From the NCBI GenBank assembly GCA_009778385.1, contig WRJX01000104.1, positions 1 through 64,000 of the forward strand: a stretch of DNA of 64,000 nucleotides, read 5' to 3'. This DNA is from Candidatus Bathycorpusculum sp. (GTDB taxonomy: Archaea; Thermoproteota; Bathyarchaeia; Bathyarchaeales; Bathycorpusculaceae). The position numbers and the translations under genes are program-made. Each line of letters begins with the position of its first letter. The stretch's first letter is position 1. This document shows, in pieces, positions 1-64,000 of this stretch. A model generated the notes under the pieces. That model was not told where the DNA came from and made no database searches. It saw nothing but the letters and a program-made list of their open reading frames with translations.

Positions 1-1
1 A

Positions 2-193
2 TTGCTCTTTTCCACACTTTGGGCACTTCATAACTATTCTGCATACAAAAGGTTAAACTGTTTTATAATCCTTTTTACAACACTCTCCGAGCTTGATAGC
101 AGAATAGACAAAGACCTTGCAGAAGAAGACCTATACGATGCAATTGATTGTGCATGCAATGACGGAGCAGAAGAAACAAAAATGCGATACTAG
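2..193 (+). CDS. Hypothetical ORF at window edge, possibly a C-terminal fragment
   Basis: The frame is open to the left edge, so this may be the end of a longer gene. The last 30 residues are acidic and hydrophilic (DLAEEDLYDAIDCACND), and the earlier part is hydrophobic. It stops 15 nt before the next ORF on the same strand, which would fit a short operon in the integrated element. I recognise no family, and it could be non-coding. Confidence 0.25.
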   Translation: MLFSTLWALHNYSAYKRLNCFIILFTTLSELDSRIDKDLAEEDLYDAIDCACNDGAEETKMRY

Positions 194-208
194 CATATGT
201 TCCAATAA

Positions 209-538
209 TTGAGTAGGGAAAGAATCGAAATGACGATGTTGTCCCTCCTCAAGAAGACACCAGACATAAGTACGAGAGACTTAGCAAGGAAGGCTGGATG
301 CAGTGCAACTAAAGCTCGTTATTACAAAAACGTTGCAGTTCGTCATGGATGGATAGAGGGGACATCAACAGTGAAGGGTAAAGATGGAAAACTTTACGAT
401 GTAACCAAAACGGGAATCGTGTCTGATTCTGGAGCGTGTCAGGTGCGCACCGCGCGCACGTGTGATAATAAAATACGACTGCCAGAAGAGGAACAGCTAA
501 GACTCGACCACAACCCAGTAACAATCAAAGATTGGTGA
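209..538 (+). CDS. Small helix-turn-helix protein of the integrated element
   Basis: A 109-residue protein from a TTG start; an ATG at 230 is an equally good start. Residues 10-55 read as a winged helix-turn-helix: a helix with LLKKTPDIS, then TRDLARKAGCSATKARYYKN as helix-turn-recognition helix, then a wing near HGWIEGTSTVKG. The C-terminal half is polar and of unknown function. Small HTH proteins of this kind usually control gene expression or copy number in archaeal plasmids and viruses. The DNA target is unknown. The inverted repeat at 748-790 is a nearby candidate, but that link is inference. Confidence 0.6.
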   Translation: MSRERIEMTMLSLLKKTPDISTRDLARKAGCSATKARYYKNVAVRHGWIEGTSTVKGKDGKLYDVTKTGIVSDSGACQVRTARTCDNKIRLPEEEQLRLDHNPVTIKDW

Positions 539-747
539 CTCATCCATTAAATAGTAAATCAAGCACATGAGCCACCATTGACAGTTCTGAAGAGAAATAC
601 AACATCTAAAGCCCCTGAACAAAGTTCTACATCACACATCAAGTTTCTTACTCTCCAGAAGACAGCAATGACTCACAAAGCAAGCTTGCAGTGAATAGAG
701 AGACAAACACTGTAGACTAAAACTATTACTAATAACAATAAGACTAC
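539..747. other. AT-rich intergenic region of the integrated element
   Basis: I see no ORF with coding character between the HTH gene and the inverted repeat. The sequence is rich in CTA/ACT-type words, including several short runs of ACTA, but has no clear tandem repeat. Confidence 0.4.
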
Positions 748-790
748 TCTCTATAAGTGACTACTCAAAAGATACTAAACACTATAGAGA
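748..790. repeat. Imperfect inverted repeat upstream of the 876 gene
   Basis: The left arm at 748-759 reads TCTCTATAAGTG and the right arm at 780-790 reads CACTATAGAGA. The arms are complementary except for one unpaired A, and a spacer of about 20 nt separates them. A small GAGA/TCTC palindrome overlaps the right arm (787-797). The repeat ends about 85 nt before the start codon at 876. It could be an operator, an iteron-like origin element or a recombination accessory site. Confidence 0.5.
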
Positions 791-875
791 CAATCTCTGA
801 CTAATGTCATTACCCTCTTTTATGAAAACAGTCTTTAATGATTATGTAGATAACAATGAATAGTGGGGCAGCATC

Positions 876-1148
876 ATGAACATTTTAAACAGGATTAAGA
901 AGGCATTAGGATATACAACAAAAACAGTTGATACCCCTAAAGCAACAATTACTGTAGTCGATGGTAAAGCATCAGTAGTTAAGATTGATAGTGTAGGTAC
1001 AGAGTTTACTACCACAACAAACGTTAAGGCAACAGTAAAGAAGACAGAAAACATCAAACACAAGAAGACAGTGATGTTTGATGATGACGATGAAGAATTT
1101 GAAGACACCACACAAAATGAAGTAGAAGCTGGAGAATATTACTTCTAA
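876..1148 (+). CDS. Small hypothetical protein with acidic C-terminus
   Basis: A 90-residue ORF with an ATG start; a GGGG run about 10 nt upstream may act as ribosome binding site. The N-terminus is basic and amphipathic (NILNRIKKALGY), the middle is Thr/Val/Lys-rich and probably beta-stranded or disordered, and residues 70-85 are strongly acidic (DDDDEEFED). I recognise no family. Its position between the HTH gene and the integrase makes it an accessory gene of the element. The antisense ORF in the same place is Ser/Val/Phe-rich and looks like a shadow. Confidence 0.5.
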   Translation: MNILNRIKKALGYTTKTVDTPKATITVVDGKASVVKIDSVGTEFTTTTNVKATVKKTENIKHKKTVMFDDDDEEFEDTTQNEVEAGEYYF

Positions 1149-1201
1149 GTTTTCATGTGACTAAGTCGGTATGGCTTAATCATTCCATGAAAGAAACTTT
1201 G

Positions 1202-1468
1202 TTAATTTTTAAGACAAACATAGAAGGTGGAAACAGACAGAACCACAAAGAACAGTATAGAGAGAGGATAAGACATCATAAGTTGGTACGGTCCACTGAA
1301 TGGAGAAAGTATCACGGAATTAAAGAACAAACTTATTCCTAATGATTGTCCATAGATGAATGCATGCTTAACACTCACATCAGTGAGAAGCGTGTAAAAG
1401 CTGTAAACAAATGCAAAGAAAATGTAATATGTAACAAATGCTGTGAATAGTTTAGTTTTTCTGTTCAT
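1202..1468 (-). CDS. Small predicted membrane protein
   Basis: An 88-residue ORF with three hydrophobic stretches, near residues 8-27, 38-54 and 66-84, joined by short polar loops; the N-terminus is basic (NRKTK). Such proteins are common in archaeal viruses and plasmids. The coding strand is not certain, because an opposite 61-residue Arg/His/Lys-rich ORF overlaps at 1157-1342. The same strand carries the integrase further right. Function unknown. Confidence 0.35.
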   Translation of the reverse strand: MNRKTKLFTAFVTYYIFFAFVYSFYTLLTDVSVKHAFIYGQSLGISLFFNSVILSPFSGPYQLMMSYPLSILFFVVLSVSTFYVCLKN

Positions 1469-1603
1469 TTCTAATCAGTCCTAATATACACTTTTTATGT
1501 TTTTCAAATCTAACTCAACATTGTAACTCTTTGTCACACTTTCAAGTTTTACGTCCTTAACGTTCAATACTTATTGTAATTAATAGTTTTGCATCTTAAG
1601 TTT

Positions 1604-2512
1604 CTATACACTAAACAAAGTCTTCTCTAAGTTTTCTTGGATAGACAACACTTGACTACTAAATGATTTCATGTCCTCAGCAAGGTAATGTCTACAGAAT
1701 ACACTCTTAGGAACTCTACCTGACAGGACATCAATAAGTTCAGAGATTATGTTATGTTTTCTTAGGTAAGTGTTATTGTAACTTCTGAGTTCTTTAAGTC
1801 TAATCTTAATTTTATGCCTTATGAATCTACAATGAATAGCATTGTAAGTTACTGGTTGACTGTTACATATTTCATTGATAAAATGTTGGGATACAAAACT
1901 GATGTAAGCATTCTTTGTGTTCCTAAGAAAAACTTTACCATACCTAAAATGTTCTAAAACATGCATGTCCTCATTATAGTATTCTCCAAGTTTTCCACTA
2001 TTGTTTAGATTGATTATCATGTTAAAAGATTCTATTCCCTCACCCTTCCTTAGACCAGTCACAGCCAAGAATCTAAGGAACAAAAATTCATTGACGCTAA
2101 GATATGGATGTATCTCTTTGATGTAATCTGGAAGAGTATCATGTTTATGGTTAAAGATTGCAAGAAACCCGTTAAAGGCTGTATCTTCTGTAGTCCACTT
2201 GATGCCATAATTCTTTAACTTAGCCTTATACACATCATAGCAACCAAGATACTTAGATAAACAAATCATTGCCTTCATGATGTTCCTCCTTTTAGACTCT
2301 TGCAGTAAAAGAAACTTGGATGGGTTAGTTAGAAACTCATAGTATTTCTTGGTATAATTCAACTGAGCCTTAGCATATTTCTTGTTGGGATATCTCTTAG
2401 ATAGATACAACTCATAATCTGCTAAGTTGGGAATCAAACTACTGGGAATAACACTGTTTAATTCGAGCTTGTTATTGGCGGACGAGGAGGGATTTGAACC
2501 CTCGACCCCCAA
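1604..2512 (-). CDS. int: Tyrosine recombinase (SSV-type archaeal integrase)
   Basis: Site-specific integrase expected to insert and excise the element at the tRNA. The catalytic tyrosine-recombinase residues are visible: R155 in GLRKGE, K200 in RNTKNAY, R243 in KELRSY, and the archaeal signature GRVPKSVFCRHYL with H275 and nucleophile Y276. Residues 30-130 form the helical core-binding domain. At about 300 residues it is near full length for the family, so it is not split the way SSV int genes are after integration. The frame opens at a TTG within the tRNA T-arm region, so the first 12 residues are translated tRNA. A TTG at 2437 is the next in-frame option. Confidence 0.85.
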   Translation of the reverse strand: MGVEGSNPSSSANNKLELNSVIPSSLIPNLADYELYLSKRYPNKKYAKAQLNYTKKYYEFLTNPSKFLLLQESKRRNIMKAMICLSKYLGCYDVYKAKLKNYGIKWTTEDTAFNGFLAIFNHKHDTLPDYIKEIHPYLSVNEFLFLRFLAVTGLRKGEGIESFNMIINLNNSGKLGEYYNEDMHVLEHFRYGKVFLRNTKNAYISFVSQHFINEICNSQPVTYNAIHCRFIRHKIKIRLKELRSYNNTYLRKHNIISELIDVLSGRVPKSVFCRHYLAEDMKSFSSQVLSIQENLEKTLFSV

Positions 2513-2619
2513 CTTAGGAGGCTGGTGCTCTATCCGACACCCCTAAGCTACAACTCTCGACCCCATTAGAGCCAAGCCAAAATAGCCAGATGGATGCATC
2601 CGTACTGAGCTACTCGCCC
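2476..2619 (-). tRNA. tRNA-Arg(CCT) with a 66-nt D-loop insert; integration site
   Basis: The cloverleaf reads on the minus strand. Acceptor GGGCGAG pairs with CTCGTCC, the discriminator is G and CCA is encoded. The D-stem is GCTC/GAGC, the anticodon arm is CCAGC-CTCCTAA-GTTGG (anticodon CCT), and the T-arm is GAGGG-TTCAAAT-CCCTC. The D-loop is interrupted by about 66 nt flanked by direct copies of CGGAT (ending at 2598 and 2532). Removing one copy plus the insert leaves a normal 75-nt tRNA with D-loop AGTACGGATA. Archaeal tRNA introns at non-canonical sites are known and are cut by the splicing endonuclease. The integrase frame starts in this gene. Confidence 0.85.
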
Positions 2620-3372
2620 ACTTTTCATATTTAGCACTGAGTAAGTTCATTGGGCGTTATAACTTTAACGTTCAACCGGTCAAGTAATTACAAGTTTCAA
2701 AATAACTACTTACAGACTTTTTTTATGGCGAGTTTAAATAGGTCCAAAAAATAATCAAATTCTCTTCCAGCTAATCACCTAATAAGTTAATTAGGCAAAA
2801 GGTTTTTCATTTCACTTCAATGAAAACTTCTTTATGAGGTTTAGCTAAGAGTAATATGGAAAGTTTGCATCTTTGCCATATATTCTTCGAAAAGTACACA
2901 AACGAAATTATCACATACCCATTGATACCAATGTAAAACATGTATTTATAAGGAGAATTGTGGGCGTTTTGTGACAGCATAATATTATATTTAATGTAGA
3001 GAACAATATTTTGTGCCAAGTTGAGGAACACGCTCTACGGTGGCATTGTTAACTAGTTTCAAAAACTGCTAATGATAAATTTGGCGATTGTATCAAAAAA
3101 GGAGTCAATAGTAGAGTAGTGAAACAAGTCTTTGCGTGCGTGGGGTTTAGGCTCAACTTGGCAACCTATTTTTAATAGAAGAAATGTTGCCATTAGTTTG
3201 TTGTATAGTAATCGCTTTAGCCTCACACGTTAATCTTTGTTAGAAAGTTTGTGTGGATAGTTTATTTAGAGAAGTGTTTTCCAAAATAAAAAATATCGCA
3301 GGCAAGTTAGTGTAACCACTGATAGCTGTAAAATAGAAGGAGGCAAAATATTTTGCTTAACTGTAGAAATTG
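2620..3372. other. Intergenic region, no supported gene
   Basis: About 750 nt between the tRNA and the DUF1801 gene. It starts with the presumed tRNA promoter: an AT-rich box near 2650-2656 reads TTATAAC on the minus strand. A 74-residue minus-strand ORF at 2807-3031 has no convincing coding character. I see no tRNA, hairpin terminator or repeat. Confidence 0.4.
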
Positions 3373-3759
3373 TTATGCAGGTGTTTCTGGGTACTGTTTA
3401 AGCCAGATTCTTTTAGCATCGTGAAGTAAGCGGGTAATTTCAGACTGATATTTTTCGAAGTTGTTTACTTCAACATGTTGAACACACTTGTTCTTTTCTT
3501 TTATACCATGACTTTTTAGAAACATTGAATCAAGTGAAACTCCCAAAGCGAATTCTACGTCTACATGACCATTTGCGTGGGTTAACCAAACAAAGTCTTT
3601 TCCATCAAGAACATATGTAATATTACCGCGCCGGATGATTTCTGTTGCTTCCGGAATAATACTTTGAATCAAGCTTTGAATTTTCTGGGTTGTTTGCCGC
3701 TGCGTTTCATCAAGACTTTCTAAAACTTCTTCAAGGGTCCTTTTTTTGTTGTTTCCCAT
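3373..3759 (-). CDS. DUF1801 (YdhG-like) domain protein
   Basis: A 128-residue cytosolic protein of the DUF1801/YdhG superfamily, a small SHS2-like fold. The typical layout is visible: an N-terminal helix (TLEEVLESLDETQRQTTQKI), the IIRRGNITYVLDGKDFVWLTHANGHVDVEF-type beta core at residues 40-70, and a C-terminal helix after YQSEITRLLHDAKRIW. The family has no firmly assigned biochemical role. The gene stands alone. A 7-bp hairpin lies about 50 nt upstream of its start and could be part of its leader. Confidence 0.7.
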   Translation of the reverse strand: MGNNKKRTLEEVLESLDETQRQTTQKIQSLIQSIIPEATEIIRRGNITYVLDGKDFVWLTHANGHVDVEFALGVSLDSMFLKSHGIKEKNKCVQHVEVNNFEKYQSEITRLLHDAKRIWLKQYPETPA

Positions 3760-3808
3760 AAATAATAATTGATAATACCGGCTTTAAAACATTCATAAAA
3801 AACCGCAT

Positions 3809-3825
3809 CATCGGCTACGCCGATG
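3809..3825. repeat. Short perfect hairpin
   Basis: CATCGGC, a 3-nt loop TAC, then GCCGATG: a perfect 7-bp stem in an AT-rich region, 50-66 nt upstream of the DUF1801 start. It could shape the leader RNA or be a protein binding palindrome. Confidence 0.45.
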
Positions 3826-3955
3826 CTGGAAGAATTATGAACACACAAAATGTTTTCATGAGAAATCAAAATACCCAACAACCCAATACATACTCCAATA
3901 CACAACATAAAAAAACATAGACTGTTGGAAGCGTAACATAAAAGGAGATTAAATA

Positions 3956-4018
3956 TTGTTGGAAGCGAAAACAAAAATAAGTTGTAGGTCACTTTTCATT
4001 GGCGATACTTATGCTTAA
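3956..4018 (+). CDS. Possible 20-residue upstream ORF overlapping the Tan1 start
   Basis: A TTG codon 8 nt after a good GGAG motif (3944-3947) opens a 21-codon frame that ends at 4016-4018, just inside the Tan1-like gene, whose ATG is at 4011. The overlap would suit translational coupling. The word TGTTGGAAGCG occurs at 3923 and again at 3957. The peptide has no recognisable function and may not be made. Confidence 0.25.
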   Translation: MLEAKTKISCRSLFIGDTYA

Positions 4019-4538
4019 AGACTTCAACCTGTTAGCTTCAACAGCTCGTGGAAATGAACGTGCCATGGTTAACGAAATTTTGTTTCTGCTAAAAAACCAT
4101 CTTGGCGACCAAGAAGCGGTAGCAGTTAAAACTGGTGTACGGGGCATTATTGTTGCTAAAACCAGCTTGAATCCCTATGAGGTTGTTGAAAAGTTTCATA
4201 GCTTACTTAGTGAGCGCCCTTACGAGTTTCGATTCGCGTTACGTATTATGCCAATTGAGCGTGTTGTGCCAACGGATTTGGAGTCAATAAAACAGGTGGC
4301 TTTTGAGCTTGCATCTCGTATTGGCGAAAATGAAACATATCGAATTACAATTGAAAAACGGTTTACCACACTTCATTCAACAGATATTATTTCTGCAGTT
4401 GCTACCGAAATTCAACGTAAAGCAGACATGAAAAACCCAAACAAAATCTTGCTCATCGAAGTAATGGGTGCTGTAACGGGAATTTCATTGGTTAACCCCG
4501 ATGGGATTATATCAGTTATGAAAGAAAAGATGATTTAA
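4011..4538 (+). CDS. THUMP-domain protein, Tan1-like tRNA acetylation adaptor
   Basis: A 175-residue protein. The N-terminus (MLKDFNLLASTARGNERAM) and the following domain match the THUMP/Tan1 family, which binds tRNA and in eukaryotes presents it for N4-acetylcytidine formation at position 12. THUMP features are GIIVAKTSLNPYEVVEKFHSLL, the RIMPIERVV strand, and the C-terminal ILLIEVMGAVTGISLV segment. The frame is open 12 nt upstream to a TTG, but family members begin at the MLKDF-type start, so ATG 4011 is preferred. Its stop overlaps that of the convergent Cgi121 gene. Confidence 0.8.
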   Translation: MLKDFNLLASTARGNERAMVNEILFLLKNHLGDQEAVAVKTGVRGIIVAKTSLNPYEVVEKFHSLLSERPYEFRFALRIMPIERVVPTDLESIKQVAFELASRIGENETYRITIEKRFTTLHSTDIISAVATEIQRKADMKNPNKILLIEVMGAVTGISLVNPDGIISVMKEKMI

Positions 4539-5101
4539 AGCTTTGTAGCTAACAAAGCAACCTTTTCAATTACTAAATCTACAAGAGCCAAATCATCGCC
4601 TCTACTTTTTGCTGCCACTTCAATCATTGACGGGGTTATGTTAAAGGCTTGCTTGATTTGACTGGACTTTTTTGGCGTTAAATCCAACACGGCATCACAA
4701 GGTTCTGCTTGCAAACTAACAGATAAATCATTAAGGGCAGCTTTAACCTGTTTAGCATTTTCCCCGATTATAGTTACTGCCATCTCAGATATATCAGATT
4801 TTAAGCCGATTATTTGAAGTGCCTTCTGTATCTGATGCTGTGATGAAGCATACAACAGGGTTTCCATTGCCAAGCTCTTTGAAAAGTTGGTATGGTTTTT
4901 AAATGCATAGAGTGCATTTAGAACAGCAAAGTAGAGATGTTCATGGGTAGCAATTAAGGTAGAATTAAAGAATTGAATCCAAACTTTTTGTGGTTTGGCT
5001 TTACGGTTATCTTTGAGGTAAGCATCTGCCTGTTTAAATGAGATCTCTTTAAATCCTGTGATTTCAGCATAAAAATTGAATTCTTCAAAGAAATGTATCA
5101 T
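4535..5101 (-). CDS. cgi121: KEOPS complex subunit Cgi121
   Basis: Cgi121/TPRKB family protein of about 188 residues, a subunit of KEOPS, which makes t6A37 on ANN-decoding tRNAs; Cgi121 recruits tRNA through its 3' end. The family segment FNSTLIATHEHLYFAVLNAL followed by NFSKSLAMETLLYASSQHQIQKALQIIGL is plain, as is the C-terminal region around SMIEVAAKSRGDDLALVDLVIEKVALL. The start ATG at 5101 has a GGAG about 10 nt upstream; a longer frame would overlap the upstream gene. It lies 13 nt downstream of the phosphoribosyltransferase and is probably co-transcribed with it. Confidence 0.85.
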   Translation of the reverse strand: MIHFFEEFNFYAEITGFKEISFKQADAYLKDNRKAKPQKVWIQFFNSTLIATHEHLYFAVLNALYAFKNHTNFSKSLAMETLLYASSQHQIQKALQIIGLKSDISEMAVTIIGENAKQVKAALNDLSVSLQAEPCDAVLDLTPKKSSQIKQAFNITPSMIEVAAKSRGDDLALVDLVIEKVALLATKL

Positions 5102-5114
5102 CAGGTTGTGGCTC

Positions 5115-5696
5115 CTACAAGGTTTTAAGAATCTGTTCAAAAAGTTGTTTAGGCAAGCCAGCTTTAACTAGTTTAGCAAATTCATTATTTGCGGCTCGTT
5201 TGTCGTTATGTTTTTGAAGTATACTTTGTAGGGTTTCTTTGATTTCCCATGGAAAGACTACCCAATTGTTGGTAGTTTTCTCAACGTAGTCCGGTGGAAT
5301 TTGGGTTGTTGTTTTTGTGTATAAGGTGGCAATTTTTATTTCTGTTGCACCTTTTTCGGTAAGGTGTTGTTTTGCGATTTTTAGGCTTTGTCCTGAGTCA
5401 GAGATGTCATCGACTATAAGGATTTTTTTGCCGTTTACTGGAACAGTTAGAGGTTGCTTAAGTGTAGGTTGTATGTTTGGTTGAGCTATATCTAGGTAGA
5501 ATTCGATTCTGATTGTGGTGGTAATTTGGGTTTTAAGTAGGTCTGTTAGGATGCTTGCGGGGATTATACCGCCTCGGGCTATACCGACTATGATGTCGGG
5601 TTGATAACGATTTTTATGGATTTTTTCTGATTGTTCTAGTAGCATTTCGTATATTTGGTTCCATGTTGGTACTTCGTATTCAATGGGGTTTGCCAA
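5115..5696 (-). CDS. Purine-type phosphoribosyltransferase
   Basis: A 193-residue type I PRTase. The PRPP-binding loop ILIVDDISDSGQSL lies near residues 91-104, and the early strand with IIVGIARGGIIPASIL near 35-50 is typical of hypoxanthine/xanthine-guanine phosphoribosyltransferases in archaea. It would salvage a purine base with PRPP. The C-terminal 40 residues after PWEIKETL are helical and lie beyond the usual catalytic core. It leads a two-gene operon with Cgi121. The exact base specificity cannot be read from the sequence. Confidence 0.8.
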   Translation of the reverse strand: MANPIEYEVPTWNQIYEMLLEQSEKIHKNRYQPDIIVGIARGGIIPASILTDLLKTQITTTIRIEFYLDIAQPNIQPTLKQPLTVPVNGKKILIVDDISDSGQSLKIAKQHLTEKGATEIKIATLYTKTTTQIPPDYVEKTTNNWVVFPWEIKETLQSILQKHNDKRAANNEFAKLVKAGLPKQLFEQILKTL

Positions 5697-6030
5697 GGAT
5701 TTGCCTCATATGTGGATATCTTAGCTGGTTATAAAAGGATGCTTTGGAGGATGGATGGTTATACAGGCATTTGGCACTGAAAAAGGCAAACGCAAATAAG
5801 GAAGTTATTGCTATTAATATCCAAATAAAAATTGTTACTATTCAGTAAACGTTTAAGCACACTCGAAAACCGACTTATTCCCATATTTTGCTTATTCGTT
5901 TATAAATGTAACAAAAGATATATAAATAAAGCGTCTGCAGACATATATCGTAATTTGAAATACAGCCTTTAAATTAAGCTGAAGATACGCATATAGTAAG
6001 TATAAAAAATCAGGTCGTGAAAGTAAAGAT
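5697..6030. other. Divergent promoter region
   Basis: About 330 nt between the PRTase and the winged-helix gene, which point away from each other. It holds AT-rich TATA-like stretches, for example TATATAAATAAA near 5917-5928 and TTATAAAAGG near 5729-5738, but no ORF or RNA that I can support. Confidence 0.4.
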
Positions 6031-6366
6031 ATGAAAAGTAATGAAATTGAAGAAAAAGTTAAACATATCCTAACAAACCCAAAATTTTCAGCAATAAAAA
6101 CGGTTCTTGAAAAAGACCACGCCATCGACTGTCTACTACTGCTCTACATGGACAAAGGAAAATGGAAAGATGCCAAAGAATTCATGAGACAAAACAAACT
6201 CACACTAAGCGATGGCACATTCAGAGCTCGAATGATTGAAATCGAAAGCCTAGGCCTAGCCAAAAGTGGACGCATAGACCCTCTAAAGAAATACTACCTC
6301 AAAACAGAATTAGGCGAAAAAGTAGCAAAGCTTCTAATCGAACTCTTCGACGAATTAGAAGCCTAA
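6031..6366 (+). CDS. Winged-helix transcriptional regulator
   Basis: A 111-residue protein with a single wHTH. Residues 22-45 contain a helix (LEKDHAIDCLLLLYMDKGKW), residues 60-85 a turn and recognition helix (LSDGTFRARMIEIESLGLAKS), then a wing (GRIDPLKKYYLKTELGEKVAKLL). This resembles small archaeal HxlR/PadR-like regulators. It is monocistronic and followed by a T-rich run. Targets and ligand are unknown. Confidence 0.65.
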   Translation: MKSNEIEEKVKHILTNPKFSAIKTVLEKDHAIDCLLLLYMDKGKWKDAKEFMRQNKLTLSDGTFRARMIEIESLGLAKSGRIDPLKKYYLKTELGEKVAKLLIELFDELEA

Positions 6367-6380
6367 CCTTTCTTTTTTAT
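6367..6380 (+). terminator. T-rich terminator
   Basis: CCTTTCTTTTTTA directly after the stop codon of the winged-helix gene, the usual oligo-T form of an archaeal terminator. Confidence 0.4.
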
Positions 6381-6668
6381 TGTCTCTATCGGCTCTCTAA
6401 AACAGAAGCTTTTTCTATTCTCTAAAACCTATTTTGTTTTCACCCTTTTTTATTGCCCATCTTTAGTTTATCAAATTATCTCAGGATCTTGAGTGTATGT
6501 TTTAAAATAAATTGGAAAAACATAATCGCTATTTTCAGCCATATGAATTCAACAGGGAAAATTAAGTAGCAGAATAGAGACTTAATTTTCTGTACACTAG
6601 TTTTGGCATTAAATTAGCATAACCTTATATTTTGAGTTTGAGCTTCCTTGCTTTAGAGGAACCTGACA
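6381..6668. other. Intergenic region upstream of the serine operon
   Basis: No ORF. A TATA-like stretch, CCTTATATTTTGAG (near 6622-6635), and a GAGG about 11 nt before the ATG at 6669 probably drive and start the serine operon. Confidence 0.4.
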
Positions 6669-7748
6669 ATGCATAAAAAACTTCTAATCCCCGGACCAAC
6701 AGAAGTTAGTAAAGAAATTCTAGAAGAACAAGCTCGTTATCTTATAGGTCATCGAGAAAAAGAGTTCTCGACAATGTATGGAGGAATCACTGATAAATTA
6801 ACCAAATTCTTCCAGTTAACACCAGACATCAAACCAACTATAACCACTGGGTCAGGCACATTATGGTTTGATATTGTAGCTAGAAGTGTAGTAAAACAAA
6901 AGGCGCTCGCATGCGTAAATGGCGCTTTTTCAAAAAGAGCGGCTCAAACACTTCAGGCATGTGGCAAAGAAACCGATATACTTGAAGTAGAAATGGGTAA
7001 AGCCATTAAGCCAGATATGGTTGCAGAAAAACTTGAAAATGGTGGATATGACACCGTCACCATCTGTCATAATGAAACATCCACGGGTGTTCGTAGCCCC
7101 ATTAAAGAAATTGCACAAATGATACGCAAGGACTATCCAGATGTCATCTTAGCAGTTGATGCAGTATCATCATTAGCTGGAGATAAGCTTATTCCTTCAG
7201 AGATCGGTTGTGATGTTATATTTAGTTCTACACAAAAATGCTTTGCTTTGCCGCCAGGCTTAGCAATTGGGCTAGTCAATGACCGCGCGATTGAGCGGGC
7301 AAAAACAGTGCCAAACCGTGGTGCATATACGGACATGGTTGATATTTTTGAGTTTGAAAAAAAACATCAAACACCATTTACACCAAACATAAGTTTACTA
7401 TATGCACTAGACAAGCGTATGGATCTTTTGCTTGCTGAAACCTATGACAAAGTCTATCAACGTCATCTTGACATGGCAAACTATACACAAGAATGGGCAA
7501 AGAAACACTTTGCAATGTTCCCAGAACAGGGTTATGAATCAATCACTGTTAGCTGCATAAATAACACTCAAAATAAAGACATTGGAGCATTGAGCCAACA
7601 ACTTGCAGAAAGAGGTTACCTGATTTCCGCAGGTTATGGTAAACTGGCAGATAAAACCTTCCGCATTGGCCACATGGGTGAATGGAATCTTGAGGGTATA
7701 AAACAGGTTATCAGCCTAATTGATGAGATTTGGAGAATTGGTAAGTGA
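6669..7748 (+). CDS. Class V aminotransferase (serine-pyruvate / phosphoserine type)
   Basis: A 359-residue PLP enzyme of the alanine-glyoxylate/serine-pyruvate aminotransferase family. Visible motifs are LIPGPTEVS at residues 6-14, the PLP phosphate loop TTGSGT at 59-64, the aspartate in AVDAVSSL at 164, and the Schiff-base lysine K190 in SSTQKCFALPPG. In archaea lacking a classical SerC, this family makes phosphoserine from 3-phosphohydroxypyruvate. It overlaps serA by 4 nt (GTGA), so the two are translationally coupled, which supports the serine role over glyoxylate metabolism. Confidence 0.85.
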   Translation: MHKKLLIPGPTEVSKEILEEQARYLIGHREKEFSTMYGGITDKLTKFFQLTPDIKPTITTGSGTLWFDIVARSVVKQKALACVNGAFSKRAAQTLQACGKETDILEVEMGKAIKPDMVAEKLENGGYDTVTICHNETSTGVRSPIKEIAQMIRKDYPDVILAVDAVSSLAGDKLIPSEIGCDVIFSSTQKCFALPPGLAIGLVNDRAIERAKTVPNRGAYTDMVDIFEFEKKHQTPFTPNISLLYALDKRMDLLLAETYDKVYQRHLDMANYTQEWAKKHFAMFPEQGYESITVSCINNTQNKDIGALSQQLAERGYLISAGYGKLADKTFRIGHMGEWNLEGIKQVISLIDEIWRIGK

Positions 7749-8641
7749 CCTTTAAAATTCTCATAAGTGACAAAATCTTTGAAGACGGAATAAAAATACT
7801 GCAGGAAAAAGGCTACCAAGTTACAACTGCTTGGAATGTGCCTAAAGCTGAACTCTCAAAAATAATCGCTGACTATGACGTTTTAATTGTCAGGTCAGCA
7901 ACCAAAGTCAAAGGCGAACTTTTAGCTAATGCAAAAAATCTCAAAGTTATAGCCAGAGTAGGCGAAGGTCTTGACAATGTTGACTTTCAGAAAGCAAACG
8001 AAATGGGTATAAAAGTTGTAAACACGCCACACGTTAGCTATATGAGTGTAGCCGAATTGGCGTTAGGCTACATAATTGCTCTTGCAAGAAACATTGTACA
8101 GGGCACAATAAGCATGCGTGAAGGCAAATGGGAAAAAGAACAATTCATGGGTAATGAAATAAACGGAAAAACACTTGGCATAATTGGTTGTGGCTATATT
8201 GGCAGAACAGTAGAACGTTTTGCCATACAAATGGGCATGAAAGTAATAGCAGTTGAAGAATGCGTACATGACCGATTTGTGCCTTTAGATGAAATGTTAC
8301 CTCAAGCAGATTTTATCACAATTCACGTACCACTTAGTCCATTAACTAAATACATGATTTCCACTAAAGAGTTTGAAAAAATGAAAAATGGCGTCATGAT
8401 TGTTGACTGCTCCCGTGGGGGAGTAATTAATCAAGAAGCCTTGTATCAAGCGTTGGTTTCAGGCAAAGTTAAAGCAGCCGCACTTGACGTTTTTGAGGAA
8501 GAACCACCAAAGAACAGCAAGCTACTTACTTTAGCTAATGTTATTGCTACTCCACATATTGGTGCTCAAACTGAAGAGGCACAGTTAAAGGCTAGTGTGC
8601 AGATAGCTAACCGAGTTATTGAAGTCTTAGAAAAACAGTGA
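7745..8641 (+). CDS. serA: D-3-phosphoglycerate dehydrogenase, short form
   Basis: Oxidises 3-phosphoglycerate to 3-phosphohydroxypyruvate, the first step of serine synthesis. The 298-residue protein has the 2-hydroxyacid dehydrogenase fold: early RSATKVKGELLANAKNLKVIARVG, Rossmann motif LGIIGCGYIG at residues 144-153, VDCSRGGVIN with the catalytic arginine, and the catalytic histidine in ATPHIGAQT near 279. It ends right after the catalytic domain, so it lacks the regulatory ACT/ASB domains and should not be inhibited by serine through them. The GTG start overlaps the aminotransferase stop, and its stop overlaps the next GTG. Confidence 0.9.
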   Translation: MTFKILISDKIFEDGIKILQEKGYQVTTAWNVPKAELSKIIADYDVLIVRSATKVKGELLANAKNLKVIARVGEGLDNVDFQKANEMGIKVVNTPHVSYMSVAELALGYIIALARNIVQGTISMREGKWEKEQFMGNEINGKTLGIIGCGYIGRTVERFAIQMGMKVIAVEECVHDRFVPLDEMLPQADFITIHVPLSPLTKYMISTKEFEKMKNGVMIVDCSRGGVINQEALYQALVSGKVKAAALDVFEEEPPKNSKLLTLANVIATPHIGAQTEEAQLKASVQIANRVIEVLEKQ

Positions 8642-9942
8642 GCGGACCCCCTTTGGTTGACGTAAGACCGTTTAAAGCTATAAAGTACACATCTAAAGCT
8701 GGCAACCCAGAAATGTTAGTTACTCAGCCGTATGATAAAATTGACCCTGAAATGCAAAAAGAATACTATGAAAAATCACCCTACAATTACTGCCGCCTAA
8801 TTCTACCAATAGAAATAGACAAGTACCAAATTGCACAACAACGCATCATACAGTGGCTAAAAGACGGCATAATGGAACATACATCACACCCGGCAATGTT
8901 TGTTTCACGACAAGAGTACAGTATCAACGGAAAAAAACTTGCACGCACGGGCTTAATTGCTGCCTTACGGTTGTATCCTTACAACGAAAACATGGTTTTC
9001 CCACATGAATTTACGCATTCAGCACCAAAAGCAGACCGGTTAAACATGCTACGAACTGTGCAAAAAGACCTTGAACAAGTTTTTCTAATGTACCCAGACA
9101 CCGAGAGTAAAACAATTGACTTCTTTAAAGAAGTGGCTAAAACTACACCTTTTGTTAAAGTTACTGATCCAGATGACGTAGAGCACACCATTTGGGAAAT
9201 TACCGATTCTGAAAAAATTCAATTCATTCAACAGGTATTAAGTGAAAAAAGAATGGTCATAAATGATGGCCACCATCGATATGAAAGCGCTCTTGCTTAC
9301 CGTGATGAAATGCGTGCCAAAGGTGATTTGAGCGATGATTCAGCGTTTAACTTCCATATGTGTTACATGGTACCTGTACAGGATGAAGGCTTAGTAATTT
9401 TACCAACACATAGACTACTTAAAGAAGTTAAGATAACATCTGAGATTATGGAAGAATTCAAACGTTACTTCACGGTTACCGATGTAGCACCGAATGTTGA
9501 GGCTTTAGATAATTACCTTTCAAACCACATCAGTGAACATGCTTTCTGTGTTTATGACGGAAAAAACGCCTACGGTTTAACAATGAAACATGAAGAAAGC
9601 GTTTATCAATTTGTTAACACTCACACATCAAAAGAAACTAAAATCTTTGATGTTGTTATTCTCCGGGATATTGTATTTAAAACTATTCTGAAAACTGGCG
9701 AGTTAAAAATCGATGAAAACATTATCTATGTGCGATGGATCAAAGCAGCCATAGAGAAAATAAACCGTGGAGAAGCCAGTGTGGCATTTCTTGTAAACCC
9801 AATCAGCGCCAAAGCCGTTTCGGAACTTGCATTACAACATGAACGCTTACCAGAGAAAAGCACAGATTTTTACCCTAAACCATTATCAGGCCTTATGATG
9901 ATGGACATTTCAGCGTCTGAAAAACTTTTTTCTTTTTTGTAA
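8638..9942 (+). CDS. DUF1015 protein of the serine operon
   Basis: A 434-residue DUF1015 protein, coupled to serA by a GTGA overlap. Its core holds INDGHHRYESALAY at residues 208-221, which resembles the DGHHR loop of the ParB/sulfiredoxin superfamily. That superfamily includes free-serine kinases such as archaeal SerK and staphylococcal SbnI. DUF1015 genes often sit beside serA and class V aminotransferases in other genomes. No phosphoserine phosphatase gene is seen here. I therefore infer a phosphoserine/serine-converting or related role; the family has no settled function as far as I know. Confidence 0.75.
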   Translation: MSGPPLVDVRPFKAIKYTSKAGNPEMLVTQPYDKIDPEMQKEYYEKSPYNYCRLILPIEIDKYQIAQQRIIQWLKDGIMEHTSHPAMFVSRQEYSINGKKLARTGLIAALRLYPYNENMVFPHEFTHSAPKADRLNMLRTVQKDLEQVFLMYPDTESKTIDFFKEVAKTTPFVKVTDPDDVEHTIWEITDSEKIQFIQQVLSEKRMVINDGHHRYESALAYRDEMRAKGDLSDDSAFNFHMCYMVPVQDEGLVILPTHRLLKEVKITSEIMEEFKRYFTVTDVAPNVEALDNYLSNHISEHAFCVYDGKNAYGLTMKHEESVYQFVNTHTSKETKIFDVVILRDIVFKTILKTGELKIDENIIYVRWIKAAIEKINRGEASVAFLVNPISAKAVSELALQHERLPEKSTDFYPKPLSGLMMMDISASEKLFSFL

Positions 9943-10143
9943 GTAATTTAACATTTCATTAATTAGCAATAACAGCAGAGAAAACACGACTTAAAAATGA
10001 AAAAGAAAATTTTAATAACTGAATTAAAAATTGCTGTTATGCCATACAATATCAAAATTAGATACCATATTAGCCTCTATATGAAAGGTCATTAATGGTT
10101 GCTTCCCTATGCCAACATAACGCTTAATTAAATCTACAACAAT

Positions 10144-10168
10144 ACCTTCTTAAAAAGAAAAAGAAGGT
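10144..10168 (+). promoter_or_regulatory. 8-bp inverted repeat covering the aquaporin ribosome binding site
   Basis: ACCTTCTT, a 9-nt A-rich loop, then AAGAAGGT. The right arm contains the GAAGG that would serve as Shine-Dalgarno for the TTG at 10178 (10-nt spacing). If folded in RNA, the hairpin would hide it. Confidence 0.4.
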
Positions 10169-10177
10169 TAAAAAATA

Positions 10178-11023
10178 TTGAGTACCCAAAAGCAAAATAA
10201 TTTAGAAATTAAAAAATATGTTGCCGAATTAATTGGAACATTAATACTCGTTTTAGCAGGTTGTGGTAGTGCAGTACTTGCAGGCTGGAATTTTGGATAC
10301 TTAGGTGTGTCTTTAGCCTTTGGTCTTTCAGTACTAGTAATGGCTTATACAATAGGCAGTATTTCAGGTTGCCACATTAACCCAGCCGTTTCAATATCTA
10401 TGTTAGCTGCTGGAAAATTAAGCATTAAAGATACTATATTCTATGTTCTTTTCCAATGCATAGGCGCAACAATAGGAGCAGGCATACTTTATTCAATTGT
10501 AACAGGCAGCCTACCCTTTGTAGGTAACACAACAATAACCAGTTTAGCGCAAAACGGTTATGGACGCGCTTCACCAGGAGGTTATCCACTTGTTGCAGCA
10601 TTTGCCGCTGAAATAATTTTCACGTTCATTTTCGTTCTTGTTATTCACGGCGCAACAAGCAAGAAGGCACCAAAAGGCTTTGCAGGAATAGCAATTGGGC
10701 TTGCTTTAACATTAGTTCACCTTGTTTTAATACCAATAACTAATGCCAGCGTTAACCCAGCTAGAAGCTTAGGCCCAGCATTGTTTGTTGGTGGTTTAGC
10801 AATAGAACAACTTTGGTTGTTTTTTGTTGCCCCAATAATTGGCGGATTACTTGCTGCAGGCGTATGGAGAATAATAACTGACGAAGAGACTCAAAACCAA
10901 ACTACCATAACTGAGGAGACCTACGAACCATTAGTTGGAACAACAAAATACCCCCGTACAGAACAAGTTATGGAGCAAACTGCACCTGAAACAGAGAAAA
11001 TGACATTACGAACAGAGCGGTAG
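10178..11023 (+). CDS. Aquaporin, AqpZ-like MIP channel
   Basis: Six-helix water channel in the cytoplasmic membrane, 281 residues. The first half-helix motif GCHINPAVS is at about residues 64-72 and the second, NASVNPARS, near 193-201. The segment LTLVHLVLIPITNASVNPARS is almost that of bacterial AqpZ. The histidine before the second NPA and the arginine after it form the narrow selectivity filter of orthodox aquaporins, pointing to water rather than glycerol. After the last helix comes an unusual polar tail of about 50 residues rich in Thr and Glu. The TTG start sits behind a possible hairpin-masked ribosome binding site. The gene is monocistronic. Confidence 0.9.
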   Translation: MSTQKQNNLEIKKYVAELIGTLILVLAGCGSAVLAGWNFGYLGVSLAFGLSVLVMAYTIGSISGCHINPAVSISMLAAGKLSIKDTIFYVLFQCIGATIGAGILYSIVTGSLPFVGNTTITSLAQNGYGRASPGGYPLVAAFAAEIIFTFIFVLVIHGATSKKAPKGFAGIAIGLALTLVHLVLIPITNASVNPARSLGPALFVGGLAIEQLWLFFVAPIIGGLLAAGVWRIITDEETQNQTTITEETYEPLVGTTKYPRTEQVMEQTAPETEKMTLRTER

Positions 11024-11264
11024 TTTACAGCATTGTGGAACAGAGTAATAATCCTGTTCTGCAAAAGTAAACTTAAGGGCACTAACCCTTTTTTCTCTAT
11101 TTGTTAACAGTTAACGTGATTCTATAAACCCAAACCAATGACATGAATACATAAGCTGAATTAGTGATATGCTATACAAAATGAACTGGCATATTGAGGC
11201 TTTGTTATAATTAAACAATAAACTAAAAGTGAGTGGTGCCCAACTCTTTTTTAGAGGTTAGGGA

Positions 11265-11411
11265 TTATTTTGTGTATTTTATTGGTTGGCGTTTAAATTT
11301 TTTCTTGCAGATTATGCTACAGAAATGATAGGTTTCGCCTTCGTAAGTAATTTTGAACTTAGCAGTATTCTCGTCTAGAACCATACCGCAGACTGGGTCT
11401 CTAAATGACAT
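11265..11411 (-). CDS. YHS-domain microprotein
   Basis: A 48-residue ORF with an ATG start. It begins with the YHS signature DPVCGMVLDENTAKFKI, followed by YEGETYHFCSIICKKKFKR. The first cysteine (C8) and the C-x3-C pair (C32, C36) are the conserved putative metal ligands. YHS/TRASH-like domains bind heavy metals in metallochaperones and transporters. Here the domain stands alone, between the aquaporin and the DEAD helicase, so it may act as a small metal sensor or chaperone. Confidence 0.75.
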   Translation of the reverse strand: MSFRDPVCGMVLDENTAKFKITYEGETYHFCSIICKKKFKRQPIKYTK

Positions 11412-11798
11412 TCTCTGAGTTAAACCTCAGGGAAGATTATACTTGCAACCATTTATGGGTAGTGGTGAAACAAGAACAAAGCTCCAAAGAAACAAACAGA
11501 CTTTAAACTTATGCAAGTTAGTAACACTTCGTTTACAGATGAATTATCCATAGATTACTTAATAGCACAAATTTAGAGCATTAAACCATAAGATGTAACT
11601 AAATTAATAATGTAAAGAGAGAATCAAATGCTGTTTGTAGGGGACCGATTGGAGTATTTGCCAAAACAAAGCATACCAGCACTGGTCAATAACGGACTAT
11701 CAAGTGGGTACAAAAGTTACTGAAAAATGTGGCTATCTTTTTCCAGAAAAGACAGCAAAAATGTGTGACCAACTCTGATTTTAAGAAAAGAGTGGTTT
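11412..11798. other. Intergenic region, no supported gene
   Basis: About 390 nt. A 31-residue plus-strand ORF (11628-11723) has no convincing features. No hairpin or RNA gene is evident. Confidence 0.4.
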
Positions 11799-12959
11799 TT
11801 AGTAGAAGCTTTGAATTGGTGAATCGTCTGGTCCGGCTTTGTCTTTGTTAGATTTAATTTCTTCAATGCGTGTTTTGGTTAAGGATTTAATATTGTGAAA
11901 ATTGCTTAGTTCGCCATAGCTGACAAGGGTTATTGCTGTTCCTTCAGTGCCTTTACGTGCTGTTCTGCCGATTCTGTGGAAGTACACTGGAGGATCGTTG
12001 GGTACGTCATAGTTGATGATGTGGGTAATCCCTTGGATGTCTAATCCTCTTGCTGCGACATCGGTTGCAACCAGTAAACTGAGTCTGCCAGTTTTGAAGT
12101 CATTGATTGCACGGTCACGTTGTGCTTGTGTGAAACCGGCGTGAAGGGCTTGAACACGGAAGCCTTTTCGGTTCATCTGATCAGAAACCCGGCTGGTATC
12201 TCGACGGGTTCTACAGAATACAATGGCTTTCTCTACCCCGTCTTGACGTAAAATGTTGCATAATGCTTCGAATTTGCCGTTTTGGTTAATAACAGTATAG
12301 AATTGTTTCATTTGGGTAACTGCAATTTCGTCTTTGCTTACCAGTATTTGCTCAGGGTTTTTCATGTATTTGTTACATACACGCATAACAGGGGCATCTA
12401 TGGTTGCGCTAAATAAGCTTGTTTGTCTGTCACGTGGTGTTTTATAGAGGATGTATTCAACGTCTTCCATGAAGCCCATGTCAAGCATACGGTCAGCTTC
12501 ATCTAACACAACAATTCTAACCGAAGCTAAGTTAAGTACACGACGCTTCATTAGGTCAATTATTCGTCCAGGGGTACCTACAACGATGTGGATATTGCCG
12601 CTTAAAGCATGAATTTGTTTGTTAATTGATTCGCCACCATAAACGGGTAAAACACGGATTTTTGCGTATTTACCAAATTTAGATAGATTATCAGCTACTT
12701 GAACAGCTAACTCGCGTGTTGGAACTAAAATTAGACCCTGAATGCCTTTAACATTAGAGTCTAAACGTTGAATCATTGGTACACCAAAAGCAGCGGTTTT
12801 ACCTGTTCCAGTTTGTGCTTGCCCAATAACATCTTTACCTTCAAGCAAGGGCATTATTGCTTGAGCTTGAATAGGAAAAAGAGTTTCAAACCCTAACTCG
12901 TTTAAACTTTTCAAAACTTCCCTACTTATAGGTAAGTCTTTAAATGATTGTACTTGCAA
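11799..12959 (-). CDS. DEAD-box ATP-dependent RNA helicase
   Basis: A 386-residue RNA helicase core with all DEAD motifs: Q-motif region FPIQAQAIMPLL, motif I AQTGTGKTAAF, Ia PTRELAVQV, Ib TPGRIIDLM, II VLDEADRMLDMGF, III SAT, IV FCRTRRDTSRV, V ATDVAARGLDI, and VI HRIGRTARKG. It ends soon after motif VI with a short charged tail, so it is a minimal helicase without an RNA-binding extension. Such proteins unwind RNA duplexes in ribosome assembly, RNA decay or cold adaptation. A long leader precedes the gene. Confidence 0.92.
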   Translation of the reverse strand: MQVQSFKDLPISREVLKSLNELGFETLFPIQAQAIMPLLEGKDVIGQAQTGTGKTAAFGVPMIQRLDSNVKGIQGLILVPTRELAVQVADNLSKFGKYAKIRVLPVYGGESINKQIHALSGNIHIVVGTPGRIIDLMKRRVLNLASVRIVVLDEADRMLDMGFMEDVEYILYKTPRDRQTSLFSATIDAPVMRVCNKYMKNPEQILVSKDEIAVTQMKQFYTVINQNGKFEALCNILRQDGVEKAIVFCRTRRDTSRVSDQMNRKGFRVQALHAGFTQAQRDRAINDFKTGRLSLLVATDVAARGLDIQGITHIINYDVPNDPPVYFHRIGRTARKGTEGTAITLVSYGELSNFHNIKSLTKTRIEEIKSNKDKAGPDDSPIQSFY

Positions 12960-13281
12960 ACTATTTTTTCTCCTGCCACAGAATCATTCATGTCATAGTT
13001 TTTGAGCCCAGGAGCTTATGATTATACATGAGTTAATGTGACACTTTCATCACTTTGGAGCAGGGAATATAAAAAGATTTGTAAATCTGAAAGAGGAACT
13101 GAACATAAAATAATCGATACAAATTTAATTTCCCAATAAAAACGCTAAATTATCCACCCAAACAAACATTACTTATCAATTGTGGCTGTAAAAGTGCAGC
13201 CACATATCTAAATTTAGTTTGAATCCTCAAAATAGGCAATCAGTCGGTTTGATTCTATATAAAACCACGAAGTGAAAATAA
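12960..13281. other. Divergent intergenic region
   Basis: About 320 nt between the helicase and the next, divergent gene. It probably holds the helicase leader and both promoters. No ORF or repeat is supported. Confidence 0.4.
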
Positions 13282-13551
13282 ATGGGTAAAATAAAACGAA
13301 AAGTGCCGCCACCATATTTTTACAGTGGTGAGCATGAAACTAAAAATGAAAATGAAAGAGAAACTTTTGATGTTTATAATAGCACACAAAGAGAACAGAT
13401 GCTCGAAGACGATGAGATGACCGCAGCAGAAGAAGGCTTTATGTGTGGCAGAGAACAAGAACCAAGTAAGAAAGAAACCCAGCGTAATGCTATAAGCCAT
13501 GATGATTCAACATCAGTGGAGCTGGCTAAAGAAGACAGCGAAGACGACTAA
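13282..13551 (+). CDS. Small acidic hypothetical protein
   Basis: An 89-residue protein, basic at the N-terminus (KIKRKVPPPYFYSG) and acidic elsewhere, with REQMLEDDEMTAAEEGFMCGRE in the middle and a highly acidic end (ELAKEDSEDD). It is likely disordered at both ends with one central helix. A TATA-like TCTATATAAAAC lies about 25 nt upstream, which suggests a very short leader. A T-run follows the stop. I do not recognise the family. The antisense ORF here looks like a shadow. Confidence 0.65.
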   Translation: MGKIKRKVPPPYFYSGEHETKNENERETFDVYNSTQREQMLEDDEMTAAEEGFMCGREQEPSKKETQRNAISHDDSTSVELAKEDSEDD

Positions 13552-13563
13552 CCTTCTTTTTTA
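13552..13563 (+). terminator. T-rich terminator
   Basis: CCTTCTTTTTTAG immediately downstream of the stop codon of the small acidic gene. Confidence 0.4.
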
Positions 13564-13821
13564 GCTTGAAAATATTGGTTTAAAACAGTTTTTGATAGAA
13601 TGATATGTCGGTTCTTGGTTGGATGACTAAAAATACCCCAAACGTCAAATGTGGACTCTTAGCTGTTTCAGATTTGCCTTTTCTAGTTAGTAGTTGATTG
13701 GTTAAGTAATAATTTAGCATGTAAACGGTAAGCAAAAAGGCATTATTTTGCAAGTTTGTCAATTTATTAATTGATAACTTAAAGAATATCCAACTTTGTT
13801 TTTTTGGTCAAAGAAAAGGGT

Positions 13822-15192
13822 TTATTTTTGTAAGAATTTGCGAAGTTCCTCCATTTTATGAATTTCAATAGAGTTGCTTGCATGTCTCATTGTAGTACGT
13901 GCGCCTGCAGTAAACAATACTGTCTCTTTATCTGAGAGCAATCGTAAAGAGTACAACTTGCTTGCAACAAAAGAAATTGTATCTTTTTCTGCTAAGTAAT
14001 CTATGTAAACTGGTTGAACACCAAATGTTAGATCTAGCTGTTTTTTGACTTTAATATCTGGAGTTACAGCAATTATAGGTTGAGAAATTTTAAAACGTGA
14101 AATCATTCTTGCAGTATAACCAGTCTTTGTTAGAGTTATAACTTTGTCAAGAGGCATACTTTGACATATCCGTTGAATCGCCCTGCTAACTGTGTCAGAA
14201 ATGTTAACAAAATTGGTGTCTTCAACTTTACTTTTCACTGCAGTTTCAGTTTCATTGGAGATACGACTCATCATTTCTACAGCTTCTACAGGGTACTGAC
14301 CGATTGCAGTTTCACCTGAGAGCATAATTGTATCTGAACCATCCAAAATAGCATTGGCAACGTCACTTACTTCAGCTCTTGTAGGTTGAGGTTGATGCAC
14401 CATGGATTCTAACATTTCAGTGGCCGTTACAACTAATTTTCCACGTTGGTTACAGCGTTTAATTATTGATTTCTGGACAAGGGGAACCTTTTCTGGTTCA
14501 ATTTCAACACCTAAATCTCCTCTTGCGACCATTATACCGTTTGCTACCTCTAAAATGGCGTTAACGTTTTGAACGCCTTCAAAGTTTTCTATTTTAGCGA
14601 TAATTCCTCCTTTGTAAATTTTGGCAAGGTCTTCAACGTCACAAACGTTTCTAGTGAAAGAAAGTGCAATGTATTCTACATCAAATTTTTTAGCAAAATC
14701 TATAATTTCTAAGTCATAGTCGGTAAGTGTAGAAACTGATAGGCGTTTATTTGGCAGGTTAACACCTTTACCATCCTCAATTGTGCCGTTGTTTATAACA
14801 AGCAGGCGTAGTTTTTCGTCAATTTTTTCAGTAACAATTGTTCGAATTTTTCCGTTGTCGATAAGAATGGCATCACCTACGCCTACAGTGTCGTAAAAAT
14901 CATGGTTGAAACTTACTTCGTCATCTCCGTCAAAACCGGCTTCTAATATTTCATTTCTACGTAAAGCCCTTTTTTGTGAAGTTTTAAGCCTGATTTCTGG
15001 ACCTTTAAGGTCTATAATTATTGGAATCTCAGCTATTTTTCGCACCGTTTCAATTACATTTTGGTACTGGTCTGCATTTCCATATGCAGTGTTAATTCGT
15101 GCACCATTCATTCCGGCATGTACCATTTTTTTGATTATATCATTAGTGCAACTAGCCGGACCAATTGTTGCGATAATCTTCGTCTTCTTCAT
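13822..15192 (-). CDS. pyk: Pyruvate kinase
   Basis: Converts phosphoenolpyruvate and ADP to pyruvate and ATP; 456 residues from the ATG at 15192 (MKKTKIIATIGPAS), the family's normal N-terminus. Visible are DLKGPEIRLKT, LIDNGKI, KIENFEGVQNV with the catalytic lysine, VARGDLGVE, VTATEMLESM, and SGETAIGQYPVEAVEMM. The usual R-x-N-F-S-H-G loop reads RINTAYG here, so the serine that helps bind K+ in classic enzymes is alanine, and the Thr after the conserved Asp is Leu (DLKG). This points to a K+-independent or altered cation site. It is monocistronic and divergent from the coiled-coil gene. Confidence 0.92.
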   Translation of the reverse strand: MKKTKIIATIGPASCTNDIIKKMVHAGMNGARINTAYGNADQYQNVIETVRKIAEIPIIIDLKGPEIRLKTSQKRALRRNEILEAGFDGDDEVSFNHDFYDTVGVGDAILIDNGKIRTIVTEKIDEKLRLLVINNGTIEDGKGVNLPNKRLSVSTLTDYDLEIIDFAKKFDVEYIALSFTRNVCDVEDLAKIYKGGIIAKIENFEGVQNVNAILEVANGIMVARGDLGVEIEPEKVPLVQKSIIKRCNQRGKLVVTATEMLESMVHQPQPTRAEVSDVANAILDGSDTIMLSGETAIGQYPVEAVEMMSRISNETETAVKSKVEDTNFVNISDTVSRAIQRICQSMPLDKVITLTKTGYTARMISRFKISQPIIAVTPDIKVKKQLDLTFGVQPVYIDYLAEKDTISFVASKLYSLRLLSDKETVLFTAGARTTMRHASNSIEIHKMEELRKFLQK

Positions 15193-15440
15193 AATCATCC
15201 ACAATAGTGAGACGTAATTTAAAATTAAAAGCATAGCGGTCTAAATATCCATATTTCTAAAGCAACTAAATAGAAACCACACAACCAACAAGGGATGTGA
15301 ACGTTAAATAAACACAGTTTTATGCTACAAATTGAGTGGTTTTAGACAGTTTAGGCGTATTTTAAAGATAATAGATTGTTAGTCTATCAGGCGGTTTTTA
15401 CAGGCTATTTTGTGTCTACCTTGATTTACAGGGTTCAATC

Positions 15441-15566
15441 ATGTATGAACATGACAACAGCCGTTTGATAGTTGACTTTGCATTTGAGCACAAATTAAAT
15501 ACTATAAACGCTATTATGTTTCGTTTATGGGGTACCATCCTCGAACACGGTCGTCTAAAAGAGTAA
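15441..15566 (+). CDS. Possible 41-residue ORF overlapping the coiled-coil gene
   Basis: ATG-started frame whose last 40 nt overlap the start of the next gene in a different frame. The peptide (MYEHDNSRLIVDFAFEHKL at its start) looks ordinary in composition and could be a short coupled gene, but nothing confirms it. Confidence 0.25.
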   Translation: MYEHDNSRLIVDFAFEHKLNTINAIMFRLWGTILEHGRLKE

Positions 15567-16384
15567 GTCGAGAATACAGGAAAGCTTTTCGAGAAAAAGG
15601 TAAATTCGCCAAACATCCAAACAGGCATACAACCAGACAAGACGAGGAAGAAAAAACAGTACTCTCACGGCAACAAATTTTTGAAATAACTCTTAAACGC
15701 CTACACACCTTGGGCAACCAAAAATTTGGTTCATCACCCTTTAGTGATCATTTTGACCGTTGGCTACTAAACGTGGAAACAGTTTTAGACGAGTTTGAAA
15801 CTCAGCCGGACATGAATACTGATGAACAGTTTACAAAAGAACGTAACCAAGTACTTGCAGCAGTTAAACTGCAGCTTGAAAACCATCGACACAGAGAAGC
15901 AAATCTTGAAAAGCAAATAAACAATTTCGCAGACGCTAAAAACCGTCTTCAACAAACAAACAACGAATATTTAACCAAAACACTTACACTTAAAGGCCAG
16001 AAAAATGCCGTGTTAAAACGGTTAAACAAAGAGTTAGAGATACTAAAAAAAGAACAAGACCAAATAATTAAATTGAAAACAGGTTTTTTTAGAGGCATTT
16101 CCAGAAAGGAACGAGAACAAAAAGAAGTTTTGGTTATGCAACAGTACAATGATAAACAGCAAGAACTTGAAGTAACCATGTTGAATTTTAAGGAAAAACA
16201 AAAACAGCTTAAGGAAGAGTTTGAGTGTAAACGTGATCCTTTGCTTGAAAATGTTAAAGTTTTTCAAAGATGTGTTAAAGAAATGGATGAGGATATTTCA
16301 TTGGAAGAGCGGTGGTTTGCTTGCGAGGCATTAAGTGATGTAGTCAACAATTTTTTCCAAAGAAAAATAAACAAACCACTTTGA
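15527..16384 (+). CDS. Coiled-coil hypothetical protein
   Basis: A 285-residue protein of unknown family. The first 45 residues are very basic (RTRSSKRVSREYRKAFREKGK) and could bind nucleic acid. Residues 50-100 form a compact helical domain containing LSRQQIFEITLKRLHTLGNQKFG. Residues 105-250 are heptad-like, rich in Lys/Glu/Gln/Leu, and predict a long coiled coil with a break near GFFRGISRKERE. The C-terminus ends in a short helix. No signal peptide or membrane segment. It may be structural or organise DNA or RNA, but function is not assignable. Confidence 0.65.
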   Translation: MGYHPRTRSSKRVSREYRKAFREKGKFAKHPNRHTTRQDEEEKTVLSRQQIFEITLKRLHTLGNQKFGSSPFSDHFDRWLLNVETVLDEFETQPDMNTDEQFTKERNQVLAAVKLQLENHRHREANLEKQINNFADAKNRLQQTNNEYLTKTLTLKGQKNAVLKRLNKELEILKKEQDQIIKLKTGFFRGISRKEREQKEVLVMQQYNDKQQELEVTMLNFKEKQKQLKEEFECKRDPLLENVKVFQRCVKEMDEDISLEERWFACEALSDVVNNFFQRKINKPL

Positions 16385-16553
16385 TAATCCAAACAGGAAG
16401 TTAAAGATAAAAAAAGGTTCTTTCAAAACATTGTCCTTGCAACTCTAAACTGCATACATGTATATAATTGCAGGTTGTGTACAAGGTGAATAAAAAGGTA
16501 AACATGTAAGCTGTTGATGTTGAAGTTAAAATAAAGGAAGAGGTCTTTAGCGG

Positions 16554-17315
16554 TTATGTTTCAAGTAGGGTTTTAAGCAGTTTTATTGCTGACCAAGCGG
16601 CTAGTGCGCTGGTATGTGGGTTGTCTGGGTGTGGATCATTGGCAAATTGCATGTGCATTTCTCCGTAGTGCCATTTGACATTAATTTCATGAGTGTTTCG
16701 TTTGACTTTGGGGTCAGAAACTACTTGTACTTTAACTTTGACTGGTTTAACGGTTAAAGCTAAGGTGGCGGCTACGTTCATTTCTCTTGGGAACCGTTGT
16801 GCTGCCTCTCGGGCGTAGCCTTCGTAAACGATGAGTTCTTCTGTGTTGTCTTTGCCTAAAGCTTTGGGGGGTTTATGAGTAGTTAGAGTTATCTCGTCAA
16901 TACCTGCAAGTGTGGCACTAGAAAGTGCATCTAAGCCGCCTATTGCACCTGGTGGAAAGTGTATTCGCGAGCTTCCAGTGCCAAGGCTAAGCAGGGCCCC
17001 TGTGCTCATAACAATAATGTCAATGTCGGCTGCTAAAAGTTTGTCAAAGTATTCAGTTATGGCTTGTTGTGAGGCTGCTTCTACAATTACTTTGGGCTTT
17101 TGGGCAAGCAAGGTATCTATGTTGTCAACTATTTTGACGGGGAACTGTAAGCTATTTTTCAGGTTTTGGGCGCGTTGCAAATCTGCATCGTAAACGACGA
17201 GTTCGTCGCATACTACGAGCTCGCGTTGAACTGCTTCAGCAAGTACGGTACCGATTGCTCCAGCGCCGATTAAACCAACACGTTTAGGTTTAGCCAATTT
17301 TTTCACCTTTAACAT
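16554..17315 (-). CDS. nadX: L-aspartate dehydrogenase
   Basis: Oxidises L-aspartate to iminoaspartate for NAD synthesis, replacing NadB. The 253-residue protein starts with a Rossmann motif, RVGLIGAGAIGTVLAEAV. It has the family signatures MSTGALL, PPGAIGGLDALSSA, FPREMNVAATLAL and, near the C-terminus, NPHTSALAAWSAI. It overlaps the stop of the upstream ValRS gene by 7 nt, so the pair is probably co-transcribed. A second NAD-pathway gene, nadM, lies about 43 kb away in this window. Confidence 0.9.
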   Translation of the reverse strand: MLKVKKLAKPKRVGLIGAGAIGTVLAEAVQRELVVCDELVVYDADLQRAQNLKNSLQFPVKIVDNIDTLLAQKPKVIVEAASQQAITEYFDKLLAADIDIIVMSTGALLSLGTGSSRIHFPPGAIGGLDALSSATLAGIDEITLTTHKPPKALGKDNTEELIVYEGYAREAAQRFPREMNVAATLALTVKPVKVKVQVVSDPKVKRNTHEINVKWHYGEMHMQFANDPHPDNPHTSALAAWSAIKLLKTLLET

Positions 17316-19771
17316 TCTGTTTGGATGTACACTTCAGTTGAAGGTACTTGTCTTCCTTGAGTGAATTTATCAGGTAAGACTGTAAAGTTTTCAATCTTTA
17401 AAGTGGATGTAATATCGGCTGCGCCTTTCTGTATAATTTTAGCGATTTCTACGTTGCCTGTGTAGACTGTTACGTTTTTTATGGGTGCATTAAGGGGTAT
17501 CTTTTTTTGTGCTTTGTCATTGCGGATCTCACCCAAAACGGCAATGATTAAGTCGCCTTGGTCTTCTACTTCCTTGCTTACAATATCAGGATTGAATTTT
17601 GGCCACTCTGAAACCTGTATACTTGTATAGCTTTTGCTGTCAAGATACATGTACTGATAGATTTCTTCTGTTACGTGTGGAGCAACTGGCGCAAACAACT
17701 GTAGTAAACGATAGAGAACTTCGTAGAGTGTATATTGTGCGGCTAAGCGGCTTTCTTTTCCGTGAACTTCAGGACGGTACAAACGGTCTTTAATGGCTTC
17801 TAAGTAGTAGTCACAGAAGACATGCCAAGTAAAGTTGCGTATGTCCTCAACAGCGGTGTTAAATTGGCATTTTTCAAATGAGTCTGTGACTTTTTTTGTT
17901 AGGTTTTCAGTTTTACTAATTATCCATTTATCAAGTAGTTGTAATTCAACATTGGCAGCAGATTGTGGTGTGTAGTCTTCAAGTAGTTTGCTTGCAAACC
18001 CAGATGCATTCCAAAGTTTGTTTAAGAAGCGTTTACCATATTCAACATCTTGTATACGATAGGGAATATCTGAACCTGTTGCACCTCCACTTGCAGCCCA
18101 CTGTCTCACTGCATCAGCACCGTTTTTGGCAAGTGCCTCTGGTGCTGCAGCATAGTTTTTGAGAGATTTACTCATTTTTCTGCCATCAGCGCCAAGAACC
18201 ATACCGTTGATAAGAACGCTATTGAATGGGCGTTCGTTGAATAGTGCGAGGTGGCGTACCATGAGGTAATATGCCCATGTGCGGATGATATCTGTTCCAG
18301 ATGGGTGTATACTTGCGGGGAATAATCGTTTCCAGTCAGGTCGATCAGGCCAGCCGGCGTGAACAGCACATGTAATTGAACTATCCATCCAAGTGTCCAT
18401 GACGTCTTGCTCACCACTAAAGTCTTTGCCGCCACATTTTGGACAAGCGTCAATTCGTGGACCTTCTATTTTGGGGTCAATTGGCACCCATTCGGGCTTT
18501 GCAACGATAATTTCACCACATCCCTTGCAGTACCAAACCGGAATAGGGGTTGCAAATAATCGTTGGCGGCTGATAACCCAGTCCCAATCGAGACTTTTTG
18601 CCCAGTCAATTAGACGGTTTTTCATGTAATCAGGATACCATGGAATTTCATTGGCGTTTTTCTCAACTACCTCAGATAAATCCATGGTTTTCATAAACCA
18701 CTGTTTACGTTCAAGAATTTCAACATTGGTTTTGCAGCGGTCACAAACACCGACTTCTTGCTGGATCTTTTCAGTTTTTTCAAGCAATCCAGCCTCAGTT
18801 AAATCAGCAACAATGGCGGTACGTGTTTGATTCAGATATAAGCCTGCGTATTTGCATTCGGTATCAGTTATTTTACCGTTTTCGTTGATGAGACGAATTA
18901 CAGGAAGTTTATGCTTTATGACGGTTTTAACGTCATCTTTATCTCCGTAAGTACAAATTTGAACAGCTCCAGTGCCAAAGTTCATGTCAACAGCCTCATC
19001 AGCGATAACTGTAACTTCTCGATTTGTAAGAGGCACTACAATTTTTCTGCCAATGTATTTGCTATATCGATCGTCTTTGGGGTTAACCTTTATGGCTACA
19101 CAGGCAGGAATGAATTCAGGGCGCGAGGTGGCAATTAAGAGGTGTTCATTTGAGCCTGCTATTGGAAATTTGATATAGTGTAAGGTGCCTTCTTTTTTGA
19201 CGTGGTCAACTTCTGCGTCAGCAATGGCGGTTTCGTCACGGGGACACCAGTTAACGGGGTGGGTACCTTGATACATGTAACCATTTTGGTAGAGTTGGAT
19301 GAAGCTAAGTTGGGTACAGCGCCAATAATTTGGGTCCATAGTACGGTACTCGGTGGTCCAGTCTATACTGCTGCCAAGTTTAAGTATACCCTCTTTCATC
19401 ATGGCGATGTATTTTTCAACAAGTGCCATGCACATGTTACGGAACTGGTCTGAAGGTATGTCACGTTTACGAATGTTGTTAGCTTTCTCAACTTGGATTT
19501 CTATACCTAAACCGTGGCAATCCCAACCCTGTGGGAAAAGTACATTGTAACCCTGCATACGCTTGAACCGGGCTACAATATCAAAATATGTCCAGTTAAG
19601 AACGTTACCCATGTGAAGTTCACCTGACGGGTAAGGTGGAGGCGTGTCAATACTAAACGGCTCACGGGTCTGGTCATTCCAGTTATAATGGTAAATTTTC
19701 ATTTCTTCCCATTTGCTCTGCCATTTTTGCTCAATCTCGACAAATTTGTAATCTTTAGGCATAGGCTGCAT
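17309..19771 (-). CDS. valS: Valyl-tRNA synthetase
   Basis: Class I aminoacyl-tRNA synthetase charging tRNA-Val, about 820 residues from ATG 19771; the frame extends 22 codons further but family members start near MPKDYKF. Signatures: PPPYPSGELHMGN (HIGH-type, residues 44-56), GWDCHGLGIEIQVEK, an editing domain with ATSRPEFIPACVAI, two zinc-knuckle CxxC pairs (CDRCK; CKGCG/CPKCG), NGMVLGADGRKMSKS, and the archaeal ValRS segment ASGGATGSDIPYRIQDVEYG. The C-terminal anticodon-binding domain is present. The archaeal version lacks the long bacterial C-terminal coiled coil, as here. Confidence 0.93.
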   Translation of the reverse strand: MQPMPKDYKFVEIEQKWQSKWEEMKIYHYNWNDQTREPFSIDTPPPYPSGELHMGNVLNWTYFDIVARFKRMQGYNVLFPQGWDCHGLGIEIQVEKANNIRKRDIPSDQFRNMCMALVEKYIAMMKEGILKLGSSIDWTTEYRTMDPNYWRCTQLSFIQLYQNGYMYQGTHPVNWCPRDETAIADAEVDHVKKEGTLHYIKFPIAGSNEHLLIATSRPEFIPACVAIKVNPKDDRYSKYIGRKIVVPLTNREVTVIADEAVDMNFGTGAVQICTYGDKDDVKTVIKHKLPVIRLINENGKITDTECKYAGLYLNQTRTAIVADLTEAGLLEKTEKIQQEVGVCDRCKTNVEILERKQWFMKTMDLSEVVEKNANEIPWYPDYMKNRLIDWAKSLDWDWVISRQRLFATPIPVWYCKGCGEIIVAKPEWVPIDPKIEGPRIDACPKCGGKDFSGEQDVMDTWMDSSITCAVHAGWPDRPDWKRLFPASIHPSGTDIIRTWAYYLMVRHLALFNERPFNSVLINGMVLGADGRKMSKSLKNYAAAPEALAKNGADAVRQWAASGGATGSDIPYRIQDVEYGKRFLNKLWNASGFASKLLEDYTPQSAANVELQLLDKWIISKTENLTKKVTDSFEKCQFNTAVEDIRNFTWHVFCDYYLEAIKDRLYRPEVHGKESRLAAQYTLYEVLYRLLQLFAPVAPHVTEEIYQYMYLDSKSYTSIQVSEWPKFNPDIVSKEVEDQGDLIIAVLGEIRNDKAQKKIPLNAPIKNVTVYTGNVEIAKIIQKGAADITSTLKIENFTVLPDKFTQGRQVPSTEVYIQTEC

Positions 19772-20217
19772 GAGTATCAATCCAACATGTAAATTACTGT
19801 TTAACTTTAGCAAAACGGAAATAGCACCTAAAAACATTATCCTCCACTTTTCTCTTCAATCACCTCCTAACCTAACGCATTCTCGACCCACCCACTTTTC
19901 AATTTCTGCAATTGAAAACATCCTTTGACATTGGCAAGTTAGCTGTATGTCGGCTTTGACATTCTTTTTACTTTCAACACCTATTACTTACAATTGTCCT
20001 TTGTAACACAATAAGAATCGTTTTGGAAGCAAAAGGACACCCAGAAACATTTTTGAACAGAATTCTACTTTTTGTTATTAAATAACTTGGCTATCTATTT
20101 GGTATTAGCTGTCGGTTTATCCATTCTGAGATCTATGAAAAATGTTTGACTTTTGGGTAGTTTTTCCAGTTAGCCTAAATTACCTAAAGAGAAGAATTGC
20201 CATTTAGAAGGGAAAAA
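19772..20217. other. Intergenic region, no supported gene
   Basis: About 445 nt upstream of valS and downstream of the YgbA_NO gene, both on the minus strand. It should contain the valS promoter. No ORF, hairpin or RNA gene is evident. Confidence 0.4.
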
Positions 20218-20574
20218 CTAGTTTTTGTCTAGTGTTGGGGCTTTTCGATGATTATCCCATGCGTGATGTAATGCTAAACCTGGATGATATAGTAGTAAAC
20301 GTGGGCCAGAGTAACGCATGATTTTGCGGACTTGTAATTTCATGTCAGGCTTATAACATTGTATCGTGCATTTGCCACAGGTACTTTTCTTGTCTTGAAA
20401 CGGACATTTATCCAATCGTAAAAATGCGTAATCTTTGAATTGCTGACAATCTGGACATAATTCGCCGTCAGGGGATTTATGATGAGCTTTACAGTAGAGG
20501 TCTACCATGTAAGTGATGGTTTTTTTCTCTCGCACCATTCGCTTGTGGGTTGGGTTTGGAGGTTGGGGTTTCAT
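20218..20574 (-). CDS. YgbA_NO family protein (nitrous-oxide/NO-stimulated family)
   Basis: A 118-residue cysteine-rich protein matching the YgbA_NO family (PF11756 type), named from an E. coli gene induced by nitrosative stress. The ordered motifs are there: REKKTITYMVDLYCKAHH, LCPDCQQFKDYAFLRLDKCPF, CGKCTIQCYKPDMK, and VRKIMRYSGPRLLLYHP. The eight cysteines plus histidines suggest a metal or Fe-S site. The precise biochemistry is unknown. It is followed on the same strand by no close partner, while 3-methyladenine glycosylase lies 48 nt upstream, so the two could share a transcript. Confidence 0.85.
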   Translation of the reverse strand: MKPQPPNPTHKRMVREKKTITYMVDLYCKAHHKSPDGELCPDCQQFKDYAFLRLDKCPFQDKKSTCGKCTIQCYKPDMKLQVRKIMRYSGPRLLLYHPGLALHHAWDNHRKAPTLDKN

Positions 20575-20622
20575 GTTAATTAATAGTTAGGTTTTTTATA
20601 GATTAAGCTTTACCCTTACAGA

Positions 20623-21216
20623 TCAGGGTTTTGATACAAATGGATTATTTTTTATGTAAAACCGCCAAAGCATATCTTTCCAGTTCCCTGCATAATCTAT
20701 ACCAATTCGCTTTGCCGCCACCACAGCCTCAGCAGACACTTCAGGAGCATTTTCAAGATACAACGACGAAACAGTCAAATCCAGCGCGTTTTGGGCTCTT
20801 GAAATACCCATAGCCATACAAAGTCTACCAGGACCATTTGTCAAATTGAGTTGTTTACCCAGAGCACCACGGCGTTTAACCATTAACGCCATACCCTCAA
20901 TAGGTTCAAGCGCACGAATGAGAACAGCTTCAGGCTTTCCTGCAACAGAACCAGCGGTCACATTAATGCAGTTATACATACCATAAATCAGGTAAACGTA
21001 GGCATGACCTTTTTGTTCATACATGACTTCATTTCTAGCGGTACGACGTCCGGCTGAACTATGGGCTGCTTTATCCTCGGGTCCAAGATAAGCTTCAGTT
21101 TCAACTATTCTACCCGATGTAATGTCCTCATTGGTTTTGTGAACTAGAATTTTTCCAAGCAATTTTTTGGAAACATCAATTGTATCTTGTTGATAGAAGG
21201 ACTTTTGGAGAATCAC
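20623..21216 (-). CDS. 3-methyladenine DNA glycosylase (AAG/MPG family)
   Basis: A 197-residue base-excision glycosylase of the AAG fold that removes alkylated and deaminated purines. Catalytic glutamate region IVETEAYLGPEDKAAHS, the intercalating-tyrosine region HAYVYLIYGMYNCINV, and LNLTNGPGRLCMAMGI are all conserved. Length is normal. It lies upstream of the YgbA_NO gene; together they would fit a response to alkylating or nitrosative damage, though this pairing is inference. Confidence 0.9.
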   Translation of the reverse strand: MILQKSFYQQDTIDVSKKLLGKILVHKTNEDITSGRIVETEAYLGPEDKAAHSSAGRRTARNEVMYEQKGHAYVYLIYGMYNCINVTAGSVAGKPEAVLIRALEPIEGMALMVKRRGALGKQLNLTNGPGRLCMAMGISRAQNALDLTVSSLYLENAPEVSAEAVVAAKRIGIDYAGNWKDMLWRFYIKNNPFVSKP

Positions 21217-21313
21217 AGTTCAATTAAAGCATCAAGCTATTAATAAGCTTACAAATGGTATTGGCAGATTATTTGTGTCTGTTTGCTGTTGTTAATTATT
21301 TGTTTGTAGAGAG

Positions 21314-21748
21314 CTATAATACATAGGTCTCAGTTTTGGAGCTGGCTTTCTTTTTTAGCGTTTTTAAGTAATTTGGCAGACTTTCTATGCATTGGACATC
21401 TCGGTTAACTAAGGCTCCAAGTTCTCGCCAGAACCATACATTTACCTTAATATGTAGCCGCTCTAACTCGGTAACAAGTCGTTTAGTTCCCTCTTTGCCA
21501 CGTCTATCAAAATCTAAAAAAAGTACGACCCTGCGTGTACCTGAGGTTTCAATTTCAGAGACAGCGTCAAGAAAACTCTTACCGCTAGTCTTAATGGTTA
21601 CAATTCTACCTTCAACCCCGAGATGTTTGAGGTTATCAGCATCCTTTTTTCCTTCCACTACAATTGGCGTACCCGCTTTGGATTCTTCAACCAGCTTTGC
21701 TAGGATGTATTCAATTTTCTCATGTCTATCTCTGAGTTTGGTTAGCAT
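21314..21748 (-). CDS. Small Toprim-domain protein
   Basis: A 144-residue stand-alone Toprim protein of the RNase M5/primase-like group widely found in archaea. Motifs: IVVEGKKDADNLKHLGV (the conserved Glu of Toprim, near residue 33), and VVLFLDFDRRGKEGTKRLVTEL with the DxD pair near residues 80-82. Toprim domains bind Mg2+ and act in nicking, primase or RNA-cleaving enzymes. The archaeal protein's own substrate is not established. It starts 2 nt after the tyrS stop, so the two are an operon. Confidence 0.8.
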   Translation of the reverse strand: MLTKLRDRHEKIEYILAKLVEESKAGTPIVVEGKKDADNLKHLGVEGRIVTIKTSGKSFLDAVSEIETSGTRRVVLFLDFDRRGKEGTKRLVTELERLHIKVNVWFWRELGALVNRDVQCIESLPNYLKTLKKKASSKTETYVL

Positions 21749-21750
21749 TG

Positions 21751-22839
21751 TTATCGTGTAATTTTTGCGGCCTTCACTATTTCAAGACAGTTTTTGGCTT
21801 CCTGATTATTTTCGAAGTAGCGCCGTACTGGTTCGAGAATGTTACCAAGTTCAGCAGCTACACTGTTTTTTAAATCCATTGGGTGTAGTTTACCTTCGGC
21901 GTAAGTGGCTTCAAGTTCTAGGTAACTTTGGAAATCAAGGTTTCCGCCAAATTTAGTTGGACGCTCGATTGTAAAGGCAGTTTTTTCGCGAAAAATAATG
22001 TATTTACAGACGTCTAATACTGGATTGTGTTTAACAGTTCGTTCAGGACAAAAAGCTTTGCTCATTTTCTGCTTAATCTCCGCGGGCTGATCATAGATAA
22101 ATATGCATGTATCGGGCTTGCTTTTAGACATCTTTGCACTGGCTATGGCCTCTTTTTCTTGCCCCTCTGGAATTGGCCACATACATGGTTTAGCTAACCC
22201 CTGCAGTAGGTGATGGTGAACGCATACAGGTTTCCAATAGCCGATTTTTTCTCCGATTTCTCGGCCGACCATGTTGGCTTTGCGTTGATCTAAACCAAGT
22301 TGACAAATTTTAACGTCCATTTCAAAAATATCTGCAACTTGCATAGGAGTATAGAGGTAATCTGAAACGTAGCGGGCTTCACCTTCTTTTCTGCCGGCAA
22401 TCTCTAGAGTTCGGATCGTACGTGCAACTGTGAGTTCTTTTGAAATTTTAAGAGTTTTAGCCCAGTAATTGATGTCGTTGTAGAGCTCATCGGAGTAAAT
22501 GAATTCTACTTTGTCGGCTGGAACACCAAGTGCAATCCATGAATGTCTAAACAGATCTGCAGCTTTACGGATTAATGCCAAGTCGCCGTTGAGCTTATTG
22601 TTTAGATATGCATGCCATGTAGCTAAAAAAGCCTTGAAGTGTATACCGGCTTCAGCGAAGTCTTTCATTTTGTAAGCACAAATAACGCCTGTTCCTAGAT
22701 GTGCAAGGCCAGAGGGTTCCCATCCACCGTATGCAATGGGGTGCTCTTCTGTTTCAAGCAAGTGCCTTAGATCTTCAATTGTTACGACTTCCTCTGTTGG
22801 TGGTCTGCAGATAAGCTCAATTTTTCTTTCAATATCCAT
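21751..22839 (-). CDS. tyrS: Tyrosyl-tRNA synthetase, archaeal type
   Basis: Class Ic synthetase charging tRNA-Tyr, 362 residues. The HIGH equivalent lies in AYGGWEPSGLAHLGTGVICAY (residues 37-57), the YTPMQVADIFEMDVKICQLGLDQRKANM stretch is the tyrosine/ATP pocket, and KMSKS is present (SAKMSKSKPD). The short C-terminal anticodon-binding domain is typical of archaeal/eukaryotic TyrRS. It is co-oriented with the Toprim gene and ends 2 nt before it. Confidence 0.9.
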   Translation of the reverse strand: MDIERKIELICRPPTEEVVTIEDLRHLLETEEHPIAYGGWEPSGLAHLGTGVICAYKMKDFAEAGIHFKAFLATWHAYLNNKLNGDLALIRKAADLFRHSWIALGVPADKVEFIYSDELYNDINYWAKTLKISKELTVARTIRTLEIAGRKEGEARYVSDYLYTPMQVADIFEMDVKICQLGLDQRKANMVGREIGEKIGYWKPVCVHHHLLQGLAKPCMWPIPEGQEKEAIASAKMSKSKPDTCIFIYDQPAEIKQKMSKAFCPERTVKHNPVLDVCKYIIFREKTAFTIERPTKFGGNLDFQSYLELEATYAEGKLHPMDLKNSVAAELGNILEPVRRYFENNQEAKNCLEIVKAAKITR

Positions 22840-22996
22840 GCATAGTTCACAGCTTTATGTTTGTTACTTGATATGTTGATATTTGTTTAAAAATAAATGG
22901 GTTTGCATGAAAAGAAGAATTGATTTGGATTAAACCACAGAATTTACTGCTTTACTATGATGTATAGAGGTACGGTCTATAAGCGGGGTTAAAAAC

Positions 22997-23164
22997 TTGC
23001 TAAAGAAGGTCCTTGCCAAAATAGGAATCCTTGACAATTCAACTGAATTTGTCCTTACGTCTGTTGTTCTTGGCTTTAGCGGAAAACTTGGTTTGTTTGT
23101 AGAATTAACAGTTAAAAGTAAAAGAATTAAAATTACGGGCTATTTGTCTCCCAACGTAACCTAA
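22997..23164 (+). CDS. Possible 55-residue small protein
   Basis: A TTG-started frame of 56 codons with sensible composition: an N-terminal basic helix (LKKVLAKIGILD), Val/Leu-rich middle (VLTSVVLGFSGKLGLFVEL), a basic segment VKSKRIKI and a short tail. There is a TATA-like TGATGTATAGAGG about 35 nt upstream. It ends just before the structured RNA candidate. Not recognised; could be spurious. Confidence 0.3.
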   Translation: MLKKVLAKIGILDNSTEFVLTSVVLGFSGKLGLFVELTVKSKRIKITGYLSPNVT

Positions 23165-23171
23165 CACTTAA

Positions 23172-23347
23172 CCTCATAGCTGAGCGTCGCTTTAAGCTTG
23201 GCTAAGCTCTCTCGGCGTGGGAATTTTAATTCGCCCGATGTCTTACCTGTCCCATAATTGGGTAGAACTTAAGCGGTCATAGGTGCAAGCTTTATGGTTC
23301 TTGCGTCCCTCTGTAAAGTCCGTCGTTATGGGTGCTCATCTATGGCA
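23172..23347. ncRNA. Candidate structured non-coding RNA
   Basis: A GC-richer island with nested complementarity. The ends close as an 11-nt helix with one mismatch (CATAGCTGAGC at 23175-23185 with GCTCATCTATG at 23334-23344). Inside, CGCTTTAAG (23188-23196) can pair with CTTAAGCG near 23268-23275, and there are local stems GCAAG/CTTGC (23285-23304), CCCA/TGGG (23251-23262) and AGCTT/AAGCT (23195-23208). The strand is uncertain: an AATAATAG box on the minus strand lies about 25 nt outside the 23344 end, while a T-run lies further right for the plus strand. It does not match 5S, RNase P or SRP RNA consensus motifs that I can recall. Confidence 0.4.
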
Positions 23348-23437
23348 AGACAAAGAAAAATAACGCTATTATTTGTTAAAGGTTGTGCTTTAACTAACGT
23401 ACAAACCTTACTTTTTTCAAGTTTTCTAACATGAGAG

Positions 23438-23511
23438 GGCCGGGGCAGGGATTTGAACCCTGGCGAAAGGCTCCACAGGCCTCTAGGCTACCAAGCTACC
23501 TCACCTCGGCC
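23438..23511 (-). tRNA. tRNA-His(GTG)
   Basis: A 74-nt cloverleaf without intron or encoded CCA. The extra 5' G(-1) faces discriminator C73, the hallmark of tRNA-His. Acceptor GCCGAGG pairs with CCCCGGC except for an A5-C68 mismatch. The D-loop contains TTGGTAG, the anticodon arm is GAGGC-CTGTGGA-GCCTT giving anticodon GTG, and the T-arm is CAGGG-TTCAAAT-CCCTG. The A-C mismatch is odd and could reflect a C-to-U edit, a sequence variant or simple tolerance. Confidence 0.9.
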
Positions 23512-23621
23512 ACTTTACCATGCTTTTCCGCGACCTTGACCGCTTTTTCCATCACTCTTAGCGGCTCTGACCACTTATGCATATTATATTTTGGTAGCTT
23601 CTTAGAGAGATAACAAACTCC

Positions 23622-23738
23622 TTATTTACGTTTACGAAAGATTTTACCACCATCAACGTATTCACCAGTGACATATTCAAACCCTACTTCAACCAGTTTA
23701 CAGGACTCTTCGGTATTATGAACTACTTTTGTTAACAT
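23622..23738 (-). CDS. 38-residue protein resembling the tail of archaeal integrases
   Basis: ATG-started ORF ending in GGKIFRKRK, with the core CKLVEVGFEYVTGEYVDGG. From memory, the pattern E-A/V-GFEYV-x(5-8)-G-x-x-x-FRKRK is the C-terminal tail seen in many archaeal tyrosine recombinases and as stand-alone small proteins. It lies upstream of tRNA-His on the same strand, not on the 3' side where an integrase remnant would be expected. It is either a free-standing small protein or a relic. Confidence 0.5.
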   Translation of the reverse strand: MLTKVVHNTEESCKLVEVGFEYVTGEYVDGGKIFRKRK

Positions 23739-23788
23739 AACAAAATAACCAATCAACCAACAAAAACAGCAACAATAAACTATGTCGG

Positions 23789-24640
23789 TTATTTCCTGAA
23801 AAGCACTGAAGCGTAACCGACTACACTTGAATAATCCCCTGATGTATCACCACTGTTATGATAACTAAGCAGTTCTGCTTGGGCATTTAAGCCCTGGGCG
23901 TAAGTAATCAAAGCAGTTATTGGGGCATAACCACATGCAGTAATATTTTGGGTTTCAACAGTTTCGTAAAAGCGGTGGGCGTCCAAAGCAGTCACCGCGT
24001 CCAAAGCAGAATGATCTTTCTTTTCAGCCTGTTTAGCAGATTCATAATGCGTCATGTCAGAAGATGCAATAACAACAGCGTTGTGGGTATCCAGGGCTTC
24101 AATTAAAGCGCTGCCTACCTCTACTGCTGAATTATAATCTTGCATTAAGAAGCAGATTGGAATGATTTTGAATTTGTTACCATAAAGGTACTGTAGAAAA
24201 GGCAACTGTACTTCAATAGAGTGTTCAAAGCGGTGAGCAGTTTCATCAATGTCAATTATGTTTGTTTCAGAAAGAAGCACATCCGCTAATTCCGTGTCAA
24301 TTTGGATGTTACCAAGGGGTGTTTTCCATATGCCTTCACGCATCAAGGATAACCCACTTCCATAACCAGTATGGTTGGGACCAAAAATAATTACGGTATC
24401 AGGTAAACCATCTTTAGCAAGTTCAAAAAATCCTGAAGCAGCAACCATTCCAGAATACATGTAACCCGCATGCGGACAAACTAGTCCAACAATCTTTCGA
24501 GGATGACTGTGAAAATTAACTTCTGGAAGTTTTCCCGGACCAAGATTACTTAAAAAACAAGAGTTAATTTGAAGTTTAAGCGCTTCGGCGTTGGCTTCAT
24601 AAAATTGGCCTGAGGCAATTGGACGCCGAAACGGAGGCAA
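23789..24640 (-). CDS. MEMO1 family protein (AmmeMemoRadiSam system protein B)
   Basis: A MEMO-fold protein related to class III extradiol dioxygenases, about 283 residues from a TTG at 24640 (4 nt after the rpsB stop, GGAGG upstream). It starts PPFRRPIASGQFYEA. Putative metal ligands are in VCPHAGYMYSG, FGPNHTGYGSG, RFEHSIEVQLPFLQY, and SSDMTHYESA. In archaea this gene commonly follows enolase and rpsB, as here. In the AmmeMemoRadiSam cluster it accompanies AMMECR1 and a radical SAM enzyme, but neither is in this window. Its biochemical role is unsettled. Confidence 0.88.
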   Translation of the reverse strand: MPPFRRPIASGQFYEANAEALKLQINSCFLSNLGPGKLPEVNFHSHPRKIVGLVCPHAGYMYSGMVAASGFFELAKDGLPDTVIIFGPNHTGYGSGLSLMREGIWKTPLGNIQIDTELADVLLSETNIIDIDETAHRFEHSIEVQLPFLQYLYGNKFKIIPICFLMQDYNSAVEVGSALIEALDTHNAVVIASSDMTHYESAKQAEKKDHSALDAVTALDAHRFYETVETQNITACGYAPITALITYAQGLNAQAELLSYHNSGDTSGDYSSVVGYASVLFRK

Positions 24641-24644
24641 CCTT

Positions 24645-25583
24645 TTAGGTGTCCTCCTCCTCAGCGCGTGTAACTTTAGCTTCGAAGTCTTCGATTGTTG
24701 CTTGTGGGTCTTTGTCTGGACCGATTTCGCCACGTTCTCGCAGGATTTGTCTTGCAAGTAGCCAGAAGATAACAGCGAGTGCGCGTCTGCCTTTGTTGTT
24801 TGTTGGAATAACTAAATCGACACCTGCAAATTCGTTGTCGGTGCTGCAGAGAGCAACGATTGGTATGCCTACTTTAGATGCTTCCTTGACTGCTTGTGCG
24901 TCTGCACGTGGATCTGAAACAACGATGATTTCGGGGTCAATTCGACTACTGTATTGAGGATTTGATAGTTGACCAGGAATGAATCTGCCAATGATTGGGG
25001 TTGAACCTGTTACTTCACAGAATTTTTTGACTGGCTCATGAGCGTAAAGTCTTGTTGCTGCAACTGCAACCTTTGCTTTTTCATATCTTGAAAGGAATTT
25101 GGCTGCAATTCTGATTCTGTCATCAGCTTTCTTAACGTCTAAAACAAATAAGCCATCAGGGCGTACACGATAAATGAATGGCTCCATATCCAAAGTTTTC
25201 ATTCTAGTGCCAATGTGAATACCTGCTGAAAGTAATGTATCTCTTGGAAGCAGTAACTCTTCTGCTGCAGGAGGAACTCCCTGTTTTTCAGCTTCTTCAG
25301 CTGGCTCGTCTATTACGAGCTGCTCTGATTCAATTTCTTCAGGCTCTTCAACTTCAGGCTCTTCAACTTCAGGCTCTTCAACTTCAGATGCCTCTGACCC
25401 ATTTTCTTCTACAGGGGCTTCTTCTGTTTCTGATTCTTCTGTACTGGGTTCTTCTACCTTGCTTTCAGTTAGAGTTTCCTCTTCAGTTTCTGATTGATTT
25501 TCAACTGGCTGATTTTCAACTGGCTGATTTTCAACTGGCTGATTTTCAACTGGTTGATTTTCTTTAACTTGGTCTTCTGCCAA
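24645..25583 (-). CDS. rpsB: Ribosomal protein S2 with a long acidic N-terminal extension
   Basis: Small-subunit protein uS2. The conserved body starts near residue 110 (LLLPRDTLLSAGIHIGTRMKT) and runs through RVRPDGLFVLDVKKADDRI, IGRFIPGQLSNPQY, DPEIIVVSDPRADAQAVKEA and IPTNNKGRRALAVIFWLLAR. The first 105 residues are extra: Glu-rich, with four VENQP repeats at residues 10-29 and three EEPEV-type repeats near 68-82, predicted disordered. The body has normal length. It sits between eno and MEMO in the standard archaeal order. Confidence 0.93.
   Translation of the reverse strand: MAEDQVKENQPVENQPVENQPVENQPVENQSETEEETLTESKVEEPSTEESETEEAPVEENGSEASEVEEPEVEEPEVEEPEEIESEQLVIDEPAEEAEKQGVPPAAEELLLPRDTLLSAGIHIGTRMKTLDMEPFIYRVRPDGLFVLDVKKADDRIRIAAKFLSRYEKAKVAVAATRLYAHEPVKKFCEVTGSTPIIGRFIPGQLSNPQYSSRIDPEIIVVSDPRADAQAVKEASKVGIPIVALCSTDNEFAGVDLVIPTNNKGRRALAVIFWLLARQILRERGEIGPDKDPQATIEDFEAKVTRAEEEDT
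25338..25382. repeat. 15-bp tandem repeat, three copies, in rpsB
   Basis: Three identical units TTCAGGCTCTTCAAC, encoding EEPEV repeats on the minus strand in the acidic extension of S2. Confidence 0.9.
25496..25555. repeat. 15-bp tandem repeat, four copies, in rpsB
   Basis: Four units of GATTTTCAACTGGCT, the last with one change, encoding VENQP repeats. The near identity at DNA level implies recent expansion. Confidence 0.92.
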
Positions 25584-25598
25584 TTTTTATTCCTCTGT

Positions 25599-26852
25599 TT
25601 ATCGTATTTTTAGATCTGCCATTTTAGCCCTGTTTCCAAGGAAATGCTCAATTCTTATGAGCTCATTGAGCTTTGCGATTCTTGCACCCTCCACCACACC
25701 TGTCTTTATGATTGGGCACTTGTAAGCTACAGCCAAATGGGCTATATGCCAATCGCAGGTATCGCCAGATCGGTGGGACACGACAGGGTCATACCCGTGT
25801 CTCTGAGCAGTATCAATTGTTTCAACTGCGTCGCTCAACGTGCCTATCTGGTTAACTTTAATGATGATAGCGTTTCCAGCGTTAATCTTTATTCCATTAT
25901 TTAACCTTTCAGTATTAGTTGTGAACAAATCGTCTCCACAAATCAAGCAATTTTTAGTTTTGCGAGTTAGCTCAGCAAAACTCTGAAAATCTTCTTCGTG
26001 AAATGGATCTTCTACGTATGCAAGGTGATACTTTTCGATTAACTCTTTTACGAAGTCAAGTTGTTCGCCGGTATCACGTTTTGTTCCTTCATTTGTGTAA
26101 ACATAATTGCCTTCTTTCTCGTTCCACAAAGAAGAGGAAGCAATGTCAACACCAAAACCGCATTCAAAATCGAGCTCATTACCAACTTCCTCGCAGGCTT
26201 TAGCTATAACATCAAAAGCGTCGAGAGTATCAATGTTGGCAATCCAAGCGCCTTCATCACTTTTGCCACCGTTAAAAGTGCCGCTTTTCTTTTTCAAAGC
26301 GTCACCGACTTTTTTATGAATTTTAGTGTTAGCGGTTACTGCTTCGAGAAAAGTTTCTGCACCGTGTGGAAGAGCTAGGTATTCTTGAATGTCAGGTGAT
26401 TTTCCACGCGCATGTTGACCGCCACTTATGCAGTTTCCAAGTGGATAGGGCATGCTTGTTGCGGCGTTGCCTCCAAGGAATTGGAACAAAAGCAACCCAT
26501 GAGAGTTTGCGGCTGCTTCAGCGTTAGCTAATGAAATGGCGAAAGCGGTGTTTCCGCCAATGTTCTTAAAGTTTGAGCTGCCATCAATTTCGTGGAGTGT
26601 TTCGTCTATTTCTTCTTGGAAGTCAGCGTTTAATCCTGCAAGTTCAGGAGCAATGATTTCTTCAATTTTTTTAACTGCTGCGTCAACGCCGTCTTGTGGG
26701 TAATATGCTACTTCGGCTTTTCCGCGGCTTTTTCCAGCAGGAGCAGAAGCTCGTCCAAAACCGGTGGTGGTTATTACGTCCACTTCAATGGTTTCCTCTC
26801 CGCGGTTATTGAAAACTTTACGTGCAATTAAATCTTCGATAAGAGATGACAC
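25599..26852 (-). CDS. eno: Enolase
   Basis: Interconverts 2-phosphoglycerate and phosphoenolpyruvate; 417 residues. Conserved stretches: GRASAPAGKSRG, NIGGNTAFAISLANAEAAA, GGQHARGKSPDIQEYLALP, the metal and lysine region CGFGVDIASSSLWNE, YVEDPFHEEDFQSFAELT, ICGDDLFTTN, IIKVNQIGTLSDAVE, VVSHRSGDTCDWHIAHLAVA. The GTG start has GAGG about 12 nt upstream, and a TATA-like AAAATATAGG lies about 50 nt upstream. First gene of the eno-rpsB-MEMO operon; the rpoK/rpoN genes often found upstream are absent here. Confidence 0.95.
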   Translation of the reverse strand: MSSLIEDLIARKVFNNRGEETIEVDVITTTGFGRASAPAGKSRGKAEVAYYPQDGVDAAVKKIEEIIAPELAGLNADFQEEIDETLHEIDGSSNFKNIGGNTAFAISLANAEAAANSHGLLLFQFLGGNAATSMPYPLGNCISGGQHARGKSPDIQEYLALPHGAETFLEAVTANTKIHKKVGDALKKKSGTFNGGKSDEGAWIANIDTLDAFDVIAKACEEVGNELDFECGFGVDIASSSLWNEKEGNYVYTNEGTKRDTGEQLDFVKELIEKYHLAYVEDPFHEEDFQSFAELTRKTKNCLICGDDLFTTNTERLNNGIKINAGNAIIIKVNQIGTLSDAVETIDTAQRHGYDPVVSHRSGDTCDWHIAHLAVAYKCPIIKTGVVEGARIAKLNELIRIEHFLGNRAKMADLKIR

Positions 26853-27037
26853 GGCTGGTATATCCTCAAGTCGCTATAATTCTTGTTATTCCTATATTTT
26901 AGGGTTCTGGGCGAGTAAGTGCAACGTTGCCCAAAAACTATGATTTTGAATAACAAATAAGTTAGTGTGTACTGAAAATTAAACATATCTCAAAAAGAGT
27001 GCAACGGTCAAGTAGTTTAGTGTGGCATAAAAAAAGG

Positions 27038-28867
27038 TTATTTTGTTTTTTTCTTTGTGGCATCATCTTTTTTGTCTTCTTCAGTTTTGACGATTTTAGT
27101 GTAATAGTATTCGCCAATGCTTTTTTGGAATTCATCCATCTGAGAGTTCTCTTTGTTGACACGTGGACGTAGAGTGGTTGGGTCACGACGGAAGGTGATG
27201 TTCATTTCTTTAAGGAACATATTCATACCTTGACGTAATGAGGTGGGCATGTTAGCAGTACCAGAGATGCCGGGTTCACCATTGAAAACCATTAGGCGGT
27301 CTGCAATAAAGTCCTGTGTTACAACGTCATGTTCAACCACAAACGCTGGAATGCCATGGGCCTCAACTACACGACGTAGGGTTTTTGCTATGTTTAGACG
27401 TTCTTCAACATCTAGATATGCACTGGGCTCGTCAAGCAGGTACAAATCAGTTTTACGACTAAGGCAAGCGGCAATTGCGACTTTTTGAAGTTCACCACCG
27501 CTAAGTTCCATTACGTTTCTATCCATGAGAATTTGAAGACGTAGGGGTTGAGCAATTTCAGTCTTATACCAAGAAGAGGCAAAGTTTTCTTTAGCTACAC
27601 TCATCAGCAATTCCTGCACCGTACCGGGGTAGTCTGGGGCTATATACTGTGGCTTGTAACTTACAGTTAACTCTCCGAATTTGCGTTTGTCATCAGTTTC
27701 GTCTATACCGGCGAGGATTTTAACAAAAGTCGTTTTACCTATACCGTTTGGTCCCAAGATACCAATTATTTCGCCGCTACGGATTTCTCCAGGCTCAGCT
27801 TTTAGCGTGAATCCTTGGAAAGTTTTTTCAAATGCATCCCACTTAAGTAAAGGCGCATTGACATTCATGCCTGCTGTTGGAGGTCTTTCTTGAAAAACGA
27901 TGGATTCTTTACGGAACTTGATGTTTTCATCTGGGATGTAACCCTGCAGGTAGATGTTAATGCCTGTTCGTACGCCGTGTACATGGGAAACAACACCATA
28001 AACTCCGGGGTCGCCGTAGAAAATACAGATTTGGTCAGAGAGATAATCAATAATTGCCAAATCATGTTCGGCAACGATTATAGTTTTTTGCTGTTCTTTT
28101 AAGCTACGTATAGCCCGCGCAACAGTGAGGCGTTGTTTAACGTCAAGATAACTTGAAGGTTCATCAAAAAGGTAAACATCTGCATCTCGACTTAAAGCTG
28201 CCGCAACCGCGACACGTTGAAGCTCACCACCGCTTAAAACATCAAGAGGTCTATCCCAAATTTTACGAAGCTCTAACTCATCTGCAAGTTGGTCAAGAAT
28301 TTTACGTTCATCAACTTTTTCTAGTAAGTCACCAGCTTTTCCTGTAACTGCCTTAGGAATCTTGTCAACATACTGAGGTTTATTGCTAACTCTGATTTTT
28401 TTCTCACTTATTTTCTGGAAATAATCCTGAAGATTTGAACCACGATAATACTGAATTATTTCACTCCACTCAGGCGGATCATTATATCGTCCAAGGTTAG
28501 GTTTAATATCACCTGAGAAAACTTTAAGGGTGGTACTTTTTCCTATACCGTTCTGCCCTAATAAACCAAGAACAGTACCAGCTGAAGGCATGGGTAACCG
28601 GAAAAGTTTAAAACTATTTTCACCAAAACGGTGGCTACAATCAGCTTCAAGTTCATTGGGCAAGTTAACTATGTTAATTGCTTTAAAAGGACACTTTTTG
28701 ACACAAATTCCACACCCGCTACAAAGCGGCTCAGATATAACTGCCTTGTCACCTTCTACACGTATAGCTTCAACACGACTTCTAACCATTGGGCAGAAGC
28801 TTACGCACAACTGATTGCACTTTTTAACTTTGCATCGATCTTGGTCTAGAACCGCTATTCTTGTCAT
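27038..28867 (-). CDS. Ribosome recycling ATPase ABCE1 (RNase L inhibitor homologue)
   Basis: Splits ribosomes after termination, using two ATP sites and two [4Fe-4S] clusters. All parts are present in 609 residues: N-terminal Fe-S domain with CKVKKCNQLCVSFCP and CSGCGICVKKCP, first ABC with GQNGIGKST, hinge, LSGGELQRVAVAAALSRDADVYLFDEPSSYLDV, second ABC with GPNGIGKTT and LSGGELQKVAIAACLSRKTDLYLLDEPSAYLDV. The C-terminus ends in a Lys/Asp-rich tail. Single gene with its own promoter, downstream of the W/E microprotein. Confidence 0.96.
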   Translation of the reverse strand: MTRIAVLDQDRCKVKKCNQLCVSFCPMVRSRVEAIRVEGDKAVISEPLCSGCGICVKKCPFKAINIVNLPNELEADCSHRFGENSFKLFRLPMPSAGTVLGLLGQNGIGKSTTLKVFSGDIKPNLGRYNDPPEWSEIIQYYRGSNLQDYFQKISEKKIRVSNKPQYVDKIPKAVTGKAGDLLEKVDERKILDQLADELELRKIWDRPLDVLSGGELQRVAVAAALSRDADVYLFDEPSSYLDVKQRLTVARAIRSLKEQQKTIIVAEHDLAIIDYLSDQICIFYGDPGVYGVVSHVHGVRTGINIYLQGYIPDENIKFRKESIVFQERPPTAGMNVNAPLLKWDAFEKTFQGFTLKAEPGEIRSGEIIGILGPNGIGKTTFVKILAGIDETDDKRKFGELTVSYKPQYIAPDYPGTVQELLMSVAKENFASSWYKTEIAQPLRLQILMDRNVMELSGGELQKVAIAACLSRKTDLYLLDEPSAYLDVEERLNIAKTLRRVVEAHGIPAFVVEHDVVTQDFIADRLMVFNGEPGISGTANMPTSLRQGMNMFLKEMNITFRRDPTTLRPRVNKENSQMDEFQKSIGEYYYTKIVKTEEDKKDDATKKKTK

Positions 28868-29018
28868 GGCAAAAATAAAAAATTAAAAAGACAGTAATAA
28901 ACCATAACCTTAACAGGCAACATAAACTACTTGCACTTTTCAACATTACATAAAAACTATCCATAAAAGAATTTTTAAAAGAAAAGAAATATCAAAAGTT
29001 AGGCGTTAACAGACCAGT

Positions 29019-29096
29019 TTACCATTCTTCTTCTTCCCACTCTTCATCTTCGCCTTCTTCCCATTCTTCATCCTCATCAATTCTGTACATCAACAT
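29019..29096 (-). CDS. Acidic tryptophan/glutamate microprotein, 25 residues
   Basis: The ATG ORF encodes MLMYRIDEDEEWEEGEDEEW followed by EEEEW. Sixteen of 25 residues are Asp or Glu, with Trp at positions 12, 20 and 25, spaced 8 and 5 apart. A GGTGA lies about 10 nt upstream of the start. Codons vary (GAA, GAG, GAT) as in a real gene rather than simple repeat DNA. It is directly upstream of ABCE1, 150 nt apart on the same strand. Function unknown; it could bind a basic partner such as a ribosomal or nucleic-acid binding protein. Confidence 0.5.
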   Translation of the reverse strand: MLMYRIDEDEEWEEGEDEEWEEEEW

Positions 29097-29295
29097 TCTC
29101 TTTTTCACCTCACCATAAAGGCAATAAGATATTCACTACCCACAGGCAATTTTAAAGATTTAGATACGTCAAGTGTCGTTAGATTTTACCAAGTTCATGG
29201 AGCAACAGAGGTTTTTTGCACCATTTTTTCTCTGTTACAAATCAATAAAACATACAAAATCATTAAATTCACCATAAAAGCATCAATTTATTGCG

Positions 29296-29366
29296 GGATG
29301 ATGTGAGGCGACGGCTTTGAGCATACATATAGTAAGCTGTGAGAAATCGTCAACTATCACTGACCC
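29296..29366 (+). ncRNA. Weak C/D-box sRNA candidate
   Basis: A C-box-like ATGATGT at 29298-29304 and a D box CTGA at 29360-29363, 56 nt apart, with a TTGA (D'-like) and TGTGAGA (C'-like) between. The spacing suits an archaeal methylation guide, but the C box is not perfect and there is no clear terminal stem. Confidence 0.2.
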
Positions 29367-29426
29367 AACACAAACAAATAAAATATTGTACAAATCAACC
29401 TCTTTCACTACTATAATTAAAGAATC

Positions 29427-29488
29427 ATTTTCACTTTAACGCACCCCTCACCAGCACCCAAATGTAGTTTTAGTGATACCTTAAATAG
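29427..29488 (+). promoter_or_regulatory. Upstream motif and TATA-like box of the RecA-like gene
   Basis: ATTTTCACTTTAACGCACCC then CTCACC at 29427-29446, with a TATA-like CTTAAATAG at about 29480-29488. The same upstream word recurs before the gene at 42267 with almost identical spacing to its TATA box, so this is probably a regulator or activator binding site. Confidence 0.5.
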
Positions 29489-29528
29489 TCAAAAAAGTGC
29501 AAATGCCCATCAATAAGAGGGCATAAAA

Positions 29529-30266
29529 ATGATGACTCAAAATCTCCTCATAAAACCAACAATAATAGCAACACAGCAACAGCCAACATGTTTAACACTG
29601 AACATGCCAGATGTAGATCAACTCTTCCCATGTTTCAAGCCAGGTGACTTCGTAGCCCTTTACGGTTCACCATCTCTAATATCACTTGTTGCAAGAGTAT
29701 GTGTACGAGCACAAATACCAACACAATTCGGAGGACTCTCAAGCAACATAGTCTTCATTGACGGAGGAAACACTTTCAGACTATACAAAACAACCCGTAT
29801 AGCACAACTACACGGACTTAATCCACACAAGGTACTTGAGCATATTTTCGTTTCACGAGCGTTTACTGCATACCAATTAACATCGCTAATAATGGAAAAA
29901 CTGGAAGAAACAGTAAAGAAATACAACGCAAAAATAGTAGTCATCTCAGATATCGCTGGACTATTCCTTGATGAGGACCACTCAGAAGAAGAAACACAAA
30001 AAGTTTACAGTCAGGTCCTCAACTACTTAGCAAGTTTTGCAAAAAAACATCAGATAATCCTAATCACCACCTACTTACCGCACAACAACACAAAAAGAAG
30101 TGCAAAACTCAAAGAGACAACCCTTGCAAAAGCTAATGTTGTCTTATCCTTCAGCAAAACACTCTATACCAGTGAGATTGAACTTGAAAAGCATCCAACA
30201 TACATTTTAGGTGTTGCTGACTATCCAACTGACATGACGTTGATAGATTTCATGGATAACCAATGA
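29529..30266 (+). CDS. RecA/RadA-fold protein with a degenerate Walker A
   Basis: A 245-residue protein resembling the RadA/RadB core: FIDGGNTFRLYKTTRIAQLHGL and VLEHIFVSRAFTAYQLTSLI mirror the YIDTEGTF and RAY segments of RadA, and KIVVISDIAGLF is a Walker-B-like strand. Where the P-loop GPxGSGKT should be, the sequence is ALYGSPSLISLVARV: no GK[ST], so ATP binding is probably lost or altered. A GAGGG 9 nt upstream suits the ATG. It may be a recombination mediator like RadB or Rad51 paralogues, or a non-catalytic partner. It carries an upstream motif shared with the 42267 gene. Confidence 0.7.
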   Translation: MMTQNLLIKPTIIATQQQPTCLTLNMPDVDQLFPCFKPGDFVALYGSPSLISLVARVCVRAQIPTQFGGLSSNIVFIDGGNTFRLYKTTRIAQLHGLNPHKVLEHIFVSRAFTAYQLTSLIMEKLEETVKKYNAKIVVISDIAGLFLDEDHSEEETQKVYSQVLNYLASFAKKHQIILITTYLPHNNTKRSAKLKETTLAKANVVLSFSKTLYTSEIELEKHPTYILGVADYPTDMTLIDFMDNQ

Positions 30267-30286
30267 AGCTTTAAACTGTTAATCAA

Positions 30287-31252
30287 TTAGAGAAAAAAAG
30301 AAAAATCTTCAAACATACGCATTTTTTTGTTTGAAGTTTCTTTAACATTTGCTTCAATTTCTGAGGGTTTCCCTTTACGTGACATAAGCAAAGCTGCAAC
30401 CACTGCAACGACTACCGCAACGATGACGAGTATGTAAATGAAGTTTTGGTTGGATGATTGGCCAGAGAGGTCAATTGGTTGTGAAGACCCAAGCAAGGGG
30501 GCAGTTGCAACTGGAGCGTTACCACCCATTAGCGGTGAGTCTGCTTGAACAAACAGGGCATAACTAGTGATTATTCTATTTTCAGGTTCAATAGTTTGGT
30601 TAGTGTCAAATGCACCGAGCTTAAACATGGCAACTCCAGATGGTCTAACATCAGTGGGAGTCAAATAATCGGTACGGCCTACTGCTACTACGCCGCCAGC
30701 TGAATTGTAGAAAATAGCAGCAGCAGCAAGTTTTGAAGCCGTTTGGGAACCAATATTTTTGATAGCACCACTAACCCAGTAAGCGCCCTTGTCAGCCTCA
30801 CTTGTGCTAACACCTGCAGAACTAACAGATACCTCAAAGTCGGAGTATAAGTAACCATTAGTTTCGTCTGCTTCTCTTACTGAAATATCGATTTTTGACA
30901 CACCCGCTGTGTACCAGTCGTCATAATCGGCAGGTTTACCCCTTATATCGAGTAGAAATGGCGATTTTTGCTGTGGCGCCATATAAGAAAGCCATGCATA
31001 CCCACTGACAGTTCCTTGATTAGTTCCATCTGCACCGTAAACAGTTATAGTAAGTACTGCTCTTTTTATTGTGGCTGTTCCTACGTTTTGGATTTCGCCA
31101 CATATATCTAAATAGCCTAAATTATCGATATAGTGACTGTAGTTTAAGACTTTGATGTCTTGTGTTTTACTTAACACGTTCTGCGGGAGTAAAGTTAAAC
31201 ATATAATTGAGAGCAACAACACAGTTGCTATACTAGTTAGTACTTTTTTCAA
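30287..31252 (-). CDS. Membrane-anchored surface protein with two FxLYD-like repeats
   Basis: A 321-residue secreted protein: signal peptide at residues 1-28 (KKVLTSIATVLLLSIICLTLL), then two beta-sandwich repeats, each with a G-x-I/V-x-N-x-G motif (CGEIQNVGTATIKRAVLTITVY near 51-72, VSGAIKNIGSQTASKLAAAAIFY near 165-187). This is the FxLYD/DUF3426-like pattern. A Ser/Pro/Gln linker follows, and a C-terminal helix near 270-292 (FIYILVIVAVVVAVVAALLM) with a cytoplasmic basic tail. It probably sits on the cell surface. Convergent with the RecA-like gene. Confidence 0.75.
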   Translation of the reverse strand: MKKVLTSIATVLLLSIICLTLLPQNVLSKTQDIKVLNYSHYIDNLGYLDICGEIQNVGTATIKRAVLTITVYGADGTNQGTVSGYAWLSYMAPQQKSPFLLDIRGKPADYDDWYTAGVSKIDISVREADETNGYLYSDFEVSVSSAGVSTSEADKGAYWVSGAIKNIGSQTASKLAAAAIFYNSAGGVVAVGRTDYLTPTDVRPSGVAMFKLGAFDTNQTIEPENRIITSYALFVQADSPLMGGNAPVATAPLLGSSQPIDLSGQSSNQNFIYILVIVAVVVAVVAALLMSRKGKPSEIEANVKETSNKKMRMFEDFSFFL

Positions 31253-31368
31253 TTACTGAACGCCTCTTAACCTTAAATATTTCTATGCAGGTACTATAAA
31301 ATACTTTTTCAAAGTCACTTACCAAAAAATCAAATCACACAACAATAATAGGGCATTCAATAATCAGT

Positions 31369-31608
31369 TTACATAATTATTTGACCAACAGCGTTTTTTT
31401 CATCAATGCTAGTTATTCTGATTTTTACATTGTCACGGGGTTTAGCTTTAGGCACAAGTATGCTGTAACCTCGAATGCTTAATCGTCCATCCCCACTTGG
31501 GGCTAAATCGATTATAGTTACGTCTATCTCTTGTCCTAACTCTACAGGACAGGGTTTTTCTTCATATTTAATTTTGAATTTTCCACCACGAACCCTACGA
31601 TGAACCAT
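31369..31608 (-). CDS. TRAM-domain RNA-binding protein
   Basis: A 79-residue single TRAM domain: VELGQEIDVTIIDLAPSGDGRLSIRGYSILVPKAKPRDNVKIRITSIDEKNAVGQII shows the typical G-D-G-x-[AG]-[IV] and the final K-x-x-[AF]-x-G-x-[IV] pattern. Small TRAM proteins are abundant archaeal RNA binders and have been shown to act as RNA chaperones in some methanogens. It overlaps the upstream Cys-rich gene by 14 nt and belongs to the nearby translation-linked cluster. Confidence 0.85.
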   Translation of the reverse strand: MVHRRVRGGKFKIKYEEKPCPVELGQEIDVTIIDLAPSGDGRLSIRGYSILVPKAKPRDNVKIRITSIDEKNAVGQIIM

Positions 31609-32077
31609 TTCTTATACTTACATCCTTTCTAATTAGATCTGCCTTGAACTCAATTTTACCACATCGTGGACATAAAAGAACTGTAACAGGCAACGCTTTG
31701 TCATCAGCTAGCAAGGATTCATTGCCATGCCAATTATCCACGGTAAACTGGGTTTTAGCCCATACCATCTCCACATTACAAGAAAAACAAAAAGCAACTG
31801 GAACACTTTCAAGCTGCGACGCCTCAACTTTGAGGTCTTTGTCAACAGTACATGCATCTTCGATTACATGTTTTGATTCTGTATAGTTTCCGTATTGCCC
31901 CAGATACTTGCAACTAATAGCGCATTGCGACCTAAAAATGCAAAGATAACAGCAGGAAATTTTTTGGCTGTTTTGACATTTCAGTTGCCTATTAGCTTTC
32001 GCTTTAGGGTCATCACTAAAAGTAGTACAGGTTTTATCAATGTTTAAGTACTCACAACTACTAGCTAAATCTGACAA
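31595..32077 (-). CDS. Cysteine-rich, probably zinc-binding hypothetical protein
   Basis: A 160-residue protein with about 14 cysteines. The N-terminal half holds CEYLNIDKTCTTF, CQNSQKISCCYLC and CAISCKYLG. The C-terminal half has a zinc-ribbon layout: CFSCNVEMVW followed by LLCPRCGKIEFKADL. The first half could bind a second zinc or an Fe-S cluster. It overlaps the TRAM gene, so coupled expression is likely. I do not recognise a named family. Confidence 0.65.
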   Translation of the reverse strand: MSDLASSCEYLNIDKTCTTFSDDPKAKANRQLKCQNSQKISCCYLCIFRSQCAISCKYLGQYGNYTESKHVIEDACTVDKDLKVEASQLESVPVAFCFSCNVEMVWAKTQFTVDNWHGNESLLADDKALPVTVLLCPRCGKIEFKADLIRKDVSIRNGSS

Positions 32078-32313
32078 AGCACTTGTTTCCTCCTTTAACT
32101 AATTGTGGTTTTTACCTAAGTGTGTTTTGGTATCAACAAGTAAACATACAAGGGAGAAAATAAAAAGAGGAAACGTTCGTTTAAGCCAGCTTGCACATTC
32201 TTTTAAAGTATAAGAGCTATGCGTTATTCAAACATTAACAAGCCGTCAAGAGCTACCAACACAAAATCAAAATTACCGAGAAAAATTTGAGTATAAAACA
32301 AAGAAAAGAAAAA

Positions 32314-32598
32314 TTAATAGTCTCTACTTGTTCGGCGAATTTGGAAAGTTTGAACTTGACTTACACCTTTGATTTTTCCCAGTTCAACTTCAAATTCATC
32401 AACAATACCCATAACATCTTCTGGAAAGCGTACTTGTACAAGTAATGCGACCAAACCAAAAGCAATTGGTTCTTCACCCCAACCTTCAATTTTAGAGGCG
32501 GCTGGGAGAATATTTGTAATTTCAGCTTTTAGAGGGTCAAAACTTTCCAATATATCTTCAGGAAAGACCTTGTATGTTACAAGAATAGCGCCCATCAA
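32314..32598 (-). CDS. Elongation factor 1-beta (aEF-1beta)
   Basis: Guanine-nucleotide exchange factor for aEF-1alpha, 94 residues, the compact archaeal form. The family pattern is clear: VTYKVFPEDILESFDPLKAEI, EEPIAFGLVALLVQVRFPED, and VDEFEVELGKIKGVSQVQTFQIRR. Length is normal (about 90). It follows the zinc-ribbon gene by 14 nt, the usual archaeal pairing. Confidence 0.92.
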   Translation of the reverse strand: MMGAILVTYKVFPEDILESFDPLKAEITNILPAASKIEGWGEEPIAFGLVALLVQVRFPEDVMGIVDEFEVELGKIKGVSQVQTFQIRRTSRDY

Positions 32599-32612
32599 AA
32601 TTCACCCAATAT

Positions 32613-32798
32613 TTATGGCCCTTGGAAACCACATTTTGGACATTTATAGAGACGACCGAATTTACGACATTTCCCGTCACGCTTGATTTGCATTTCGCCA
32701 CAGTTTGGGCACTGGAATTTTGTTGATTCTGATCCCGGCGCAATTGGTTTTCCGCAGCTTGTGCAGGTTACCAGAGATAATGCATTTCTTTCTGTCAT
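32613..32798 (-). CDS. Zinc-ribbon protein of the HVO_2753 family
   Basis: A 61-residue protein with four CxxC-type knuckles: CTSCGKPI, CPNCGEM, then CRKFGRLYKCPKCGFQGP. It matches the small archaeal zinc-finger family (HVO_2753 type, DUF1610-like) encoded directly before aEF-1beta in many archaea. It binds two zinc ions and is thought to bind RNA. The two genes overlap in function and are 14 nt apart. Confidence 0.88.
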   Translation of the reverse strand: MTERNALSLVTCTSCGKPIAPGSESTKFQCPNCGEMQIKRDGKCRKFGRLYKCPKCGFQGP

Positions 32799-33091
32799 AG
32801 ACTGTTACACTTCTTTGCGGTTTTTTATTGTAAGGGTTGCTTATAACTGCTGTGCTTAAAAAACCACATGTTTTTGGTTTTACTTACCTTGGTGCTCCGA
32901 AACAGAAGATTGATGATACTTGAGATGTAGTTTTGGTTAGCTATTGCTTAATTGTGTTTGTAACAATTTTTGCACCCTAAGTGTTAAGGTTAAATTTTAG
33001 CGCAGAGACACTTAAAGCTACAACACACCCATAAGGGGTTAAGTAAATTTATTAATTAACCTTGCACTTTATTTCAAAGTGGTGTCCATTT

Positions 33092-34126
33092 TTGGGCGTA
33101 AACTTTAAAGATTTAATACCGAAAACTCCCACAAAACTTGAAGACCTAAGTGGCAAAATAATCGCCATAGACGCATATAATGCCATTTATCAATTCCTAA
33201 GCATTATTCGCCAACCAGATGGTACCCCACTTAAAAACAGCACAGGAAGCATAACAAGCCATTTAAGTGGACTTTTCTACCGCACAAGCAACCTCATCGA
33301 AATGGGCTTAAAACCAATCTACGTTTTTGATGGAGAATCCCCCGCGCTTAAAGCTACAGAAATTGAGCGTCGCAAACAAGTCAAAGCTCAAGCCGTAGCA
33401 GCATATGAAAAAGCCGCCGCGTCTGGAGACATAACTAAAATGCGCATGTACGCTCAAGCAACCACCACTATGAAGGATTACATGCTAGATGACAGCATGA
33501 AACTCTTAGAATTAATGGGTTTACCATGGGTTCAAGCCCCCGGAGAAGGCGAAGCCCAAGCAGCACACATGACTAAACAGGGTAATGCAGACTATTGTGC
33601 AAGCCAAGACTACGATAGCTTACTTTTTGGAGCACCCAAACTGTTACGTAATGTTACAATTTCGGGCAGACGTAAGCTACCAAGCAAAAACATTTATGTT
33701 GATATTGTACCCGAAGTAGTGGAATTATCAAAAACCCTGAATTTTTGCAAGCTAAGCTATGAACAACTAGTTGATGTAGGCATCTTGATTGGTACAGACT
33801 TTAATCCGGATGGCATCAAAGGATTAGGCCCAAAAACTGCACTTAAACTAATTAAAGAACATGGCACTTTAGAGGCGGCACTGCCACATGTCAAAAACGC
33901 CACTTTTCCAGTTGAACCAACCATAATCAGAGACATTTTCCTGCACCCAAAAGTTTCAGACAACTATAAAGCTGAATGGAAAACCCCCAACCAACAAGGC
34001 ATTATTGATTTTCTCTGTGGAGAAAAAGAATTCTCAGAAGAACGCATTCAAAAAGCCCTCGAACGCATGGATGTAGGAAGTAAAAAACAGAAAAGCAAAA
34101 CATCACTGGAAAAATGGTTCAGCTAA
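33092..34126 (+). CDS. fen: Flap endonuclease 1
   Basis: Structure-specific nuclease that trims flaps in lagging-strand and repair synthesis. From TTG 33092 the protein starts GVNFKDLIPK after the initiator Met, which is the required N-terminus, since FEN1 uses the Gly2 amino end near the DNA; the frame extends 10 codons upstream but those residues are extra. N-domain IIAIDAYNAIYQFLS, VFDGESPALK, I-domain APGEGEAQAAHM, SQDYDSLLFG, and the H3TH region GTDFNPDGIKGLGPKTALKLI hold the acidic metal ligands. The C-terminus SLEKWFS is a PIP box for PCNA. Confidence 0.93.
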   Translation: MGVNFKDLIPKTPTKLEDLSGKIIAIDAYNAIYQFLSIIRQPDGTPLKNSTGSITSHLSGLFYRTSNLIEMGLKPIYVFDGESPALKATEIERRKQVKAQAVAAYEKAAASGDITKMRMYAQATTTMKDYMLDDSMKLLELMGLPWVQAPGEGEAQAAHMTKQGNADYCASQDYDSLLFGAPKLLRNVTISGRRKLPSKNIYVDIVPEVVELSKTLNFCKLSYEQLVDVGILIGTDFNPDGIKGLGPKTALKLIKEHGTLEAALPHVKNATFPVEPTIIRDIFLHPKVSDNYKAEWKTPNQQGIIDFLCGEKEFSEERIQKALERMDVGSKKQKSKTSLEKWFS

Positions 34127-34214
34127 ACTCATTTTCTATCTAAACTTGCCGTTAAAAGTAACGCAGTATTACAATCAATAACCAAGTAGTAATTCAAAAA
34201 TAAAAAAAGAGTTA

Positions 34215-36044
34215 TTATTTTACTGTAACGGATTTTGCCAAATTACGCGGCATATCAGGGTCACAATCATGCTCCAACGCCATATAATACGCCAAGAGTT
34301 GCAATGGTACAGCAAATGGGATTGGAGAAAGTACGCTTGGAACACCTTTTGGAACCTCTATGTAATCATCAGCTAAAGCTTTGATTTCATTGTCACCTTC
34401 CTCGATTATGGCAAGAATTTTTGCACCCCGAGCCTTCATTTCCATAATGTTGCCGATTACGGTTTTGTGAGTTTCATCTTTTTGACATACAAACACCACA
34501 GGTAATCCGTTTTCAATTAAACTGATGGGCCCATGTTTACTTTCACCTGCTGGAAACGCAATCGATGGAACATAAGCAATTTCCATAAGCTTTAGTCGTC
34601 CTTCAAAAGCAGTAGCAGTACTTATGCCTCTACCAAGGAAGAAGAATACCTTAGAGTTAGCGTATTTATGGGCAATTTGTTTAACTTTATCTTCCTGTGT
34701 TTTGACAATCACATCCACAATGTCAGGCAACTTATCAAGCTGTACCTCAAGCACATCAATCTCATCTTGAGACACCTTACCCCGCTTTTTAGCCAAACGC
34801 AACGCCAACTGCACAAGCACTGAAAGCTGCGAAGTAAAAGTCTTAGTTGCCGCAACACCAATCTCCGGCCCCGCCTGCGTACCAACATAAACTCGCGATA
34901 CACGAGTCAAAGTTGAACCAATAACATTAGTTAAACTTAGAATAGTTGCAGCCCGCTGCTGTGCACAAGTCACAGCAGCAATCGTATCAGCAGTTTCACC
35001 CGACTGACTAACAGCCAAAATAGTACTATCAATATTCACCGATTTACCATACTGCTCAATAAACTCTGAAGCATACACCGGATAAGTAGGCAAAAAAGAC
35101 AATTTTGAAAACATATACGACGCAGCCAAGCATGCATGATAACTTGTTCCACAGGCCACAAGAAATATTTCAGTGGCACGATCAAGAAAAGTTGACAACA
35201 AATCAAGATAACGATCCTGAAGACGCAACGTATTACGTAAAACTTCTGGCTGCTCATGAATCTCTTTTATCATAAAATGCGGATAACCTTGTTTAACTGC
35301 CATCTCAGCAGTCCATTCAATTGTTTCTGGAACACGTTCAACTAAACTATTGTCTTGAATTTTCTTTATTTGATAACCTTCAACGGTTAAGATGATGAGT
35401 TCGCCATTATTTATCATCACAACCTTGTTTGTTAATGGTAAAAACGCTGGAATATCGGACGCACAAAAGACACCGTTATCGCTAACACCTAAAACAAGAG
35501 GACTTTCATTTCTTGCACAAACAATTTTATCAGGTTCATAGGAAGAAATGGCTGCTAAGGCAAAAGAGCCTTCGAGGCGTTTTATAGCTTCTTGAACAGC
35601 ATCTGCAAAAGAAGAGCCAAGTTTATTTTTCATGATTTCTTCAATCAGGTGGGGAATGACTTCGGTATCTGTTTTAGAAACAAATGCGTGACCAAGGTTC
35701 TGAAGCTCAAGTTTTAAGTCACCAAAATTTTCGATAATGCCATTATGCACAACAGTTATTGTGCCAGTACAGTCAGAATGGGGATGAGAGTTTACATGTA
35801 ATGGTGCACCATGTGTTGCCCAACGCGTGTGACCAATTCCTATGTTTCCAGGCAGGTCATCTAGGTTGATGCATTTGTGAACTTCATCTATTTTGCCTTG
35901 ATCTTTTTTTAGAAAGATTTTTCCATCAGAAATAGTTGCTATTCCGACTGAGTCATATCCTCGATATTCTAATCGTTTTAATGATGAATGAATCACTGGG
36001 GCAGCATTTCCGTTTTTTAGAATGCACCCAAATATTCCGCACAT
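34215..36044 (-). CDS. glmS: Glutamine--fructose-6-phosphate aminotransferase
   Basis: Makes glucosamine-6-phosphate for amino-sugar and glycan synthesis; 609 residues. N-terminal glutaminase with catalytic Cys2 (MCGIFGCI), RLEYRGYDSVGIA, HTRWATHGAPLHVNSHPH; then two SIS domains with CGTSYHACLAA, SQSGETADT and FLGRGISTATAFEGRLKLMEIAY; the C-terminus is PRNLAKSVTVK. All the key parts of a bacterial-type GlmS are there. Monocistronic. It could feed sugar donors used by the glycosylation cluster further along the window. Confidence 0.94.
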   Translation of the reverse strand: MCGIFGCILKNGNAAPVIHSSLKRLEYRGYDSVGIATISDGKIFLKKDQGKIDEVHKCINLDDLPGNIGIGHTRWATHGAPLHVNSHPHSDCTGTITVVHNGIIENFGDLKLELQNLGHAFVSKTDTEVIPHLIEEIMKNKLGSSFADAVQEAIKRLEGSFALAAISSYEPDKIVCARNESPLVLGVSDNGVFCASDIPAFLPLTNKVVMINNGELIILTVEGYQIKKIQDNSLVERVPETIEWTAEMAVKQGYPHFMIKEIHEQPEVLRNTLRLQDRYLDLLSTFLDRATEIFLVACGTSYHACLAASYMFSKLSFLPTYPVYASEFIEQYGKSVNIDSTILAVSQSGETADTIAAVTCAQQRAATILSLTNVIGSTLTRVSRVYVGTQAGPEIGVAATKTFTSQLSVLVQLALRLAKKRGKVSQDEIDVLEVQLDKLPDIVDVIVKTQEDKVKQIAHKYANSKVFFFLGRGISTATAFEGRLKLMEIAYVPSIAFPAGESKHGPISLIENGLPVVFVCQKDETHKTVIGNIMEMKARGAKILAIIEEGDNEIKALADDYIEVPKGVPSVLSPIPFAVPLQLLAYYMALEHDCDPDMPRNLAKSVTVK

Positions 36045-36248
36045 TTTGTTACCTTCGTTTTACTTGTTAATGTTTGTTTATGGAGTTTGTGAATTTATTG
36101 ATTTTTAAGATTAAAATGACACCATTAAAGAAATTTTTTTAAGTGTTAGAGATGATTTTACGTTATAGTTTAAAACAGTAAGAGTTACAATTGTAAAAAC
36201 CATAAACAAATTTTTTATAATAGTATCATGAATTACCAGTGACGCAGA

Positions 36249-37211
36249 ATGGAAAAGAAATGCCTTCTTCAAAACAACGGCAAAAACCAAGAAGTAAAAG
36301 AAATAAGCATTTTACAAAATTCTCAAGACCTAAAAATGATACTTGACAGCCTAAGCTGGAAAATTCTAACAATGCTCTCAAAAAAAGAAATGTACCCCCT
36401 TGAAATCGCCAGACAACTAGGCATGCATGAACAAAAAATCTACTACCACATACGAAAATTAGCGAAAACAGGCGCAATCACCATACAACGAGAAGAAACC
36501 AAAAAAGGCGCCACAGCCAAATACTACAAAACAGTCTCACCAGCTTTTGGCATAGAACTCCCAGAAAACTACAGACCAATCCAAAACATTCACACTCTAA
36601 ACGTTCCAGAACCATTACAGAAATTTTTCAAAGAATTTCTTAACAATGACATACTGAACGGAAAAATCGTGGTTGGCAGTCCACAACCTCACGGCCCATT
36701 CAAAACAAGCGCCCGAGACGGACACTATGCAGCACATTTAACTCTGTTCATGGGGCAATTCGTCAAAATGCCCAACGAATTTGCCGTAAAACTTGACGTT
36801 GACGTTAAAGCTGAAAAAGAAGAAAAAAACAGCCTAATACTCGTTGGCGGACCAGGCACCAACCTGCTAACCCAAGAAATCAACGAATACTTACCCATCA
36901 AATTCATAATGCACCCCTCTGACCAAGGCTTCTTATTTGGCGGCTTATCCTCCAAAAAAACCGGAAGAAACTATACCTCAGACAGCGCAGGCTTAATAGC
37001 CAAAATCGTAAACCCTTGGGATAACAACAAACATATAATCGTTATCGCAGGAAACAAAGCCGTTGGCACCAAAGCTTGCGTACTGGCCTTAACAAATTTT
37101 TGGGAGAAAACACTTCAACGTTACGATAACAAAGACACATTTGCCGTAGTTATTCAAGGATTTGATTTAGATGGCGACGGAAAAGTAGACGCAATAGAGG
37201 TTTACGAGTAA
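36249..37211 (+). CDS. Winged-helix protein fused to an S-layer-like domain
   Basis: A 320-residue protein. Residues 28-95 are an ArsR-like wHTH (LDSLSWKILTMLSKKEMYPLEIARQLGMHEQKIYYHIRKL, then a wing). The remaining 210 residues resemble the C-terminal domain of archaeal S-layer proteins: IVVGSPQPHGPFKTSARDGHYAAHL, SLILVGGPGTNLLTQEIN, and a closing FAVVIQGFDLDGDGKVDAIEVYE with an EF-hand-like Asp-rich loop. No signal peptide, so it is cytosolic. The upstream TATA-like region is AT-rich. It is directly followed by a DUF371 gene. The role is probably regulation; the ligand is unknown. Confidence 0.7.
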   Translation: MEKKCLLQNNGKNQEVKEISILQNSQDLKMILDSLSWKILTMLSKKEMYPLEIARQLGMHEQKIYYHIRKLAKTGAITIQREETKKGATAKYYKTVSPAFGIELPENYRPIQNIHTLNVPEPLQKFFKEFLNNDILNGKIVVGSPQPHGPFKTSARDGHYAAHLTLFMGQFVKMPNEFAVKLDVDVKAEKEEKNSLILVGGPGTNLLTQEINEYLPIKFIMHPSDQGFLFGGLSSKKTGRNYTSDSAGLIAKIVNPWDNNKHIIVIAGNKAVGTKACVLALTNFWEKTLQRYDNKDTFAVVIQGFDLDGDGKVDAIEVYE

Positions 37212-37640
37212 GTGACAAAACAGTTAATAGAACAAATTTTAGCCTTTGGGCATGAAAACGTTTTAGCTATTCACCCAACCACACTAATGATTACTAAAGA
37301 TAAGAAACTATCAAAACAAGGCGACTGCATCATAGCTATAGGCGCCGATAAAGCAACTTCAGATTTAAACCCTGAATTTAAACAAAAACTATGTGAACCC
37401 AACACCAAATTGAACGTGCTAATTGAAGTTGACGGCTTAATTGAACAAGTCACTGCATACGGCACAGCTGAACTTAATTTAAACAACAACATAGACATGG
37501 TTATTCGAAAAAGCAATTTCATATCAGACCGCACATTAGCAATCAAAGCAAACAAAGCAGCAGCTGACTTACCCCGAGAGTTAGTTGAAAAACTTAAAAA
37601 TCCAAACCAACAAATCAAAATAACACTTACACTAACTTAA
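37212..37640 (+). CDS. DUF371 protein
   Basis: A 142-residue archaeal DUF371 protein: AFGHENVLAIHPTTLMITKDKKLSKQGDCIIAIGADKA, then VLIEVDGLIEQVTAYG and IRKSNFISDRTLAIKANKAAADLPRELVEKLK. Function is unknown across the family. The GTG start follows the previous stop codon immediately, so translation is coupled to the wHTH/S-layer-like gene. Confidence 0.8.
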   Translation: MTKQLIEQILAFGHENVLAIHPTTLMITKDKKLSKQGDCIIAIGADKATSDLNPEFKQKLCEPNTKLNVLIEVDGLIEQVTAYGTAELNLNNNIDMVIRKSNFISDRTLAIKANKAAADLPRELVEKLKNPNQQIKITLTLT

Positions 37641-37647
37641 CAACACC

Positions 37648-38727
37648 CTAACGGATTTGAACGTCCAATACAACTTGTTGCTCATAAGGTGCAGTCTCTC
37701 TGACACTTTTAATACACCTAAACGTCATCACTTTCCTACCTTGTTGCTCAATCAAACAAGTAAAACGTGCCTTTAAATCCTCAACCGTATTGGGCTTACG
37801 GATAAACCCATAAAAATGTACGAGCCCACCTGTAAACTTTAAAGCTTGACAGGCAACATCAATAAAGTCAATAGCAGTTTCAGGTAAATTCATAATAACC
37901 CTGTCAGCAATCCCTTGCAGTTTACCATTAGCTAATTCTCGCGCATCACCCAACAAAGGATAAACCCGGTTTTCAACTCTATTAACACGAACATTAATTT
38001 TAAGCAAATCAACCGCGTCAGGATTAATGTCCACCGCATATGCTTTCGCTTCAGGACATAATTTACCAATAGGCACAACAAATGGACCAACACCAGCAAA
38101 AAGATCCACCACAACTTCGCCAGCACCTACAAGCGTTGCTATACGATGATGCTCCTGAGAAAGACGCGGAGAAAAATAGGCCTTAGCTAAATCAACATGA
38201 TATTGACAGCCGTATTCAGTATAAACGGTTTGAGTTCTGTCCTCACCAGCAATGCATGTCAGGTCGCGAATGCGGTAAACACCGCTAATTGCGCCGGCTT
38301 TTGCATGAACGCTTTTTATGTTCTTGTGAGTTTTCAGAATTGCTTGCCCAATGATAGCTTTATACTCGTTTAGGTCAGGAGGAATTTCAATTACAGCTAT
38401 ATCGCCAACAATGTCAAGTGAACGAGGAATGCTAGAGTACAGATTAGACGGTAGTTGTCTTTCGAGGACAAGGGTCAAGGTTTCCTCTGCGGGACGCTTA
38501 TCAACAAAGTTTTCAGTACTTAACGCCAGTTGGGGCGCTATATCTTCCAGCTGAGATAACTCATTTTCGTTGGGCTGTCTCACAAGTGGAATCCAAAGTT
38601 GATCGGATTGCCTTTTAATGAATAGCCTCTTGTTAACCAGTTCGAGTTTGTGCGCTAGAGAGATGACTTTTTCGCCTAAATTTTTAGGCACTTTAAGGCA
38701 AACGGCGTTTATCATCGTATTCAGCAT
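37648..38727 (-). CDS. trm5: tRNA (guanine-37-N1)-methyltransferase Trm5
   Basis: Methylates G37 of tRNA, preventing frameshifting. 359 residues with the archaeal Trm5 layout: variable N-terminal D1 domain, then YRIRDLTCIAGEDRTQTVYTEYGCQY, SAM-binding VVVDLFAGVGPFVVPI, AVDINPDAVDLLKINVRVN, and the catalytic NLPETAIDFIDVA (NPP-like). The C-terminus ends in the usual beta strand. Overlaps rtcA by 7 nt, so they are coupled. The start MLNTM is in frame; a second ATG follows 4 codons later. Confidence 0.9.
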   Translation of the reverse strand: MLNTMINAVCLKVPKNLGEKVISLAHKLELVNKRLFIKRQSDQLWIPLVRQPNENELSQLEDIAPQLALSTENFVDKRPAEETLTLVLERQLPSNLYSSIPRSLDIVGDIAVIEIPPDLNEYKAIIGQAILKTHKNIKSVHAKAGAISGVYRIRDLTCIAGEDRTQTVYTEYGCQYHVDLAKAYFSPRLSQEHHRIATLVGAGEVVVDLFAGVGPFVVPIGKLCPEAKAYAVDINPDAVDLLKINVRVNRVENRVYPLLGDARELANGKLQGIADRVIMNLPETAIDFIDVACQALKFTGGLVHFYGFIRKPNTVEDLKARFTCLIEQQGRKVMTFRCIKSVRETAPYEQQVVLDVQIR

Positions 38728-39758
38728 GTTTTCTCTATTCGATACAAGTTATTTACTTTTTCAACATTAAAGACCGAGTTTAGCATAGTTTCCATAAGCC
38801 AAATGTTAGCCTCAATATGTTCTGATATGCAATGTGTGTAGAAAACTGATTTGCCCTGAGCTAACGCTAAGTAAGGGATAAGCATGTCAGCTAAAAATTC
38901 ATCAACCGTAGGTTCGCTCTTCAATTCTATGATTAGTTTTTCTGCGGCTTCTTCACCTACAGATTCACTAGTTTTATGAAGACTCCCAAGTGCATCTGCC
39001 CCAACAAGAATGCCTGTGTCTGTTTCAGCCCATAACGCAATTGAGCTGCCCTTCTGATATGGGTTTGATTGGTCATTTAAAATGCGGATTTGAGAGCGGT
39101 ATCTGTTTTTGGTTAAGGTTTTCATTGCGGCTTTAGCTTGGCGTTCAGCAACTTGTCTGTCAGCTAAAAAAGTGCAAACTGAAATACCGTTAACACTTTT
39201 GAGGTTACCAAACTTCTCAAATTGGACTGCCTTAAGTGTGGGTGTGGGGTTTACGGTCATTGTTGCTTCGCCCATGCCTTTTGGGTAGTAACCGTATTTT
39301 TGCACGGTAATTTCTGCTTTAATACCCATTTTGCATAGTGTTGGAAGTAATACGAACCTAAGATAGTTGATAGTTGGAGCATGCGTGGTATCTGTTCCCC
39401 CTTTAGCTACATGTAATGTCACGGGGTTTTTGGCGTATGCACATATGGGAAGAGTTGCCATAAAAAGCATAGGTATGCTACCAGCGGTTTCGATTACTGC
39501 TTCAACATTGCCGCCTTCAATCTGTTTGGGAGTGAAATAGAGTTCTTCTGAAGCAAGTTTAGCACCTTCAACAGTGGCGTTGCACAGTTTCGCTGCCGTC
39601 AATACCGCTTCAAGATGCTGTCTTTTTAATCCTGGTTGTGGTCTCCGCTGTCTAATGTTAAATATATGTAGAGGCTGTTGTGTAATAGCTGAGAGCGCTA
39701 TAGCTAAGCGTAAAATTGTGCCACTTCCGCTTTTTTGGCTACCATCAATCTCAAACAT
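38721..39758 (-). CDS. rtcA: RNA 3'-terminal phosphate cyclase
   Basis: Converts RNA 3'-phosphate to a 2',3'-cyclic phosphate using ATP. 345 residues: MFEIDGSQKSGSGTILRLAIALS, RRPQPGLKRQHLEAV, AGSIPMLFMATLP, KGGTDTTHAPTINYLRFVLLP, YGYYPKGMGEAT, and the catalytic histidine region near residue 315 in CISEHIEANIWLME. It is the first gene of a two-gene operon with trm5. An RtcB partner is not in the window. Confidence 0.92.
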   Translation of the reverse strand: MFEIDGSQKSGSGTILRLAIALSAITQQPLHIFNIRQRRPQPGLKRQHLEAVLTAAKLCNATVEGAKLASEELYFTPKQIEGGNVEAVIETAGSIPMLFMATLPICAYAKNPVTLHVAKGGTDTTHAPTINYLRFVLLPTLCKMGIKAEITVQKYGYYPKGMGEATMTVNPTPTLKAVQFEKFGNLKSVNGISVCTFLADRQVAERQAKAAMKTLTKNRYRSQIRILNDQSNPYQKGSSIALWAETDTGILVGADALGSLHKTSESVGEEAAEKLIIELKSEPTVDEFLADMLIPYLALAQGKSVFYTHCISEHIEANIWLMETMLNSVFNVEKVNNLYRIEKTC

Positions 39759-39835
39759 CGGTCATAGCTCACGTTTTAGTTGCAAATGATTTAATAAGCG
39801 TTAGAGTTATTTTTAGAGCTTGAGGAAGTGCAAGC

Positions 39836-40300
39836 GTGAGCAGTGATAAAGAGAAGCTTAATCAGCTATCCATAAGAGTTGAGGAGCTTTTAATTACCAT
39901 CAACAAAGTTACAGAAGAATTACGATCAATCTCGGCCTCTATAAAACTTCTCTCAGTAGGACAACCACAGTCTCAACCAGCCGTTGCACCTAAACCCATA
40001 ACACCAAAACCAACTTATTTGCCACCATCATCTACGCCAACAGTAGATTCAACAGCTATACCTCAAACTGGAACAAAACTGCGTTCACTTGATGATGTTC
40101 GCATGTCCTTCCCTGAAGAGCTTGAAGCAAAATTAGGTTTTGAAGATAAAGACGACTACATAACAATTAAGCCTAAACAGTTCCTTGGCAGCGACAACTT
40201 TGCCAAAATCGCCTCAGCAGTACGCGGAATGGGTGGTGAATACATCAGCGCAGGAAAAGACAGCCATTTCCGAGTTCCAAAAAAGAAACCCACAAGTTAA
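39836..40300 (+). CDS. Conserved hypothetical protein with coiled coil and small C-terminal domain
   Basis: A 154-residue protein from GTG. Residues 5-45 form a coiled coil (KLNQLSIRVEELLITINKVTEELRSISASIKLL), a Pro/Thr/Ser-rich linker runs from 46 to 85, and residues 88-150 are a compact domain ending FAKIASAVRGMGGEYISAGKDSHFRVP. That last pattern recurs, from memory, in TACK archaeal hypotheticals, possibly a nucleic-acid binding unit. Its stop overlaps the convergent acylphosphatase. Function unknown. Confidence 0.65.
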   Translation: MSSDKEKLNQLSIRVEELLITINKVTEELRSISASIKLLSVGQPQSQPAVAPKPITPKPTYLPPSSTPTVDSTAIPQTGTKLRSLDDVRMSFPEELEAKLGFEDKDDYITIKPKQFLGSDNFAKIASAVRGMGGEYISAGKDSHFRVPKKKPTS

Positions 40301-40572
40301 ATTATTCTAAAGTCTAAAAAATCACCCTTATAATCTTCAAAGGCTACTTCGACAGACTCAACTTTAGCAAACGAAGGCCCATGACGGCAGTAATCTATAA
40401 CTTCTTTAACTAATGTTTCTTCACCTTCAAAAACTGCCTCAACACGCCCATCTGGCAAATTGCTAACCCAACCACAGACATCACGACTCTGGGCTTGCCG
40501 TTTAGTGTTTTGTCTAAAGAAAACACCTTGAACTCTTCCAGTTACGTAAATATGTGCTCTTGTTTTTGGCAT
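40297..40572 (-). CDS. acyP: Acylphosphatase
   Basis: A 91-residue enzyme hydrolysing acyl phosphates. The catalytic signature GRVQGVFFRQNTKRQAQSRDVCGWVSNLPDGRVEAVFEG has the phosphate-binding arginine (R20) and the asparagine (N44) needed for activity. Length is normal. Single gene, convergent with the coiled-coil protein. Confidence 0.93.
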   Translation of the reverse strand: MPKTRAHIYVTGRVQGVFFRQNTKRQAQSRDVCGWVSNLPDGRVEAVFEGEETLVKEVIDYCRHGPSFAKVESVEVAFEDYKGDFLDFRII

Positions 40573-40745
40573 AATAATTCCTTATTTTTCAAATTATTTT
40601 AATAATTTGTTAAGCTTTATTGTTTCTTCAACGAAATAAAAAATACTCTAACTATGACACCTATTTCAAGAGATAATTTGACTTTCATGGTTTTCCTCAT
40701 TTTTCAGTTGAGTATTAACGTTATTGAAACAATTGCGAATAAAAA

Positions 40746-41717
40746 TTAAACCCATTGCTCTATTCGTACCAGTATTTGATAACACAAATATGTTAAATAG
40801 GGCGATGGTTTTTTCTTCTGACCAAAATCCCATCCCTTGAATTTTTGATATACCGCTTCCGGCGTGAATAATCCGCTGTTATCTTGTTTGTTCTTAATTA
40901 TTGTAGCCATTTCCACGAAGCGCGTGTCTGACTTTATAGACTTAAAATGACTTAGCACATCCACAACACTTACTAAGTCATACCACATAGCAGGAGCTTT
41001 AAGTTTCCTAAAATCAGTTCCCATGTAAAACATATACGGATGAAGCTCTAAACTGTTTTCCCATAACGAAAGTAACCCCATAGCTGTATTTACCGCAATT
41101 TTAGTATCACAGTATTCCGCAATAGCTGAAAGCAATTTTAGCATAATTAAAGAAGCATATGGACAGCAATCATCTTTTCGTCCAGGTCCTCTAAATCTAC
41201 CCAGTTCCTGTGAAACGGTACATAAAAAGCCTGAATCTTTATAGAAACCCACAAGATAATCTACACCTTGCTTTATATGCTTCTCATAATCAACTCCTGC
41301 TTTGAGTAATGCAAATAATAGCAACGGCGCGTCACAAAGACACCAACCAAACATATCCTCGCCGCTTCCTCCAAAGTGTTTGGGGATATTGGTTAATGAC
41401 TGATAGACTCCATTGCCGTCTTTATGCTCCATAATTTTTTCAATCGCTAACTGTATTTCCAAAACATCAGTATCAAACCCAATGTCCAAAAGAAACAGGA
41501 GTTTATGTATAGGCAAATCAGGGTTTTTATGATTACGCACAAAAATACTATGATAATCAGTTATATCGTTCAAGTACGTTCTAATTTTTGGATCAGAAAG
41601 TGCTTGCAACCGCAAAGCCGTCAAACTTTCTTTGCGTTCCTTCAGCATATTTATTCTTGTAGCATATTGAAGCCATGTATCGCCATTTTCAAGGATGAAA
41701 CTTATCACGTCCAACAT
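40746..41717 (-). CDS. Hypothetical helical protein, terpenoid-cyclase-like fold
   Basis: A 323-residue protein rich in helices with repeating hydrophobic pairs. The stretches LLFALLKAGVDYEKHIKQGVDYLVGFYKDSGFLC, DDCCPYASLIMLKLLSAIAEY, and KKPSPYLTYLCYQILVRIEQW recall the alpha/alpha-toroid of squalene-hopene cyclases or prenyltransferase subunits, and CPYASL/CDAPLL are conserved-looking. No DxDD motif, so it is not an active cyclase of the usual type. Start uncertain: a GGAGGT lies 2 nt before ATG 41717 and 5 nt before the in-frame TTG next to it. Confidence 0.55.
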   Translation of the reverse strand: MLDVISFILENGDTWLQYATRINMLKERKESLTALRLQALSDPKIRTYLNDITDYHSIFVRNHKNPDLPIHKLLFLLDIGFDTDVLEIQLAIEKIMEHKDGNGVYQSLTNIPKHFGGSGEDMFGWCLCDAPLLLFALLKAGVDYEKHIKQGVDYLVGFYKDSGFLCTVSQELGRFRGPGRKDDCCPYASLIMLKLLSAIAEYCDTKIAVNTAMGLLSLWENSLELHPYMFYMGTDFRKLKAPAMWYDLVSVVDVLSHFKSIKSDTRFVEMATIIKNKQDNSGLFTPEAVYQKFKGWDFGQKKKPSPYLTYLCYQILVRIEQWV

Positions 41718-41815
41718 ATACCTCCAACAACAGGCAACATAATTCTTGTTTGCAGCATTATTCAAAGATTAAATGAATTATATCCACGAAGTAGTAGTAT
41801 TTTCAATCAAAACCA

Positions 41816-41903
41816 CTTCGACCAACTTGGTCAGAAGCGTCCACAATAGAAACGCCGTTCGGCTTATCCTGTACCGTTCGGTGCTCCCATGTAATGGGAT
41901 AGC
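41816..41903. ncRNA. Hairpin cluster, candidate structured RNA
   Basis: Four stems in about 90 nt: CTTC-GACCAA / TTGGTC-A-GAAG (41816-41837), GCC-GTTC-GGC (41854-41863), ACC-GTTC-GGT (41873-41882), and CCCAT-GTA-ATGGG (41886-41898, extended by outer GCT/AGC). The two middle stems share a GTTC loop. The GC content is above that of the flanks. It may be a small RNA, a regulatory leader of the minus-strand gene, or a mobile palindromic element. Confidence 0.4.
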
Positions 41904-42172
41904 TTCAATTTATTTTTTATATCTCACCTAAAACCCCACTGTTTCAGACTTTTTGCAGCTTTCTTAATATCGTTTGCTCATTATATGTCTTCGTCTTCAC
42001 TTGCTTTTTTCTCCATCATTGAAAATGATTTGCATACGACTGCTTCCTAACAAAAAGTGAGTGACTTACAAGCCTATTATAGAAATCATCAATCAAAAAG
42101 CGATTTGAGTTAGTAACAAGGAAGAACGGCATACTTGAATTAAGTAGTTATTATAATACAAAAACAGCAATA

Positions 42173-42236
42173 ATTTTCACTTTAACTCATCCCTGTCCTA
42201 ATGTGGATGGCCATTTCTAAACAGGGCTTATAAATA
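42173..42236 (+). promoter_or_regulatory. Upstream motif and TATA box of the 42267 gene
   Basis: ATTTTCACTTTAACTCATCC followed by CTGTCC at 42173-42198, and CTTATAAATA at 42227-42236. The upstream word matches that of the RecA-like gene at 29427, with the TATA box 54-55 nt further on in both. The transcript would start near 42255, giving a leader of about a dozen nt. Confidence 0.5.
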
Positions 42237-42266
42237 AAAACATCCGATGTACAGCTGTGAATTGCT

Positions 42267-42605
42267 ATGTACAAAAGCAATACTGGAAAATTATTGGTTT
42301 ATGAGTCAACAGGGTTACAGTCAAAAGAACGTTTAGAAGTTGTAAAAACTGTTGCACAGCAAACTGCTAAGCACTTAAACATGGATTTTGGTATTGTAAA
42401 TTTTGGAAAAACGGGTGTGCCACTTTACATTTACTATGAATGTGGCGATGATGAAGAGCCTGTACCTTTGTATTGCGATGAAGGAAAAATAGCTGGTTTG
42501 AAAGAAATCAGCTCGGTACTATGCAACATGATGTTTGTGCTTTCGTTCCATCCACGGCATAATGTGCTTAGGCAGATGCGTAGTGAAATCGTTAAACTTT
42601 CCTGA
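42267..42605 (+). CDS. Small hypothetical protein
   Basis: A 112-residue alpha/beta protein with TGLQSKERLEVVKTVAQQTAKHLNMDFGIVNF, LYIYYECGDDEEPVPLYCDEG and a final helix containing EISSVLCNMMFVLSFHPRHNVLRQM. The acidic ECGDDEEPVPLYC loop with two cysteines could bind metal. No family recognised. It shares a promoter motif with the RecA-like gene at 29529, so the two may be co-regulated. Its stop overlaps the convergent gene by 14 nt. Confidence 0.6.
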   Translation: MYKSNTGKLLVYESTGLQSKERLEVVKTVAQQTAKHLNMDFGIVNFGKTGVPLYIYYECGDDEEPVPLYCDEGKIAGLKEISSVLCNMMFVLSFHPRHNVLRQMRSEIVKLS

Positions 42606-42915
42606 AACGGATCGCCTGATTGTCCAGTACTACTTCATAGACCTGATTTACGTCAAAGATTATGCCTAAACTGTCGTATTCCTGCTCGGTTAGAAACAGA
42701 ATGATTTTTGGTGTAGTTAGTTGCTGGCGTTGCGGTAAGAAGGGCATTTGCTGTTGAAGCGCCTGCATTATGTCTTGCGCCATTTTTGCTTCGTCAGTTT
42801 GAGGTCTTAGCACGTAGGGATTTATCTCTCGTTCTTCGAGAAGTTCAATTCTTTTGCCCAAATTCCCATCTACGTCGCGATTTGATTCAATTTTGTTAAC
42901 TCTTACGCGGAACAT
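42592..42915 (-). CDS. Conserved archaeal protein, arcadin-1-like
   Basis: A 107-residue protein. The N-terminus FRVRVNKIESNRDVDGNLGKRIELLEE, a Gln/Pro-rich middle (LQQQMPFLPQRQQL), and IILFLTEQEYDSLGIIFDVNQVYEVVLDN at the C-terminus fit, from memory, small archaeal proteins labelled arcadin-1-like (crenactin-cluster partners). No crenactin gene is in this window, so the label is tentative. It could equally be a generic beta-barrel adaptor. Confidence 0.5.
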   Translation of the reverse strand: MFRVRVNKIESNRDVDGNLGKRIELLEEREINPYVLRPQTDEAKMAQDIMQALQQQMPFLPQRQQLTTPKIILFLTEQEYDSLGIIFDVNQVYEVVLDNQAIRFRKV

Positions 42916-43332
42916 AATCTTTCACTCTTAAGAAGACAATCCAATGCCATGAATTTAATGTTTCTTACAGAAACACAAGTCACATATTCAATAAAGCACC
43001 AACAAGACGATCAAACATATTTTCAGCACACTTTTAGGTTAAGAATGTAATTACAATCTAATCCAAATTTGTGGCACACAATAACTAATAGACCTATAAG
43101 TTAGACCATTTTGATTTTTGTTGAGTTTGGTTGTTTTGAATGGTAAATTGATGAGTAACTAACAATTACTGCCCCGACGATAGGTTGTTTCGATGGGGAA
43201 GGCAAAAGAGTATCTGAGTTCATCATTAAAATAGCCAACAAAGCCAGTTCGCTTAACTATAAAATTTGAAATGCATGTTTGAAAAACGTCAATAGTGCGT
43301 TAAGCTTTCTGTGGTTTGGTGATATATCAGGT
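42916..43332. other. Intergenic region with a weak sRNA candidate
   Basis: About 415 nt between minus-strand genes. A C/D-box-like arrangement on the plus strand is given separately (43145-43220). No ORF. Confidence 0.4.
43145..43220 (+). ncRNA. Weak C/D-box sRNA candidate
   Basis: A near-consensus C box TTGATGA (43148-43154) and D box CTGA (43214-43217), 59 nt apart, with CCGA (D'-like) and CGATGGG (C'-like) in between. A CCCC/GGGG pairing spans the middle. This is a candidate methylation guide; the internal boxes deviate from consensus. Confidence 0.25.
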
Positions 43333-44289
43333 TTATGGGGTCTTTTGGTTGACATGTAAATTAGGTGAGGATTGTTTGTAAAGCCAAGGATAAAACTGTT
43401 GCATGATTTCAGGCATGTTCTTGAGTGGAATGATGCCCTTTTCGCAGATTAAGCCGTGAATATATCTGCTAGGTGTAACGTCAAACGCGGGGTTTCGTAC
43501 GTCCAACTCTTTGGGAGATTCTTTCCAGACTTCTGCTGGGTTACGTTGTTCAATGCCTTCAAGCGCGTTGTAAGAGGTTATGGGGTCAAATTTGAGCAGT
43601 TCTGAAACTACGTAAAACGGTTTACGTGCTTCATATGCTAAAATGGCAAGCCCGCTTGTGCCAATTTTATTAACCACATTGCCTTCGTGGGTGATTGCGT
43701 CTGCGCCCACAATTACTAAGTCAGCTTTAGGAATAAATGTCTGTGCTGCTGAGTCAACAATAAATGTGGTTTCTATTCCGTTTTCAATCATTTCGCGTGC
43801 GGTGATTCTGCCTTGAAATGCGGGACGGGTTTCGGTGCAGATAACTCTAAAGTTTTTACCATCCTGCTTAGCTTTGGTTAGCATTCGGGTTGCTGTTGAG
43901 GAGTGGCAGTGGGTGAAGATGGTTATTCCATTTTGTATGTGTTTGGCTCCGATTTCGGCTGTGTGCTCTCTTGAAGCGTCAAGTTCACTGAGAAACTTGT
44001 CAGCACCCACAACCAGCAAAGTGCAAAGCTCGTGGACGTTTTGGATACTGCTTTGTTGGACTTGGTCAATTATGTAGTGGAGGGCATTTCGCATTAAGGG
44101 TTCAGTTTCGCGTGTGTTAAAAAGTAGTTGTTGTGCTTGTGAGAGATTGGTAAGGAATTCAATTTTGTTTTTTGCCTCTGACTGCTGAGCAAGCATCTGG
44201 AGTGTTTTTACGGCTGCGATTGCAGTATTTCTGGCACCTTGAACTTCGAAACGGCAGATTTTTTCAGCGGTAGCTTTTACGGCTTCCAT
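43333..44289 (-). CDS. Ribose-1,5-bisphosphate isomerase
   Basis: An eIF2B-like enzyme converting ribose-1,5-bisphosphate to ribulose-1,5-bisphosphate in the archaeal AMP pathway that feeds form III RuBisCO. 318 residues: FEVQGARNTAIAAVKTL, THCHSSTATRML with the catalytic-cysteine strand VICTETRPAFQGRITA, the aspartate region VVGADAITHEGNVVNKIGTSGLA, and FDVTPSRYIHGLICEKGII. Neither AMP phosphorylase nor RuBisCO is in the window. It could alternatively be a MtnA-like or eIF2B-like protein, but the FEVQGAR start favours R15P isomerase. Confidence 0.85.
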   Translation of the reverse strand: MEAVKATAEKICRFEVQGARNTAIAAVKTLQMLAQQSEAKNKIEFLTNLSQAQQLLFNTRETEPLMRNALHYIIDQVQQSSIQNVHELCTLLVVGADKFLSELDASREHTAEIGAKHIQNGITIFTHCHSSTATRMLTKAKQDGKNFRVICTETRPAFQGRITAREMIENGIETTFIVDSAAQTFIPKADLVIVGADAITHEGNVVNKIGTSGLAILAYEARKPFYVVSELLKFDPITSYNALEGIEQRNPAEVWKESPKELDVRNPAFDVTPSRYIHGLICEKGIIPLKNMPEIMQQFYPWLYKQSSPNLHVNQKTP

Positions 44290-44680
44290 AGTTTTCCACT
44301 TAACACCTAATTTGTGTTATAAAGTTATTTGACAGTGAAAGATATAAGCAAATGGAAACAGAATATTTTTGAATTTACAGTACATCACTTGGACTTTTCA
44401 GTTTTCTTGTTTTTTCTGGCGTTTAATCTTAATTGAACTTTAAGGTCGTGGTTTACAGTGTAGAGATTTTTGAGCGGTGTTTCACTTATGATGAAAGGTA
44501 TGTTTTTACATTGAAATTGTTCATATTTTAGTGGGCAACAGGAAATTTTTTTCTCTAAACTCTTTTTACGTATGATATTATGTAAAATATTACTCACAGT
44601 AGGTAGTGCAAAAGGTATATCAGGTTTCAATGAGGAAATAATAATTGGAGGGATGATTTATTGAAGACCATGGCGTTAAA

Positions 44681-45178
44681 ATGAAGAGTTCTAAGCATGT
44701 TGAAAAGTTGTTTAGTGTGTTATATGTTGGTACGATATTTGTCTCTCTTGGTGTCATCTACCTTATTCATTTGCCAAATAATCTTTTCAGTGAGTTAATA
44801 GATTTTTTTAATCGCTTAACCCTTGCACGGGTACCTAATACAGGAGCATTTTTGCCTGCACCGATTTCGCCTGCGGTCCATGTTGACTTATACACTGCAT
44901 TGTTTCAGTTCTTTCTAGTTATCTCTATAATGGAAGCAATAATTTTAGCACTTAGGTTCGTGTTTAATTCATCTATTAAACGTAAAGCAGAAACAATTTC
45001 CAACGTTGTTTTTTGGTTTGGTGTAAGTTACCTGATATGGACTTATCTTGTAGATTCAGCTACCATTAACAAGTGGTTTGTTTTCTGGATAGGCATTATA
45101 GTAATTTTTGGTTTATCTTTAATTGCTCGAGTTTTTGTATTGCTTGCGGTAAGGCAGCCTGAGCCTGTTAAAAATTAG
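44681..45178 (+). CDS. Membrane protein with four helices
   Basis: A 165-residue protein with four hydrophobic segments: 10-29 (VLYVGTIFVSLGVIYLIHL), 69-92 (LYTALFQFFLVISIMEAIILALRF), 104-122 and 130-155 (WFVFWIGIIVIFGLSLIARVFVLLAV). The loop between the first two is long (VPNTGAFLPAPISPAVHVD) and may be extracellular. No known family. Its stop overlaps that of the convergent glycosyltransferase gene. Confidence 0.6.
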   Translation: MKSSKHVEKLFSVLYVGTIFVSLGVIYLIHLPNNLFSELIDFFNRLTLARVPNTGAFLPAPISPAVHVDLYTALFQFFLVISIMEAIILALRFVFNSSIKRKAETISNVVFWFGVSYLIWTYLVDSATINKWFVFWIGIIVIFGLSLIARVFVLLAVRQPEPVKN

Positions 45179-45933
45179 AAAGTTAAGTGCATCCATAAGA
45201 CAAGAACTTGCATACCCATGTCAAGAGAGTCTTTGAAGAGTTTAACTTTGGTTTCTCGTGTACTGTTCCATTCAACAGGGATTTCTTTAACCTTGTACCC
45301 TTTACGTTGAGCTCGAACAAGAGTTTCAGTATCCCAGAACCAATGGTTAGCTTTAACTTCATCAAGTAAGGGTAATAATATTTCACGCTGAAACGCTTTA
45401 AATCCACATTGATGATCCTTAACTTTAGACCCGAGAATTAAACGAACCATAAAATTGTATGTTTTAGAAACGAAACCACGTGTAAATGTACGTTTAGCTT
45501 TGCTTTGAGAAAGCATTCTTGAACCAGTAGCTAACGGATAACCTTCAACTGTGACTGCGTTAATTAGCTGACTTAAATGTTTGAGGTCAGTTGCCAAGTC
45601 TACATCCATATAGATTAAAACGTTACCATTTGACTCTTTAAACGAATTCTTTAATGCTCGGCCACGACCAAGCCGTTTTTCGCCATGTATGTGACGGACA
45701 TATGGTAGTTTTTGTGCTATCTCGGCAGCTTTTTTATCTGTGCCATCTGTGCTGCCGTCTTCAGCTATTATTATTTCGTAGGTGCAACCATAGGTTTGGA
45801 GTGCTTGGCTGACTGTTGTTATTGTCTGCTCAATTATGTCTGCTTCGTTTATAGCGGGAAACACAACTGTAACGTCTAGTTGCATATCCTTGTTTGGGTT
45901 TTGCGTTTTTAGAACACCCATTGGTTGAACCAT
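45175..45933 (-). CDS. Dolichyl-phosphate sugar transferase (GT2, DPM1-like)
   Basis: Family 2 glycosyltransferase that would load a sugar from a nucleotide donor onto dolichyl phosphate at the inner membrane face. 252 residues: VTVVFPAINEADIIEQTI, AEDGSTDGTDKKA, the acidic metal motif YMDVDLATDL, and GFKAFQREILLPLL with WFWDTETLVRAQRKGYKVKEIPVEW. There is no membrane tail beyond a short hydrophobic end. It overlaps the PMT gene by 25 nt; together they would supply and use the dolichyl-sugar. Confidence 0.85.
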   Translation of the reverse strand: MVQPMGVLKTQNPNKDMQLDVTVVFPAINEADIIEQTITTVSQALQTYGCTYEIIIAEDGSTDGTDKKAAEIAQKLPYVRHIHGEKRLGRGRALKNSFKESNGNVLIYMDVDLATDLKHLSQLINAVTVEGYPLATGSRMLSQSKAKRTFTRGFVSKTYNFMVRLILGSKVKDHQCGFKAFQREILLPLLDEVKANHWFWDTETLVRAQRKGYKVKEIPVEWNSTRETKVKLFKDSLDMGMQVLVLWMHLTF

Positions 45934-47663
45934 CTTAAACTTTCACTTACCGCAGTTGATACGGGGGTACCTGAGATCACGGGATAAAACAGCACAAATA
46001 GTGCAACTACTGCTATGAAGTAGACTATTGCTGCAATTTTCATCCATTTGTATTTCCAGTACTTGCTAATAAAATACGCTGACCCAAGGCAGATAATTGG
46101 CACATTAACATAGTAATGATAAATGAATAAACCTCGGCTCACAAAAGCGTATGGTAACCATTGAGCAAAGAAGAGGACAACAAGAAACGCTGCTGGAGCC
46201 TCAATTTTTGGCATTTGGCGCTTCTTAAGTTCAGTAGCAACCTTGAAAATAGTAAGTCCTGTGATGGCTATGATTGCGGCAAAACCTATCCACCAGACTG
46301 CAGGGTTACCAAACAGGCTAATTGTTGATCGCATGTCTGCGGGCAAAGAGTTAACGTAAAGCCATAGGGGTTTTCCGATTATGGGCCAACTCCAGCCAGG
46401 TGAAGAGTATGGATGATCAAGACCTATGGGGGCAGCATGATATGAGTACATAGCGTTAGGAAGTTCAACTACACCGGCAAGTGTTCTGCCTGCAAGCATA
46501 TCGGGAATGTAAATTGCAAAGTAAATGCCTATGGCTATAATGATGAAAGATAAAATGTAAGCATATGGGTGATCAAAAAAGTTGTAGAGTTTAGTTGAAA
46601 GCGTACTTTTGCTTCTTACTACTTCTGAGAGTCGCATTATCGCCAAAATGGCTAACTGGCCTAAGAAACCGAAAAGTACCAGCCATTTAGTGGAAAAACC
46701 AAAAGTGAATAACAAAAATGAAAGAAACAACGGTACAACACTTGCGTTTTTCCAGCCTTTCTTTATTACGTTACTTAAGTAGATAAAGAAAAACAGTTGA
46801 GAGAATAGCGAGAAAAACACGACATACGTGTCTACAATGCCTAAACGGGCCTCTGAGAAATGCATAAAATCAAAAGTTAACAAGAAAGCCGCTGAAAAGC
46901 CTCCGATATAGGAGCCAAACATTTTTTTGCCTAACAGGAAAATTATAGGTACCATTAGAGTTCCAAAGATTACGCCCATTATGCGCCAGCCAAATGGGTT
47001 TAACCCAAAAGCGGCAATGCCTGCTGAAATGATAAGTTTACCCAATGGAGGATGAGTCCATTCGTATGGCCATTGTAAATTCAGGTATTGTGCAGCTGTT
47101 CTTGTGAAGTATATTTCGTCAAACATTGTTTCAGTCATGTAAGTGTTAGGCAACACAACAAGGGTTTGTTCATCAATCAACAAATTGAAATCTATGCTAG
47201 TGTTGTTTTCACTGGTGATTGAAGTGATGGGTATTATTTTGTTGTCTTGGTCAAGAACAGCTACTTCGTTAATTTCAATATTTGCCTCCGACTCAAACTC
47301 GAAACGAATGTATTGGGTTGTTCCGTAAATGTTAATGATTTTCCAATTCATGTAAGCATACGGGAAACTTGCATTAATTGAGCCACGTTCAAACCAGTTA
47401 TCAGGTTGACCAGTGTAAATTTTTATCAGGTTAGTACCTTGACAGTCTTTTATGTAAAAATAGATGTTACTAACATCCATAGAGTCTTTGAGGTCTATTA
47501 TTGCTGCCTGTGGAGTGTCAGTATTTACTGTTAAGCTGTTTGAGGGCACTTGTGTTGCGCCCAAGTTTGTTACAGCAATAGAGAAGAAGATTAAGGATAG
47601 CAAAACCATTGTTATGATGTCTTTTTTGTCTATGTTTAAATCGAAGTCAAAGTTGTATTTCAC
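45909..47663 (-). CDS. PMT-family dolichyl-phosphate-dependent glycosyltransferase
   Basis: GT-C glycosyltransferase like protein O-mannosyltransferase, 584 residues with about 12 hydrophobic segments. After a first helix (VLLSLIFFSIAVTNLG) there is a soluble domain of about 140 residues (residues 35-170) that looks like an exported beta-sandwich. The PMT core follows: DEIYFTRTAAQYLNLQWPYEWTHPPLGKLI carries the acidic motif and the HPP loop, then FGWRIMGVIFGTLMVPIIFLLGKKMFGS. The donor would be a dolichyl-phosphate sugar. It overlaps both its neighbours (17 and 25 nt). Confidence 0.85.
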   Translation of the reverse strand: MKYNFDFDLNIDKKDIITMVLLSLIFFSIAVTNLGATQVPSNSLTVNTDTPQAAIIDLKDSMDVSNIYFYIKDCQGTNLIKIYTGQPDNWFERGSINASFPYAYMNWKIINIYGTTQYIRFEFESEANIEINEVAVLDQDNKIIPITSITSENNTSIDFNLLIDEQTLVVLPNTYMTETMFDEIYFTRTAAQYLNLQWPYEWTHPPLGKLIISAGIAAFGLNPFGWRIMGVIFGTLMVPIIFLLGKKMFGSYIGGFSAAFLLTFDFMHFSEARLGIVDTYVVFFSLFSQLFFFIYLSNVIKKGWKNASVVPLFLSFLLFTFGFSTKWLVLFGFLGQLAILAIMRLSEVVRSKSTLSTKLYNFFDHPYAYILSFIIIAIGIYFAIYIPDMLAGRTLAGVVELPNAMYSYHAAPIGLDHPYSSPGWSWPIIGKPLWLYVNSLPADMRSTISLFGNPAVWWIGFAAIIAITGLTIFKVATELKKRQMPKIEAPAAFLVVLFFAQWLPYAFVSRGLFIYHYYVNVPIICLGSAYFISKYWKYKWMKIAAIVYFIAVVALFVLFYPVISGTPVSTAVSESLRWFNQWVF

Positions 47664-48948
47664 TTAGTATTCGCTCCTCTTTTGGTTGGTTGACTGATGA
47701 TGATAACTGTTCAGTTTTAAGCACTGCTTTACCTCTAAGTTCAGTCCACAATAACCAAGAACCGTATAAAAACATAGCCACGTTGATAACGCCGATGATT
47801 ATAACTATGGGATCCCCAGAAAGATTGGGACCATAATTATAGCCAGCGTTAACATAGAGGTTTAGCCAGTACAAGACATAAGCAATGTTTGTCAGGAAGG
47901 TTGCTGTGATAATACCGTAAAACAGTCGGGCTTTTTTAACAAACGGCACCATTAGGGCTAAAATGCTAATAACAGGAAACAGGTATCGTTCATGAATTCG
48001 TGTGGGTAACATAAAAAATGCGAAGAGCATCATGAATGCTGCAAAGAAGATAAGCATTTGATCAGAGTGTCCCCACCGCTTATTTAGAACATACAAGGTA
48101 AACATTGAAAAGACCGCAAATAAGGCCCATCCCACGATGAACATGTTACCATCTGGAACCCACATGCCATGTATACCCCACATGTTGAACGCATTTATGG
48201 ATGTGTAAGCGTATCCACTGTACGCGCCAAAGTAGATGTCTGTAAGGAAAGTTATTGGATTACTCCATTGCATGGGTAAAATAACAGCGAAAATTGTTAG
48301 CGTAAATGTGGCAACAGAGAATAAGAAGCGTTTAATACCGCTTTTCTTGAAAATTATAAACGCGACCAAAGGTAGCAATGCTATAGCCTGAGGTTTAGTT
48401 AAAATGCTAACAGCAAAACTTGCCGCTGAAAGTTCAGGTTTACTTTTTAATGCAAGAATCAAAGAAAGCAACATGAATAATGTGTAAATGGCGTCAAATT
48501 GTCCCCAGACTGCAGCGTTAAAGATTACTGCGGGGTTAAAAACATAAAGTGCAGATGCTATAAGGCCTAGTTTGAAGCCGAGTTGTTTTTGAACAAAACT
48601 GTAAATCACTCCGGCGATTAGCATGTCAAAGATGTTTGGAACTAACTTTACAATGTAGGTGGCAAGAGGCGTTACAGATGCTCCTGAGGCGTGGGATAAA
48701 GAGCCGAACACCCAGAAAATGTAAACGTTAAAGGGCGGATAGTCAATCCATCCGGCATGTTGTAACACATATGCATAGAAAGGACGGATACCCTGTGTTG
48801 CGGCAGTGTCAAACCAGTACTGGTAGGTGGCCATGTCGTTTGGGTAGCCTTGAAATGAAAACAGCAAAACACGAATTATAAAAGCCACACCAAGCATGCT
48901 GACTAAGATTGACATTTTCTGCTTATCAAACTGCAAAGTAAACGCCAC
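47647..48948 (-). CDS. GT-C family integral membrane glycosyltransferase
   Basis: A 433-residue protein with about 10 membrane segments. Typical of GT-C enzymes are the early acidic region NDMATYQYWFDTAATQGIRPFYAYV and the HAGWIDYPPFNVYIFWVFG loop, then AAVWGQFDAIYTLFMLLSLIL and HERYLFPVISILALMVPF. This resembles mannosyltransferase/DUF2029-like enzymes. From a GTG start it leads a three-gene unit with PMT and the DPM1-like gene. The C-terminal tail is charged and cytosolic. Confidence 0.75.
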   Translation of the reverse strand: MAFTLQFDKQKMSILVSMLGVAFIIRVLLFSFQGYPNDMATYQYWFDTAATQGIRPFYAYVLQHAGWIDYPPFNVYIFWVFGSLSHASGASVTPLATYIVKLVPNIFDMLIAGVIYSFVQKQLGFKLGLIASALYVFNPAVIFNAAVWGQFDAIYTLFMLLSLILALKSKPELSAASFAVSILTKPQAIALLPLVAFIIFKKSGIKRFLFSVATFTLTIFAVILPMQWSNPITFLTDIYFGAYSGYAYTSINAFNMWGIHGMWVPDGNMFIVGWALFAVFSMFTLYVLNKRWGHSDQMLIFFAAFMMLFAFFMLPTRIHERYLFPVISILALMVPFVKKARLFYGIITATFLTNIAYVLYWLNLYVNAGYNYGPNLSGDPIVIIIGVINVAMFLYGSWLLWTELRGKAVLKTEQLSSSVNQPKEERILSEIQL

Positions 48949-49309
48949 CGTAAGAGTATTGAAAACTATTGTTGCTTAACAAAGATAATAAGTCTTCGCC
49001 AATTTTACCTATAAACCAAGTGTGATTGATAAAAAGGATTTTTGTAGAAGTCACCATTAGCTACACATGTTGCGGCTATTTTTCTTGGGTTCTTAAACTC
49101 ATGCCAGAATCAATGTATATAGCATTTGGCCCATTTTTCGATTGTGAATCTTTTTAGAGCAGCGTTTGAGGTTGTTTTGTCTTGTATTGTATCTTCTCTA
49201 CAAGAATACTGGAAAACACTCTTAAGTAACAAAACAAGCAACATATTTGTAGCTAAACAGCATTAGATTCTTTGGTTAACTAAATCATCTTTTAACCCTT
49301 AAATCTAAA
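48949..49309. other. Divergent intergenic region
   Basis: About 360 nt between the glycosyltransferase operon and the HAD/dolichol-kinase gene, which are divergent. No ORF, hairpin or RNA gene is supported. Confidence 0.4.
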
Positions 49310-50566
49310 GTGCAGTTGGAAAAATGGATGGCTGTTAAAGAGAAAAATCGGCTCATCGTTTTCGATATTGAAGGAGTTCTAATTCAAAAAAATATGTTCT
49401 TTTTTCAAGTGGGCAAAACACTTGGCTTCTTTACTTTAATGAAAATTCTAGTATATGGATTTCTCTATGAAATCGGCGTTTTTCCTCTTGACGTTTCACT
49501 AAAGTGCATTTTTAAAAAACTAAAAGGGCAAAAAATAGAAACTTTGCAAGGCGTTTTTGATCAAATTCCAGCCACTCCAAGGCCGCAAAACTTTTTTGCA
49601 CAGATAAAAGAGAGAAATTACCGTGTAGCTCTGATTAGTTCAGGTTTACCTACAGTTATTGTTAAACGTTTAGCAGAGTGTTTAGGTGCTGACTATGCGT
49701 ACGGTATTGATGTTTGCGTTAACGCCTCTGGTGAGGTAACTGGAGAAATTAACGGTGAAGCCATTGAAGCTAACGGTAAAATGAAAATTCTACAAAAAAT
49801 ATTGGCTAATGAGGGCTTAACTTTACGCGATTGCACAGTAATTGCTGATGATCGAAATAACCGTTGCATTTACACTGCTGAAACTAAAAAAATTGGCTAT
49901 AACCCCGACTTTATCATCCGAATAAAGTCAGACCATGTTGTAATGGGAAAACTTGCAAGTATCTTACCAATTTTAGACAACAAAAAAGTTAAGCGGTCTT
50001 TTCCATCAACTAACGATTTTGTCCGAGAAGACATCCACGCAGCAGGCTTCTTTATGCCTGTAATAGCCCGATTAATCGGCGTTCTTCCAGTAGCCATTTT
50101 CATCAGTGTGTTATCAATTATCTATTTAATATCTGAAATTGCACGACTATACGGTAAAAATTTGCCCCTTATCTCAGCAATAACGCGCCATGCTGCTTCA
50201 CAGTCAGAACTTCACGGTTTTGCTGCTGCACCTCTGTTCTACGCATTAGGAATCCTACTTACTTTGCTGATTTTTCCTTTTCCAGTAAGCGCCGTGGCAA
50301 TCGCCGTCTTTGCATTAGGCGACAGCACAGCCTCAATCTTTGGAGGTTTACTCGGTATAAGATTACCGTTCAATAAAGGCAAAACTTTAGAGGGCTCACT
50401 TTCAGGTTTTATTTTCGCTTTTTTGGCAGGCAGCTTGTTTGTTGCACCCTGGATTGCAGCAGTAGCAGCAGCAATTGCCATGTTTGTTGAATACTTACCA
50501 TTACCAATAAACGACAACATTTTAATTCCAATAGTAACAGCCACAGCGTTAATGCTACTAATTTAA
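49310..50566 (+). CDS. HAD phosphatase fused to a dolichol-kinase-like membrane domain
   Basis: A 418-residue two-domain protein. Residues 15-225 are a SerB-like HAD domain: motif I FDIEGVLI (DxE rather than DxD, as in enolase-phosphatase), motif II ALISSGLP, the lysine in NGKMKILQK, motif IV VIADDRNN. Residues 245-418 are a membrane domain with the CTP-dependent dolichol kinase / CDP-alcohol signature FALGDSTASIFGGLLGIRLPFNKGKTLEGSLSGF. It faces the dolichol-dependent GT operon. A phosphatase joined to a kinase on the same lipid suggests dolichol (pyro)phosphate recycling. The start could be GTG 49310 or ATG 49328. Confidence 0.8.
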   Translation: MQLEKWMAVKEKNRLIVFDIEGVLIQKNMFFFQVGKTLGFFTLMKILVYGFLYEIGVFPLDVSLKCIFKKLKGQKIETLQGVFDQIPATPRPQNFFAQIKERNYRVALISSGLPTVIVKRLAECLGADYAYGIDVCVNASGEVTGEINGEAIEANGKMKILQKILANEGLTLRDCTVIADDRNNRCIYTAETKKIGYNPDFIIRIKSDHVVMGKLASILPILDNKKVKRSFPSTNDFVREDIHAAGFFMPVIARLIGVLPVAIFISVLSIIYLISEIARLYGKNLPLISAITRHAASQSELHGFAAAPLFYALGILLTLLIFPFPVSAVAIAVFALGDSTASIFGGLLGIRLPFNKGKTLEGSLSGFIFAFLAGSLFVAPWIAAVAAAIAMFVEYLPLPINDNILIPIVTATALMLLI

Positions 50567-50586
50567 GGTGCTATAGCAAGTTATGC

Positions 50587-50841
50587 TTATTTTTTAATTT
50601 TAGAATCTATTAAAACCTGTTTTTGCTGATGACTTAACTTTTTAATTTCACGCTCACGCCTCATTGCCAAACTACGAGAATCGTATTCCTCAAAATAAAC
50701 CAAATTTTGTGGTTTATGAGCTTTAGTGTATCTAGCCCCTCTACCGATTTGATGTAAGCGTACTCTTGATACCATATCTTTTGTGTAACCTGTATAGAAG
50801 CTTCCATCGCAACACAACAATATGTAAACGTAAAACACCAA
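50587..50841 (-). CDS. GIY-YIG nuclease family protein
   Basis: An 84-residue minimal GIY-YIG domain (UPF0213-like): YVYILLCCDGSFYTGYTKDMVSRVRLHQIGRGARYTKAHKPQNLVYFEEYDSRSLAMRREREIKKL. The Y-x-Y/Y-x-G pair, the conserved arginine in VSRVRLH and the glutamate in AMRREREIK are present. Stand-alone GIY-YIG proteins may act in DNA repair. It ends on the minus strand 8 nt after the next gene upstream, so the two are likely co-transcribed. Confidence 0.9.
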   Translation of the reverse strand: MVFYVYILLCCDGSFYTGYTKDMVSRVRLHQIGRGARYTKAHKPQNLVYFEEYDSRSLAMRREREIKKLSHQQKQVLIDSKIKK

Positions 50842-50849
50842 CGCTTAAT

Positions 50850-51524
50850 TTACTGCTCCTCTGGAGGCATGTACTCAAAAGTGATGCCTTTTTGTATTGC
50901 CCTTTTTAAATAAGCTTCTGGATCAATCTCTTGAACAGTCAACTTGTCAACATCAATAATTTGAATTTCATGAAGACGCGCATTACGAATTTCATCAACC
51001 GTAACTGGCGGCTTATGATAGTAAACATCTACTAGACGCTTAACTTTAGCGATCTCTTCATCAGTTCTGTTACGCGGAGACTTAGCAAGGGTCAGAGGAA
51101 AAGGCAAAATGTAATGCGGTGGAACACCCAGCGCGAATTTTCCAGCAAAACTACTGTAACGGATAATTTTGCTTGCTAACCGAGCAGAAGTATAAGTCAT
51201 AGGTGCCAACGCATTTTCAGGTGGGATAAATCCTGTTTCAATTTCAACTATAAGATTACCAAACCCTTTAGTAGCAAACAAGTCACATGTAAGTAGCTCA
51301 TTTAAGGAATATTCAAGTTGCACATCATAGTCCCTTTGGATTAAATATTTAGCACAGACAAGCTCCATAACAGAATGATTAATTTTTACAACATTTTCTT
51401 TTTGAAGCTTAATCAACCAATCTTTTAAACCAGTAATTTTAGTTATAGTAGACTTAGGCGCATTAATTGTAAGTTTTGAGAGTAAATTTAAAATATCAGC
51501 CTCAAACTTTTGCCTGCCACTCAT
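50850..51524 (-). CDS. Hypothetical protein with a possible PD-(D/E)XK nuclease fold
   Basis: A 224-residue protein. The N-terminus (residues 1-50) is a helical DNA-binding-like segment (LLSKLTINAPKSTITKITGLKDWLIKL). Residues 60-90 hold LVCAKYLIQRDYDVQLEYSLNELLTCDLFATKGFGNLIVEIETG, which has the spaced D...ExE pattern of PD-(D/E)XK nucleases. Later regions include KFALGVPPHYILPFPLTL and a C-terminal EIQIIDVDKLTVQEIDPEAYLKRA. It precedes the GIY-YIG gene by 8 nt. Function inferred only from fold-like pattern. Confidence 0.55.
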   Translation of the reverse strand: MSGRQKFEADILNLLSKLTINAPKSTITKITGLKDWLIKLQKENVVKINHSVMELVCAKYLIQRDYDVQLEYSLNELLTCDLFATKGFGNLIVEIETGFIPPENALAPMTYTSARLASKIIRYSSFAGKFALGVPPHYILPFPLTLAKSPRNRTDEEIAKVKRLVDVYYHKPPVTVDEIRNARLHEIQIIDVDKLTVQEIDPEAYLKRAIQKGITFEYMPPEEQ

Positions 51525-51938
51525 CGACTACGACCACCAATTTAAGAATGTTCCCTATTTGTTTAAGCCTTCTGCTTAACACTCTTAGAACACAGATTTT
51601 AACACGTTTTAACTTGAAAAAATGCCAACATGAATCCTGTATTTCTACATACAATAATTAATAGCGCAACCAAATAGACAACAAATAGACTGGCACTAAC
51701 TCATCAAACGTTCATAACCAACAATATATCATTCACTAGATTGGTCTCTACACAACTCATAAAAATCAAACCGTTCAATTGAAAAGAACAGACATTCAAG
51801 CCAACCAAAATTAATGAAACAACACTAAAGTCATTCCACAGTTTTTAAGCACAAGATAGTATAGTCGTCTCAAAAATCAAGCATTGTTTTTTACAAACTT
51901 GAAAACAAATTTGTATCATCTGTCTACGGGATGTTGTA
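51525..51938. other. Intergenic region, no supported gene
   Basis: About 415 nt, AT-rich, between two minus-strand genes. I see no ORF or RNA of note. Confidence 0.4.
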
Positions 51939-52952
51939 TCAAAATGATACCGGAGATTGTTTATGTCTTTTGAAGTAAAACAGTAAACCTATACTCACGA
52001 TTACTACAGACATTATAGCGACTGTTATTAGCGTTGTTGGGAAAGATTCAGGTTTATCTTCAACTGTGGATGTTGTTGGAACAAATTCTGGTTCACCATT
52101 GACCTCGTGGGCTTCAACACCACTTACAGGATTCACTAAAGGGCTACAATCAGCGTATAAGGACCTAGAAAAACCATCATCGTTTTTATCATAGTTGTAT
52201 GGTGTGTCCCAAATACCTGTGTGTTCTATTTCTTTAGCATTAGGATATAATGTTTTATAGTCATTCCAATAATTCCTATCAACAACAAATGAACTATACA
52301 AGCCAATACGTATCCCACTGTTAATAAAGTCATTCTCAGTTACAACATTTTTAGTTTCAAAAGTATAATCTACAAATATACTCCAGGTCGTGTTAATGAA
52401 AATGTTATGTTTGATTACGTTTCCTATATCTCCGTTAGCGCCTACAATCCATACTCCACCTCCTTCAAAAGTGTTGTTGATGAAACTGTTACCATATGAA
52501 GAAGCAAATATGCTATCCCCATCACAAAATCGTATATTCTGCACTGAAACATTCCCATAAGCAGACGGAATAGCAGCGTCAGAAGTCTTTCTTAGATCTA
52601 CTCCATTTCCAAGTCCTTTAATTGCGTATCCAGCGCCATCAATTGTAACACTATTTTTTTCAACTTTTATGGTACCAAAAATATCACCTGTTAAAGTGTA
52701 AACATCTCCATCTCGTTGAATCAAATCTGTCCCTCTTACGCCTCCACTAGACAGAATAGTTATCGTTGAACCTGTTTGAGCATTTACTAAACGAACAGAA
52801 CAGGCCATAAACGCCACTGAACATAATAACAACACCAAATAAAGTAAAGCTACACCCCACTTCTTAATACGCCCAAACTTCAACTTAACCAAAGTCAAAC
52901 TTAACCCTTGATACCGAGAACTGTTTAATGCTAAACAAAGGGCTGTTATCAC
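51939..52952 (-). CDS. Membrane-anchored right-handed beta-helix surface protein
   Basis: A 337-residue secreted protein. After a basic start, a long signal/anchor segment (residues 30-58, WGVALLYLVLLLCSVAFMA) leads to NosD-like parallel beta-helix repeats: GTIKVEKNSVTIDGAGYAI, VSVQNIRFCDG, NSFINNTFEGGGVWI, NVIKHNIFINTTWSIFVD, VVTENDFINSGIRIG, FVVDRNYWNDY. A Thr/Pro/Glu stalk and a C-terminal helix (TTLITVAIMSVVIVSIGLLFYF) with a basic tail end the protein. NosD/periplasmic copper-binding-type helices often bind glycans or build surface layers. Confidence 0.8.
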   Translation of the reverse strand: MITALCLALNSSRYQGLSLTLVKLKFGRIKKWGVALLYLVLLLCSVAFMACSVRLVNAQTGSTITILSSGGVRGTDLIQRDGDVYTLTGDIFGTIKVEKNSVTIDGAGYAIKGLGNGVDLRKTSDAAIPSAYGNVSVQNIRFCDGDSIFASSYGNSFINNTFEGGGVWIVGANGDIGNVIKHNIFINTTWSIFVDYTFETKNVVTENDFINSGIRIGLYSSFVVDRNYWNDYKTLYPNAKEIEHTGIWDTPYNYDKNDDGFSRSLYADCSPLVNPVSGVEAHEVNGEPEFVPTTSTVEDKPESFPTTLITVAIMSVVIVSIGLLFYFKRHKQSPVSF

Positions 52953-53041
52953 ATTAACTCAACTTGCGTCAATAAACGTAGTGTGAACGGTCATAAATAC
53001 ATCGCTAAACATAAAAAGTTGAGTAAAAGAAAGAGTGGAAA

Positions 53042-53272
53042 TTATTGAACTATTTCAATGCGTCGTTTACCGCGTGACATGCCAGAAGTTCGGATTTTGC
53101 CGCTAACTTCCAAGCTAAGCAGTAAATCGTTAAAGTCTTTGAAGCCTAAATCTTCAAATTCACTACGCATTTGACTGAACAGTTCATCGTCGGTTAAGTC
53201 GCCTTTTTTGCCCAAAATTTCCAAAAGGGCAAAATAGGCAGGACGAGTTTTCCAAGTTTTAATTTGTGGCAT
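53042..53272 (-). CDS. Small winged-helix-like protein next to CDC48
   Basis: A 76-residue protein: ARP-type start (QIKTWKTRPAYFALLEILGKKGDLTDDELFSQMRSEFEDLGFKDFNDLLLSLEVSGKIRTSGMSRGKRRIEIVQ) that reads as a compact winged helix with a basic C-terminal wing. It starts 18 nt after the CDC48 stop and is probably co-transcribed. No named family; a DNA- or RNA-binding cofactor is plausible. Confidence 0.6.
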   Translation of the reverse strand: MPQIKTWKTRPAYFALLEILGKKGDLTDDELFSQMRSEFEDLGFKDFNDLLLSLEVSGKIRTSGMSRGKRRIEIVQ

Positions 53273-53290
53273 AGGTGCACTCAGCTTCTC

Positions 53291-55477
53291 CTAAGTTACA
53301 GGTGTTGCTGGCTTTTGTACTTGACGGAGAGCCTGCATGAAACTCTTGTACCATTTTTCCATGTCAGGTGTAATTGATGGGCCCATTTCTTTCATGGCAT
53401 CTTGGAAGTCTTTCATTGTCACTTTTTGAGCGCTAACGTCTCGACGTAGGGCGTGCATTGCTGCTTCACGACATAAGGATTCAATGTCAGCGCCGCTGTA
53501 GTATTTGGTGATAGATGCAAGTTGGTTTACATCAACGTCTTGGTCAAGAGGCATGCTCTTTGTGTAAATTTTGAAGATTTGCACTCGGCTCTTGTCATCA
53601 GGTTCTGGAGCGTAAATTAAACGGTCAAATCTGCCTGGTCGGATAACGGCTGAATCAACCATGTCTGGACGGTTAGTTGCTGCGATGACCACGATGTCCT
53701 GTAAGGTGCTTATGCCGTCCATTTCTGTTAGTAGTTGACTGATTACTCGTTCAGAAACACCGCTGTCAGACATGCCCATTCCACGTTTGGGAGTTAAGGA
53801 GTCAATTTCGTCGAGGAATACAACGGCTGGTGCGGCCATGCGGGCTTTGCGGAAGACTTCGCGGATTGCTTTTTCTGATTCTCCGACCCATTTGCTAAAG
53901 ATTTCAGGTCCTTTAATTGAGATAAAGTTAGCTTCGCTTTCAGTTGCAACGGCACGTGCGAGCAAGGTTTTACCGCATCCAGGTGGGCCGTACATGAGGA
54001 TGCCTTTTGGTGCTCGGATGCCTAGGCGGGTGAACATTTCGGGGTTTTTGATTGGCCACTCAACCGCTTCTTTGAGGGGTTGTTTAACTTCGTCAAGACC
54101 GCCGATGTCATCCCAGTGGACGGTAGAGACTTCTATGTAGACTTCGCGCATGGCTGTTGGGGTGACTTCTTTGTAGGCGCTTGTGAAGTCGTCCATTTTT
54201 ACTTCCATTTTTTCTAGGACTGCGGGTGGTATGCGTTCTTCTTCGAGGTTGATTTGGGGCAGGTATCGTCTTAGTGCTTTCATGGCGGTTTCTCTACTTA
54301 GTGAGGAGAGGTCTGCGCCTGTGTAGCCGTGTGTCATAGCTGAGAGTTTGTTTAAGTCGACATCTTCAGCTAAGGGCATACCACGTGTGTGGATTTGGAG
54401 GACTTCGTGTCTTCCGCCTTTGTCTGGTACGCTGATTTCTATTTCGCGGTCGAATCGTCCTGGTCTGCGTAGAGCAGGGTCAAGTGCGCCTGGTCTGTTA
54501 GTTGCTCCTATAACTATTACGTTTCCTCTTCCGCCAAGACCGTCCATGAGAGCAAGTAGTTGTGCAACGACACGGCGTTCGACTTCACCGGTGACTTCTT
54601 CGCGTTTTGGAGCTAAGCTATCGAGTTCATCGATAAAGATGATACTTGGAGCGTTTTGTTGTGCTTGTTGGAATATTTCGCGTAGACGTGCTTCTGATTC
54701 GCCATAGAATTTACTCATTATTTCGGGACCGTTGATGCTGTAAAAGTTTGCTTCCGATTCGTTTGCAACTGCGCGTGCAAGTAAGGTTTTACCGCATCCA
54801 GGTGGGCCGTGTAGTAGGACACCTTTGGGTGGCTCTATTCCGAGGCGTTGGAAGAGTTCGGGGTGACGAAGGGGTAACTCGACCATTTCTCGAACGCGTT
54901 GGATTTCTTCGTGTAGTCCGCCGATGTCTTCGTAAGTGGTACGTGGTAAACCTTTGCCTTCTGGGGCTGGTTCGTTGAGGATTGTTAATCGGGTTTCGGC
55001 AGTTACTTTTATGATTCCATGGGGACGTGTTTTTGAAACATTGAATGGTATAGCGTGCCCTAACATCATAACTAGAGTTGTATCGCCTTCGACTAGAGTG
55101 CGCTCCATTAGGCGGTTTTTAACAAAATTTGTAAAATCTTCATCTACATTGAGGCGCATATCAACAGGTGCTAGGGTAAGGCTTAAAGCGGTTTTTACTT
55201 TGGCGGATTTTACAACGACATACTCGTTTATAGCTACTCCGCTATTTTTGCGGGTGAATCCGTCGATTCGGATAATGTCACGATTTTGGTCTTCGCTGTA
55301 AGCGGGCCAAGCAATCGCGCTCGTGGTTCGTTTGTTAACAATTTCTATAACATCTCCAGCGCTTATGCCAAGTTTCTGCATTGCTCGCTGGTCAATTCGG
55401 GCTATTCCTCTGCCCACGTCTCTTTGTCTTGCATCTCCAACACGTAATTGAACTTCGCTCACGTTAGAATTCTCCAT
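53291..55477 (-). CDS. CDC48/VAT two-domain AAA ATPase
   Basis: Hexameric unfoldase that feeds substrates to the proteasome, about 728 residues from ATG 55477 ([28 protein letters not shown]). N-domain double-psi barrel up to about residue 190, then AAA1 with GPPGCGKT, Walker [16 protein letters not shown], and [15 protein letters not shown]2 with a second [23 protein letters not shown] and [15 protein letters not shown]. The tail after [12 protein letters not shown] is short. A small wHTH-like gene follows on the same strand; the PAN proteasome ATPase is not here. Confidence 0.95.
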
Positions 55478-55808
55478 AATTAACAGTCGTATAAGCTTGT
55501 TCAAAAGAACATTTTGTTCCTATATAAACTTTAAAGCACAACAATTCAAACTCTTAGGCTACAAAAAACATAATACAGCAACGTAATTTAGGGTTTTGAT
55601 ATTAAACCATCTTAACAAAATAAGCAACTTTCATTATTTATAATTCCCAAGGGGAGGTCAAATAAATGAATAACACTTTACTACATGTATAAGTATAAAT
55701 GAAGTTGTTAACTTTAGGAGATAACTAAGATACCGACCTGTCGTCTGCAGGTTTTCTGGCGCAATTTTTAATAGATGATAAATAAGAAAAAAATTGTTGT
55801 TCAGCTGT
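55478..55808. other. Divergent intergenic region with a strong RBS-like element
   Basis: About 330 nt upstream of CDC48 and downstream of the CooT gene. It contains an 8-codon ORF behind GGGGAGGT (listed separately). A CTGCAGG/CCTGTCG-type palindrome sits near 55740. Otherwise nothing. Confidence 0.4.
55666..55692 (+). other. 8-codon mini-ORF behind a strong Shine-Dalgarno-like motif
   Basis: GGGGAGGT at 55651-55658 lies 7 nt before ATG, which opens an 8-codon frame ending in TAA; a TATA-like TTTATAATT lies upstream. A second 9-codon frame follows a few nt later. This may be a leader-peptide or a small RNA rather than a protein gene. Confidence 0.25.
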
Positions 55809-55994
55809 TTAGACTTTGATTGTTTCTAAAACGAGCCTTGTTGTGGTTACGTCTACTTCGGTAATCTTGACGTTCTTGTATTCTCTTGCTTCACCGATAA
55901 TGTTTTTTACTGTAACGTTGTTGCTTTCAACTTTAACGTAAATCACGTCACTGAAAACTTTTTGTCCATCTAAAATAACGTTAAATTCACACAT
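55809..55994 (-). CDS. CooT family nickel-binding protein
   Basis: A 61-residue protein, if started at ATG 55994 (MCEFNVILDGQKVF); the frame extends further but the family starts at the MCE pattern, whose Cys2 helps bind Ni2+. The chain continues SDVIYVKVESNNVTVKNIIGEAREYKNVKITEVDVTTTRLVLETI, the beta-rich CooT fold. In bacteria CooT assists CO dehydrogenase nickel loading; archaeal members have no proven partner, and no CODH is in the window. Monocistronic. Confidence 0.85.
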   Translation of the reverse strand: MCEFNVILDGQKVFSDVIYVKVESNNVTVKNIIGEAREYKNVKITEVDVTTTRLVLETIKV

Positions 55995-56339
55995 GATATT
56001 TTCACATATTAAGGAAAACATTTTCCTATAGATAAGCAATCCCATTTGAACCCGTTTTTTGCAAGACAAAACTATAACCACATCAACAAATTTATTGCAC
56101 TGTGGTTACTACAAAATTTTTACAAATCAGAAATGGTTTAACAAAGGGCATAACTTAACGTGACATACAACCTCTTTGCAAATAGTAATCCGTTTTCTCA
56201 GATTATTTGTTAATGACGTAGGATGACCTTCTTTGTTGCTTATTCTAAAGAAAAGTGTTACTACTTTGGATGTTTTAAATTGTTATAATTGCTAAACTGT
56301 TTGGCAGAAAGAGATGTTTTGCGATGTACTGGTTTGTTT

Positions 56340-56618
56340 TTAAGGGTTTATAGTTCGTGTCTGTTTTTGTTGTCTAATTGCTTGTAGAGTTTTTTCTGCA
56401 GTTAAAGCGCTGAAAAGTAAATCGTCAATGGTTGCCGTGAAAGTAGCCAGCTTTCCTTCGCAAGTAATATCTGTTACAACTTTGCAGTTATCTCTAACAG
56501 TGTTGACCTTCAATCCGGTGGGTGTGTTTAGATTGTCTGGTGAGACAGCTTTTGCTACTGCGTTAGCCGTTTTGGCATCAGGGTATTCAAGTGTTATTGT
56601 TGCCTGCAAGCGTTTCAC
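56340..56618 (-). CDS. pcc1: KEOPS complex subunit Pcc1
   Basis: The dimerisation subunit of KEOPS in t6A synthesis, 92 residues. LQATITLEYPDAKTANAVAKAVSPDNLNTPTGLKV, VVTDITCEGKLATFTATIDDLLFSALTAEKTLQAI matches the Pcc1/CTAG pattern. It overlaps the upstream GAN-like gene by 32 nt, and the rpsO-recJ-pcc1 order is standard in archaea. The Cgi121 subunit lies 51 kb away in the same window. Confidence 0.85.
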   Translation of the reverse strand: MKRLQATITLEYPDAKTANAVAKAVSPDNLNTPTGLKVNTVRDNCKVVTDITCEGKLATFTATIDDLLFSALTAEKTLQAIRQQKQTRTINP

Positions 56619-58050
56619 CTTTTAGTTGCCGCCCAACTAGTTCATCAGCTGTAGTCACAAAGTTTTCAATTTGATTCATTGGAACTTGAGCGCCAGCTGC
56701 AATGTTGTGTCCACCGCCTTTACCTGAATGTTTTTCTGAAGCTAAACGCATAACATCGCCAAGGTTAACACCTTTCTGTAATGCAGCCTCAGTTGTACGT
56801 GAAGAGATTTTAACTGAGTCTTCACCATCTACTTTGGCGTATGCAATGAGGGGTTTTTGATTGTTAACTAGTCCTGCAACCATAATTGAGGAGACTGTGC
56901 CGATGATTTTTTCGTTAATGTAGTCTTCGCCGTTGATGACATAAATGTTGGTTAGTTCTCTGAGGCGTTCGGGTTTTTCCATGACCCAGCCGAGGTACTT
57001 GTTGATGTTTTTGCGGTAGTCTTCAAGGATACTGTTTGACTCTTCAAGGGCCGCTCCACGGTCACCCATGCAAATGGCGATACCAAGACTTGGGCGATCC
57101 ATACGGCCGGTAGAGTTCAGTAACACAGAGTATTCACGTGCATCCCGAAGGGCAGTATTTGGTTCCTCGTTAACCAGTACATAGTTGTTACCTATCAGGT
57201 TGGAGACTTCAACGTGTAGACCTTTTGAAAGCATATAATCTGCAAGGGAGGAGCATAAGCGTTTTTTTTCATCCTCATCAAGATCGCTAAGGGCACGAAG
57301 ACGTGTACCTTGTTTAATGTTAATGTTTAATGCTGCTAGGAAGGCTAAAGCTTTGTCTTCTTCGCCACTTAGGCCCGGAATGAATGGGTTAGTTGTGGTT
57401 GCTAAGGTGCGGTGGATTGGACGGGTTTCTCTGCCAAAGAAGGTAAGATCTTTTTCTACTTTCATTAAACCTGCCTGAACAGCGTCTTTAAGAATTAGCT
57501 CGTTTAAGCCGCCGAAACTGCGTTGGTCATACTTGTCCTGCATGTCACCAAGTGCACCGACCAATGCAACAGGTGCTAAATCAACGTTTTTGGGATTTAA
57601 TGCTTTAGCTACAAAATAGGTTACGCCTGAACCGCTAATCTCTGTTGCCCCATCGATGCCATATTCGTGGGGGTTCACTTGGGCAAAGTTGGAGTTGTCC
57701 ACTTTAGCGGTGATTTGGTGATGATCCATAATTGCAACTTTTATGTCTGGAACTTTCTCATTTAACAGTTGCAAATAGCCGCTTCCAAAGTCGGTTAACA
57801 CTACAAGATGTGGTTTGTCAGTGAGTATGGCATTAATAATTTTGTCGTCTACCCACTGCATAACTCGAACACGGTAACGTGCATCAAGTCTGTAAAGTGC
57901 TTTAGATATAATTCCGGCTGCTGCAACCCCATCTGCATCCAAATGTGAGAAACAATCGATAAAACCGTCTTGCTTTACGGTTTCAAGTATCATTTTTGCG
58001 GCTTTGTCAACGGCTGATAAGAAAGAGTCTACTTGTGTTTGGTCTACCAT
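56587..58050 (-). CDS. GAN/RecJ-like DHH nuclease
   Basis: A DHH-DHHA1 phosphoesterase related to RecJ; archaeal forms are GINS-associated nucleases or RecJ homologues in replication and repair. From ATG 58050 about 487 residues: FIDCFSHLDADGVAAAGII, VVLTDFGSGYLQL, AIMDHHQI (the DHH motif), GVTYFVAKAL, LVGALGDMQDKYD, ATTTNPFIPGLSGEE, and DHHA1 KHSGKGGGHNIAAGAQVP. It sits between rpsO and pcc1, the usual archaeal context. Confidence 0.9.
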   Translation of the reverse strand: MVDQTQVDSFLSAVDKAAKMILETVKQDGFIDCFSHLDADGVAAAGIISKALYRLDARYRVRVMQWVDDKIINAILTDKPHLVVLTDFGSGYLQLLNEKVPDIKVAIMDHHQITAKVDNSNFAQVNPHEYGIDGATEISGSGVTYFVAKALNPKNVDLAPVALVGALGDMQDKYDQRSFGGLNELILKDAVQAGLMKVEKDLTFFGRETRPIHRTLATTTNPFIPGLSGEEDKALAFLAALNINIKQGTRLRALSDLDEDEKKRLCSSLADYMLSKGLHVEVSNLIGNNYVLVNEEPNTALRDAREYSVLLNSTGRMDRPSLGIAICMGDRGAALEESNSILEDYRKNINKYLGWVMEKPERLRELTNIYVINGEDYINEKIIGTVSSIMVAGLVNNQKPLIAYAKVDGEDSVKISSRTTEAALQKGVNLGDVMRLASEKHSGKGGGHNIAAGAQVPMNQIENFVTTADELVGRQLKGETLAGNNNT

Positions 58051-58152
58051 GAAGGATTGCCTCGATTGGCAATAAAGATAGCTAATTGGATTTAAAGCTG
58101 GCGCACCAAAAACCAAAAATTAAAAAATTAAAAGTAAAAGTTAGAAACTGGT

Positions 58153-58593
58153 TTAGAATATTGAGGCAATTTTTGCTTCGTATTTCCAGCTCTTAGCAAT
58201 TTTTCCTTCACGTTTGTAATATCGTGAAAGTTTATGGATTTGTGCTTCGATTACCTGCATGTTACGTTTGTTGTGCAGGTCTTTTTTATTTTTCTCCATG
58301 TGGACTGCTAGAGCTTGAGCTTTCTTCATCATATTACCTAGATCTTCTGGTATTGATGGAGTTAAATTGGCACTCTTGAGGATACCGCTTACACTTTTAC
58401 CAGTGATTGGTTTTACCAGTGGAATTGCATATTGGTCTCTTAGAATTGTGCCTATTGCGCTTGATGGATAACCTTCTTTTGCGAGTTTGATAACGAAGGC
58501 TTCTACTTCCTCAGGCTGATATTTACACCAGCTTGGAGGTCTCCGACTTACAGGTCGTGTCGAATGAGATTTTCCTTTTTCTTGCTTTGGCAT
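58153..58593 (-). CDS. rpsO: Ribosomal protein S15 (uS15)
   Basis: Small-subunit protein, 146 residues, the archaeal/eukaryotic long form: SHSTRPVSRRPPSWCKYQPEEVEAFVIKLAKEGYPSSAIGTILRDQYAIPLVKPITGKSVSGILK, then MMKKAQALAVHMEKNKKDLHNKRNMQVIEAQIHKLSRYYKREGKIAKSWKYE. All the family blocks are there. First gene of the rpsO-recJ-pcc1 operon. Confidence 0.94.
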   Translation of the reverse strand: MPKQEKGKSHSTRPVSRRPPSWCKYQPEEVEAFVIKLAKEGYPSSAIGTILRDQYAIPLVKPITGKSVSGILKSANLTPSIPEDLGNMMKKAQALAVHMEKNKKDLHNKRNMQVIEAQIHKLSRYYKREGKIAKSWKYEAKIASIF

Positions 58594-58829
58594 CGTTACA
58601 CCTTAATTATGCACCCTACAAGCACAGTATGGAGATATTTAAAAGCATCGCAAATTTTTACACACAAAAAGCCATGTTATTTTAACCGAATAGTTGAAGA
58701 GATAAAATACAGACAAAACACCTTAGCAGAGTCTGATTGGCTTGATGAATACAGATAAACACTAAGACTCTTTTCATAACGGATTCTTTAGAGAGTATAC
58801 AGAATGTTTCAAGACCAGTAATCCACAGC

Positions 58830-59759
58830 TTATTTTTTGTATGTTCTACGGATGTAACTGTATGCTTCAAGTGCGGCAGTGATTCCTTGTCCTACAGCTG
58901 TGCCAACCTGTTTAATTGGATGAGTTGTCACGTCGCCTGCAGCGTAAATACCTGAAATGTTGGTTTCTTGTTTGATGTTGATTTTGATGTATCCTGCATC
59001 GTCAGTTTCTACACCAGCAGCTTTAGCCACTGTACTGTTAGGTTCTTCTCCGACCTGCACAAACACGGCGTCAACATCAAGCTCAGTTTTTTCTCCAGTG
59101 ACATTGTTTTTTAGGGCCAATGTTCTCACTTGGCGGTCACCTTTGATTTCTTCAATTTCAGTATTCCAAAGCACATTGATGTTAGTTTTCGAAGCAATAT
59201 CTGAAACTAGTCTATATTCTGCTCTAAAGGTGTCTCTTCGATGAATTATGGTTACGTGACTTGTTATGTCAGAGAGATATAGAGATGTTATGCAAGCTGA
59301 GTTCCCGCCTCCGATAACTGATACTTTTTTGCCTTTAAAAAATGGGCCATCGCAAACGCTGCAGTAGCTAACTCCTCTACCTCTGAACTCTTTTTCGCCT
59401 TTAACATCAACATTCTTGTAATGTGAACCAGTAGCAAAAATCACTGCTTTAGTCTGATAAGTAATGTTGTTGGTGGTTACAGTTTTTGTTTCGCCTTCAA
59501 GCTTTAACTCACTTACCAGTTCAAGACTATGTATGACTGCGCCAAGTTTTTGGCATTGAAAAGCCATTCTTTCAGATAATTCGCGACCGCTGATTTCAGT
59601 AAAACCGGGGTAGTTTTCTACTTTTGGAGAATCACTAATGTTTCCTCCTGCCAGCTTCTCGTCAAGTACAAGTGTTTTTAGTCCGCTTCTTACTGCATAG
59701 ATTCCAGCAGCTAAACCTGCGGATCCAGCTCCAACAATAATTACATCCCAGTTTTCCAT
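58830..59759 (-). CDS. trxB: Thioredoxin-disulfide reductase
   Basis: FAD/NAD(P)H flavoenzyme that reduces thioredoxin, about 309 residues from ATG 59759 (ENWDVIIVGAGSAGLAAGIYA). First FAD GxGxxG near 10-15, KVENYPGFTEISG, the redox centre YCSVCDGPFF near residues 137-146, second GxGxxA in SVIGGGNSACITSLY, and ISGIYAAGDVTTHPIKQVGTAVGQG. Length is typical. Its NADPH or NADH preference cannot be told here. Divergent from nadM. Confidence 0.93.
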   Translation of the reverse strand: MENWDVIIVGAGSAGLAAGIYAVRSGLKTLVLDEKLAGGNISDSPKVENYPGFTEISGRELSERMAFQCQKLGAVIHSLELVSELKLEGETKTVTTNNITYQTKAVIFATGSHYKNVDVKGEKEFRGRGVSYCSVCDGPFFKGKKVSVIGGGNSACITSLYLSDITSHVTIIHRRDTFRAEYRLVSDIASKTNINVLWNTEIEEIKGDRQVRTLALKNNVTGEKTELDVDAVFVQVGEEPNSTVAKAAGVETDDAGYIKINIKQETNISGIYAAGDVTTHPIKQVGTAVGQGITAALEAYSYIRRTYKK

Positions 59760-60160
59760 AAACATTAACCAGAAAATATTGCTCAAATGCTACTAAAGAA
59801 TCTTGTTTAAATTCAAGTTGATATTGGGGGAACAAGATAAGCTCTGACAACGTATCATTTTGGAGTTTACGAGACGTTTTTGCTATGAATTTAATTTAAC
59901 GGGTTAGCACGAGGAGTTCATAATGTTGCTGTTTATGCCATGACCATGCGGAATAGTGAAAGCATTGTGTCATCATTTTCAAGTGTATGCTGTTGAAACG
60001 AGTTTTTAATTTGTGTTCAATATTGTATTGATTACTTTTCTGTGTTGCAGTTGTTATTGTTTTGGCGTCTTAGTTGATATATAAAAGTACGGTTAAGTGC
60101 TTACCAGATCATCGTAAATAATATTAGCGTTGACGGATTAGGTGAGAGTGGTAATAACGT
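59760..60160. other. Divergent promoter region of trxB and nadM
   Basis: About 400 nt. Contains a good TATA box for nadM (listed separately) and no ORF or RNA that I can support. Confidence 0.5.
60076..60087 (+). promoter_or_regulatory. TATA box of nadM
   Basis: GATATATAAAAG, a consensus archaeal TATA element, about 75-85 nt before the TTG start, giving a leader of about 50 nt. Confidence 0.55.
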
Positions 60161-60685
60161 TTGATTAATCGCGGTCTTTACGTTGGCAGATTTCAGCCTT
60201 TCCATCTGGGTCATCTTGATGCTATAAAAGCAGTTCTAGCAAAGGTTGACGAACTTGTAATCGTTATTGGCAGTGCACAATACAGCCATAATTTAAAGAA
60301 TCCCTTTACAGCTGGTGAGCGTTTAGTGATGGTTCGTCACTCCTTACAGGAGGCAGGTGTAGATTTAGCGAGAGTTTGGATTGTTCCTGTTCCCGATATG
60401 CACCTGCATATGCTTTGGGTTTCAACTGTAGAGGGTTACACTCCAAAGTTTAACAAGCTTTATTCTAATGAGCCTTTAACACGTCGCTTATTTATGGAGG
60501 CGGGTTACACCGTTGAAAACATTTCCTTCTTTGAAAGGCAAACCTATGCATCAACGCATATACGTGAAAAAATGCTTAAAGACCAAAGCTGGACAACCCT
60601 TGTTCCAAAAAGCGTGACCGACTTCATAATTGAGATTGACGGAGTAAATCGGCTTAGGGATTTAGTGCGTACAGACAAAATCTAA
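60161..60685 (+). CDS. nadM: Nicotinamide-nucleotide adenylyltransferase (archaeal NadM)
   Basis: Makes NAD from NMN and ATP, or NaAD from NaMN. 174 residues: GLYVGRFQPFHLGHLDAI holds the HxGH motif (residues 15-18), IVIGSAQYSHNLKNPFTAGERL, and the ISTxxR-like STHIREKML near 143-150. Length and order are those of archaeal NadM. The TTG start is behind a clear TATA box. It complements nadX elsewhere in the window. Confidence 0.92.
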   Translation: MINRGLYVGRFQPFHLGHLDAIKAVLAKVDELVIVIGSAQYSHNLKNPFTAGERLVMVRHSLQEAGVDLARVWIVPVPDMHLHMLWVSTVEGYTPKFNKLYSNEPLTRRLFMEAGYTVENISFFERQTYASTHIREKMLKDQSWTTLVPKSVTDFIIEIDGVNRLRDLVRTDKI

Positions 60686-60687
60686 TT

Positions 60688-61305
60688 TTAAAATATCATT
60701 TTAGTTTTTGAGGCTTTACGGTAAAGGGTCACAGCCAAATAGTATGCTAATATCAGCACAACTATTTGAACCAGAATGGCAAAAAAGAAGTTCACATCCG
60801 CTATGGCAACAAAATTGTTAAGGACATGTAGTCCCGACGCGATTAAGTAAAACAACAGAGGCTTCTTTTTTGCAATGCCATAAGCAGTTATGCCAGCGCT
60901 TGATGCATGAAAAATTATACCTGAAAGCCTGACAAATGGAGACACACCTAAAAGCACAGTGTAGAGGAAAAACTCGGTTAACCCAAAACCTAATCCAACA
61001 AGAATACCCAACGTTACGATTGAATGTTCTGTTTCGCCATGACGATAAAACAATGGAAACACTTTAGCTAATTCCTCAATAAACGGGGCAATTAATGCCG
61101 ATGAAACCAGTAGGGGTAAAAAATCGTAAAACTGAGACAAAAATAGTGCAAACGGAACACTGACAAGTAAGCCTGACACGAAAAAGAAAAGTTTCTCCCT
61201 TAGGGGAGGATTATGAACCGGAATGACACATTCAGGCGTAGAATTATCGCCCAAAAAAATACCTCTATAATTATGAAACAAAAACTGCTTTATCAGTTTT
61301 TGCAT
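60688..61305 (-). CDS. PrsW-like intramembrane metalloprotease
   Basis: Membrane protein with about six helices, about 205 residues from ATG 61305. The protease signature SALIAPFIEELAKVFPLF has the EE-x-x-K pair; FHASSAGITAYGIA and ASGLHVLNNFVA provide the conserved histidines. PrsW proteases cut membrane-bound regulators. The N-terminal 50 residues are cytosolic. It starts 8 nt downstream of the truD stop, so it may be co-expressed with it. Confidence 0.75.
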   Translation of the reverse strand: MQKLIKQFLFHNYRGIFLGDNSTPECVIPVHNPPLREKLFFFVSGLLVSVPFALFLSQFYDFLPLLVSSALIAPFIEELAKVFPLFYRHGETEHSIVTLGILVGLGFGLTEFFLYTVLLGVSPFVRLSGIIFHASSAGITAYGIAKKKPLLFYLIASGLHVLNNFVAIADVNFFFAILVQIVVLILAYYLAVTLYRKASKTKMIF

Positions 61306-61312
61306 CAAGTGG

Positions 61313-62686
61313 TTAGAACCCTGTGGCAACAGGGTTTTGGGGTTTGATGATTTCTCGTAGTAACACCGTTGCGTAGCAGCCTCGCAATAGCATGAATTCT
61401 AAAGAAACGGTTAATCCGTTAATGTCCTTTGAGGTTTTGAGTAGTTTAAAGTTTCTAACAGGAGTTAGCGCTGTTCGTAAACTGCCTCTGTCACCTAACT
61501 TTGAGTTAATGGTAACACGAAAACCGTTTAGGTTCACGTCTTCTTGCTGTAAGATGCGTTGTTCTAGTTCACCCATGATGCCGCCTGAAAGTTTCTGTTT
61601 AAATCCAACAATAGGCAAAGCAAGTCGCAGTTTGCCTGTTGTTAAGGCTTCATTTATTTTATTTTGGTTTTGGACAGTTACTGTTTGAGATATGTTCACC
61701 ATTGGTAACCCAGTACGTTCAACGTTGACCACGAAATCGCCAAGTTCAGCCCTGTTTAGAGGTAAGCCTGCTTTGACGCGTTCACTTAAGAAGCGATTAA
61801 ATAGGTATGATTGATAAGCCTGTACGAACAGAACCTGGAGTTTTAAGGGTAAAACATTAAACGCCTTAACGAATTCGTTTGGTTTTTCGTTTAGGTAGTT
61901 TAGCATTGAGCGTTCATAACGTAGTTGTTTAGGATAATGCTCCAGTGCAGCTTTAAAATCGTGGGTCTGCTGGAGCTCTGTTCGAGCTTGCCGTGATTCT
62001 TCATGTTCATTTGGGCTGGGTTTTGCAAGAAAAAGCAGGGCTGCTTTTTCAAAGTCACCCTCTAGGATTGCCTTACCGACATGATGAGTTATTGGACGAG
62101 TTGTGCCAAAGCGTTGATGACCATAGAAATTAGGGATGCCACCAAGTTGGGTAACTTCTTCAATGGTTTGGTTTACTTGTGCGTTAACTATGGCTGGGTC
62201 TTGGGTTATGTCTGTGATTTTTATTTTGAAATTATTTCCTAAGAGGTAAAAAATTGACAGGGGATTACGTAGGTAACCTACTGGGCGGATCTGAACACCT
62301 CTTACGGTTACTTTAGCTACATCCTCTGTTGTCAAATTCTCAACTGTAACGTACTGTGCGGTAATCGCTTTGGCGTCTTTTATTCCAGCGATTTGGATGC
62401 TATTTTGTCCTAATCCAAGTTGGTTGGCAACGTTTTTTGTGGCTATGAAAGTGTCCCAGTTCTGTTTAACCAAAACACAAAGCAGATGTCGTTGGCGCTC
62501 CAAAGATGCGCCTAATGCTTGTGTTTCTTCTTTTGGTGGGGTGATTTGAGCTTTTGAGCCATCTACTAGAGTTTCTTCGACTTGGAAATTTTCTGTTGCA
62601 CCGCGGATTTTTCCGCCTATGCCGCTGGTTTGGGTTGTGTAGATTTCCATACCGAGCAACTGGTCGATTTCGGGTGCAGTCTGCAA
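61313..62686 (-). CDS. truD: tRNA pseudouridine(13) synthase TruD
   Basis: Modifies U13 of tRNA; 457 residues. Catalytic motif IQIAGIKDAKAITAQYVTV with Asp near 104, then PNFYGHQRFGTTRPITHHVG, the TRUD domain's QSYLFNRFLSERV, and GFKQKLSGGIMGELE. The C-terminal segment, GDRGSLRTALTPVRNFKL, is typical of archaeal TruD. It sits in a run of translation genes with pth2 upstream. Confidence 0.9.
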   Translation of the reverse strand: MQTAPEIDQLLGMEIYTTQTSGIGGKIRGATENFQVEETLVDGSKAQITPPKEETQALGASLERQRHLLCVLVKQNWDTFIATKNVANQLGLGQNSIQIAGIKDAKAITAQYVTVENLTTEDVAKVTVRGVQIRPVGYLRNPLSIFYLLGNNFKIKITDITQDPAIVNAQVNQTIEEVTQLGGIPNFYGHQRFGTTRPITHHVGKAILEGDFEKAALLFLAKPSPNEHEESRQARTELQQTHDFKAALEHYPKQLRYERSMLNYLNEKPNEFVKAFNVLPLKLQVLFVQAYQSYLFNRFLSERVKAGLPLNRAELGDFVVNVERTGLPMVNISQTVTVQNQNKINEALTTGKLRLALPIVGFKQKLSGGIMGELEQRILQQEDVNLNGFRVTINSKLGDRGSLRTALTPVRNFKLLKTSKDINGLTVSLEFMLLRGCYATVLLREIIKPQNPVATGF

Positions 62687-62695
62687 GATGGTTCC

Positions 62696-63058
62696 CTATA
62701 ATAGTTTAAGTTTGCCTGTTAATCGGTCAATCATGGATGCAGGTGCTGGTCCAATGCCAAGGCATGTTACTGAGCCTTCTGGAATTTCGGTTAAGCCCCT
62801 GTCGATAATTAGAGCGTGTGGAAGTCTAAGGTCGTCTGCAGCTTCTTCTAGTTCGCTGAGTTCTTTTTCGCTTGGAACTTTTAGGGCAACTTTTTTTTGT
62901 CCTTCATGCAGCCAAGCTTCCCACCATTTTTTATGACGTGTGTAAGCTTCTTGTGCTGCTGAAACCGCTGCATGTCCTGCTTGTGCTGCGATTTTGCCTT
63001 TGCTCATCGGTAAATCGCTACGGAAAACTATGACCTGCTTGTATTCAAATTCACCCAT
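62696..63058 (-). CDS. pth2: Peptidyl-tRNA hydrolase, archaeal/eukaryotic type
   Basis: Releases tRNA from stalled peptidyl-tRNA; 120 residues. QVIVFRSDLPMSKGKIAAQAGHAAVSAAQEAY carries the catalytic lysine-histidine pair (K20, H28), WEAWLHEGQKKVALKV, LPHALIIDRGLTEIPEGSVTCLGIGPAPASMIDRLTGKLKL. Normal length. Starts 40 nt after the geranylgeranyl reductase stop and precedes truD by 10 nt. Confidence 0.94.
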   Translation of the reverse strand: MGEFEYKQVIVFRSDLPMSKGKIAAQAGHAAVSAAQEAYTRHKKWWEAWLHEGQKKVALKVPSEKELSELEEAADDLRLPHALIIDRGLTEIPEGSVTCLGIGPAPASMIDRLTGKLKLL

Positions 63059-63097
63059 GCTGTTTCGCCTTTTGGCTAAAGTGTGTATTTCAATGTT

Positions 63098-64000
63098 TTA
63101 AGGGTTTGCAAGCAAATAAAGCAACCCAAAATATCCAAGTGCTACAAGTATCGCGGGTTTAGTCGCAACTTGTGTTATCATTCTGCCCTGATAATCAATC
63201 TCTTCTACGTCGCTTAATGCTTTATCTACACCGAGGCGGTTGCAGAAACGTAAAACTGAGTTCCAACGTTCATCTGAAAGCGAGTTTAGAAATTGTCTAA
63301 GTCGTAACATGAAAGAGATGTCAAAGTTTAGGGTTTTGTTGCAGTGTTTCTGGTAGGCGCTAAGTGTCTTAGCTGAAACATCACCTGAGTTAAGAGCGGA
63401 TTTGGCAACTTTGGCAGCGATTTCTCCGCAGGTTAAGCCGAAAATAACGCCGCCACCTGTTGTTGGCTTAACTTGGGAAGCAACATCGCCTACTGCTAAG
63501 AATCCGTTACTGTACGCCTTGTTAATTGGTCCCGCTAAAGTAATGGCGTGATAATTGGTTTTGAATATTTTTGCTCCCTTAACTTGTCTCTTGGCTATAG
63601 GGTGTTTAGTCATGAGGTTTCTAAGGTAAGTTTGTGGGTTTCCATGGTCTGTCGCCAAACCAAGTTTTGCTGATCCATCTGGGCGTGGAATGAGCCACCC
63701 ATAGAATCCGGGTGCATTGCTACCCATGTAAACTTCAACTGCATGCGGTTCAACGTCATGGACTTGGTCGATTTCTGTTTCAACAGCATAAACTAATCCT
63801 TTTCCGTTAAGTCCCTTAAGTTTAGCTTGATGGAGAAGTCTTGAGCTTATGCCTTCAGTGTCGATTGTAATTTTGGATGGAACTGGGGTGCCATCTTTTA
63901 GGTTTACACCTTTAACATAGCCGTTTTCAACTCGTAGCGACTGGACGGGTTGGCCTAAATGGAAAGTGGCGCCTGCTCGCTGCGCTTGATTGGCTATGTA
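63098..64000 (-). CDS. Geranylgeranyl reductase family protein, 5' part cut by the window end
   Basis: The minus-strand frame is open to position 64000, so about 300 C-terminal residues are visible. Features: IDTEGISSRLL, YMGSNAPGFYGWLIPRPDGSAKLGLA, the FAD-binding GFLAVGDVASQVKPTTGGGVIFGLTCGEIAAKVA, and a hydrophobic C-terminal helix. It belongs to the digeranylgeranylglycerophospholipid/geranylgeranyl reductases, which saturate archaeal isoprenoid lipid tails. The N-terminal FAD motif lies outside the window. Confidence 0.85.
   Translation of the reverse strand, partial: YIANQAQRAGATFHLGQPVQSLRVENGYVKGVNLKDGTPVPSKITIDTEGISSRLLHQAKLKGLNGKGLVYAVETEIDQVHDVEPHAVEVYMGSNAPGFYGWLIPRPDGSAKLGLATDHGNPQTYLRNLMTKHPIAKRQVKGAKIFKTNYHAITLAGPINKAYSNGFLAVGDVASQVKPTTGGGVIFGLTCGEIAAKVAKSALNSGDVSAKTLSAYQKHCNKTLNFDISFMLRLRQFLNSLSDERWNSVLRFCNRLGVDKALSDVEEIDYQGRMITQVATKPAILVALGYFGLLYLLANP

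Follow-up and report, generated by a model that had tools for sequence, protein, structure and literature searches.

The locus examined here lies in a 64,000-nucleotide stretch of a Candidatus Bathycorpusculum sp. contig, hereafter the window. Its central feature is a plus-strand ORF of 418 aa that opens at a GTG codon (49310-50566). The encoded protein joins an N-terminal HAD-IB domain (residues ~11-222; 49340..49975), delimited by motifs, profiles and an AlphaFold model, to a C-terminal membrane domain of the SEC59/DGK1/VTE5-type CTP-dependent lipid kinases (residues 230-418; 49997..50563). As the initial annotation had described, genes for a GT-C membrane glycosyltransferase, a PMT protein and a DPM1-like protein lie divergently beside the fusion gene on the minus strand. 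The first is GT87-like (47647..48948), with a score of 22.9 bits, below the Pfam cut-off of 25; the second encodes a PMT-family protein O-mannosyltransferase-like protein (45909..47663; PF16192, 1.6e-24; PF02366, 6e-10); and the third encodes a GT2 polyprenyl-phosphate hexose synthase-like protein (45175..45933; PF00535, 1e-25). A 165-aa membrane protein encoded on the plus strand (44681..45178) accompanies this operon in relatives. On the other side of the fusion, the minus strand encodes a 224-aa protein with no Pfam family (50850..51524). In family f1, no other gene follows the fusion as often, and among all its neighbours none is better conserved, except in the nearest Bathycorpusculum relatives. 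Just downstream of the fusion, the window also holds a small GIY-YIG nuclease ORF of 84 aa on the minus strand (50587-50841; PF01541, 1e-15), whose homologues hold the same position in many relatives.

The fusion more likely starts at the in-frame ATG at 49328 (49328..50566) than at the GTG at 49310. Relatives start to align at about residues 6-12, and the ATG is preferred because several near relatives carry TAG stops upstream of the conserved region. Readthrough of these in-frame TAG codons was considered and rejected: they are confined to the extra N-terminal stretch and vanish once the match starts in the conserved region, near residue 9-10, so that they probably lie upstream of the true start.

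The N-terminal domain matched the Pfam HAD family PF12710 (E=2.4e-8) and the NCBIfam HAD-IB model TIGR01488 (1.7e-12; 47.7 bits, above the cut-off of 45); its match to the SerB-like model TIGR00338 (5.4e-22) stayed under that model's cut-off of 144. Among solved structures, the family profile matched the phosphoserine phosphatase of MJ best (1f5s, E=3e-33), and the best Foldseek matches to the AlphaFold model of the domain (pLDDT 86) were also phosphoserine phosphatases (E~2e-11, TM to target 0.85-0.9). The fused HAD shares with SerB (1f5s) the fold, the cap type and motifs I-III, which read D19-I-E21-G, S110-S-G-x-P114 and K157, respectively. The DxE motif I named in the initial annotation is exact, in place of the DxD of SerB, and D19, E21, S110 and K157 are invariant in 41/41 homologues. 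Motif IV, A-D180-D181-R-N-N184, is of a DxNN form and departs from the expected DD or GDxxxD classes, given that N184 replaces the usual second Asp in all 41 sequences. D181 is present in 40/41 homologues and D180 in 39/41, with Arg in the near Bathycorpusculum copies L051 and L052; in the Asgard copy, the D180 position is Asn (SN-D). Because the second Asp is replaced and D180 itself is variable, D181 is the likely metal ligand; with this atypical motif IV, catalytic activity of the domain is probable but not assured.

In the MJ enzyme, Glu20 and Arg56 are the serine-binding residues. They align with N28, a position that is never Glu in the fused HADs, and with I67, which is aliphatic in 41/41; the stand-alone DxE HADs of Nitrososphaeria retain the Arg at the Arg56 position. 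In addition, the HADs of the fusions group together in the tree, separately from the stand-alone HADs (98% support). The loss of the serine-binding residues, together with this separate clustering, argues for a changed HAD substrate that is not phosphoserine. As a separate observation, the Nitrososphaeria-type stand-alone SerB-like HADs at L148, L149, L150 and L199 have the motif I DVEG (DxE rather than DxD) and keep the serine-binding Arg. A search of the 98%-complete genome to which the window belongs (G000) found no stand-alone SerB-type phosphoserine phosphatase; two candidates were inspected and set aside, one being a cation-transport P-type ATPase and the other a DxD HAD.

The C-terminal domain is helical throughout, with ~7 predicted membrane helices. 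In the window protein, it matches no Pfam family above cut-off, PF01864 and PF01148 included; a stand-alone relative (L164) matches CTP_transf_1 (PF01148) with 31.9 bits, the cut-off being 24. When its predicted fold was compared with the whole PDB, CdsA (4q2e/4q2g) ranked first to third and CarS (5guf) sixth, all of them weak matches (E 0.17-0.98, prob 0.72-0.89). Neither the PDB sequences, queried with the profile of the kinase, nor a plasmid collection, searched for an annotated kinase relative, gave a match. The domain carries SEC59/prenol-kinase-type motifs (R239-E-x-I-H243, S-E276-x-x-R279, E300, G-D338, N355-K-G-K-x-x-E361-G, E394-x-L-P and N-D402-N403-x-x-I-P407). The motifs of the kinase family (the R-x-x-x-H clamp, E..R, GD, N/K..K.LEG and (D)DN..IP) are invariant across the 41 fusion homologues and are also present in stand-alone homologues, and the C-terminal INDNILIPI-type motif is common to the fusion and to stand-alone SEC59-like proteins. 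For the assayed prenol kinase PfPolK, a charged clamp formed by Arg29/Lys30/His33 has been modelled (PMC10849223); R239 and H243 (R-x-x-x-H) match Arg29 and His33, and a Glu stands where PfPolK has Lys. The whole C-domain thus resembles the SEC59 proteins and their archaeal counterparts of arCOG01881 (COG0170), annotated as dolichol kinases (PMC5898192), in its SEC59-type motifs and perhaps, as the weak fold matches suggest, in a CTP-transferase fold. It differs from them in bearing the N-terminal HAD; elsewhere in the phylum, the kinase is mostly a stand-alone protein of ~190-215 aa.

The initial annotation had assigned this membrane domain to the polyprenol-kinase type and had weighed a CDP-archaeol-type enzyme against it. 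The same genome encodes a separate CarS (C101, E=1.5e-43), so CDP-archaeol synthesis is already covered, and a CDP-archaeol synthase identity is unlikely for the C-domain; this CarS and the shared INDNILIPI-type motif favour the SEC59 type and leave the kinase half of that counter-reading disfavoured. A DUF92/VTE6-like identity was also ruled out, as PF01940 (DUF92) is absent from the genome. The genome does encode a cis-prenyltransferase and STT3, which implies that a polyprenyl-phosphate economy exists.

Near-full-length fusions were found in 85/151 genomes of the order, a count that leaves out five fusions cut by contig ends and four HAD-only matches. The relatives that carry a name are Bathyarchaeota, several Candidatus Bathycorpusculum among them, and the Asgard archaeon Ca. 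Borrarchaeum weybense (L140); two genomes of another Thermoproteota family (L161 and L189) also carry the fusion. Because near-full-length copies recur in the order, in a second Thermoproteota family and in Asgard, an assembly accident is dismissed: the joining of the two domains in one protein, as first read from the window, is real and ancient. A split-gene test showed that the closest stand-alone kinases (G175, G190 and G479) have no fused-type HAD nearby or elsewhere in their genomes. In trees of the three fusion lineages, the HAD domains cluster and the kinase domains do not, with weak support.

A second type of kinase-phosphatase chain occurs in other Thermoproteota families (f22 and f31), where the same SEC59-type kinase domain is followed by a C-terminal PAP2 domain (minus strand: L165:7993-9087, L166:9500-10546 and L170:7778-8983; plus strand: L191:3574-4620). 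The PAP2 parts matched PF01569 with E-values of 1.3e-19, 2.6e-9 and 4.2e-11, and these proteins form their own clade in the kinase tree (support 97). PAP2 enzymes include C55-PP phosphatases (PMC4641660). The kinase-PAP2 proteins share with the HAD fusion the kinase domain and a lipid-type phosphatase in one chain; nevertheless, their PAP2 is C-terminal and membrane-embedded, in contrast to the N-terminal soluble HAD, and the two architectures are not orthologous. Kinase and phosphatase were thus brought into one chain at least twice. Since one kinase appears to have been joined to two unrelated phosphatase folds, an on/off function on a lipid phosphate is supported. This two-fold joining argues more strongly than any other finding that selection has favoured joint phosphatase and kinase action on a lipid, and the independent kinase-PAP2 fusion is the strongest, albeit indirect, new evidence for a lipid kinase/phosphatase; it reinforces the general idea of the initial annotation that a lipid's kinase and phosphatase are combined. 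The parts of these proteins are already known. The HAD-SEC59 and SEC59-PAP2 fusions themselves are apparently undescribed: the open literature that we searched, which leaves most subscription papers outside, contained no description of either, in agreement with the earlier remark that the exact pairing had no established description.

The link between the fusion and glycosylation is partial. Within f1, the divergent GT87/PMT/GT2 arrangement recurs down to ~51% fusion identity (L051, L052, L078, L067, L068 and L098-L102), and the fusion and PMT genes lie within 15 kb of each other in 13 of the 38 PMT-bearing f1 genomes in which both genes could be placed. The f1 fusion and PMT co-occur both among genomes (39/5 vs 12/23, Fisher p=8e-7) and at the genus level (9/0 vs 7/12, p=0.003), neither value being corrected for ancestry. 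In families f6, f7 and f9, by contrast, the GT87/PMT/GT2 linkage is absent and the fusion adjoins unrelated housekeeping genes, mostly in genomes without PMT; in f6 and f7, the fusion occurs almost always without PMT. The neighbours outside f1 include PhoU-TrkA, a KaiC-like ATPase, class I tRNA synthetases and a PP-loop tRNA-thiolation-type protein. Conversely, the oligosaccharyltransferase STT3/AglB is common in genomes without the fusion. Since the fusion occurs without PMT and STT3 occurs without the fusion, neither O-mannosylation nor N-glycosylation obligately involves this protein, and the proposal that it is dedicated to the adjacent GT/PMT operon is not supported as it stands, the linkage being confined to f1.

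Our leading, still tentative, reading is that the fusion is a bifunctional membrane-anchored isoprenoid-lipid kinase/phosphatase that would most likely set the polyprenyl/dolichyl-phosphate pool. The C-domain would use CTP to phosphorylate a long-chain isoprenoid alcohol (polyprenol or dolichol), much as SEC59 and PolK/VTE5 act on their alcohols. The HAD, at the cytosolic face of the membrane, would dephosphorylate an isoprenoid lipid phosphate drawn from that same pool through an Asp19 phosphoenzyme, with Glu21 as the acid/base, and both domains together would set the phosphorylated share of the carrier. Two modes can be envisaged: Dol-PP or polyprenyl-PP would enter and Dol-P leave, or the protein would act as a reversible Dol/Dol-P switch. 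A phosphatase and a kinase acting on the same substrate would run a futile cycle, unless they were regulated or their substrates differed. We infer that both domains are catalytically active, that CTP is the donor and that the kinase substrate is an isoprenoid; the assignment of an isoprenoid lipid phosphate to the HAD is the least certain, and the initial annotation's picture of recycling spent carrier or a CMP-linked product within one protein is likewise hypothetical.

Several known systems bear on this carrier-lipid reading. CTP is the phosphate donor of dolichol kinases, which can help to reactivate and recycle the carrier (PMC11542857). That HAD domains within fusion enzymes can act on prenyl (di)phosphates is established for the drimenol synthases, in which a HAD phosphatase acting on a prenyl diphosphate is fused to an isoprenoid enzyme (PMC9128629), although there the partner is a soluble terpene cyclase and the HAD belongs to another subgroup. 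The Methanosarcina SEC59-DUF92 protein Mbar_A3310 is another archaeal fusion, in which a SEC59-like domain is joined to a further enzyme presumed to act on isoprenoid lipids (PMC5898192); its second domain has a cytidylyltransferase fold and is no phosphatase, and DUF92 is missing from the genome studied here.

With somewhat less assurance, we suggest that Thermoproteota and Asgard may control the phosphorylation of the glycosyl carrier lipid (or archaeol) by single-chain kinase/phosphatases, built at least twice from a SEC59-type kinase plus HAD or PAP2, and that the HAD may found a lipid-acting DxNN subfamily, a candidate dolichyl/polyprenyl phosphatase. To our knowledge, archaea have no known enzyme for dephosphorylating dolichyl/polyprenyl phosphates. 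The making, recycling and regulation of archaeal dolichyl phosphate are only partly known: the annotation of a dolichol kinase rests on homology, and few of the phosphatase steps have an assigned enzyme. With its kinase-PAP2 counterpart, the conserved kinase-phosphatase fusion supplies concrete candidates, and a single protein, which may both add and remove phosphate on an isoprenoid lipid, e.g., the carrier for protein glycosylation, is enough to put the question to the test.

Since the lipid is not fixed by the sequence data, the principal rival is a Pah1-Dgk1-like archaeol/archaetidate switch, which we regard as unlikely. The kinase would phosphorylate archaeol or digeranylgeranylglycerol in a Dgk1-like manner, and the HAD would dephosphorylate archaetidate or the phosphate of an archaetidyl headgroup. 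The enzyme classes pair as in yeast Dgk1, which is related to SEC59, and the lipin Pah1, which is of the HAD type. In that system, Dgk1 is a CTP-dependent DAG kinase that counteracts the PA phosphatase Pah1 and sets the PA/DAG balance (PMC3790011), but the two are separate eukaryotic proteins with glycerolipid substrates, unlike the single archaeal chain. The phosphatase of the phosphatidyl/archaetidyl-inositol-phosphate step has been described as unidentified (PMC9385802), which leaves phosphatase slots open, and a distribution independent of PMT suits a general membrane-lipid role. Nevertheless, the precursors of archaetidate derive from glycerol-1-phosphate and thus carry their phosphate from the outset, so that the kinase would be needed only for salvage; the f1 linkage and co-occurrence favour a glycosyl-carrier role; and no CarS or CDP-alcohol transferase was seen near the fusion gene. 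If the substrate were archaeol, the protein would instead represent a lipin/Dgk1-like membrane switch in archaea.

A salvage kinase for geranylgeraniol- or farnesol-type prenols (VTE5/FOLK/PolK-like), with a HAD that hydrolyses prenyl mono-/diphosphates and so controls short-chain isoprenoid levels, is rather improbable. The kinase family does include VTE5, FOLK and PolK, which use C15-C20 alcohols (PMC10849223), and C15 terpenoid diphosphates are among the substrates that HAD domains hydrolyse (PMC9128629); however, the genome has no DUF92 (VTE6-like) partner to finish the conversion of GGOH to GGPP, and the f1 genome context consists of dolichol-phosphate users. We give a still lower probability to a divergent or regulatory HAD, either inactive or a sensor of soluble phosphate, in a protein that would then be simply a dolichol kinase whose N-terminal domain is specific to the lineage. 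Eukaryotic dolichol kinases bear such domains, which have been proposed to be regulatory (PMC11542857), and the motif IV deviations, including the Arg and Asn substitutions at D180, are compatible with this. On the other hand, the nucleophile, acid/base, Ser and Lys residues are 100% conserved over 41 sequences, whereas some of them should have been lost in a pseudo-enzyme, and the independent PAP2 fusion points to phosphatase chemistry. Finally, a phosphoserine phosphatase, or another phosphatase of soluble sugar or amino-acid phosphates, fused by historical accident is highly improbable: its best sequence and structure matches and the missing stand-alone SerB-type HAD speak for it, but N28 and I67 replace residues of which stand-alone Nitrososphaeria DxE HADs keep the Arg, and the fused HADs stand in a separate clade.

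A radical-SAM/SPASM gene that is not found beside the fusion in the window is conserved upstream of it in 13 relatives. In many f1 genomes, a radical-SAM/SPASM enzyme belongs to a three-gene set with a zinc-ribbon membrane protein and a DUF2207-like protein (L055:5584-8902, plus strand, and homologues); the set, absent in the window, lies directly upstream of the fusion and is co-directional with it.
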